From contig JAFTKO010000018.1 of NCBI GenBank assembly GCA_017453205.1, positions 1 to 36,048 on the forward strand: a stretch of 36,048 nt of DNA, given 5' to 3'. This DNA comes from Clostridia bacterium (GTDB lineage: Bacteria; Bacillota; Clostridia; Oscillospirales; CAG-272). Positions 1-36,048 of this stretch are shown in pieces; position 1 is the first letter of the stretch, and each line of letters starts with the position of its first letter. The notes under the pieces are model-generated. The model ran no database searches. It was not told the DNA's origin and saw only the letters and a program-made list of their open reading frames with translations. The position numbers and the translations under genes were made by a program.

Positions 1-788
1 ACTATCAGGTTGAGTGCTTTGATAATGGCACGTGGCACTTGATGCTCGACACCTGCGACGGTGAATACAAGGCAGACCTTTATCACAGAGCCCACGGATT
101 TCCTCTTTGGTACGGCAGAGAGAAGCCCTCGCTTCTTACACAGCACTCCATCACCTACGGCTACAACTGGTCGGGTGATGTAGACGGAACGATCTGGTTG
201 AACGGAAAAGAGATCAAGGTCAAAGGAACAGGTCAGCGCGAAAGATACGTTGCTGTTGACTCCTCTGCAGCGGAGCTTGGCGGTTGGGAGGATTGGGGAT
301 ATATTACCTTCAATGAGATCCACTCCTCGATGTACGATATGCGTCTTGGAATGAAGGATTATTCCGTATACGATCTTGAAACCGAAAAGCACTACGCCTC
401 AAACGGCAATCTCAAGGGCGGCGACAGAGATACTGCAGAGATGGAGATAACCCATGAGGATTGGGCATTTATGCGTGAGCTTGACGGTTTTGTTCCTTCT
501 TACTACAATATTAGGATTAAGGTGGAGGACGGTGTATATGAAGCAAGAGCGCACGTATGCAACGCACGTGTATGGGGAGTAACCTTCCAGACACCCGATA
601 ATCCCGTGGCAACTCTTATTTTCGATAAGGTTGAAGGTACGTTCACGAATAACGACGGAACAGTAAGAACTCTTACAGGCGGTCGTGGTACAATGTCAGT
701 CAGACAGTGGCATCAGTATCCCAATATGCTTCCTCGTGAGCTTTATTGCGATGATGAGCGTACGGGCGAAAAGTTTGAAACACTTTAA
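1..788 (+). CDS. Partial lipocalin-like protein (CrtC/AttH-type), 5' end outside window
   Basis: The reading frame is open to the left edge: codons before the internal TTG/ATG at 39-44 read YQVECFDNGTWHL without a stop, so the true start lies outside the window. About 262 residues are visible. The sequence is beta-rich with many aromatics (GYNWSGDVDGTIWLNGKEI, GWEDWGYITFNEI), and this resembles the lipocalin-like half of hydroxyneurosporene-synthase/AttH-type proteins. Assignment rests on overall pattern only, with no catalytic motif checked. No membrane segment is seen. It ends at TAA 786-788 and is followed by a hairpin terminator around 916-952. It could equally be another beta-sandwich family. 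Confidence 0.45.
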   Translation, partial: YQVECFDNGTWHLMLDTCDGEYKADLYHRAHGFPLWYGREKPSLLTQHSITYGYNWSGDVDGTIWLNGKEIKVKGTGQRERYVAVDSSAAELGGWEDWGYITFNEIHSSMYDMRLGMKDYSVYDLETEKHYASNGNLKGGDRDTAEMEITHEDWAFMRELDGFVPSYYNIRIKVEDGVYEARAHVCNARVWGVTFQTPDNPVATLIFDKVEGTFTNNDGTVRTLTGGRGTMSVRQWHQYPNMLPRELYCDDERTGEKFETL

Positions 789-804
789 TAGTTAGATAAA
801 ATGA

Positions 805-912
805 ATGTTGCAAAGAGTGTCATCTATTAAGAATGCACTTAAAAACATCAAAAGTGCTAACCCCCTTGACTTTATTGACTTTCCGATGACGGCATCTATT
901 TTGTCAAGATAA
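805..912 (+). CDS. Possible 35-aa small ORF or gene remnant
   Basis: An ATG at 805 opens a 35-codon frame ending at TAA 910-912. Its C-terminal half reads NPLDFIDFPMTASILSR, which looks like a conserved protein tail rather than random sequence. The strong hairpin terminator follows within 5 nt. There is no clear ribosome binding site, so a remnant of a longer gene (for example from a mobile element) is as likely as a functional small protein. I do not recognise the family. Confidence 0.2.
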   Translation: MLQRVSSIKNALKNIKSANPLDFIDFPMTASILSR

Positions 913-915
913 CAC

Positions 916-952
916 AACGCAAAGGACACCCAAAAGGTGTCCTTTTTGCGTT
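916..952. terminator. Strong hairpin terminator, usable on both strands
   Basis: AACGCAAAGGACACC (916-930) pairs with GGTGTCCTTTTTGCGTT (936-952) around a 5-nt loop. The T-run inside the right arm gives a rho-independent shape on the plus strand, and the left arm supplies a short A-run for the minus strand. It closes transcription of the partial gene at 1-788 and/or the small ORF at 805-912. Confidence 0.7.
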
Positions 953-1149
953 GGTTGAAAGCGTGGATTATTACCTCGAAATTTCCGGCACGTTGCACGG
1001 ACTCACACGCTGTCACTATTCGATGTAGTCTATCCTAGATTAAGAATTTTTGCTTTATATCGTATTTGTCTATTATAATTCAAATCATTTTGCATCGTTT
1101 TATGTCGAAATATGTAGATAACTTTATTGATACAAGTATCATTCAATTA
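953..1149. other. Gene-free spacer
   Basis: The spacer between 789 and 1308 exceeds 500 bases. Besides the small ORF, the hairpin at 916-952 and the promoter at 1150-1178, it contains a moderately GC-rich stretch (953-1025) that translates to a short aromatic peptide tail without a start. It then switches abruptly to AT-rich DNA from about 1030. That composition change marks the left boundary of the AT-rich island. No RNA gene was recognised. Confidence 0.5.
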
Positions 1150-1178
1150 TTGACAACAATCTTTAGACATGATATAAT
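1150..1178 (+). promoter_or_regulatory. Consensus sigma-A promoter of the PP-loop/2TM-GAF pair
   Basis: TTGACA at 1150-1155 and TATAAT at 1173-1178 are separated by exactly 17 bp, a perfect match to the vegetative consensus. Transcription would begin near 1185, giving a leader of roughly 120 nt. That leader contains a hairpin, TTAAGAAAT near 1252 pairing with ATTTCTTAA near 1278. Confidence 0.75.
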
Positions 1179-1308
1179 ATATTTAGACAAAGCTCATAAA
1201 TTCAAATGATAGATAAAAAAGCATTTACGAAGTAAAAATATGGCAAGAGTTTAAGAAATCTTATTTTTTGATTTAAAATTTCTTAAGAGGTTATGAATGG
1301 TATAAGCA

Positions 1309-2595
1309 ATGGACAATCATATGGATGCATTAAATGTTTTAATTAATAAAATAAATTTATTTATGAAAAATAACATTTTACATACTATTAATCCTAATAA
1401 AATATATTGGTGGTTCTCTTTGTCAGGTGGCAAAGATAGTTATACAATGGCATTAGCAGTTTACCTTTGGTACCAAAAATATAATTACGTTTTTTTAGGA
1501 GAAGGTTTTTTTATAAAGCAATGGAGTGATAATGATGATAAAATATATAAACATTTGTGTAACAATATTTACTGGATGCCTGTAATAATGGTCGATGGTA
1601 TTACTAAAACCAATGATTATACATGTTATCGACCGGGTGAACAGGCCCCTTGTGCAAATTGTTCCAAAGTACGAAAAGAAATGGGAGATCAATATATTTT
1701 AGAACATTTAAAAAAAGGATACTATAATATTATAGCTAGAGGTCTTCACTTAACTGACATGGCAATTAGCTACTTGTGGCGAATTTTTTGGAGAATCAAT
1801 ATTACAAACTTTGCTGAAACCCTTGAAAAAGGGAACCCCTTTGAAAAATTAGCATTAGAAAATGATATTTATTTAGCAAAACCGTTATGTTATGTTAGAG
1901 AATTTGAATGTGAGCAATTTTCCAAGTTATTTCAATATAAACCGATATGCTGCGGATGCCCTGCGTGTCGATATCCATCTAGAAGAGATATAGTTGAGGA
2001 AACATTAAGATTATTTTTTAAAGACGAATTGTGGGAATTTAATGTTAAAGGAATAGATATATATCTTAACAGAACAAATGCATCTTGTATTAAAGAAATA
2101 TCTTTAAAGGGAAGAGAGCGAAAGTGTTCCCATTTAACTTTAGAGTTTGCGGATTATTCATTAAAATATTGGAAAGCAAATGAAAAGAAATCTCTAGTAG
2201 ATAAATTGAATTTTAATTCAACTAATTTTCTTGATAATATTGGATGCAATTTTTTGGTAAAAAGCAATCTGTATCATATAGATGATTTCTTTCTGCCTAA
2301 ATTTTTTTCAGAAGCTCCATTATATGTAGAGGAAAAAATGATGATCGCAACAGTAGGACCATTTTGGGGAGCTATTGGATATCATAACTTGAGCAAAAGA
2401 AATTATGCATTCCAATTGCAAGAGAAAATATATGGTATTAAAATAGATCAATTATGGTCACAAGTCACTCCAATATTGCAATCATTTTACAAAGAAAAGG
2501 AAGTTTTTAATTATGAAAATGGTAAAGAAAATTATTTCATCTTTGATTGTACTTGCAATAGTACTGGTAATAATAACAACCGCAATTCAAATTAA
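1309..2595 (+). CDS. TtcA/TilS-like PP-loop ATPase with cysteine clusters and long C-terminal extension
   Basis: A 428-residue protein. The PP-loop nucleotide-binding motif SGGKDS is at residues 39-44. A CxxC pair (C115, C118) lies in APCANCSKVRK, and a second cluster (C214, C215, C217, C220) follows the RPL-like KPLCYV segment. This is the order seen in TtcA-type tRNA 2-thiocytidine enzymes, where such cysteines hold an Fe-S cluster. Adenylation chemistry is therefore likely, though the substrate is unknown. About 190 residues beyond the usual TtcA length have no recognised domain. No good Shine-Dalgarno precedes ATG 1309; an AAGAGG at 1285-1290 is 18 nt upstream and TAA at 1303 blocks an earlier in-frame start. 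It overlaps the next gene by 83 bp and is much more AT-rich than its neighbours outside the island. Confidence 0.7.
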   Translation: MDNHMDALNVLINKINLFMKNNILHTINPNKIYWWFSLSGGKDSYTMALAVYLWYQKYNYVFLGEGFFIKQWSDNDDKIYKHLCNNIYWMPVIMVDGITKTNDYTCYRPGEQAPCANCSKVRKEMGDQYILEHLKKGYYNIIARGLHLTDMAISYLWRIFWRINITNFAETLEKGNPFEKLALENDIYLAKPLCYVREFECEQFSKLFQYKPICCGCPACRYPSRRDIVEETLRLFFKDELWEFNVKGIDIYLNRTNASCIKEISLKGRERKCSHLTLEFADYSLKYWKANEKKSLVDKLNFNSTNFLDNIGCNFLVKSNLYHIDDFFLPKFFSEAPLYVEEKMMIATVGPFWGAIGYHNLSKRNYAFQLQEKIYGIKIDQLWSQVTPILQSFYKEKEVFNYENGKENYFIFDCTCNSTGNNNNRNSN

Positions 2596-3337
2596 TAATT
2601 TTGTAAATCCCAATCTAAAGCAGGAAAACCAAGATAGTGTCATATGGAAATTAATTATGTTCATCCTGCCTATAGTTAACATATTAATAGCGGCAGTTCT
2701 TCAAATAATTGATCTAAAAAATGAAAAGAAAAATCATTCAAACAGCGAGTTGATATTTACATCAAAATTTAGTACATACATAGAAAAAAAGAATGAGATT
2801 TTATGTAATTTGCAACCTTCAGCATATCCCGAAGAAGTTATGAGACAATGTTTACATCTGATAACAGACTGCTTAAAAGAGTACATTGGAAAAAAACATT
2901 ATTTTGAGGTATCAATATTTACGGATATTTCCGAACCATATATATATACCTATTATGATACACATGGAAATAACAAACCATCTTCATATATGTCTCGTAA
3001 AAAAAATCCTAAATATTATATCGAAGAAAAATATGAAGTAATAGAACTTCTTAACAAACCATCGTCAGAAATTTTTGTAATACCCTCGACAAAAGAATAT
3101 ACTTACAATTTTGTCAATAAAAAACAAAAAAAACATATATCTTCTCAATTAATGTATTGTTTTCATATGGAAGACCCTTATGTTTTAGTTATTACATGCA
3201 GCAAGTCAAAAGCATTTGATTCTAATGATTTTGTCTTAAAAAATTTCATTCAAAGTATTGGGCGAATTTTGAATTCTGATATTCTAATTAAGGAATATAT
3301 GTGCTGTAAGAATAATTTTCAATGTAATGTGAACTAG
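2513..3337 (+). CDS. Two-transmembrane protein with GAF-like cytoplasmic domain
   Basis: A 274-residue protein with hydrophobic helices at about residues 6-27 and 44-66, so a short hairpin in the membrane with the bulk of the chain on one side, probably the cytoplasm. The C-terminal part (about 85-262) ends in a pattern typical of GAF sensor folds: a hydrophobic strand pair (LMYCFH, PYVLVITCSK), then AFDSNDFVLKNFIQSIGRIL, matching the usual terminal helix. A GGAAG sits 9 nt before ATG 2513, inside the upstream gene, so the two genes are overlapped and likely co-translated. Function unknown. A ligand-sensing membrane effector paired with the PP-loop enzyme is an inference from architecture alone. 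Confidence 0.6.
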   Translation: MKMVKKIISSLIVLAIVLVIITTAIQINNFVNPNLKQENQDSVIWKLIMFILPIVNILIAAVLQIIDLKNEKKNHSNSELIFTSKFSTYIEKKNEILCNLQPSAYPEEVMRQCLHLITDCLKEYIGKKHYFEVSIFTDISEPYIYTYYDTHGNNKPSSYMSRKKNPKYYIEEKYEVIELLNKPSSEIFVIPSTKEYTYNFVNKKQKKHISSQLMYCFHMEDPYVLVITCSKSKAFDSNDFVLKNFIQSIGRILNSDILIKEYMCCKNNFQCNVN

Positions 3338-3371
3338 TTCAAAAAACTCAAACAAATAGAAAGTAAAAAAT

Positions 3372-3446
3372 ATGACTAACGGATTCTTACCATATGAAAT
3401 ACAAAAAAATGTGTTGTTTGATGGGTACACACGTCATATTATGTAA
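3372..3446 (+). CDS. Possible 24-aa small ORF downstream of the 2TM-GAF gene
   Basis: ATG 3372 to TAA 3444-3446 encodes MTNGFLPYEIQKNVLFDGY and five further residues. An upstream in-frame TAG excludes a longer form. Only a weak AGAAAG precedes it. It lies inside the same AT-rich island, between the 2TM-GAF gene and the terminator at 3500. It may be chance or a small product of the island operon. Confidence 0.15.
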   Translation: MTNGFLPYEIQKNVLFDGYTRHIM

Positions 3447-3499
3447 AAAAAAATAGATGCCGTGCAGACGGAATCTGAACTAAAATAATCGAATTTTTC

Positions 3500-3545
3500 G
3501 GGGAGATTTTGCGATTTTTAAGTCGCCAAGTCTCCCCCTTTTTTC
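3500..3545 (+). terminator. Rho-independent terminator closing the AT-rich island operon
   Basis: GGGGAGA (3500-3506) pairs with TCTCCCC (3531-3537), with an inner GCGA/TCGC stem (3511-3514 with 3523-3526). A run of seven T follows immediately. The polarity fits the plus-strand operon at 1309-3337 rather than the convergent AraC gene. Confidence 0.75.
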
Positions 3546-3552
3546 ATTTATT

Positions 3553-4431
3553 TCAAAAAATCTTTGTAAACAATTTATGTTTGAAAAGGTGGACTTGTAT
3601 TTGTTTTTTCTTATATTTCAACGGTGTTTCTCCGAATTTCTTTTTAAAAAGGACGATAAAATGGGAGCAATCCGAGAATCCGGAGCGCATGCACGCTTCG
3701 GTTACCGAATGTCCGTTTGCCAATAAAATTGCCGCATTGGAAAGTCTTACCGATTCGAGGTATTCTCTCGGGGATGAATGGAGGTATTTTCGGAACCAGC
3801 GTGTCAAGGTGGCTGAGCTTACAAAGTGGGATGTCAAAATATCGTTGACACTGTGGATCTCGGAAAAATTCTCATGAATATCATCCAATACTTTTTGAAG
3901 CGTCTCGGGAAGATACACTTGCTCGGTATCATGGTGTGTTTTCTTTTCAAATATCGTTAAGATTTGGAGTAGATAAGATACTTTTTCAAGCTCCGAGCCT
4001 TCCTTCTCGATGATGTCCAACAGCGAAAAGACGAGAGACTGTAATTGCTTCTTTGTTTGCTCGTCAAAGGAGAACAAAGAACAGAAATCCTTCTTGTGCA
4101 AAAAGGAAAACAATGGAGTGTTAAAATCCGCATCGATCCAGATACAAACGTGCTCATGCACGGCGGATTTGTGAAAAATTCCCATATGGATATCTCCCGG
4201 ACACGATATGACTGCGTCTCCCATGGGAACGGGGTATAGATTATTGTTTACAAGAAAGGATACATCACTTGAAACGTTAAGAAATATTTCAAGATAGTCA
4301 TGAACATGCAAAGGATCGGCGTCGGGATCGTCACAATGGCGGTATTTGTTATTGTGAACGATAGCAAAGTGCATACCGAAAAGAGAGCTTGACATCTCAT
4401 GTAATTGCGGTAGATATTTCGGTTCGTACAT
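3553..4431 (-). CDS. AraC-family transcriptional regulator
   Basis: About 292 residues. The N-terminal half looks like a cupin sugar-sensing domain (HVHDYLEIF near residues 42-50, CPGDIHMGIFH near 77-87). The C-terminal ~100 residues are the double helix-turn-helix DNA-binding domain, with the signature run ACMRSGFSDCSHFIVLFKKK and FGETPLKYKK. I choose the start at 4431 (MYEPKYLPQL) because GGAG lies 5 nt upstream, whereas longer starts at 4458 or 4512 lack a binding site and the latter falls in a palindrome. It is divergent from the alpha-galactosidase gene and is probably its activator, responding to a galactoside or its product. Confidence 0.85.
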   Translation of the reverse strand: MYEPKYLPQLHEMSSSLFGMHFAIVHNNKYRHCDDPDADPLHVHDYLEIFLNVSSDVSFLVNNNLYPVPMGDAVISCPGDIHMGIFHKSAVHEHVCIWIDADFNTPLFSFLHKKDFCSLFSFDEQTKKQLQSLVFSLLDIIEKEGSELEKVSYLLQILTIFEKKTHHDTEQVYLPETLQKVLDDIHENFSEIHSVNDILTSHFVSSATLTRWFRKYLHSSPREYLESVRLSNAAILLANGHSVTEACMRSGFSDCSHFIVLFKKKFGETPLKYKKKQIQVHLFKHKLFTKIF

Positions 4432-4488
4432 ATTTTCTCCGAGTGAGTGAAATTTCATATAAAGTGATAAAAAAGACATATTAATGTA

Positions 4489-4512
4489 ATGATACGTATG
4501 ATATAATATCAT
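4489..4512. promoter_or_regulatory. Divergent promoter region with palindromic operator candidate
   Basis: ATGATATAATATCAT (4498-4512) is a perfect odd-length palindrome overlapping a TATAAT -10 element (4502-4507). It is preceded by ATGATACGTATGAT (4489-4502), so ATGATA repeats directly with a 9-nt step. No good -35 hexamer stands at the proper distance, as expected for an activator-dependent promoter. The site lies between the AraC regulator and the alpha-galactosidase gene. Confidence 0.45.
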
Positions 4513-4700
4513 AAAAGCGCGGTGTTGTCAAGTAAAACTCGAAAAAAAGACGGAAATCGGACACACGTGGAATATCATAAGCAACCGGGCATGCGGCACG
4601 GACAATTTTTACCGGATGTTTGCGAGAATTTACATAAAGCGATCGATTCTCCGGTGAAATTGTATTGCCAAAAAAAATTCATACATAAAGGAGTCAGAAA

Positions 4701-6722
4701 ATGAAACGAAACTATGCAAATGCTAAGGAGTCGGCACAGTATCGCTCACTATCCGAGGATTTATCAAGCTTGCCGTTTTCTTTCGTCTATAACGGAAAGG
4801 AGTATAAAGGCTTTTCGGCAGAGCATTTTACTCTCACAAACAAAGAAATCGTACAATCCAATGATAAAGAAACGCAACACTTGAGATTTTCGTTTTTGCA
4901 AACGCTTGAGGTGACGTTGATCCTTACGCATTATTTTTCTCATGGCGTTACCGAATGGACGGTATGGTTTGAAAATATATCCGATAAAAACAGTGGTATC
5001 ATAGAAGAACTGAAAACAGAACTGTATTTTGACGGTAAATATCCTGTTTTGAAAGGAATTTTAGGAGATCATGTCAATCAGTATCGTCCGTATAGCATTG
5101 ATCTGCAAAATAATTTTGTGGAATTTTCATCGGACTCGGGGCGCGCAACGCACATCAATTTTCCGTACTTCAATCTGGAATATGGTGACGGAGGGGCTAT
5201 GCTTGCCATCGGTTGGGCGGGAACGTGGAACGCTCGATTCTCTTCAAACGGTGATGTAAGCACGTATACCGCATCCTCGGTCAACGGACTGAAAACCTAT
5301 CTGAAACCCGGCGAAAGAATACGAACCGCACTTTTTGTACTCGCTCCTTATCGCGTAAGGAACGAATATTATGCAACAAATTTCTGGCGTGATTGGTTTG
5401 TTAAGTATAATTTGCCAAAGGCAGATTCAGCGGGCACTTCTCTTGAGCCATTCTCCTCCTGCTGCCTTGCGAGTGATACCGGATTGCCAAATTCCGACGG
5501 CAGCATATCGGAGTGTCATACTACATGGAAACCTTCCCTTGAAAAGATGATTGCGGAAAACGCAAAGGTTGATTACAGGTGGTTTGATGCGGGTTGGTAT
5601 GTATCCCCCGACGGGACAAGCGCACAGCCCTTTGTAAAGGGGCATGATTGGTGGGATACGGTAGGAACGTGGGAGCTTGACCCCGCAAAATGGCCGGGGA
5701 AAAGCTTTCTCGAATCTACGGATTTTGCACGTGAGCACGGTATGAAAACACTTGTTTGGTTTGAGCCCGAACGTGTAACCGATCCCGAAAATCTTGCAAA
5801 GAACTACGGTTACAATATAGACTGGGCGATTCGTGTAGAGGGGGAAAGAACGATTTCCAATAACATTGGAGATCCTAAGTGTCTCAAATGGACGACGGAG
5901 CGTATATGTAAAATGCTTCGTGAAAATAAAGTAGAAATGTACCGAGAGGATAACAACTGCAACGCCGCAAAGCTGTGGAAGCACCTTGACGGCTTGGAGG
6001 GGGAGAACAGATGCGGTATCACAGAATCTAAATTTATTATCGGTCACTATAAAATGTGGGATGATATTATCGCTTGTACGCTCTCGTACGGAGGGTGTGG
6101 ATTTGTTGATTCCTGCGCATCGGGAGGCGGTAGAAACGATCTTGAATCCATGCGCCGAGGCGTTCCGCTCCTTAGAAGCGACAGCGACAGAACGACTGCC
6201 GCACTCCGACTTTCGATGACTACCGCATTTAACAAATGGATCCCTTTCTGCGGATCAAACACAAAGGAAAAAGCGTCAGAGCTTGCTCTGACAGGTGTTA
6301 GTGATCCATATGTTTGGCGCGCGTCCTATCTTCCCTCGTTGAACGTTGATTCACAGTTTGTATATGATGCAGAGCAAAATTTCGATGTGCTCCGTTTCGG
6401 ACTCGGGGAATGGAAAAAGGTTTCACCTTATCTCCTTAAAGAATTTTATCCTCTCACACCTTGGCATAAGGAGAAGGATAACACCGATTTTACCGCTTTC
6501 TGTTATTACGATCCGGAAAAAGAAGAGGGCGTTATCTTGGCATTCCGTCAAGAAAGGTGCAATAGAGATCTGCTGAATATATCATTACCGTTCGCAAACC
6601 AAAGTGACAGATATACCGTTACCGATGAGGATAGTTACGAGCAGAAAATAACAGGCGGTATCATAACACTTCGTTTTGATGCACCGCGTACAGCAAAGCT
6701 GATATGGGTAAAGAAGATATGA
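4701..6722 (+). CDS. Alpha-galactosidase, GH36-type (clan GH-D)
   Basis: A 673-residue intracellular glycosidase, with no signal peptide, that should release terminal alpha-galactose from oligosaccharides such as melibiose or raffinose. An N-terminal beta-supersandwich (about 1-270) precedes the TIM barrel. Barrel landmarks are DYRWFDAGWY, LVWFEPERV and the nucleophile region MYREDNN with Asp417. The acid/base is Asp480 in SCASGGGRND, the usual CxSGGGRxD motif. A C-terminal beta domain completes the fold. GGAG 8 nt upstream fixes the start. The stop overlaps the next gene's ATG (ATGA at 6719-6722), so the transporter is translationally coupled. Substrate specificity within the family is not visible. 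Confidence 0.92.
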   Translation: MKRNYANAKESAQYRSLSEDLSSLPFSFVYNGKEYKGFSAEHFTLTNKEIVQSNDKETQHLRFSFLQTLEVTLILTHYFSHGVTEWTVWFENISDKNSGIIEELKTELYFDGKYPVLKGILGDHVNQYRPYSIDLQNNFVEFSSDSGRATHINFPYFNLEYGDGGAMLAIGWAGTWNARFSSNGDVSTYTASSVNGLKTYLKPGERIRTALFVLAPYRVRNEYYATNFWRDWFVKYNLPKADSAGTSLEPFSSCCLASDTGLPNSDGSISECHTTWKPSLEKMIAENAKVDYRWFDAGWYVSPDGTSAQPFVKGHDWWDTVGTWELDPAKWPGKSFLESTDFAREHGMKTLVWFEPERVTDPENLAKNYGYNIDWAIRVEGERTISNNIGDPKCLKWTTERICKMLRENKVEMYREDNNCNAAKLWKHLDGLEGENRCGITESKFIIGHYKMWDDIIACTLSYGGCGFVDSCASGGGRNDLESMRRGVPLLRSDSDRTTAALRLSMTTAFNKWIPFCGSNTKEKASELALTGVSDPYVWRASYLPSLNVDSQFVYDAEQNFDVLRFGLGEWKKVSPYLLKEFYPLTPWHKEKDNTDFTAFCYYDPEKEEGVILAFRQERCNRDLLNISLPFANQSDRYTVTDEDSYEQKITGGIITLRFDAPRTAKLIWVKKI

Positions 6723-7624
6723 ACATACCGCTTACACTGATCTTGTCTCTTGCTGCAGCGCTCGGCGGCAGCATTGCCAAAAAATACTACACCGATAAAG
6801 CACCTACGGGACTTTCGGGAGGATTTGTTTTCAATGCTGTCGGCTGTCTGACTGCCGCCGTTATCCTGCTGTGCTGGGGTGGTTTTGGTACGTCGTCCGT
6901 ATTTACGATATTGCTTGGTGTGGTTTTCGGTGCCATTACTGCCCTTCAAGGCATCACGAACATAGCCGCTCTACAAGTCGGACCGATGTCGTATACGTCG
7001 GTTATGATCTCTTTTTCTACACTGATATCCGCTCTATCCGGCGTGATGTTCTTTGACGAGAGTCTGGGCTGGGCGCAGATTGTGGGAATTGTGCTGATGC
7101 TGGTAAGCTTTGTGCTTGCCGCAAAGAGTGATGACGAAGCAAAAAAGGCAAATTTTAAATGGCTTATGCTGTGCCTTATCGCCTTTGCCGCAACGGGTGG
7201 TATTGGAGTCATGCAAAAGGTACATCAAAGCTCGGTGTATAAGGATGAGCTGAACGCATTTTTGATCGTTGCCTTTGTCTCATCGGCAGTCCTTTGCACA
7301 ATTTTTGCCATGCTGCTGAAAAAGTGTGAAAACCAAGCCATAGCTGCAAAAAGCAATGAACCCCACCATAAAAAGCGACTTTGGCTCCTGCTTGGAATGA
7401 TGCTTGCAAGCGGTATTTGCGTAGCTGTCAACAACAAATTCAATCTCTATTTGTCGGGAGTAGTGGACAGCGCAGTTTTTTTCCCGATCGTCAATGGAGG
7501 CGGTCTTGTGCTCACCACGCTTGCGGCAGTGCTTTTATTCAAGGAAAAACTTTCAAAAAAGCAATGGATCGGTGTTGTTTTCGGTATTGCTTCGGTTGTA
7601 TTTTTGTGTAATCCGTTTGCATAA
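6719..7624 (+). CDS. DMT-superfamily (EamA-like) transporter, likely 10 TM
   Basis: 301 residues when started at the ATGA junction at 6719; a start 15 nt earlier is possible but lacks coupling geometry. About ten hydrophobic helices fall in two halves with a polar loop near residues 200-222 (KKCENQAIAAKSNEPHHKK). This is the inverted-repeat layout of drug/metabolite transporters. Each half ends in the family-style segment (GVMFFDESLGWAQIVGIVLM; FKEKLSKKQWIGVVFG). Because it is co-translated with an alpha-galactosidase, a role in uptake or efflux of a galactoside or galactose is a reasonable inference; DMT proteins do include sugar carriers of the GRP/GlcU type. Confidence 0.8.
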   Translation: MNIPLTLILSLAAALGGSIAKKYYTDKAPTGLSGGFVFNAVGCLTAAVILLCWGGFGTSSVFTILLGVVFGAITALQGITNIAALQVGPMSYTSVMISFSTLISALSGVMFFDESLGWAQIVGIVLMLVSFVLAAKSDDEAKKANFKWLMLCLIAFAATGGIGVMQKVHQSSVYKDELNAFLIVAFVSSAVLCTIFAMLLKKCENQAIAAKSNEPHHKKRLWLLLGMMLASGICVAVNNKFNLYLSGVVDSAVFFPIVNGGGLVLTTLAAVLLFKEKLSKKQWIGVVFGIASVVFLCNPFA

Positions 7625-7699
7625 AAGCGACTTGAAATAAACTTTTATTTTGAAGGCGCTTCGACAAGAGAATGCAAAAAAAATACTAAGGCAAACATA

Positions 7700-7728
7700 T
7701 TGTAATTTGCTGTTTTCTGTGTTATAAT
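7700..7728 (+). promoter_or_regulatory. Sigma-A promoter for the 7771 gene
   Basis: TTGTAA (7700-7705) and TATAAT (7723-7728) are separated by 17 bp, about 40 nt upstream of the next start codon. The -10 is a full consensus match and the -35 matches 4 of 6. Confidence 0.6.
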
Positions 7729-7770
7729 AATAAACAGCAAATCGCATTATCAATTAAGGAGATTTTTACG

Positions 7771-8904
7771 ATGTCAACATTTCAATCATTGATCACGATG
7801 CTGAATGAGGTACCGAGCTGTGGAGAAAAGTCGCAGATCGTTGCCGCGTTGCTGAACTCTGTCAAATCAGCCAAATTGACCGACGAGGACGCGGGAGCGC
7901 TTTCCGCATTCGTATTTGCGGAGATCGGAAGGCTGTTCACGTTGATAGACAACGCGGGTTGTTATAAGGACAAATGTGAGCTGTTTGACTATGAGGACAA
8001 GCTGTTGGGGCTGGTGATGGCGATTTATCCCTCTGCCGACAAGATCCCCGCGGAGAAACTTGAGACAGTCAAGCAGATGGTCGAGCTGGTCAACAAGGAA
8101 CGATACCTTGAATCGGCGGTGGATCATCTTTTTGAAGCCGACGCGATCGAAGAGAACGATGTTCAAATTTTACTTCATATTGCCTCCACGGTCAAGGACG
8201 AATACCAACGGGGGCAGCTGTTCTTTGGCTTGCTGAATTACAAGGAGCAGTTCAAAAAGCTTTCCGGGGTGTCCAAACAGGCAATCGGCGGTTTTATCGC
8301 ATCGGAAATGGAGCGCTGTTTGCAGGAGAAAACCGCAATCGATGAGGACAAGGCAAACAATCTCGAAGTCATGTGTGACGTGTGCCAATATTTTATGAAT
8401 GATGCCATTGTGACGAGTCTGTATGAGATCTTAAAGCTGGGCAGAAATCACGTCAATGTCTATGCAATCGCAACGCTGATGTCGGCAAAGCAATCGATCC
8501 CGCAAGCAACGGTCGACGCTTTGGCGCGGGACTTGGAGTATGCGGACATGACTTACGGCTTTTTGGAGCGCTACGGGCAAACCGCGCTCTTTCCGTCGGA
8601 GCTGTCAGAGCCGGAGTATCTTGCCAAGAGCGATCTGGTGCATTGGCTGACCTTCCCGACCGAGCTTGGTAAGGCGCCCGATGCGATCGAATATTTGGGC
8701 AAGACAAAGGTCAAGCGCGAGGTCTTTTATGTGTTCCGTTTTCGTTCCGACAGCGACAATTTGGGGGATGACTTGAAAAACAAGTGGCTGATCGGTTGGT
8801 CGTCAAACGAGGGCGGTACATTCAGCAACTTTGACGAGTACGGAGCCTATGAGCAAAAAACTCCCGAAAAGACCGTGAAATACATTAAGAAAAAACTTTT
8901 GTAA
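7771..8904 (+). CDS. Uncharacterised helical protein
   Basis: 377 residues, soluble, no signal peptide or membrane segment. Residues 1 to about 290 are almost entirely amphipathic alpha helices with regular spacing, as in helical-repeat (HEAT/TPR-like) scaffolds, but no repeat unit can be defined by eye. The last ~85 residues look more beta-rich (REVFYVFRFRSDSDNLGDD, WLIGWSSNEGGTFSNFDEYG) and may be a separate small domain. AAGGAG lies about 8 nt before ATG. An 11-nt gap to the next gene suggests an operon. I do not recognise the family. Confidence 0.75.
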   Translation: MSTFQSLITMLNEVPSCGEKSQIVAALLNSVKSAKLTDEDAGALSAFVFAEIGRLFTLIDNAGCYKDKCELFDYEDKLLGLVMAIYPSADKIPAEKLETVKQMVELVNKERYLESAVDHLFEADAIEENDVQILLHIASTVKDEYQRGQLFFGLLNYKEQFKKLSGVSKQAIGGFIASEMERCLQEKTAIDEDKANNLEVMCDVCQYFMNDAIVTSLYEILKLGRNHVNVYAIATLMSAKQSIPQATVDALARDLEYADMTYGFLERYGQTALFPSELSEPEYLAKSDLVHWLTFPTELGKAPDAIEYLGKTKVKREVFYVFRFRSDSDNLGDDLKNKWLIGWSSNEGGTFSNFDEYGAYEQKTPEKTVKYIKKKLL

Positions 8905-8915
8905 CTTTCTTTATT

Positions 8916-9332
8916 ATGATAATATTGCTCTCAATTTTTCAAACCGACACGTTCATTTCGCTTGATGTATTGGTGGCGATCCTCATCTCCCTTGCTTTGT
9001 TTGCTTTCATGGGGTGGGGGGTCAAGTCACTGATTGCCGAACAGCGGAAACGTGCGCGTATGTATGAGGAGATGGATGATGCAGAAAACGAACCTGTCCC
9101 AAAAACGGTTGGCGCGAGGGTGCTTGCAAAGCGGATAGATAAGCGCTATCTTGGGCGCGGTCGGGGATTTGAGTATCGTTTTATTGTTACATTTTGGACC
9201 GATCATGACGATGATGTCGAGTATAGCGTGCCGCAGGAGCTTTACGATCGTATCGCCCAAGATCAAACAGGAACGCTTGTCACGTTGAATGATCAATTTT
9301 TCGATTTCGGTGACGGGGAACCGATCCTATAA
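8916..9332 (+). CDS. Membrane-anchored DUF2500-like protein
   Basis: 138 residues. One transmembrane helix (about 16-40, VLVAILISLALFAFMGWGV) is followed by a charged linker and a small beta domain (about 66-138). The pattern is A-x-V-x-A-K-R, then YRFIVTFWTDHDDDVEYSVPQELYD, then GTLVTLNDQFFDF. This is the layout of DUF2500-type proteins, where a strand-rich domain ends in a TLxxxxxxFxxF motif. No Shine-Dalgarno is visible before ATG 8916, so translation probably couples to the upstream gene 11 nt away. Function unknown. Confidence 0.65.
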   Translation: MIILLSIFQTDTFISLDVLVAILISLALFAFMGWGVKSLIAEQRKRARMYEEMDDAENEPVPKTVGARVLAKRIDKRYLGRGRGFEYRFIVTFWTDHDDDVEYSVPQELYDRIAQDQTGTLVTLNDQFFDFGDGEPIL

Positions 9333-9345
9333 ATGCAGAAAGAAT

Positions 9346-9657
9346 GTGTCTCCACGGCAACAGCATTTACTTTTTTAAGTAATGAGATTGGGATACAATG
9401 TAACCATGTGGACCACTTTGGGTGGTGGTAACCGCTTTCTCCCACGGAGAAAGTGTAATGGTTGGCGGGAGCTATTGTTTGGAACAACGTACTAACATTC
9501 CTATACCGTCAGAAAACTACCGAATAAGGAACAGACATTCCTGTGATAAAATATAAAATTCGTTGAAAGTTTTGAGGGGTGTGGGGAACTTTTTCAAAAG
9601 TTCCCCACAAAAATAAAAAAACTCTATAAGTAAATGCTGTTGCCGTGAACGTGTCTC
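9346..9657. mobile_element. MITE-like element bounded by a 20-bp perfect inverted repeat
   Basis: CACGGCAACAGCATTTACTT at 9353-9372 is exactly inverted at 9628-9647. A 7-bp direct repeat GTGTCTC flanks the pair (9346-9352 and 9651-9657, the right copy after a 3-nt spacer), resembling a target-site duplication. The 255-nt interior has no ORF of note. It contains hairpins at 9435-9453 (CTTTCTCC/GGAGAAAG) and 9581-9608, and the left arm itself folds with following DNA (TTACTT/AAGTAA). This also accounts for most of the gene-free stretch 9333-9758. A non-autonomous transposon is the favoured reading; a structured RNA is the alternative. Confidence 0.5.
9581..9608. repeat. Perfect 13-bp palindromic hairpin
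   Basis: GTGGGGAACTTTT (9581-9593) and AAAAGTTCCCCAC (9596-9608) are exact inverted copies around TC. It is followed by an A-rich rather than T-rich tail, so it does not look like a simple plus-strand terminator. The AACTTTTT-AAAAGTT core recurs at 30854, 33737 and 33869. Confidence 0.7.
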
Positions 9658-9666
9658 ATAAAAATC

Positions 9667-9695
9667 TTGACAACCGCGTATTTTTATGGTATGAT
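9667..9695 (+). promoter_or_regulatory. Near-perfect sigma-A promoter for the 9759 gene
   Basis: TTGACA (9667-9672) and TATGAT (9690-9695) are spaced by 17 bp. Transcription would begin near 9702, about 57 nt upstream of the start codon. The promoter lies immediately outside the right end of the MITE-like element. Confidence 0.75.
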
Positions 9696-9758
9696 ATATA
9701 ATAAGGCAAGGGACGTGTCCCGTGTCGGATCAAAAGACAATTTTTAAGGAGAAAGCTT

Positions 9759-10619
9759 ATGAGAAATTTGACAATTACCCGAACCAAGAGCTTTGTGGCG
9801 TGTCTTGGAAAAATGAAAGTCTACATAGAGGATCATACCGCCGCCGAAACGACGATCGGTGATGTGCCTTGCCGCAAGCTGGGAGACCTCAAAAACGGTG
9901 AAACGAAGACCTTTTCCATTGGCGAGGAGGAGGCGAAAGTCTTTGTGATCGCCGATCAACTGAGCAAAAATTTTTGCAATGAGTTTTACAAGATCCCCGC
10001 GGGAGAGAATGATGTGTTCCTCAGCGGAAAGAACCGTTACAATCCTGCCAGCGGCAACGCCTTTCGCTTTGATGGTGTGACCGACGAGGAGGTCCTCAAA
10101 AACCGTAAAAAGGGAACCAAAAAGGGACTGATCATTTTGATCATTGCCGCCATTGTCGGTTTTATCATCGGCTTTGCGGCTACTATGGATTGGGACGACC
10201 TGTTTGCAAGCGGAGAGCCCGAGACATTTTCTTACCTCAATATGGAGATTACCTTGAACGATCGCTTTGATCAAACCTCCGATACCGATTACAATGTTTG
10301 CTTTGATGGCGGTGAGGTTGCGGTGTTCGTGCTGAGAGAGAGCTATACGTCGCTTGCCGAGTTTGGCGAGTTGACCTTGACGGATTATGCCGAACAGGTG
10401 ATGGAAAACGCCGAGATCGACGTGACCTTGCAGGAAAAGGACGGCTTGACCTACTGTGAGTACACCTTGGAGAGCGATGGCGACGAGCTTTATTATGTAA
10501 CGGTATTTTACGAGTGCGATGACGCATTTTGGCTGTTCGATTTCGTTACCTATGCGGACGAAAAGAACAATTACAGTCAATCCTTTATGGACTGGGCAAA
10601 GTCGGTAAAGTTTCAATAA
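9759..10619 (+). CDS. Single-pass membrane protein with extracytoplasmic domain
   Basis: 286 residues. The N-terminal ~115 residues are soluble (MRNLTITRTKSFVACLGK onward). A lysine-rich RKKGTKKG precedes one strong transmembrane helix at about 122-143 (LIILIIAAIVGFIIGFAAT). The C-terminal ~140 residues should face outside by the positive-inside rule and are acidic with alternating strands, ending DWAKSVKF. Clostridial genomes commonly carry proteins of this layout without assigned function. GGAGAAAG lies 5-7 nt before ATG. A terminator follows, so it is probably monocistronic from the promoter at 9667. Confidence 0.75.
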   Translation: MRNLTITRTKSFVACLGKMKVYIEDHTAAETTIGDVPCRKLGDLKNGETKTFSIGEEEAKVFVIADQLSKNFCNEFYKIPAGENDVFLSGKNRYNPASGNAFRFDGVTDEEVLKNRKKGTKKGLIILIIAAIVGFIIGFAATMDWDDLFASGEPETFSYLNMEITLNDRFDQTSDTDYNVCFDGGEVAVFVLRESYTSLAEFGELTLTDYAEQVMENAEIDVTLQEKDGLTYCEYTLESDGDELYYVTVFYECDDAFWLFDFVTYADEKNNYSQSFMDWAKSVKFQ

Positions 10620-10631
10620 AAACCGATCAAG

Positions 10632-10672
10632 AAAAGAGAACACGATCCCACACGGAGCGCGTTCTCTTTTTT
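10632..10672. terminator. Bidirectional terminator between convergent genes
   Basis: AAAAGAGAAC (10632-10641) pairs with GTTCTCTTTT (10661-10670), extended by ACG/CGC inside. The T-run at the right and A-run at the left let it serve both the 9759 gene and the minus-strand regulator ending at 10678. Confidence 0.75.
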
Positions 10673-10677
10673 AAAAA

Positions 10678-11229
10678 TTATTCTTCCGGTTCCCCGTTGT
10701 TGTTATCCAGTACCCGTTTTGCAGAGCGGACAAGGCGCTCGCGGAGCCAATAGGGTTCGATCAAGCGGAAGTCCGAGTCGAGTGAGAGCAACAGCCCGAT
10801 GAATTTTTCGATGCTGTGGAACTCACAACTGTAACGGTCCTTGGGTTGTTTGGCAATGATGTAATTGCTCAACTCCAGTGCGGTCAGCTTGTTTTTGATC
10901 TCCACGGTGGCGGTGTAGGGAATCTGCATTTGGATGATCGATTCGTCTGCCGCCAGCTCGTGTGTCTCGGCGTTGAAGATCTCGGGCATGTAGAGGTCGT
11001 CATTGTCGGAGCTGAACAGCACGGGCAGGACAAACGGCTGTGTATAGTAAAAACCCTTGCGGCTGTTGTCATAGGCGATCGGCGCGCCCAATTCACGGCG
11101 CAAATAGTCCAAATCGCGCTGTGCCTGACGGTGGGAGATGCCAAAACGTTCGGCAAGACGCTGGGCGTTTGGGTAGCTCCTCATCGTCATTTTTTTATGC
11201 AGCCATTGGATGCGTGTGTTTGCGTTCAT
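10678..11229 (-). CDS. HTH transcriptional regulator, WYL-family relative lacking the WYL core
   Basis: 183 residues. The N-terminal ~65 residues form a DeoR/HTH_11-type winged helix (SYPNAQRLAERFGISHRQAQRDLDYLRRELGAPIAYD), the usual N-terminus of YafY-like regulators. The C-terminal ~85 residues (YTATVEIKNKLTALELSNYI through FIGLLLSLDSDFRLIEPYWLRERL) look like the WCX extension seen after WYL domains. Full-length relatives are usually near 300 residues, so the central ligand-binding WYL domain seems absent. AAGGA is 7 nt upstream of ATG. It lies 17 nt after the membrane-protein gene and likely forms an operon with it. Confidence 0.7.
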   Translation of the reverse strand: MNANTRIQWLHKKMTMRSYPNAQRLAERFGISHRQAQRDLDYLRRELGAPIAYDNSRKGFYYTQPFVLPVLFSSDNDDLYMPEIFNAETHELAADESIIQMQIPYTATVEIKNKLTALELSNYIIAKQPKDRYSCEFHSIEKFIGLLLSLDSDFRLIEPYWLRERLVRSAKRVLDNNNGEPEE

Positions 11230-11246
11230 GTCGGATCCTTTCGGTG

Positions 11247-12059
11247 TTATTCGGCAGTTTCATCGGAGTCGGCGGTGTTGTCGTCTTCGGAGGGCTCCTC
11301 GGACGTGGGGGCACGGAGCAAGGTCTTGATACGGACGATCGAGGTCAGTACCGCGCAACAGACCAAAAATCCGCCTGCCGCGTAATCTGCTCGGTCGGTC
11401 TTACCCAAGAAAAATGCCAACGGAACCGATAGCGCGGACAGCGCACCGATCGAAACCACCCACGCGGACATGGTAAGGAACATCCGCTGCATGGGTTTGC
11501 CGAGGAGGTAACGAAGCTCGCCCGTCAGACTGACCATGGCACACAAAAGCCCGATTTGCGTCATGACTTTCATGGGCGCGTTCATTTCCACGGTTACATC
11601 AAAGTAGTAGTAAGCGTTGAGCAGAATATATCCGACGATCGCGGCAATGCCGAGATAGACGGGGATTGTACTTTTTTGAAATGTGGGAATGCCTGTAAGG
11701 ATGCCGTAGCCTGCGGAAACGATCATGAATGCGGCGGTAACAAGTGAGAGGGTTGTGTTGCCGTGGACAAAGAGAAATACCGCTGTTACCAAAAAGCCGA
11801 CCGACACGGGCGCGGGGGAAATGCCTTTTGGGAAGGGTGTGGTGTTCTGTGTTTCAATATCGGTCATGCGTGCGGCGACCGTTCCGCATACGGCGCCCAG
11901 CAGGGCAAAGACAACCGATAAGATCGGCAGGACAGCGCCTTGCCGAAAGTAGTTGGTGCCGACATCGTAAGAGATGAGTACGGCAAGAATTTGGAGGATC
12001 GCCGCAAGCGAGGCGCAAACGGCAAAAGCAAGGCGAAAGTAGGAAACCGTTTTTTTCAT
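11247..12059 (-). CDS. Polytopic membrane protein of unknown function, ~8 TM
   Basis: 270 residues with about eight hydrophobic helices from residue 9 to 246, starting MKKTVSYFRLAFAVCASLAA. A short acidic cytoplasmic tail follows (TSEEPSEDDNTADSDETAE). AAAGGA lies 10 nt before ATG. No conserved transporter motif is apparent. It is first in a two-gene minus-strand unit with the small HTH regulator downstream, which may control it or be controlled through it. Confidence 0.75.
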   Translation of the reverse strand: MKKTVSYFRLAFAVCASLAAILQILAVLISYDVGTNYFRQGAVLPILSVVFALLGAVCGTVAARMTDIETQNTTPFPKGISPAPVSVGFLVTAVFLFVHGNTTLSLVTAAFMIVSAGYGILTGIPTFQKSTIPVYLGIAAIVGYILLNAYYYFDVTVEMNAPMKVMTQIGLLCAMVSLTGELRYLLGKPMQRMFLTMSAWVVSIGALSALSVPLAFFLGKTDRADYAAGGFLVCCAVLTSIVRIKTLLRAPTSEEPSEDDNTADSDETAE

Positions 12060-12419
12060 TTTGTTTTATTCCTTTTTATTATAAATAGAGTCTCTCGGAC
12101 AATTTGGGGGCATTGTCTTTTATTATATAACAAAAATATGAATACATTATGAAAGTTTGCAAGGTTGTAAAAAGTTTTTTACTTTTGTCTGCTTTTTTTA
12201 TTTTTTTCAACATCATTGGTTACCAGTTTCAAAAAATAGGAATACATGGAACGGTGTTGTAGAAAAATCGCGATTTTTTGTGCAAAACGCGGTGCCAAGC
12301 GCAAAAGGCAATGCGAAAAAAGCGCTCGAAAGGCGTATTTACGGCAATTTTTGTTTGATATGTATAATCGAAGAGCTGGAATTTCTTTGAAAATCTACAA
12401 ATCAAACACAAAAAAAGTG
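12060..12419. other. AT-rich divergent intergenic region
   Basis: This gene-free stretch separates the minus-strand membrane-protein gene from the S10 promoter. A TATAAT-like element on the minus strand (12122-12127) could serve the membrane-protein gene, though no good -35 is seen. AAAAATCGCGATTTTT (12263-12278) is a perfect 16-bp palindrome of unknown role. No conserved RNA or ORF was recognised. Confidence 0.4.
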
Positions 12420-12448
12420 TTGCAATTTTGAGAGTTATCTGTTATAAT
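12420..12448 (+). promoter_or_regulatory. Sigma-A promoter of the ribosomal protein supercluster
   Basis: TTGCAA (12420-12425) and TATAAT (12443-12448) are separated by 17 bp. It is the only strong promoter seen upstream of rpsJ. A second TATAAT at about 12755-12761 has no matching -35. Confidence 0.7.
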
Positions 12449-12454
12449 ATAAAG

Positions 12455-12807
12455 GCTTGATATGCGATGAAGCGAAAGGTTGCTGCAAGGGGACGCCCGA
12501 GCAGGGAATTTTCGTGGAGTATGTCCGTTGAACCGGGCGAAAGGTAATTTCCGAAGCTGAAACGGCGTAAACGTGCGCCGGAGCTCTTGTGTGGCTTTTG
12601 CTGAACGAAAACCCCGGAATTTGTTCTGAACAGTTCCCGGCTGAACTGGTTGGAACAAACTCCGTATTTTTCGGGAGGACAAAGAAACGCACGGGACGGT
12701 GTTGTAGGGAATGCCCGCCTTACAAAAACGCGGCCTGCGGACGAATCCTTACCTTTATATAATAAGAGCGCCGCAGACAAGCGAAATCTGATAAGGAGGC
12801 AAAAACA
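12455..12807 (+). promoter_or_regulatory. Structured S10-operon leader, candidate ribosomal-protein autoregulatory RNA
   Basis: About 350 nt of GC-balanced non-coding RNA lie between the promoter and rpsJ. The clearest helix is nested: TTGTTC (12621-12626) with GAACAA (12653-12658), enclosing CAGTTC (12631-12636) with GAACTG (12643-12648). Flanking bases continue the outer stem (GGAA/CTCC). In Escherichia coli the S10 leader is the target of L4 repression, and Firmicutes also use ribosomal-protein leaders, so autoregulation here is plausible. No consensus was matched. Confidence 0.45.
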
Positions 12808-13119
12808 ATGGCAGTGAAAGAGAAGATCAGAGTGAGACTCAAGAGCTACGATCACGTTTTGATTGACACCGCAGCGAAGAAGATCGTTGAGGTTGCAACC
12901 AGAAACGGCGCACAGGTTTCCGGTCCTATCCCGCTTCCCACCGAGAAGGAGATTATTACCATCCTTCGCGCAGTGCACAAGTACAAGGATAGCCGTGAGC
13001 AGTTCGAGTACCGTACTCACAAGAGACTCATCGATATCGTAAAGCCGTCCCAAAAGGTTGTGGACGCGCTGATGAGCGTAGAGCTTCCCGCCGGTGTTGA
13101 GATCGAGGTTAAAATCTAA
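12808..13119 (+). CDS. rpsJ: 30S ribosomal protein S10
   Basis: 103 residues, normal length. S10 sits in the 30S head and, as NusE, also joins the antitermination complex. Family signatures are [18 protein letters not shown] near the N-terminus and [11 protein letters not shown] near residue 37, ending [19 protein letters not shown] is 8 nt before ATG. It is the first gene of the cluster, followed by an unusually long spacer (139 nt) before rplC. Confidence 0.97.
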
Positions 13120-13258
13120 TATCAAGCAGCCTTGATAAGAACACCAAAACAAAGACAACAGCCGAGTTGTTGACCGAAAGGTCGAAAATGATCGGTAACT
13201 TTGTAAGTCATGTTGGCGCCGCGTGCGTCAACCAATAATTTACAGGAGGAAAAACAAA
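13120..13258 (+). promoter_or_regulatory. Structured spacer between rpsJ and rplC
   Basis: 139 nt, long for this operon where gaps are mostly under 25 nt. ATCAAG (13121-13126) pairs with CTTGAT (13131-13136), and a second possible hairpin lies at about 13211-13231 (GTTGGCGC with GTGCGTCAAC). There is no T-run, so readthrough is expected. A processing site or secondary leader is possible. Confidence 0.35.
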
Positions 13259-13888
13259 ATGAAAAAGGCTATTATCGGTAAGAAGATCGGTATGACGCAG
13301 ATTTTCGACGAGGTCGGAAATGTCATTCCCGTAACCGTTATCGAAGCAGGCCCGTGCGTAGTCGCACAAAAGAAAACCGTTGAGAAAGACGGTTACGAGG
13401 CTCTCCAGCTCGGATTTGCCGAGGTAAAGGAGAAGCACCTGACCAAAGCTGAAAAAGGTCACTTTGACGCAGCGAATGTCCCCATGAAGAAGCACCTCAA
13501 GGAATTCCGCCTTGACGATTGCTCCGCAAACGTAGGCGACTTCATCACCGTCGATACCTTCGCCGCAGGCGACAAGGTCGATGTAACAGGTATGACGAAG
13601 GGCCGCGGTTACACCGGTGCCGTCAAGCGTTGGAACCATCACATGTTGGGTGCAACCCACGGTGTTGGTCCTATCCACCGCCAGGTCGGTTCCATGGGTG
13701 CAAACTCCACGCCGTCTCGTGTTTACAAGAACAAGAAGATGGCAGGTCAGTACGGTAACGAACAGGTCACTGTTCTCAACCTCAAGGTTGTTAAGATTGA
13801 CAGCGAAAAGAACTTGATCGCCATCAAGGGTGCCATTCCCGGTGCAAAAGACGGCATCGTGTTCATTCGCGATTCTGTGAAAGCATAA
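13259..13888 (+). CDS. rplC: 50S ribosomal protein L3
   Basis: 209 residues. L3 is an early assembly protein reaching the peptidyl transferase centre. The start is [16 protein letters not shown] with AGGAGG 8 nt upstream; an in-frame ATG-less extension upstream is discarded. The central extension ([35 protein letters not shown], beginning near residue 122) keeps the [12 protein letters not shown] block but deviates from the common KRHGF-SHGSHFHR wording, a lineage variant. It ends [12 protein letters not shown]. Confidence 0.96.
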
Positions 13889-13908
13889 GCGGAAGGAGGA
13901 AAACAACA

Positions 13909-14625
13909 ATGCCAATCGTAAAAATCGTAAATATGTCCGGCAAAGAAGTCGGCGAACTCACGCTGAATGATAAAGTGTTCGGCGCAGATGTAAACGGCGC
14001 TGTTCTCCATGCCGCAGTCAGAGCTTATCTGATGAACCAGAGACAGGGTACACAGTCCACACTGACCCGCACCGAGGTTTCCGGCGGCGGCAAGAAGCCC
14101 TGGAGACAAAAGGGCACCGGCAGAGCCCGTCAGGGTTCCACCCGTTCTCCTCAGTGGACGCACGGCGGTATCGCTCTCGGCCCGAAGCCCAGAGATCATC
14201 GCCTTGGCATGAACAAGAAGACCCGTCAAGTCGCTCTGTTCAGTGCATTGTCCGATAAGGTTGCAAACGGCAATCTCGTCGTGATCGATAAAATCGCCAT
14301 CGAGGGTGACAAGCCTTCGACCAAGGTCATGGCAGGTATGTTCAAGACGCTCGGTTTTGAAAAGACCTACACCAAGACCTACAAGACCATCACCGTTGAC
14401 GGCGGAACGCCTGTTTACGGAACTGCAACCAAAGAGGCTGTAAAGGCACAGAGCGCACTGGTCGTCTTGGACACCGTTGATGCAACCGTCATTAAGAGCT
14501 GCAACAACATTCCCACCGCAAAGACCACGCAGTTCAATACGCTGAATGTTTATGACATCCTCAACGCGGAGAAGTTGGTCATGACCGTTGACGCGGTTAA
14601 GAAACTCGAGGAGGTGTACGCATAA
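13909..14625 (+). CDS. rplD: 50S ribosomal protein L4 with internal insertion
   Basis: 238 residues against about 207 in Bacillus. The conserved exit-tunnel loop is intact (GGGKKPWRQKGTGRARQGST, residues about 59-78), then GGIALGPKPRDH. The extra ~30 residues fall near 151-180, after MFKTLGFEKT and before the ALVVLDTVD strand, and are polar with repeated KTY. L4 binds 23S rRNA and in several bacteria represses its own operon. AGGAGG precedes ATG. Its TAA overlaps the next ATG by one base (TAATG). Confidence 0.95.
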   Translation: MPIVKIVNMSGKEVGELTLNDKVFGADVNGAVLHAAVRAYLMNQRQGTQSTLTRTEVSGGGKKPWRQKGTGRARQGSTRSPQWTHGGIALGPKPRDHRLGMNKKTRQVALFSALSDKVANGNLVVIDKIAIEGDKPSTKVMAGMFKTLGFEKTYTKTYKTITVDGGTPVYGTATKEAVKAQSALVVLDTVDATVIKSCNNIPTAKTTQFNTLNVYDILNAEKLVMTVDAVKKLEEVYA

Positions 14626-14927
14626 TGAAATTGGCTCAAGATATTATCATCAGACCGGTCATTACCGAGGCTGCTATGGATATGATGGCCAACAAGACCT
14701 ACGTCTTTGAGGTCCGCAAGGACGCTACAAAGCCGGAGATCGCAAAGGCTGTTGAAGAAGTATTCAAGGCTAGCAAAGTCAAGGTCGCTTGCGTGCGCAC
14801 CATCAACATGAAGAAGAAGCCCAAGAGACTCGGTGTACACTTCGGTTACACTTCCGAATGGAAAAAGGCGATCGTTACTCTGACCGCCGATTCCGGTGAG
14901 ATCGAGTTCTTTGAAGGCCTTAACTAA
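14625..14927 (+). CDS. rplW: 50S ribosomal protein L23
   Basis: 100 residues, normal length. L23 sits at the tunnel exit and docks trigger factor and SRP. Typical blocks are IIIRPVITEAAMDMM near the start and a C-terminal KKPKRLGVHFGYTSEWKKAIVTL. It starts inside the stop of rplD (TAATG), implying coupled translation, with GAGGTG upstream inside rplD. Confidence 0.96.
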   Translation: MKLAQDIIIRPVITEAAMDMMANKTYVFEVRKDATKPEIAKAVEEVFKASKVKVACVRTINMKKKPKRLGVHFGYTSEWKKAIVTLTADSGEIEFFEGLN

Positions 14928-14946
14928 GAGTAGGAGGAAAAGATAG

Positions 14947-15780
14947 ATGCCTACAGTTAAGTATAAACCTACAACACCGGCGAGAAGAAACATGTCGGTT
15001 CCGTCTTTCGAGGAGATCACAAAGTTTTCTCCCGAAAAGAGCTTGATCGTAACCAAGAAGAAGCATGCTGGCCGTAACAGCTACGGTCGCATCACCGTTC
15101 GCCACAGAGGCGGCGGAAACAAGGTGAAGTACAGAATTATCGACTTCAAGCGTCAGAACACGAACGCAAACACCGTTGTCGGTATCGAGTATGACCCTAA
15201 CAGAACCGCTTATATCGCACTGCTCCAAGACACCGAGGGCAACAAGAGCTATATCATCGCTCCCGAAGGTCTGACCGCGGGTGACGTTGTTTACTCCGGT
15301 GTAGATGCCGACATTAAGCCCGGCAACACGCTGCCCATCGCCAACATTCCCGTTGGTACTGTCATCAACAACATCGAGCTCTACCCCGGCAAGGGCGCTC
15401 AGCTCGTTCGTTCTGCAGGTGCTATGGCGCAGTTGATCTCCAAGGAGCCCAACGGCTTGGCACAGGTAAGACTTCCCTCCGGTGAAGTTCGTTGGATCCG
15501 TTTGGATTGCAAGGCAACCATCGGTCAAGTCGGTAACGTTGAGCATGACACCGTTAAGGTCGGTAAGGCAGGTAAGACCAGACACAAGGGTATTCGCCCG
15601 ACCGTTCGCGGTTCGGTCATGAACCCCTGCGATCACCCCCACGGTGGTGGTGAGGGCAAGTCTCCCATCGGTCATCCCGGCCCGGTTACCCCTTGGGGTA
15701 AGCCTGCTCTGGGTTATAAGACCAGAAACAAGAAGGCGCGTACCGATAAGTTCATCGTAAAGCGTAGAAATGCGAAATAA
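14947..15780 (+). CDS. rplB: 50S ribosomal protein L2
   Basis: 277 residues, usual length. L2 contacts the subunit interface and is needed for peptidyl transferase assembly. Signatures are [18 protein letters not shown], then [19 protein letters not shown] with the conserved histidine near residue 229, and the C-terminal [22 protein letters not shown] is about 9 nt upstream. Confidence 0.97.
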
Positions 15781-15794
15781 GGAGGGAATATAAA

Positions 15795-16076
15795 ATGAGC
15801 AGAAGCCTTAAAAAAGCACCTTATGTTGAAGAGAAACTCTTTAATCGTATTGAAGCGATGAATGCGAAGAACGAGAAAAAGGTTCTCAAGACTTGGTCCA
15901 GATCCTCTACCATATTCCCGGAATTTGTCGGTCATACCATCGCGGTTCATGATGGCAAGAAGCACGTTCCGGTCTATGTCACTGAGGACATGGTAGGACA
16001 CAAGCTGGGTGAGTTTGCTCCCACCCGCACGTTCAAGGGCCACGCAGGCTCCAAAACATCCAATAACGGTAAATGA
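15795..16076 (+). CDS. rpsS: 30S ribosomal protein S19
   Basis: 93 residues, normal. A 30S head protein near the A-site finger contact. Signatures are [14 protein letters not shown] at the N-terminus, [27 protein letters not shown] in the middle, and a basic tail. AAGGAGG precedes ATG by about 9 nt. Confidence 0.97.
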
Positions 16077-16100
16077 TCTAAGGGGAGGTAATTAAATACT

Positions 16101-16436
16101 ATGGAAGCAAAAGCATATCTGAAGTATGCAAGAATTTCCCCTCGCAAGGTCCAAATCGTTCTTGATCTGATCAGAGGCAAGGACGTTGCTACCGCTATGG
16201 GAATTCTGAACAACAAACCTCGCGCTGCATCCGAGCTCCTCATTAAGCTGCTCAAGAGCGCGATCGCAAATGCGGAAAACAATTTCCACATGGATACCAC
16301 GAAACTTTACGTTTCCGAGTGCTTTGTTTGCCCCGGCCCGACTCTGAAAAGAATCATGCCCCGCGCAAAGGGAAGCGCAGACCGTATCCTAAAGAGAACC
16401 AGCCATGTTACCATGGTGGTTAAAGAGAGAGACTGA
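16101..16436 (+). CDS. rplV: 50S ribosomal protein L22
   Basis: 111 residues. Its beta-hairpin lines the exit tunnel and is a macrolide-resistance hotspot. Visible blocks: [36 protein letters not shown], and the hairpin [35 protein letters not shown] lies 11-17 nt upstream of ATG. Confidence 0.96.
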
Positions 16437-16455
16437 GAGAGGAGGAAACAACAGA

Positions 16456-17244
16456 ATGGGTCAGAAAGTAAATCCCCACGGCCTGAGAGTGGGTGTGATT
16501 AAAAACTGGGATTCAAGATGGTTCGCAAAGGACGAAGTCTTTGGAGATACCCTTGTTTCCGACTACAATGTCAGAAAATATTTGAAGAAAGAGCTGTATG
16601 ATGCAGGTGTTTCCAAGATCGAGATCGAGCGCGACGGCCACAGAGTCAGAGTGTTCGTAAACTGCGCAAAGCCGGGTATGGTTATCGGCCGCGGCGGCGT
16701 GGAGATCGAGAAATACAGACAGCAGCTTGAAAAGATGGTTGGTATGCCCGTTGCGCTCAACGTTGTTGAGATCAGACAGCCCGACCTCGACGCTCAACTG
16801 GTTGCGGAGAATATCGCAAAGCAGCTTGAGAACCGCGTTGCATTCAGACGCGCAATGAAGATGTCCATCCGTAACACCATGAGACTTGGCGCAAAGGGTA
16901 TCAAGATCAATTGCGGCGGCCGTCTCGGCGGTGCGGAGATCGCTCGTTCCGAGCACTACCATGAGGGTACCATTCCGCTTCAAACGCTGAGAGCCGACAT
17001 CGACTACGGCTTTGCGGAAGCAAATACCACTTACGGTAAGATCGGTATCAAGGTTTGGATCTACAAGGGCGAAATCCTCAATGAGGTCAACAGACCCGGT
17101 ACCAATCAAAGACGCAATGACCGCAGAGATAACCGCGGTGACCGCAGAGACAATCGTCGCGGTGATCGCAGAGAAGGCCGCAACGGCGGTAACTTCCGCG
17201 GTGAGCGCAGAGAGAGAACTCCGAGAGAAGGAGGCGCGAAATAA
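16456..17244 (+). CDS. rpsC: 30S ribosomal protein S3 with RG-rich C-terminal tail
   Basis: 262 residues against about 218-230 in most relatives. The start [18 protein letters not shown] with AGGAGG upstream is the family start; an earlier in-frame ATG inside rplV is rejected. The KH domain is present ([19 protein letters not shown], residues 74-92), and the C-terminal S3 domain ends near residue 214. Residues 216-262 are a low-complexity arginine/glycine/aspartate tail with repeated RRDNRGDR-type units, suggestive of extra RNA contact. S3 lies at the mRNA entry and has helicase-like roles. Confidence 0.95.
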
Positions 17245-17246
17245 TC

Positions 17247-17672
17247 ATGTTAATGCCGAAAAGAGTAAAGTTCCGTCGTGTACAACGCGGCAGACTGAAG
17301 GGTAAGGCATCCCGCGGTACCAAGATCAGCAACGGTTCTTACGGTCTCGTTGCACTGGAGCCCGCATGGATCACCAGTAACCAGATCGAGGCAGCCCGTA
17401 TCGCTATGACGCGTTATATCCGCCGTGGCGGTCAGGTTTGGATCAAGATTTTCCCCGATAAGCCCATCACCGAGAAGCCCGCTGAAACCCGTATGGGTTC
17501 CGGTAAAGGTTCCCCCGAATACTGGGTGGCTGTTGTAAAGCCGGGCAGAATCCTGTTTGAAATGGACGGAGTTGCGGAGGATGTAGCAAAAGAGGCTATG
17601 CGTCTTGCAGGTCACAAGCTCCCGATCAAAACAAAGTTCGTTACCAAAGCAACCGAGGAAAAGGAGGGTTAA
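17247..17672 (+). CDS. rplP: 50S ribosomal protein L16
   Basis: 141 residues, usual length. L16 organises the A-site tRNA binding region. Start [16 protein letters not shown]; then [20 protein letters not shown] and [18 protein letters not shown]. Only 2 nt separate it from rpsC, whose end supplies GAAGGAGG as ribosome binding site. Confidence 0.97.
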
Positions 17673-17675
17673 TCA

Positions 17676-17873
17676 ATGAAAGCAGCAGAACTCAGACAAA
17701 TGTCTGTTGAGGCACTTGAGGAGAAGCTGAAGGAACTCAAGACCGAGCTCTTCAATCTTCGCTTCCAGCATGCTATCAACCAACTTGACAACCCTCACAA
17801 AATGACTGAAGTAAAGCACGACATCGCTCGCGTGATGACGGTTCTTCAGGAAATGAAGAAGGAGGAGGCTTAA
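17676..17873 (+). CDS. rpmC: 50S ribosomal protein L29
   Basis: 65 residues, two-helix hairpin protein at the tunnel exit. Signatures are [20 protein letters not shown] and [17 protein letters not shown], then a helix ending MKKEEA. AAGGAGG lies inside the end of rplP, 3 nt away. Confidence 0.96.
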
Positions 17874-17877
17874 GGTC

Positions 17878-18138
17878 ATGGCAGAAGAAAGAGCACTCAG
17901 AAAAACCAGAGTGGGTCTGGTTGTCAGCAACAAGATGGATAAGACCGTTGTGGTTGCCATCGAGGACAACGTCAAGCATCCCATTTACGGTAAGATCGTG
18001 AAAAGAACCCTGAAGCTCCATGCACAGGATGACGAAAACACCTGCAACATCGGTGACAAAGTAAAGCTCATGGAGACAAGACCGCTTTCCAAAACAAAGA
18101 GATGGCGTGTTGTCGAGATCATTGAGAGAGCAAAATAA
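17878..18138 (+). CDS. rpsQ: 30S ribosomal protein S17
   Basis: 86 residues, OB-fold primary binder of 16S rRNA. Signatures: [19 protein letters not shown], then [12 protein letters not shown] and [23 protein letters not shown] is within the end of rpmC. A 75-nt spacer follows, containing AATACG/CGTATT (about 18173-18190). Confidence 0.97.
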
Positions 18139-18213
18139 TTGCTCTTTCAAGATCATCATTCATTCGAATAGTAAATACGTCGTAGCGTATTGAATCAGTA
18201 GGAGGATATTAAA

Positions 18214-18582
18214 GTGATTCAGCAGCAAACATTAATGAAGGTTGCCGATAACACCGGCGCCAAGGAACTGATGTGCATCAGAGTTCTTGGCGGTACGGGC
18301 AGAAGATATGCAAATATCGGTGACGTTGTGGTTTGCGCAGTCAAAAAGGCAGCACCGGGCGGCGTCGTCAAAAAGGGTGACGTTGTCAAAGCAGTGGTTG
18401 TCAGAACTGTGCACGGTATTAAGAGAGCAGACGGCTCTTATATCAAATTTGACGAGAACGCAGCAGTGGTCATTCGTGAGGACAAAACGCCCCGCGGAAC
18501 CCGTATCTTTGGGCCTGTTGCAAGAGAGCTTCGTGACAAGGATTATTTGAAGATCCTGTCTTTGGCTCCCGAAGTGCTTTGA
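18214..18582 (+). CDS. rplN: 50S ribosomal protein L14
   Basis: 122 residues, normal, using a GTG start at 18214 ([18 protein letters not shown]) with AGGAGG 8 nt upstream. L14 forms part of the B8 bridge and is bound by the silencing factor RsfS. Conserved blocks: [31 protein letters not shown], and [24 protein letters not shown]. Confidence 0.97.
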
Positions 18583-18597
18583 TGGAGGTAAATAACA

Positions 18598-18915
18598 ATG
18601 GCAAAAATGCACATTAAAAAGGGCGATACCGTTGTTGTTCTCTCCGGAGATGACAAGGGCGTTCAAGGCGAAGTAATCGCAGTTTCCCGCGAAGAGGGAA
18701 AGGTTCTTGTGAAGGGTGCCAACATCATTCACAAGCATGTCAAGCCCCGCAAGCAGGGTGAGTCCGGCGGCATTGTTGATGCCGAGGGCGCTATCTACGC
18801 ATCAAAGGTAGCTCTCTACTGCCCCGATTGTAAAAAGGGCGTTCGCGTTCACATGAATGTGGATGGCGACAAGAAGATCCGCGTTTGCGCAAAATGCGGC
18901 AAGAAATTTGATTGA
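18598..18915 (+). CDS. rplX: 50S ribosomal protein L24 with zinc-ribbon-like C-terminus
   Basis: 105 residues. A KOW motif opens the chain (KGDTVVVLSGDDKGVQGEV), and NIIHKHVKP follows. The end carries two CxxC pairs, CPDC at about 78-81 and CAKC at about 99-102, suggesting a zinc-binding form as seen in many Clostridia. L24 initiates 50S assembly at the 5' domain of 23S rRNA. GGAGG precedes ATG. Confidence 0.96.
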   Translation: MAKMHIKKGDTVVVLSGDDKGVQGEVIAVSREEGKVLVKGANIIHKHVKPRKQGESGGIVDAEGAIYASKVALYCPDCKKGVRVHMNVDGDKKIRVCAKCGKKFD

Positions 18916-18931
18916 GGAGGGTTAAGCAATC

Positions 18932-19474
18932 ATGGCAGCAAGAATGAAAGAATTGTATAAAGCTGAAATTGCTCCCGCACTCATGAAGCAGTTTAGCTAC
19001 AAGAGCGTGATGCAGATTCCGAAGCTTGACAAGATCGTTGTCAACGTCGGTGTCGGCGACGCAAAGGATAATTCCAAGGCATTGGACGCAGTTCTCCGCG
19101 ACCTCGGTATCATTACCGGTCAGAAGGCTGTTCCGACCTATGCAAAGAAATCTGTCGCAAACTTCAAGATCCGTGAGGGTATGAAGATCGGCGCAAAGGT
19201 CACTCTGCGCGGCGACAGAATGTATGAGTTCATGGACAGACTCTTCAACTTCGCTCTGCCGAAGGTCCGTGACTTCAAGGGTATCAATCCCAACGCTTTT
19301 GACGGCCGCGGCAACTACGCGCTCGGTCTGAAAGAGCAGTTGATCTTCCCCGAAATCGAGTACGATAAGGTCGAGAAGATCCGCGGTATGGATATTTGCT
19401 TTGTAACCACTGCAAATACCGACGAAGAGGCAAGAGAGTTGCTGAAGCTGTTTGGCGCTCCCTTTGCGAAATAA
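18932..19474 (+). CDS. rplE: 50S ribosomal protein L5
   Basis: 180 residues, usual length. L5 binds 5S rRNA and contacts P-site tRNA. Signatures are [41 protein letters not shown] and the C-terminal [27 protein letters not shown] is about 12 nt before ATG. Confidence 0.97.
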
Positions 19475-19490
19475 TTAGGAGGTAATCACG

Positions 19491-19676
19491 ATGGCAAAGA
19501 AAGCTATGATCAACAAGCAGCAGAAAGCTCAAAAGTATTCCACCAGAGAGTACAACCGCTGCAAAATCTGCGGACGCCCTCACGCATATCTCCGTAAGTT
19601 CGGTATCTGCCGTATCTGCTTCCGCAACCTCGCTTACAAGGGCGAGATCCCGGGTGTAAAGAAAGCATCCTGGTAA
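19491..19676 (+). CDS. rpsZ: 30S ribosomal protein S14, zinc-binding (type Z)
   Basis: 61 residues, the short S14 form. Two CxxC motifs (CKIC at about 24-27 and CRIC at about 40-43 in [25 protein letters not shown] context) bind zinc, unlike the ~89-residue cysteine-free paralogue used under zinc limitation. The end is [18 protein letters not shown] upstream. The terminator-less spacer to rpsH is unusually long. Confidence 0.97.
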
Positions 19677-19836
19677 TTCAAACAACAAACGCATCGCGTT
19701 GTTGAATAAAAACTTCCAACTATCGGCAGGAAATTAAACCGGTCCAAAGATCGCGGACAGTTGGATTTAACCGCCGATACGCCGCCATCAAGGATGGCAG
19801 CAAGAGAAATTTACTTGCATAAGGAGGATAATGAAT
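19677..19836 (+). promoter_or_regulatory. Long structured spacer before rpsH
   Basis: About 160 nt without ORF. CAACAAACGCATCGCGTTGTTG (19685-19706 region) can fold on its own, and CCAACT (about 19718) can pair with AGTTGG (about 19760). S8 represses the spc operon by binding its mRNA in Escherichia coli, so a site just upstream of rpsH deserves a look. The S8 consensus was not matched here. Confidence 0.3.
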
Positions 19837-20235
19837 ATGCAAATGTCAGACGTAATCGCCGATATGCTCACCAGAATCCGCAATGCAAACAATGCAAAGC
19901 ATCAGACTGTTGACATTCCGGCATCCAACATGAAAAAGGCAATCGCCGAGATCCTCGTTGAAGAGGGTTATGTAAAGTCCTATCAGGTTATTGACGACGG
20001 CAAACAGGGCACCATCCGTGTCACGCTGAAGTACCTGCAGGGCAAGCAAAAGGTTATCCGCGGCATCCGCCGTGTGTCCAAGCCCGGTCTGCGTATCTAC
20101 GCCGGCTGCGAGGATATGCCCAGCGTGATGAACGGACTCGGAATTGCGATCGTTTCCACATCCAAGGGTATCATGACGGGCAAGAAGGCGAAGTCGCTCA
20201 ATGTTGGCGGCGAAGTCCTTGCATTCGTATGGTAA
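19837..20235 (+). CDS. rpsH: 30S ribosomal protein S8
   Basis: 132 residues from ATG 19837 ([18 protein letters not shown]), which matches the family start and lies 9 nt after AAGGAGG; the ATG two codons earlier is too close to the binding site. S8 is a primary 16S binder in the central domain. The C-terminus has the conserved [22 protein letters not shown] and ends AFVW. Confidence 0.96.
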
Positions 20236-20258
20236 TCCGGAACGGGAGGTATTGAACA

Positions 20259-20831
20259 ATGTCAAGAATTGGAAGAATGCCCATTGCGATCCCCGCAGGT
20301 GTTACCGTTACCGTCGCTGACGAGAACGTAGTCACCGTAAAGGGTAAGCTCGGCACACTCACAGAGAAGTTCAGCTCTCGCATGAACATCAAGGTGGAAG
20401 GAAGCGAAGTGATCATCACCCGTCCTACCGACGACAAAGAGGACAAGAGCCTACACGGTCTTACCCGCGCACTCCTGTTCAACATGGTCGAGGGTGTCAC
20501 CAACGGATACTCCAAAAAGCTGGAGATCGTCGGTGTCGGTTACAAGGTAGTAAAGCAGGGCAAAACTCTGCAACTGTATCTGGGACACTCCTTGATGCCC
20601 GATTCCGGTCTGCCGCAGGCAAGATTCTGCATGACCGAAGAGGACGGCATTACCTTTGATGTTCCGGACGCAAATACCATTATCGTTAAGGGTATCGACA
20701 AGCAAAAGGTCGGTCAGACCGCCGCAGTGATCCGCGGTAAGAGACCTCCCGAACCTTACCACGGCAAGGGCGTGAAGTATGCCGAAGAGCATGTTCGCCG
20801 CAAGTCCGGTAAGGCCGGCAAGGGCAAATAA
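20259..20831 (+). CDS. rplF: 50S ribosomal protein L6
   Basis: 190 residues, about ten more than usual. Start MSRIGRMPIAIPAGVTV. The signature RGKRPPEPYHGKGVKY is near the C-terminus, followed by a basic tail KSGKAGKGK. The extra residues appear around HSLMPDSGLPQARFCMTEED, where relatives have a shorter GYSHP-type loop. L6 lies near the sarcin-ricin loop and factor-binding site. GGGAGG upstream. Confidence 0.96.
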   Translation: MSRIGRMPIAIPAGVTVTVADENVVTVKGKLGTLTEKFSSRMNIKVEGSEVIITRPTDDKEDKSLHGLTRALLFNMVEGVTNGYSKKLEIVGVGYKVVKQGKTLQLYLGHSLMPDSGLPQARFCMTEEDGITFDVPDANTIIVKGIDKQKVGQTAAVIRGKRPPEPYHGKGVKYAEEHVRRKSGKAGKGK

Positions 20832-20849
20832 GGAAAGGAGTGAAGTGAC

Positions 20850-21209
20850 ATGGTATCAAGAAAAGATGCAAACAAGGCTCGTCTTAAGAGACATAAGAGA
20901 GTCAGAGCAAAGATTTCGGGTACTGCCGAGCGTCCGCGTCTTGCTGTATATCGCTCTAATGCGAACATCAGCGCACAGATCATTGATGACGTAAAAGGCG
21001 TAACTCTGGTAAGCGCTTCCACTTTCGGAAAGAGCTTTACCGCTGACGGCGGCAACAAGGCAGCTGCTCGCGAAGTAGGCAAAATGATCGCCGAAAAGGC
21101 AATTGCACAGGGTATCACCGAGGTCGTTTTCGACCGTGGCGGTTACCTGTATCACGGACGTGTATCGGAACTGGCTGAAGGCGCTCGCGAGGGCGGCTTG
21201 AAGTTCTGA
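20850..21209 (+). CDS. rplR: 50S ribosomal protein L18
   Basis: 119 residues, normal. L18 binds 5S rRNA in the central protuberance. Signatures: [31 protein letters not shown] and [34 protein letters not shown] lies 11 nt before ATG. Confidence 0.97.
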
Positions 21210-21270
21210 TTTTCCGGTTTGTACACTGTTCAAACAACTACAACAAGTGTTGAACATTTTGGAGGAAAAA

Positions 21271-21774
21271 ATGGTAGAAAAATTTAATCCCGCTGAGCAT
21301 GATCTGAAAGAATCGCTCATCTCTCTGAACCGTGTTTCCAAGACCGTTAAGGGTGGTCGTATCGCCCGTTTCGCAGCTTTGATGGTTGTGGGTGACGGAG
21401 CCGGTCACGTAGGCGTTGGTCTTGGCAAGGCTGCCGAGGTTCCCGAAGCGATCCGCAAGGGAATTGAAGACGCAAAGAAAAATATGGTAACAGTATCCCT
21501 CAAGGGGACTTCGATCCCCCACGAGGTGATCGGTGTATTCGGCGCCGGCAAGGTTCTTCTCAAGCCTGCCGCTCCCGGTACCGGTATCATCGCAGGTGGC
21601 AAGGTACGTATGGTACTTGAGGCTGCCGGCATTAAGAACATTCGTGCAAAGTGCCTGCGCTCCAACAATCCTACCAACGTTGTTAAGGCAACGATGGAGG
21701 GCTTGAAGGAACTCCGCACGGCTGAGGAAGTTGCGAAGATCCGTGACATCTCGGTCGACCAGGTCAAGGGCTGA
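21271..21774 (+). CDS. rpsE: 30S ribosomal protein S5
   Basis: 167 residues from ATG 21271 ([17 protein letters not shown]), with TTTTGGAGG 6 nt upstream; the in-frame ATG at 21247 precedes the binding site and is rejected. S5 guards decoding accuracy and the mRNA entry. Signatures: [23 protein letters not shown], then [20 protein letters not shown] and [14 protein letters not shown]. Confidence 0.96.
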
Positions 21775-21791
21775 GCAGGAGGTAACGGAAG

Positions 21792-21974
21792 ATGAAAAAA
21801 GTTACACTTACAAAAAGTCTGATCGGCTGCAAGCCCAATCAGAAGGCAACTGCAAAATCTCTTGGACTGAACAAAGTCGGTGACAGCATCGTTCACGCGG
21901 ACGACGCAGTGCTTGCCGGCAAGGTAAAGGTTCTGGCACATCTGGTTACGGTTGAAGCCGTAGAAAACGCATAA
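21792..21974 (+). CDS. rpmD: 50S ribosomal protein L30
   Basis: 60 residues, normal for the bacterial short form. Signatures: [21 protein letters not shown] then [26 protein letters not shown] is 7 nt or so before ATG. It lies between rpsE and rplO as in nearly all spc operons. Confidence 0.96.
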
Positions 21975-21987
21975 GGAGGTATTGCAG

Positions 21988-22428
21988 ATGAAACTCCACG
22001 AATTGAGTCCTGCCGAAGGCTCCGCAAAGGCAGCTTGGCGCAAGGGCAGAGGTCCCGGATCCGGTAACGGTAAGACCGCCGGCAAGGGACACAAGGGACA
22101 GAACGCGCGCTCCGGCGGCGGTGTAAGACCCGGCTTTGAGGGCGGTCAGTTCCCGATTTACAGACAACACCCCAAGAGAGGCTTTAACAATCACTTCGCT
22201 ACCAACTATGCGATCGTGAATGTTGAGGATCTCAACCGCTTCGTAGACGGCACTGTGGTTGACATGGATGTCCTTCTCGCAGCAAAGATCGTTCGCAAGC
22301 CGATGGACGGACTGAAGGTTCTCGGTAACGGCGAGCTCACCAAAAAACTTACAGTCAAGGCTGCCGTTTTCTCGGCAACTGCTAAGGAAAAAATTGAGGC
22401 AGCAGGCGGTAAGGTAGAGGAGGTATAA
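21988..22428 (+). CDS. rplO: 50S ribosomal protein L15
   Basis: 146 residues from ATG 21988 ([20 protein letters not shown]), preceded by AAGGAGG. The glycine-rich N-terminus [25 protein letters not shown] is the family hallmark, followed by [18 protein letters not shown]. It ends directly before secY with a 2-nt gap, so expression is coupled. Confidence 0.96.
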
Positions 22429-22430
22429 GG

Positions 22431-23753
22431 ATGTTTCAGACGTTTAAGAACGCGTGGAAAACCCCTGACCTCAGAAAAAAGCTTCTCTTTACCGCAATGA
22501 TTTTGCTTTTGTACCGTATCGGTGCATGTTTGTTTGTTCCTTATGTGGACGTAAACGCAATTTCAACCAACCTTCAATGGTTCGGTAGCGAGAGTATTTT
22601 CACGTTTGTCGGCTTGCTTTCCGGTGAAGCGTTCAGCAAAGCAACTCTGTTTGCCCTGTCTGTATCGCCGTATATTACCGCATCGATCGTGATGCAGCTT
22701 TTGACCATTGCACTCCCTCCCTTGGAAAGACTTTCCAAGCAGGGTGAAGAGGGGAAAAAGAAGATCACCGCTTATACCCGCTGGGTAACCGTGGCATTGG
22801 CGTTGATCACCGCTTACGGCTATGTAAAACTTCTCGAATCTTATTCTTTGTTGACGGTCAGCAGCGGCGACAAAATGTATGTCTTTGCTCAGATCGTTAT
22901 GGTTGCTTGCTTCTGCGCAGGTGCGGCTCTTATCATGTGGCTGGCTGAGCAGATCAACGACCACGGTATCGGTAACGGTATTTCGATGATCCTTTTTGCA
23001 AACATTCTTTCCAGCTTCTCGTCCATGATCTCGAGCATGATCACCATGGTCACCGAGAAGGAGGGCGGCATGATTGCAGTCGGTATTTTGGAGGTCATTC
23101 TTTCTCTGGCGCTCACCCTTGGTGCGATCGTTTTGATCGTTTGGTTTACGAACTCCGAGAGAAGAATCCCGATCCAATATGCCAAGAGAGTTGTCGGACG
23201 CAAAATGTATGGCGGTCAGTCCTCCAATCTTCCTTTGAAGATGAACATGGCGGGCGTGATGCCGGTCATCTTTGCAAGCTCTATCGTATCCATTCCCGCA
23301 ACCATTGCAGGATTTATGACCAAGACAAACTGGTTTACAAAATTTGTTGAAAACTGGTTTAGTTATACAGATCCTTTGTATATCGCTCTGTTTGTCGTTC
23401 TCATTTTCCTGTTCTCCTACTTCTACATTATGATTTCTTTCAATCCCGTAGAAGTTGCAAACAATATCAGAAACAACGGCGGCGCAATTCCGGGTATCCG
23501 TCCGGGCAAGCCTACTTCTGATTATATCAAAAAGATCTTGAACCGCATTACACTTCTGGGCGCTGTGTTCCTGGTTGTGATCGCAGCTGTTCCGATGATC
23601 ATTACCGCCATTACCAGCGCGTTCAACATCAACTTTGCCAGTTTCGCGTTTACCGGAACTTCCTTGTTGATCGTTGTCGGCGTTGCTTTGGAGACGGTAC
23701 GCGATCTCGAAGCTCAGCTTGCAATGCGTAACTACAAGGGCTTCCTTGATTGA
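22431..23753 (+). CDS. secY: Preprotein translocase subunit SecY
   Basis: 440 residues with ten transmembrane helices, the protein-conducting channel of the Sec system. Signatures: LSVSPYITASIVMQLLTIALP (plug/TM2 region), GNGISMILFANI, the cytoplasmic loop RRIPIQYAKRVVGRKMYGGQSSNLPLK with GVMPVIFASS, and NNIRNNGGAIPGIRPGKPT before the last helices. AGGAGG is in the end of rplO. Full length and intact. Confidence 0.97.
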   Translation: MFQTFKNAWKTPDLRKKLLFTAMILLLYRIGACLFVPYVDVNAISTNLQWFGSESIFTFVGLLSGEAFSKATLFALSVSPYITASIVMQLLTIALPPLERLSKQGEEGKKKITAYTRWVTVALALITAYGYVKLLESYSLLTVSSGDKMYVFAQIVMVACFCAGAALIMWLAEQINDHGIGNGISMILFANILSSFSSMISSMITMVTEKEGGMIAVGILEVILSLALTLGAIVLIVWFTNSERRIPIQYAKRVVGRKMYGGQSSNLPLKMNMAGVMPVIFASSIVSIPATIAGFMTKTNWFTKFVENWFSYTDPLYIALFVVLIFLFSYFYIMISFNPVEVANNIRNNGGAIPGIRPGKPTSDYIKKILNRITLLGAVFLVVIAAVPMIITAITSAFNINFASFAFTGTSLLIVVGVALETVRDLEAQLAMRNYKGFLD

Positions 23754-23780
23754 TAACCTATATCCCATACGGAGGAAACG

Positions 23781-24419
23781 ATGAATCTTATTTTAATGGG
23801 CGCTCCCGGAGCGGGCAAAGGTACCCAATCCGCGAAGATTTCCGAAAAATATCATATTCCCGCAATTGCGACCGGAGATATTCTCCGCGCGGCAATCAAG
23901 GCGGGAACCGAACTCGGTAAGGCTGCAAAGTCCTATATCGATGACGGTAAACTGGTTCCCGATTCCGTTGTGATTGGAATCATCAAGGAGTATCTTGCAT
24001 CCGACGAATGCAAAAACGGCTTTATTCTTGACGGCTTCCCCCGTTCGATCCCTCAAGCCGAGGCGCTCGACGAGATGGGCGTGAAGATCGATGTCGTGCT
24101 GAGCATTGAGGTTGCGGATGACAAGATCGTGGAACGCATGAGCGGACGCAGAGTTTGCTCCTGCGGCGCCTCCTATCATGTGGCTTACAATCCCCCCAAA
24201 ACCGAAGGCGTTTGTGACAAATGCGGTACCGCTCTGTATATCAGAGCTGACGATGCCGCTGAAACCGTAAAGAACAGACTGGCAACCTTCCACGCACAGA
24301 CCGAGCCTCTGAAAGAGTACTACTCTAAGAAAGGCATTCTTGTGACGGTCGAAGGACAGGAAGAAGTCGCCGATACCACCGCACTGGTGTACCGCGCGTT
24401 GCAGCCGTTCGAGGCGTGA
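23781..24419 (+). CDS. adk: Adenylate kinase
   Basis: 212 residues, long (LID-containing) form. It interconverts AMP + ATP and 2 ADP. The P-loop [10 protein letters not shown] is at 8-17, TGDILR near 31, and [13 protein letters not shown] near 84. The lid has a cysteine metal site, but the first pair is C-S-C (VCSCGASYH) instead of the usual CxxC, while the second is CDKC; zinc binding is still plausible. GGAGG upstream. Confidence 0.96.
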
Positions 24420-24423
24420 TCGT

Positions 24424-25185
24424 ATGATCCACTTAAAAAATTCGGCACAAATCGCTGCCATGAAGGACGCAGGTCGTATTACGGGCGAGGCTTTGCTTAT
24501 TGCCCGTGATATGGTCCGACCGGGAGTCAGCACTTATGAGATCGACATGGCGATCCGCCATTATATCGAAAAATGCGGTGCGACTCCAACCTTCCTTGGC
24601 TACGGCGGATTTCCGGCAAGCGCCTGTATCAGCATCAACGACGAGGTCATCCACGGGATCCCCTCCAAAAAGCGGATTCTCCGGGAGGGCGACATCGTAA
24701 AGATCGATACGGGAGCCACCTACAAGGGTTACGTCGGGGACTCGGCAAGAACGATCCCCGTCGGAAACGTCAGCGAAGAAGCACGCAAGCTGATCGAGGT
24801 CACGCGCGACAGCTTTTGGGCAGGCGTTGAGGCTCTGAAGGTCGGCAACCGACTGGGTGATGTCGGGTCTGCAATTGATGAATTGGTCCGCAAAAACGGA
24901 TTCAGTACGGTGAAACGGTATGTGGGACACGGCGTGGGGACCGATATGCACGAATCCCCCGATGTTCCCAACTTCGGAACTCCCGGGCGCGGCATTCGGC
25001 TTTGTGCCGGAATGACGATTGCCATCGAGCCGATGGTCAATGTCGGAACCTTCGAGGTCAAAGAGATGTCGGACGGTTGGACGGTCAAGACCATGGACGG
25101 CTCACTCTCAGCACACTACGAAAACACAGTGGCGCTGACGAGTGACGGAGTCCTAATCCTCACCGAAGTCGAAAAAGGTTTCTGA
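24424..25185 (+). CDS. map: Methionine aminopeptidase, type I
   Basis: 253 residues. It removes initiator methionine from nascent proteins. The five metal ligands of the pita-bread fold are present: D95, D106, H169, E202 and E233, with accessory histidines H77 (VIHGIP) and H176 (DMHESP). There is no N-terminal zinc-finger extension, as in the short type-Ia form. It begins 4 nt after adk with only a weak GAGG upstream, so translation is probably coupled. Confidence 0.97.
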
Positions 25186-25207
25186 TAAATCAATTAGGAG
25201 AATTGTT

Positions 25208-25429
25208 ATGGCACAAAAGGACGACGTGATCGAATTTGAAGGTACGGTCGTTGAGGCTCTGCCGAACGCCTGCTTCAAAGTAAAGCTGCCGAACGGTCAT
25301 ATGGTGACTGCCCATATTTCCGGCAAGCTTCGCATGAACTATATCAAAATTCTGCCCGGTGACCGCGTGACCATCGAGGTTTCGGTCTATGACCTAACCA
25401 AGGGACGCATTACCTGGCGCGCAAAATAA
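25208..25429 (+). CDS. infA: Translation initiation factor IF-1
   Basis: 73 residues, OB-fold. It occupies the 30S A site during initiation. Text-book signature: [20 protein letters not shown], then [17 protein letters not shown] and [24 protein letters not shown] precedes ATG. It follows map directly; the KOW-domain gene often found between them in related Clostridia is absent. Confidence 0.97.
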
Positions 25430-25472
25430 TCAGCAGAATCCAAATACAGCAAGAAAGGTATGGTAAGAACAA

Positions 25473-25586
25473 ATGAAGGTGAAACCATCCGTTAAGAAGA
25501 TCTGCGAAAAATGCAAGATCATCAAGAGAAAAGGCAAAGTAATGGTAATCTGCGAAAACCCCAAGCATAAGCAAAGACAGGGTTAA
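25473..25586 (+). CDS. rpmJ: 50S ribosomal protein L36 (37 aa)
   Basis: A 37-residue gene from ATG 25473 to TAA 25584. The sequence [20 protein letters not shown] then [15 protein letters not shown] is the zinc-binding form of L36, with ligands C11, C14, C27 and H32. It stabilises 23S rRNA folding late in assembly. The binding site is a modest AAGAAAGG about 17 nt upstream. It is in the standard place between infA and rpsM. Confidence 0.96.
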
Positions 25587-25625
25587 GCAAATACCGAAAA
25601 ATCAACAGAGAGGTGAATAAACAGT

Positions 25626-25994
25626 ATGGCTCGTATAGCTGGTGTTGATATTCCGAACAACAAGCGCGTAGAAATCGCCCTTACCTATATTTACGGTATC
25701 GGTCGCAAGAGCGCAAACGATATCCTTGCAAAGACCGGCATCAACCCGGACACCCGCGCAAAGGATCTGACCGAGGACGAAGTTGCTAAGCTCCGTGACG
25801 AGATTGAAAAATCCTACACCGTAGAAGGTGACCTCCGCCGTGATGTTGCTCTCAACATCAAGAGAATGGTAGAGATCAACTGCTATCGCGGTATCCGTCA
25901 CAGAAAGGGCTTGCCCGTGCGCGGTCAAAGAACCAAGACCAACGCAAGAACCCGTAAAGGTCCCGCAAAGACCATTGCGAACAAGAAGAAGTAA
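25626..25994 (+). CDS. rpsM: 30S ribosomal protein S13
   Basis: 122 residues, normal. A head protein contacting P-site tRNA and bridges B1a/B1b. Signatures: [36 protein letters not shown] and [31 protein letters not shown] lies about 10 nt upstream. Confidence 0.97.
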
Positions 25995-26009
25995 AGGAGT
26001 GGCATAAAA

Positions 26010-26408
26010 ATGGCAAAAGTAGTAGCAAAGAAAGTTGTCAAGAAACGCCGCGAGAGAAAGAATATCGAAAAGGGTGCCGTTCACATTCAAGCAACCTTTA
26101 ACAACACGATCATCACGATCTCCGATGTCGAGGGTAACACCATTTCGTGGGCATCCGCAGGTGAACTTGGCTTTAAAGGCTCCAGAAAGTCTACTCCGTA
26201 TGCAGCACAGTCTGCTTCCGAGACGGCAGCAAAAGCCGCTATGGAGCACGGTCTGAAATCCGTTGAGGTTTTCGTAAAGGGCCCCGGCTCCGGACGTGAA
26301 TCGGCAATCCGTGCACTGGAAACCGTAGGTCTTCAGATCACTATGATCAAGGACGTAACGCCTGTTCCGCACAACGGTTGCAGACCGCCCAAGCGCAGAC
26401 GTGTTTAA
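26010..26408 (+). CDS. rpsK: 30S ribosomal protein S11
   Basis: 132 residues. A platform protein near the E site. Signatures: [40 protein letters not shown] and the C-terminal [25 protein letters not shown] precedes ATG. Confidence 0.97.
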
Positions 26409-26430
26409 TTATTAGTGGAGGGATAAAATT

Positions 26431-27057
26431 ATGGCAAGATACACAGGACCTGTTTGCAGACTCTGCCGCAGAGAAGGTACCAAGCTTTATTTGAAGGGCG
26501 AACGTTGCACTTCCGGCAAGTGCGCAATTGACCGCAGAAACACTGCTCCCGGTCAGCATGGCGCAGCAAACAAGAAAATGAGAGAATACGGACTGCAGAT
26601 GCGTGAAAAGCAGAAGACCAGAAGATACTACGGTGTCCTGGAGAAACAGTTCGTCAATTACTATGAGGAGGCTGCCCGTAAAGAAGGTATGACCGGTGAG
26701 AACTTGATCTGCTTGCTCGAGCGCCGCCTTGACAATGTTGTTTACAGAATGGGCTTCGCAGCTTCCCACAAAGAGGCGCGTCAGTTGGTTCTGCACGGAC
26801 ATTTCACCCTCAACGGCAAGAAGGTCAACATTCCTTCTCTGATCGTGAAGGCAGGCGACGTGGTTGCCGTGAAGGAAACCAGCCGTGACTCCGTGAAATT
26901 CAAGGCTTTGGCTGAAGCAGCTGCTTCTCAGACCGCTCCCAAGTGGTTGGAAGTAAAGGCAGACGCAATGACCGCAAAGGTTGCAACCCTGCCCGCACGT
27001 GAGGACGTTGACTTCGATTTCAACGAACAGCTGATCGTCGAGCTCTATTCCAAGTAA
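26431..27057 (+). CDS. rpsD: 30S ribosomal protein S4, zinc-binding type
   Basis: 208 residues. A primary 16S binder and assembly initiator. The N-terminus contains four cysteines (C9, C12, C26, C31 in VCRLCRREG and RCTSGKC), the metal-binding variant. The S4 RNA-binding domain follows near [35 protein letters not shown] upstream. In Bacillus, S4 autoregulates its own gene, though no such leader was recognised here. Confidence 0.97.
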
Positions 27058-27162
27058 TTCCGTTGCTTTCCAAAAGATACGGCTTACCGGATATGGCTCC
27101 GGTCAGCGCCTGTATCAGCCCCGTAGCCAATTTAGAAACGATTATAAGGAGGTTTATTTGGA

Positions 27163-28137
27163 ATGATTGAGATTGAAAAGCCCAATATCACATCAATTGA
27201 TTTGAGTGAGGATGGCACACACGGTACTTTTATCGTGGAGCCTTTGGAGCGTGGATACGGTATCACGCTCGGCAACTCCTTGCGCAGAGTGCTTCTCAGC
27301 TCTTTGCCCGGTGTCGCAGTCACCAACATTAAGATCGACGGCGTTTTGCATGAGTTCTCTACCATCCCCGGTGTGACCGAGGACGTGACCGAGATCGTGC
27401 TGAACGTAAAGGGAATTACCGCAAAATTGCATTGCGCAGGTCCCAAGACCGTTGTCATCGACGTGACCGGTGAAAAAGATGTTACCGCGGGAGATATCAA
27501 GCAGGATTCCGATATTGAGATTTTGAACCCCGAGCATCACATTGCAACGGTTGGTGAAAATGACAGATTCTATATGGAGCTGACATTTGCCGGCGGACGC
27601 GGTTATGTCTCGCAGGAGAGAAACAAGCAGTTGCACACCCAAATCCTCGGTGCGGCAACCTCGGCTCCCATCGGAACCATTTATACCGACTCGATCTACA
27701 CACCTGTGTACAACGTGAACTACACCGTTGAAAATACCCGTGTCGGTAACATTACGGATTACGATAAACTGACTTTGGAAATCCTAACCAACGGAACCAT
27801 TTCCGCAAGGGAAGGTATTTCGCTTGCAGCCAAGATTCTCAATGAGCATCTCAACTTGTTTGTGGATTTGTCCGATGAAGCAAAGAAGGCAGAGATCATG
27901 GTAGAAAGAGAAGAAACCATCAAGGAGAAAGTCCTTGAGATGACCATTGAGGAGCTTGATATGTCTGTTCGTAGCTTCAACTGCTTGAAGCGCGCAGGCA
28001 TTGACACGGTGGAGGATCTGATTGCTCGCACCGAAGAAGACATGATCAAAGTCCGTAACCTTGGTAAGAAGTCGTTGGAAGAGGTTATTCAAAAGCTCCA
28101 TTCTTTGGGACTGGAGCTCCGCAAGGAAGAAGAATAA
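27163..28137 (+). CDS. rpoA: DNA-directed RNA polymerase subunit alpha
   Basis: 324 residues. The N-terminal dimerisation domain (1 to about 230) carries the signature [20 protein letters not shown] and the later [13 protein letters not shown] linker leads to the C-terminal helix-hairpin-helix domain ([34 protein letters not shown]) that binds UP elements and activators. AAGGAGG lies about 11 nt upstream. The 105-nt spacer after rpsD has a GC-rich fold (CCGGATATGGCTCCGG) but no T-run. Confidence 0.97.
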
Positions 28138-28199
28138 TTTCGCGATTTTAACCGTACAGAATAAAAAAGATTCGTAAACAGCAGAAGGAGGGAATAGAA

Positions 28200-28658
28200 A
28201 TGCCCGGAACCAGAAAACTTGGCAGACCTACCGCCCACAGAAGAGCAATGCTCCGCGGTATGGTTACCTTACTGCTTGAGAACGGACAGATTGAGACCAC
28301 GCTCACCAGAGCGAAGGAAGTTCGTTCCATGGCAGAAAAGATGATTACACTCGGTAAGAAGAATACACTGGCAAGCCGTCGTGCAGCTCTTGCTTATATC
28401 ACCAAAGAGGATGTTGTAAGCAAGCTGTTCAATGAGATTGCTCCCAAGTATGCAAACCGTCAGGGTGGTTACACTCAGATCTTTAAGCTGGGTAACCGCA
28501 GAGGCGACGCCGCTGAAATGGCGATCGTAAAACTGATTGAGGAGGCTCCTGTTGTTGAGGAGAAGCCCGCCGAAGAGGCAGCCGCTCCCAAGAAGAGAGC
28601 TCCCAGAAAAAAGAAGACCGAGGAAGCTGCACCCGCAGCCGAGGAAGAGAGCAAATAA
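28200..28658 (+). CDS. rplQ: 50S ribosomal protein L17 with long C-terminal tail
   Basis: 152 residues against about 112-120 usual. The core is standard ([21 protein letters not shown], then [24 protein letters not shown]). After residue ~117 follows a roughly 35-residue Ala/Lys/Glu/Pro tail ([20 protein letters not shown] and on), of a kind common in this clade. L17 sits by the tunnel exit. AAGGAGGG upstream; last gene of the cluster. Confidence 0.96.
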
Positions 28659-28672
28659 TTTTTGCTTAAAAA

Positions 28673-28716
28673 ATGGGCTGTCACCAAACGCCTTGATGTG
28701 TTTGGTGACAGCCCAT
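28673..28716. terminator. Perfect 17-bp hairpin between convergent operons
   Basis: ATGGGCTGTCACCAAAC (28673-28689) is exactly inverted at 28700-28716, with a 10-nt loop. On the minus strand it is followed by T6 (complement of 28668-28673), an excellent terminator for the rluD operon. On the plus strand the tail is only GGCTTTTG, so it also closes the alpha operon but less typically. Confidence 0.75.
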
Positions 28717-28753
28717 TGGCTTTTGTGGGGCGGCTGAATACTATTCCATATGA

Positions 28754-29239
28754 TTATAAAGTAATATAAGATTTTGCATATTCCAATGCTTCCTGCGGTG
28801 TAATTTTGCGGCGATCGGCAACCGATAAAAATGCACGGGGAAGATTGTGAAAGCCTAAAATATACGTTTGAAAGGCTTTTTGATAGCCTATCTTTTTTTC
28901 AGTCAATACTTTTATGCAACAAAACAAAATAAAACTCATTTTCAATAATAAATCGTCATATTCCTCGGAATAATCAACCTCCGAAGGAGCGGTTATCGAA
29001 TCAGCCGAAATATCGTTCGGATCATTATTGGGGATATCTTTGAAAGCAGTTACAATCAGCTCTGCTTGTTGGTCGGATATATGTGGCATACCAATGCACC
29101 GGATAAAAAATTGCATTGTGGAAAGCGTGCGGATCAGTGCTTTGCGTTGAAATACCAAATCGCTTTTTTTACAGTGCTTCAATTGGATTGCCAATTGATA
29201 CAGTTTTTCCGCCAATAGAACATTTTTTGATTTGGTCAT
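28754..29239 (-). CDS. Uncharacterised protein in the ileS-lspA-rluD operon
   Basis: 161 residues, soluble, mostly helical, with a central acidic segment (DPNDISADSITAPSEVDYSEEYDD). The C-terminus reads RRKITPQEALEYAKSYITL. It begins 19 nt after rluD with AGG-rich DNA upstream (GGGGTAGG). It is more AT-rich than its neighbours, so it may be a later addition to the operon. No family recognised. Confidence 0.6.
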   Translation of the reverse strand: MTKSKNVLLAEKLYQLAIQLKHCKKSDLVFQRKALIRTLSTMQFFIRCIGMPHISDQQAELIVTAFKDIPNNDPNDISADSITAPSEVDYSEEYDDLLLKMSFILFCCIKVLTEKKIGYQKAFQTYILGFHNLPRAFLSVADRRKITPQEALEYAKSYITL

Positions 29240-29258
29240 TATCCTACCCCTTTCTTTT

Positions 29259-30248
29259 TTAAGATAGAACCTTACCGAATATTAAGCCGACAATATGTTC
29301 CATGTGATCGGGGAGAGGGCATGAAAAGCAGACGGTTTGATTTGCTTTCGGGTGCGTAAAGGTAAGCTCTTTTGCGTGTAGGCATTGTCCTTGGATCAAG
29401 GCTTTGTGGCGGGCTTCAAATTTGGTATTGGCACCGCCATAGATCGGATCTCCCAAAAGGGGGTGCCCGATGGAGGACATATGCACACGGATTTGGTGGG
29501 TACGTCCCGTTTCGAGCTCACAGCGGATCAGTGTAAAGCTTTGACCGTCGGCTTCTCCGCGTGCAAGAACCTGCCAATGTGTGATCGCTTCGCGCGATTT
29601 GAGGTCGCTGTTGCGGATGACCGCCATACGTTTGCGATCTATGGGGTGTCTGCCGATGGGAGCATCTATCGTTCCGCTGTCCTCCTTAAAATTGCCGATG
29701 GCAATGGCGCAGTAGGTGCGGCGAATGTGGTGCCCCTTGAGCTGTGCCGAGAGTGCAAGATGCGTGTCATCATTTTTTGCAACGACCAATAAACCCGAAG
29801 TGTCCTTGTCGATGCGGTGTACGATACCGGGACGAATGACACCTCCTACCCCCGAGAGCGAGGTGCCGCAATGATAGAGCAGGGCGTTGACCAGTGTTCC
29901 GTCGGGATTGCCCGCAGCAGGGTGAACGACCATGCCCACAGGCTTGTTGACCACGATCAAGTCATCGTCCTCATAAACAATATCAAGCGGAATATTTTGC
30001 GGGATCGCTTCACAGGGTGTGGGTTCGGGGAGAATAATCTCCACTTGGTCATCCTCTCGCAAGCGATAATTTTTGGTGACAGAGGAACCGTTGACCGTGA
30101 CCGCGCCGCTCTCGATCAGCTTGGTAAGCGCTGAGCGCGTCAAGTCTGTTGCCTGCGCCGCAAAGTGATCCAAGCGTTTTCCAACGTCGGTTGCGGCGGC
30201 AGTCAAAAGGATCGGCGCGCTCTCAAAATCATTCCATTCCTGTTCCAT
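29259..30248 (-). CDS. rluD: RluD-family 23S rRNA pseudouridine synthase
   Basis: About 329 residues from ATG 30248 (MEQEWNDFES), chosen because GGAG is 7 nt upstream; the ATG two codons earlier is too close. An S4 RNA-binding domain (about 24-74, VGKRLDHFAAQATDLTRSAL) precedes the catalytic core. That core has IVHRIDKDTSGLLVVAK with nucleophilic Asp147, and ELETGRTHQIRVHMSSIGHPLLGDPIYGG. It isomerises uridines in rRNA helix 69 or a related site. The exact paralogue (RluC/RluD/YlyB) is not certain. It overlaps lspA by about 20 nt. Confidence 0.9.
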   Translation of the reverse strand: MEQEWNDFESAPILLTAAATDVGKRLDHFAAQATDLTRSALTKLIESGAVTVNGSSVTKNYRLREDDQVEIILPEPTPCEAIPQNIPLDIVYEDDDLIVVNKPVGMVVHPAAGNPDGTLVNALLYHCGTSLSGVGGVIRPGIVHRIDKDTSGLLVVAKNDDTHLALSAQLKGHHIRRTYCAIAIGNFKEDSGTIDAPIGRHPIDRKRMAVIRNSDLKSREAITHWQVLARGEADGQSFTLIRCELETGRTHQIRVHMSSIGHPLLGDPIYGGANTKFEARHKALIQGQCLHAKELTFTHPKANQTVCFSCPLPDHMEHIVGLIFGKVLS

Positions 30249-30804
30249 TGTCATTCTCCGTGCTGTTGTTGCCCACGGATATGTCCGCGGTAGCGGTCGG
30301 TTCCTCTCGGATTTTATCGAGTGTCCTTTTTTCTTTTTTGGCTTTTTCGGCTTTGGTGTCGCGGATGATATCGACGATCAGATACCCCATGAGCATAAAC
30401 GCGCCTACGGTGACAAAGGAGTCTGCCACATTAAAGATCGCAAAGTCGATCAGCGTAAAGTCGATAAAATCAATGACGTAGCCGAGGCAAATACGGTCAA
30501 TCATGTTTCCGATGCCGCCGCCGACGATCATGGCAAGTGTGATTTGCACGTAACGGCTCTTGGGACGGAAAAAGATCAGATAGATGAGCAACCCGATAAT
30601 GGCGACGGCAGAGAATACCATAAAGATCCAGCGTTGATCTCTGAGCATCCCGAACGCCGCACCCTCGTTGCGCGCATAGGTGAAGTGCAATACATCTTGC
30701 CACAGTGGGAACGATGCTTCACCCTCGAGATAAATGACCGCCAACCATTTGGTCAATTGGTCAAGCGCGACTGCGCCGACAATGATTGCAATGAGTAGGA
30801 TCAT
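30229..30804 (-). CDS. lspA: Lipoprotein signal peptidase (signal peptidase II)
   Basis: 191 residues, four transmembrane helices. It cleaves prolipoproteins after lipidation. The N-terminal DQLTKW (15-20), NEGAAFGML (46-54), and the aspartate pair D112 (VIDFIDF) and D128 (FNVADSF) are all present. The C-terminus is about 40 residues longer than usual and is charged and low complexity (KAEKAKKEKRTLDK, then an acidic tail). The rluD start lies within its end. AGGAAG upstream. Confidence 0.95.
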   Translation of the reverse strand: MILLIAIIVGAVALDQLTKWLAVIYLEGEASFPLWQDVLHFTYARNEGAAFGMLRDQRWIFMVFSAVAIIGLLIYLIFFRPKSRYVQITLAMIVGGGIGNMIDRICLGYVIDFIDFTLIDFAIFNVADSFVTVGAFMLMGYLIVDIIRDTKAEKAKKEKRTLDKIREEPTATADISVGNNSTENDNGTGME

Positions 30805-30853
30805 AGGCTTCCTTTCTATTCTATAAATTATCTTATCGGTTGAAGTTTGTGAA

Positions 30854-30892
30854 GCGGGGGAGAAGCTTTTTTACAAAAAGTTTCTTCCCCGC
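30854..30892. repeat. Imperfect palindrome between ileS and lspA
   Basis: GCGGGGGAGAAGCTTTTT is inverted as AAAAAGTTTCTTCCCCGC around a 3-nt loop, with two G-T-compatible differences. No T-run follows in either direction outside the stem. It shares the CTTTTT-AAAAAG core with the palindromes at 9581, 33737 and 33869. Confidence 0.6.
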
Positions 30893-30904
30893 AATTCTAT
30901 TGAT

Positions 30905-33697
30905 TTATTTCAAAATTTCTTTGCAACGGGCACAGAGGAAGCCGCCGTCGGCATCATGTTCGCCCTCGGTGGAGAAGCTCCAGCAACGGTCGCACTTGCA
31001 ACCGTCGGCGGGTTCCACAAGGACACCGACAGAGCCTTCGGTGTGGGCACCTGCGGGAGCGTCGTCCTCGGAGAGGGTCACACCCGAGACGATAAACACG
31101 GTGTCCAGTTCTTTGCCAAAATCACGGAGCAGGGTGAGCATCTCGGCGTCCTTGGTGTAAAGGGTGACCTTTGCCTCAAGAGATTTGCCAACCAACTTGT
31201 CGGCGCGTGCCAGCTCGAGGGCTTTCATCACATCGTCACGCATCTCAAACAGACGGTTCCATTTCTCGGCAACCTCGGGGAAACAGAGTGCTTCCTCGTA
31301 AGCGGGCATGTCGTTTAGGTAAACGCTTTCCTTGACATCACTGTCAAGATGCGGAATCGCCTGCCACATTTCCTCGGCGGTAAAGGCGAGGATGGGCGCC
31401 AAGAGACGAACCAGACCGGACAGCACGAAGTACATGGCTGTTTGCGCACTGCGGCGCGCCTTGCTGTCTGCCTTTTCGGTGTACACACGGTCTTTGGTGA
31501 TATCGATATAGAGCTTGGAGAGCTCGGTGGTGCAGAAATTGCCGACGCTGTGGGCAATAGGGTGGAACTCAAAGCTGTCGTAGGATGTGCGCACCTCTTT
31601 GGTCAATTGGTTCATCGCGGAGATGATCCAGCGATCGATCTCGTAAAGCTCATCAAACGGAAGTGCGTCGGTGTTGGGGTCAAAATCATTCAGATCCGCG
31701 ATCAAAATGCGTACCGTGTTGCGGATCTTGCGGTAAGCATCGGAGAGTTGCTTAAAAATTTGATCCGAGGCGCGCACATCTACACGGTAATCTGCGGAGG
31801 CAGCCCAAAGACGAACCAAATCCGCACCGTATTTTTTTATCATATCAAGAGGATCGATACCGTTGCCAAGCGATTTGTGCATTGCCTTACCTTCGCCGTC
31901 GACCACCCAACCGTGTGTCAGAACGGTCTTATAGGGCGCTTGCGCTTCACCGCGTGCGCCGACAGCGGTCAAGAGCGAGGATTGGAACCAACCGCGATAC
32001 TGGTCGGCCCCCTCGAGATAGAGATCTGCGGGCCAACTGGTTTCAGGATTGTCCTCGAGGACATTAAAGTGCGTGGAGCCCGAGTCAAACCAACCGTCAA
32101 GCGTGTCGGTCTCATGCGTAAAGTGCTTGCCGCCGCAATGCGGGCAGACGAAGCCCTCGGGGAGCAGTTCGGCAGCCGTCTTTTCATACCAAATATTGGA
32201 GCCGTTCTCGGAGAAGAGCGCCGAAACACGGGCAATGGTCTCATCCGTGCAGATCGGCTTTTTGCAGTCATCGCAATAGAATACGGGAATGGGAAGTCCC
32301 CAATGACGCTGACGCGAAATGCACCAGTCGGCGCGGTCGCGTACCATCTGCTTGATGCGTTCGCCGCCCCACTCGGGGAGCCATTGCACCTTTTCGCAAG
32401 CCTTGACGGCGTCATCCTTAAAGGCATCTACCGAGCAGAACCACTGTGGTGTTGCGCGGAAGATGATGGGTTGCTTGCATCTCCAACAGTGCGGATATTC
32501 ATGTTCAAATTCCTTGGAGGCGAAGAGTGCGCCCGTCTCCTTCATGTCGGCAAGAATGGCGTCATTGGACTCGTCGTAACGCAACCCCGCAAACTTGCCT
32601 GCCTCCTCGGTCTGATAGCCGCGGTCATCCACGGGAACCAAAGGCGGGAGATTGTAGCGACGACAGGTGATGTTGTCGTCGGCACCAAAGCCGCCCGCGG
32701 TGTGGACGCAACCGGTACCGCTGTCCATGGTGACATAGTCGGCAACCACAAGCAGACTGTCACGGTCAAGGAAAGGATGTTGGGCGGTCATGTATTCAAA
32801 GAAGCTGCCTGGGTAGGTGGCGATGACCTCGTAGCTTTCCACATTGCCCTCTGCCATGGTAGCGGCAACAAGTGCCTCGGCAACAATGTAGCACGCACCG
32901 TTTGCGGCTTTGACAACGGCATAGGTCTCTGTGGGGTTGAGCGCGATGGCTTGGTTGCCGGGGAGCGTCCAGGTTGTGGTCGTCCAAATGATAAAGTAGG
33001 TGTTGTTGAGGTCACAAACGCCGGTCAGCTTGCCTTGGTCGTCCTTGACACGGAATTTGACATAAATCGAAGTACATTTATCGGTTTTGTATTCAATTTC
33101 CGCTTCTGCCAGTGCGGTTTCGTCATTGGGGCACCAGTAAACCGGCTTAAGTCCCTTGTAAATGTAGCCGCGCTTGTACATCTCGCCAAAGACCTTGATC
33201 TCACGTCCCTCGAACTCCTTGTTCATGGTAAGATAGGGGTGTTTCCAATCTCCCGATACACCAAGACGCACGAACTGACCCATTTGAACATTTACAAAAT
33301 TTTGTGCAAATTTTTGGCAAGCATTGCGGAACTCGGGAATCGACATCTTTTTGCGGTCGAGCTTGTTCTGCTTAATGATCGCCGACTCAATGGGCATGCC
33401 GTGGTTGTCCCAACCGGGAATGTAAGGAACGCGATAACCCGACATCGACTTTGATTTGTTGATAAAGTCCTTGAGGATCTTGTTCAGCGCTGTTCCCATG
33501 TGGATGTTACCGTTGGAGAAGGGAGGTCCATCATGCAACAGGTACAAGGGTTTGTCTTTGGCATTCTGTTGCATCTTGTTGTAAAGATCGATTTCATCCC
33601 AATACTTCAACATTTCCGGCTCTCTTTGCGGCAGGTTCGCGCGCATCGGAAACTCCGTTGCCGGCAAATTTAATGTGTTTGTGTAATCTTTTGCCAT
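30905..33697 (-). CDS. ileS: Isoleucyl-tRNA synthetase
   Basis: 930 residues, bacterial class Ia enzyme charging tRNA-Ile. HIGH motif as HMGT at 66-69 (FSNGNIHMGTALNKIL). The KMSKS loop is the clade variant AMHKSLGN, with M606 to S609. The editing domain spans about 195-400 (TTWTLPGNQAI). The C-terminal zinc site has CDRC and CARC near 904-925. Start MAKDYTNTLNLP with GGAG upstream (complement of CTCC at 33707-33710). Intact. It is first in the operon with lspA and rluD and regulated by the upstream T-box. Confidence 0.97.
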   Translation of the reverse strand: MAKDYTNTLNLPATEFPMRANLPQREPEMLKYWDEIDLYNKMQQNAKDKPLYLLHDGPPFSNGNIHMGTALNKILKDFINKSKSMSGYRVPYIPGWDNHGMPIESAIIKQNKLDRKKMSIPEFRNACQKFAQNFVNVQMGQFVRLGVSGDWKHPYLTMNKEFEGREIKVFGEMYKRGYIYKGLKPVYWCPNDETALAEAEIEYKTDKCTSIYVKFRVKDDQGKLTGVCDLNNTYFIIWTTTTWTLPGNQAIALNPTETYAVVKAANGACYIVAEALVAATMAEGNVESYEVIATYPGSFFEYMTAQHPFLDRDSLLVVADYVTMDSGTGCVHTAGGFGADDNITCRRYNLPPLVPVDDRGYQTEEAGKFAGLRYDESNDAILADMKETGALFASKEFEHEYPHCWRCKQPIIFRATPQWFCSVDAFKDDAVKACEKVQWLPEWGGERIKQMVRDRADWCISRQRHWGLPIPVFYCDDCKKPICTDETIARVSALFSENGSNIWYEKTAAELLPEGFVCPHCGGKHFTHETDTLDGWFDSGSTHFNVLEDNPETSWPADLYLEGADQYRGWFQSSLLTAVGARGEAQAPYKTVLTHGWVVDGEGKAMHKSLGNGIDPLDMIKKYGADLVRLWAASADYRVDVRASDQIFKQLSDAYRKIRNTVRILIADLNDFDPNTDALPFDELYEIDRWIISAMNQLTKEVRTSYDSFEFHPIAHSVGNFCTTELSKLYIDITKDRVYTEKADSKARRSAQTAMYFVLSGLVRLLAPILAFTAEEMWQAIPHLDSDVKESVYLNDMPAYEEALCFPEVAEKWNRLFEMRDDVMKALELARADKLVGKSLEAKVTLYTKDAEMLTLLRDFGKELDTVFIVSGVTLSEDDAPAGAHTEGSVGVLVEPADGCKCDRCWSFSTEGEHDADGGFLCARCKEILK

Positions 33698-33736
33698 TTT
33701 TATGTCTCCTATAAATAATATACTGATTTTTTGTCA

Positions 33737-33760
33737 GAAAACTTTTTGGAAAAAGTTTTC
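33737..33760. repeat. Perfect 11-bp palindrome upstream of ileS
   Basis: GAAAACTTTTT (33737-33747) and AAAAAGTTTTC (33750-33760) flank GG. It lies between the T-box terminator and the ileS start codon, so it is part of the read-through transcript only. Confidence 0.65.
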
Positions 33761-33868
33761 CGAGACCGATTTGGAATAGGCTACCCTCTAAAGATATGAG
33801 TAGAAATGAATTTTTCAATTTTACTTTGAGGGCAGTTAAAACAGATTAAGTAAAAGTTTTTGAAGATT

Positions 33869-33923
33869 TTTAAGAAACTTTTTTCAAAAAGTTTCTTAAA
33901 CGGGGGATGGGGCAGAGCCCCAT
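33869..33923. repeat. Composite palindromic repeat: 15-bp arms plus GC hairpin
   Basis: TTTAAGAAACTTTTT (33869-33883) is exactly inverted at 33886-33900. It is followed by ATGGGGC AGA GCCCCAT (33907-33923). The A/T-rich palindrome plus GC-rich hairpin looks like a dispersed repeat unit of the REP/BIME kind rather than a native part of the T-box. About 45 nt of it immediately abut the T-box terminator. Confidence 0.6.
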
Positions 33924-33931
33924 AATCAAAA

Positions 33932-34190
33932 CAAAAAAAGTCTCATAGCAACTGCTATGAGACGGAAGAACCGCGGTACCACTCATATTCGCCGCTGAGG
34001 GCGGCGCACTTTTATGGAGGCAAAGACCTCCTGTGCTTTAACGCAGCCATACGGATACGCTTACTTGCAGAGCGTTGGGCGTATCAACTCGGAAGTGATG
34101 TCACAAAAAAGTACTAACTGCACACTTCCACCAACCGCGTGCTCTCTACAAGCTTTCCTTTTTCGGAGTTCTTCGTCATCGTTTTTTTTA
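33932..34190 (-). promoter_or_regulatory. T-box riboswitch (isoleucine) controlling ileS
   Basis: On the minus strand the T-box core GAGTGGTACCGCGG (33971-33984) is present, the antiterminator bulge that pairs with the uncharged tRNA acceptor end. The terminator follows: TCTCATAGCAGTTGCTATGAGA class stem (33940-33950 with 33953-33963) then T7. In the specifier region, the minus strand reads GACATCACTTCC, whose ATC (34097-34099) is an isoleucine codon. Uncharged tRNA-Ile should favour read-through into ileS. The downstream gene confirms the specificity. Confidence 0.93.
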
Positions 34191-34197
34191 CATTAGT

Positions 34198-34226
34198 ATT
34201 ATAGCACAGTTTTTTTTATTTGTCAA
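34198..34226 (-). promoter_or_regulatory. Consensus sigma-A promoter of the ileS operon
   Basis: On the minus strand TTGACA (34221-34226) and TATAAT (34198-34203) are 17 bp apart, a perfect consensus. Transcription would begin near 34190 and run into the T-box. Confidence 0.85.
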
Positions 34227-34316
34227 CTGTTTTAATCATTTTCCTTTCTCTTCTGTTTGTTTTTATTTGATTTTTAATAACAAGATTTGTTCTTATTCTA
34301 AAAAATAAGAGAATTG

Positions 34317-34346
34317 TTGACATTTTGCGACAAAAATGCATAAAAT
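34317..34346 (+). promoter_or_regulatory. Promoter candidate for the cotJ operon
   Basis: TTGACA (34317-34322) with TAAAAT (34341-34346) at 18 bp fits a sigma-A shape. Alternatively CATAAAAT (34339-34346) resembles a sigma-E -10, which would fit mother-cell expression of coat genes. A CCGCC/GGCGG hairpin (34355-34370) lies in the leader. Which sigma factor is used cannot be told from sequence. Confidence 0.4.
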
Positions 34347-34405
34347 AAGAATAGCCGCCTGCAATGGCGGACGGCCGAAAAGATTTTTGAAAGGAGCCCT
34401 TTTCA

Positions 34406-34816
34406 ATGTATTCTGAGCAAGACAGACGCGCTCCGATGCGCCGTTCCAACGATGAGTTTTTGCGGCGTATGATCGGAGGCGAATTGACCGGAGGTGAGAT
34501 GCCGGTCATGAATATGGAGCGCCCCTCACTGCCCGATTATTCGAGCAATCGCAAAGTCGATTGCGAGGGGAACATCGTGGGCGGCGAGTCCTCCTGCACG
34601 GAAAATCAAAATCACGGAAACGAAGCTTACACGGACGAGTGTCCCACACATGTCCATGCACCGGCGTTGGCGATGGTATATTCACCGCGGCAATGTTGGA
34701 GAAATGTGCTCGATCCTCAGTCGGGCTTGGAAAACGGCAGTATGTTTGCCGAGCTGATCCTCCCCTTTGAGGGGTGTGGAAAAAAAGTGGGAACGGAGGT
34801 CAAGACTCGCAGATAA
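34406..34816 (+). CDS. cotJA: Spore coat-associated protein CotJA-like
   Basis: 136 residues. The C-terminal part has the CotJA pattern ALAMVYSPRQCWRNVLDPQS then MFAELILPFEGC, matching the family's short conserved core. Typical CotJA is near 80 residues; here an N-terminal extension of about 60-80 polar residues (MYSEQDRRAPMRRSNDEFL onward) is added. AAGGAG is about 10 nt upstream. The gap of 13 nt to cotJB and the gene order JA-JB-JC support the call. It functions in spore coat or coat-associated catalase assembly in the mother cell. Confidence 0.85.
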   Translation: MYSEQDRRAPMRRSNDEFLRRMIGGELTGGEMPVMNMERPSLPDYSSNRKVDCEGNIVGGESSCTENQNHGNEAYTDECPTHVHAPALAMVYSPRQCWRNVLDPQSGLENGSMFAELILPFEGCGKKVGTEVKTRR

Positions 34817-34829
34817 AGCGGGAAAGCAT

Positions 34830-35207
34830 ATGATGAACAGACAGATGATAAACTATCAAATGAACCGTCAAATGAATCAGCAGATGAATCAACAGATGAA
34901 TCATTGGCAAATGAACGGGCAGATGAACCGTCAAATACGGTCGGACGGAAACCGCGGCGGTTGCCAAAAGGAGTTCAACATGCTTCGCGCGTTGGATTTT
35001 GCCATTCAAGAGACCGTTCTTTATTTGGACGCGTATCCCGAAAATCCGCAGGCGTTGGAATACTACCATCAGCTGCTGGAGCAACGAAACCAAACCATGG
35101 CGGCTTATGAAAAGAAGTGCGGACCTTTGAATATGTACGGAAATGCCAGCCGTACCTCGTGGGATTGGGTGGAAGGTCCCTGGCCGTGGGAACCCGAGGC
35201 AAACTGA
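34830..35207 (+). CDS. cotJB: Spore coat protein CotJB with Met/Gln/Asn repeat N-terminus
   Basis: 125 residues from ATG 34830; the next ATG at 34833 is equally possible. The C-terminal ~85 residues are the CotJB domain (LRALDFAIQETVLYLDAYPE, ALEYYHQLLEQRNQ, then CGPLNMYGNASRTSWDWVEG and PWPWE). The first ~35 residues are a tandem MNxQ repeat (MNRQMNQQMNQQMNHWQMNG), absent from ordinary CotJB. The upstream in-frame ATG at 34767 lies within cotJA and is not favoured. Ribosome binding site weak (GGAAAG). Confidence 0.88.
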   Translation: MMNRQMINYQMNRQMNQQMNQQMNHWQMNGQMNRQIRSDGNRGGCQKEFNMLRALDFAIQETVLYLDAYPENPQALEYYHQLLEQRNQTMAAYEKKCGPLNMYGNASRTSWDWVEGPWPWEPEAN

Positions 35208-35230
35208 GCGCGTGAAAGGAGAAAAGCGAA

Positions 35231-35653
35231 ATGTGGACTTATGAGAAAAAACTGCAATATCCGGTTAAGATCAAAAATCCCAATCCCAAGCTGGCACAAA
35301 TCATCATCAGCCAATTGGGCGGCCCGGACGGGGAGATCGGAGCTTCGATGCGATATCTCAATCAGCGTTATTCCATGCCTTACGGACAGGTGACGGGAAT
35401 TTTGACGGATGTCGGGACCGAGGAGCTTGCCCATATGGAAATGGTCGCTGCCATCGTGCACCAACTGACGCGCAATCTTTCCGAGGAGGAGATCGCCAAC
35501 AGCCCCTTTGCCAACTATTTTGTGGACCATACCACGGGGGTTTATCCTGTTGCCGCCAGCGGTGTGCCTTATGACATGAAATATATCGCAGTCAAGGGCG
35601 ATGTCATTACCGATCTTCATGAGGACCTTGCAGCAGATGGCACGACCTTGTAA
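35231..35653 (+). pseudogene. cotJC: CotJC (manganese-catalase family), 3'-truncated at a mobile-element junction
   Basis: 140 residues where relatives have about 190. The N-terminal two-thirds is a good CotJC: MWTYEKKLQYPVKIKNPNPK, GGPDGEIGASMRYLNQRYSM with Glu35, GTEELAHMEM with Glu65 and His68, then VDHTTGVYPVAASGVPYD. It breaks off after KGDVITDLHEDLAADGTTL and a stop at 35651. Relatives then continue through the helices carrying the remaining Glu and His metal ligands, so this copy cannot complete the dimanganese site. GAAAGGAG precedes ATG. The truncation coincides with unrelated DNA that leads into a replication-initiator gene, pointing to an element inserted in the gene. Confidence 0.85.
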
Positions 35654-35834
35654 GAACAACCTTTGAAAACGAAATGCCGAAAACCCTTGATTTTATTGGA
35701 TTTTTTCGTTTTTGAAAGTAGTACAAGCCTTACCGCCCTGCATACATATAAGGACAACAAACGTCTAAAATCATCAAAAATAACAAGAAAGGTGATAAGG
35801 ACAAGCTGTTTCCTAAAAATCAAATAACACCGTA

Positions 35835-35882
35835 AAAGCGGCGTTCTTTCATTCCCTTATGGGAGATAGGACGCCGCTTTTT
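35835..35882 (+). terminator. Terminator upstream of the replication-initiator gene
   Basis: AAAGCGGCGT (35835-35844) pairs with ACGCCGCTTT (35871-35880), followed by TT for a run of five T. The 26-nt loop contains CTCCC/GGGAG-like pairing. It separates the element's gene from transcription coming out of the cotJ operon, or acts as an attenuator. Confidence 0.65.
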
Positions 35883-35905
35883 CTATTACAAAGGAGTGAT
35901 ACACA

Positions 35906-36048
35906 ATGGCAGTTTTTCGGGTGGAGCGAAACGCGGGATATACCGTTATGAGCAATCACCACCTACGAAACAAAGACTTGACCTTAAAGGCAAAGGGGCT
36001 GTTGTCGCAAATGCTCTCCCTACCCGAAGATTGGGACTTTACCCTTGC
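35906..36048 (+). CDS. Replication initiator / replisome-organiser N-terminal domain, partial
   Basis: ATG 35906, with AAGGAG 9 nt upstream, opens a frame running off the right edge. The 47 visible residues begin MAVFRVERNAGYTVMSNHHL, then RNKDLTLKAKGLLSQMLSLP and EDWDFTLA. This opening is characteristic of the winged-helix replication initiator proteins (RepA_N/replisome-organiser type) found near one end of Tn1549/CTn-like conjugative elements in gut Firmicutes. It would bind the element's origin. Its place right after a truncated cotJC supports an integrated element. Confidence 0.75.
   Translation, partial: MAVFRVERNAGYTVMSNHHLRNKDLTLKAKGLLSQMLSLPEDWDFTL

Follow-up and report, generated by a model that had tools for sequence, protein, structure and literature searches.

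Intervening elements in sporulation genes are known from several bacteria (the sources cited here and below are represented by excerpts). Among the closest is skin in sigK of Bacillus subtilis and C. difficile, which sits in a mother-cell sporulation gene, carries a serine recombinase inside it and leaves the gene precisely rejoined (PMC6957869). Comparable cases are gin in gerE of Bacillus cereus, with serine recombinases and no phage genes (PMC5595907), vfbin in spoVFB of B. weihenstephanensis (PMC10747680), and two sporulation genes split by excisable elements that bring a recombinase together with a recombination directionality factor (RDF) or a candidate for one, namely spsM with SP-beta (PMC4191935) and yabG of C. 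botulinum with yin (PMC10747680). The cyanobacterial nifD, fdxN and hupL elements are likewise excised in a terminal cell type (PMC6957869).

Here we describe a window of 36,048 nucleotides, the whole of contig C11 of a metagenome-assembled genome (MAG; 2.29 Mb, 73% complete). It probably contains the left junction of an element inserted at codon 136 of cotJC by a large serine recombinase (LSR) of a clade that we call LSR-B; the element would be skin-like and reversible, with an ICE/IME-type backbone, and would be excised in the mother cell.

The cotJ operon and the left junction in the window

The features of the window on which the argument draws are the following.

34406 to 34816, + strand: cotJA, first gene of the cotJ operon, an open frame (Pfam CotJA, E 3.5e-9)
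34830 to 35207, + strand: cotJB, an open frame (Pfam CotJB, E 1.6e-25)
35231 to 35635, + strand: 5' piece of cotJC, codons 1-135, with ligand positions E35, E65 and H68 present (Pfam Mn_catalase; 97% identity to genome G009)
35636 to 35637, + strand: predicted crossover dinucleotide GA at site B, the first two bases of codon 136, found in all 29 distinct left ends and the 24 right ends listed
35638 to 35660, + strand: putative element-side arm of attL, half of a 48-bp attP predicted from relatives (comparison of left ends)
35638 to 36048, + strand: left end of the element, truncated where the contig stops and homologous to other site-B left ends
35800 to 35813, + strand: GACAAGCTGTTTCC, with core CAAGCTGTT, which is found again within left ends of site B and ahead of some LSR-B genes
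35906 to 36048, + strand: beginning of a DUF6017/replication-initiator-like ORF that runs off the contig (91.5% identity over 47 amino acids to Enterococcus plasmid records)

The ORF at 35231-35653 (+) encodes 140 amino acids, of which residues 1-136 match Pfam Mn_catalase (E 3.7e-36); the unbroken CotJC proteins of relatives mostly have ∼198-212. Its codons 1-135 are CotJC, and the final five codons with the stop are element-derived, the first of the five being begun by GA. In an alignment with 1jku, CotJC residues E35, E65, H68, E136 and H169 fall (counted by hand) at positions 35, 66, 69, 148 and 181, which we take to be the Mn ligands. Because CotJC ends at codon 135, the piece in the window is without E136 and H169, in agreement with the preliminary description of this DNA, which had cotJC stop at residue 140 ahead of the last two metal ligands. 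The contig stops at 36048, 411 bp past the cotJC break, so that the far end of the element falls outside the window.

The position of the break is non-random, since the same dinucleotide stands at the break in 29/29 distinct left ends listed, the window included, all of which read ...GCN-GA-(T/G/C).... The 24 distinct right ends listed read ...C(A/G)-GA-(A/G)CA(A/G)AA(A/G)GC..., and from their shared GA core and the bases that follow it CotJC picks up at codon 136. This comparison took in matches of ≥ 50% identity and the left ends of pieces starting no further than codon 60; row L220 among the right ends was excluded because it is an assembly edge. In the relative G018 the element-side halves at left end L009 and right end L125 read GTTGC - 18 nt - GA - 18 nt - GCAAC, together a symmetric 48-bp attP, a size to be expected of serine integrases; this site-B attP was assigned by eye, and other ends match it less exactly. 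As judged from sequence, the junction in the window is the left attachment site (attL) of an LSR element.

Beyond the junction, the core CAAGCTGTT occurs within 350 nt in 13 of 27 site-B left ends, against an expectation of 0.015 for each, and upstream of 7 of 23 LSR-B genes. Upstream of some LSR-B genes (L155, L171) GACAAGCTGTTTCC surrounds the putative -10 as an inverted repeat; it also recurs near left ends and looks operator-like for a shared regulator. The 47 amino acids of the ORF from 35906 matched 20 plasmid records, of which 18 share 90-95% identity, 14 come from Enterococcus and some are annotated as DUF6017, and had no match in Pfam or NCBIfam; we assume that these DUF6017/rep-like proteins are Tn1549-type element proteins. 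With this assumption, the earlier observation that the DNA past cotJC leads to a conjugative-element replication initiator is borne out. A second rep-like ORF, 91% identical to that of the window over 47 amino acids, is located close to where a different contig of this MAG ends (G000:C10:49473-49615).

Elsewhere in the MAG assembly, no piece carrying cotJC codons 136-173 was found, and a search for an LSR-B gene gave only relatives of 27-35% identity, three lying where a contig begins (C9, C13, C35). One CotJC 3' piece is present, on contig C1, from codon ∼174. The arm upstream of this piece is similar to the one at a displaced 3' end in genome G026, and C1 is colinear with G026 from the displaced copy through deoR and the next gene; the 4.4 kb ahead of the C1 piece has no match to G026. 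G026 has an intact cotJC whose final 26 codons occur again 3.4 kb downstream, where they have a site-C-like right arm (L212:1508-1585); this duplicate resembles a scar left by an element since lost or replaced. We therefore do not take the C1 piece as proof of a second element: given the intact cotJC of G026 and its displaced copy colinear with C1, the piece may just as well be an old scar, the true 3' part being unassembled, as the distal flank of a second element located at site C. Synteny alone cannot settle this, because among four relatives showing both, deoR is downstream of cotJ in two (L046, L049) and upstream in two (L043, L047).

Split cotJC genes and their recombinases across the order

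Among 98 genomes, the window's own included, cotJC was split in 26, intact in 47, absent or represented only by a paralogue in 17, and unclear in eight (G004, G011, G031, G052, G058, G061, G075, G080), as read by hand from sequence-search results; G050 was counted as split despite also having an intact copy, and G091 as intact despite also having pieces. Every piece was found in 15 of the 26 split genomes and at least one was missing in the other 11, five of which are > 90% complete (G044, G048, G055, G057, G060). The breaks fall at four places, each of which coincides with a ligand motif or lies within a few codons of one: site 0 spans codons 30-32 (motif E35), site A codons 62-65 (E65/H68), site B codons 134-136 (E136) and site C codons 173-176 (H169).

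Relatives have separate in-frame 3' pieces that adjoin a recombinase gene. The preliminary description had proposed a skin-like reversible element, with the remaining codons of cotJC and a shared core at its far end and a recombinase gene beside one end. In relatives this picture stands, as site-specific breaks, in-frame 3' pieces, the shared core and, in many, a recombinase gene next to the 3' piece are all seen. For the window's own element it does not extend as far: its far end is unassembled, the piece from codon ∼174 may be a scar, and its MAG yielded no LSR-B gene.

A further 54 genomes were picked, from the best rows of a 395-genome search, for having no one-piece hit, and no prevalence is taken from that search. 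In several, three to five cotJC pieces follow one another in order along a single contig, for example four in G093 (sites A, B and C) and five in G263, where all four sites are occupied. Site A of G263 is flanked by a recombinase of clade A1 on one side and one of clade A2 on the other, and between them stands GGTACAGAAGA, followed by an A2-type left arm. In 71.5 kb this arm is the best place for each of four A2 left ends of other genomes (20-23 of 30 bases, against maxima of 17-20 in eight shuffles each). From this sequence we infer that site A holds a micro-piece of ∼11 bp, which would bring G263 to six pieces and five elements.

Because cotJC is also split in G349, G270 and G226, which are single-contig genomes, assembly is not a general cause of the splits. 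In addition to its split cotJC, G349 has another cotJC-like gene, which is partial and interrupted by an internal gap (G349:C1:1028281-1028531). Two genomes have pieces that simple excision would not join, on opposite strands and 108 kb apart in one (G042:C3) and 675 kb apart in the other, in an order not joinable by excision (G181:C1); this arrangement suggests later rearrangement.

The LSR genes lie inside the elements, in many near one end. In a tree of 41 LSRs, with site labels assigned by us from gene position, those of site B (20/20), site C (7/7) and site 0 (2/2) each form one clade, as do 5/6 rows of site A. A quick tree of 57 rows, built without bootstrap and labelled in the same way, divides site A into two clades, A1 and A2; five of its seven unlabelled rows fall in the clade of a site occupied in their genome, and two LSRs of the window's own genome, from contig C16, fall outside the clades. 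One LSR of each of the five clades, taken from relatives, was found to have Resolvase, Recombinase and zinc-ribbon domains (Pfam). LSR-B carries DUF4368 and has as its best PDB match TnpX (E 5e-13), of the TnpX/TndX family (Tn4451, Tn5397). In 21 intact-cotJC genomes searched at E 1e-40, no orthologue of the LSR-A2 of G349 was found, only relatives of 35-43% identity, which five of the 21 have elsewhere. By these comparisons cotJC is a gene-wide insertion hot spot, apparently with four places and five recombinase clades.

Small ORFs of ∼44-75 amino acids, alike within a clade by eye, stand just upstream of LSR-A1, B and C and are candidate RDF genes. A sigmaE/sigmaK-like -10 (CATA[CT]A[ACT]T) gave two scattered matches in 56 upstream regions (160 nt) of LSR genes, hence no signal. 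LSR relatedness correlates with host relatedness in Mantel tests at site 0 (r 0.69, 0/2000 permutations as high) and for A1 (r 0.39, 3/2000). Strict co-inheritance was rejected despite these values, since the closest relatives do not agree in several rows and LSR genes cross from one family to another; because LSR relatedness tracks the host only loosely, the elements are both inherited and exchanged.

The cargo of the elements varies. L155 encodes a MobQ relaxase together with replication ORFs that are DnaD/DnaC-like; the 3.2 kb of L160 include an LSR gene and one for a chemoreceptor. Among ten ORFs of two site-B elements, no phage structural families were found, and there was one borderline terminase match (E 6.9e-6). 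The site-C element of G093 (L206:1887-4613) includes a 908-amino-acid ORF like tetracycline ribosomal protection proteins (415 bits, curated cut-off 775) and two ORFs that look MATE-like by eye. Five site-B genomes have a second, diverged Mn-catalase gene, ∼35% identical to CotJC, 0.3-4.6 kb beyond the 5' piece on the opposite strand and apparently in the element; the window's genome has a diverged Mn-catalase gene on contig C16. The five loci are these.

L213:7500-8066, second Mn-catalase gene
L214:2460-2858, second Mn-catalase gene
L215:2297-2863, second Mn-catalase gene
L166:6757-7323, second Mn-catalase gene
L169:2416-2982, second Mn-catalase gene

Constraint on the pieces, proposed mechanism and rival explanations

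Selection on the pieces was assessed in eight genera with 19 split genes, all of whose pieces had been found, and 19 intact ones, with the cores masked; one genus (g38) contributed split genes only, and the loci fetched for G193 and G313 were left out. None of the 19 split genes had a stop codon. Pooled pN/pS was 0.114 for split/split (16 pairs), 0.146 for mixed (44) and 0.125 for intact/intact pairs (20); the comparison is tilted towards living pieces, because pieces decayed beyond similarity would be missed, and some G263 codons beside the breaks are element DNA and raise its pN. Pieces as short as 26-44 amino acids remain conserved. G072 and G194 have in common a site-A element, whose two copies align colinearly for ∼3.6 kb with 71-72% identity (76-82% in the flanks), and the cotJC pieces of the two genomes differ with pN 0.019 and pS 0.56 (pN/pS 0.034), which suggests that cotJC was constrained in both while split. 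Taken together, the split pieces appear to evolve like a working gene, which suggests that the inserts are removed again, perhaps at spore formation.

An insertion can also be recent, to judge by one pair of genomes. G349, with sites 0 and A occupied, differs after in silico rejoining from the intact cotJC of G409 by four synonymous differences in 591 bases; G409 had no LSR-A2 at E 1e-40. For these two sites, this carries out the comparison with an empty-site relative that had been suggested earlier, and the pair shows, at the level of the two sequences, that gain or loss of the elements is exact.

We propose that an LSR of clade LSR-B inserts an integrative element at codon 136 of cotJC. In relatives with the same junction the LSR gene is often at the far end, adjoining the cotJC 3' piece; an LSR gene and a far end are presumed for the window's element. 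Recombination of attL with attR would take the element out and regenerate an attP of ∼48 bp, leaving codon 136 and the reading frame exactly as in an unbroken gene. By analogy with skin in sigK, and with gin, yin and SP-beta, the elements would most likely be excised in the mother cell, where the coat Mn-catalase would thereby be restored, and would stay in the spore's genome. Excision would presumably involve an RDF, for which the small ORFs are candidates. The cotJ operon is expressed in the mother cell, and cotJC may tolerate elements because it is needed only there, during sporulation.

Simple inactivation is the main rival to this scheme, and a live one, because excision is itself a deduction, no sporulation promoter was seen and several split genomes have a missing piece. 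Here cotJC would be a mere conserved attB for ICE/IME-type elements, whose insertion inactivates the gene and which excise rarely, for transfer and outside sporulation. The MobQ relaxase and rep-like genes on the L155 backbone, the rep-like ORF in the window, the exchange of LSRs between families, the recent double insertion in G349, the lack of a sporulation-promoter signal across the 56 LSR upstream regions and the piece missing in 11/26 split genomes would all fit, as would the excerpted finding that other genes are LSR hot spots (PMC10083194). We nevertheless regard it as rather unlikely, since the pieces are under the same constraint as intact genes in eight genera, those flanking the element common to G072 and G194 have a pN/pS of 0.034, and even pieces of 26-44 amino acids are still conserved. 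That the fragments are made as separate polypeptides and assembled into a split catalase, with no DNA excision, is very improbable: the open frames of some 3' pieces (70-124 amino acids) do continue upstream of the junction, but a gene in up to five pieces plus a micro-piece of ∼11 bp, with pieces of 26-35 codons, argues against such assembly.

Little probability likewise attaches to an artefact of assembly or binning, the MAG being 73% complete. The contig end 411 bp past the break and the absence of codons 136-173 from the assembly would be expected of one, but the same junction recurs in the 29 distinct left ends listed, and splits lie within single contigs of G093 and of G349, G270 and G226 (one contig each). 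The preliminary description had also considered a Tn1549-like insertion. A Tn1549/Tn916-type element, placed by its own tyrosine integrase at a low-specificity site, would explain the rep-like ORF that is 91.5% identical to Enterococcus plasmid elements; given a fixed attachment site and arms common with LSR-B elements, in place of low site specificity, we abandon this mode of insertion as exceedingly improbable. Because the attachment site is of the LSR type, the Tn1549-like rep gene is better seen as cargo than as a sign of how the element inserted.

Beyond the skin-like, reversible element that we favour for the window, a broader and more tentative reading, on which we are about evenly divided, would make cotJC a DNA-spliced gene. 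Up to five independent elements, every one with its recombinase dedicated to a single ligand motif, would be removed in the dying mother cell from a gene in up to six pieces, one of ∼11 bp. Bacteria would then have an equivalent of the gene unscrambling of ciliates, which would have arisen through repeated ICE/IME-type capture. If the pieces are under selection at four places and with five clades, this would point to the terminal mother cell as a general refuge for mobile elements, conjugative-type ones included, and to developmental DNA excision as common in uncultured gut Clostridia. The five site-specific recombinase families are tied to inferable attachment sites, and the system is testable in cultured isolates with a split cotJC, such as Flintibacter muris DSM 110149 (site B), Pseudoflavonifractor sp. 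An184 and P. phocaeensis An858.

Comparison with known systems

The TnpX/TndX family is related to LSR-B in sequence, whereas all LSR-B elements examined here, which were found through cotJC, sit at one fixed cotJC site. The cyanobacterial elements belong to another organism and process, with, to our knowledge, one element per gene, and the XisF model matches the cotJC LSRs far below its cut-off. SP-beta and yin are prophages or prophage-like, whereas the few cotJC elements checked had no phage structural genes beyond the borderline terminase match. gin and vfbin differ in gene, host order and recombinases, and the cotJC elements include MobQ/rep-bearing and very small (∼3 kb) ones. We also considered phi027 of C. 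difficile as a precedent and set it aside, as in the excerpted account it adjoins a Mn-catalase gene that lies downstream of attR and is not split (PMC11222575). IME_Rho_tet elements use mainly MAFF2 genes, according to an excerpt (PMC12904643).

A literature search, which left preprints and most subscription papers outside it, found no report of an element inside cotJC, nor of one gene with several, and the words cotJC, spore and catalase are absent from the main text of a large LSR survey (PMC10083194). The timing of excision is established for skin and presumed for the cotJC elements. In the excerpted accounts of sporulation-gene intervening elements there is one per gene, skin included; cotJC, by contrast, offers four places to five LSR clades and holds up to four or five elements at once, and relative to those accounts both the several elements in one gene and cotJC as their host would be new.
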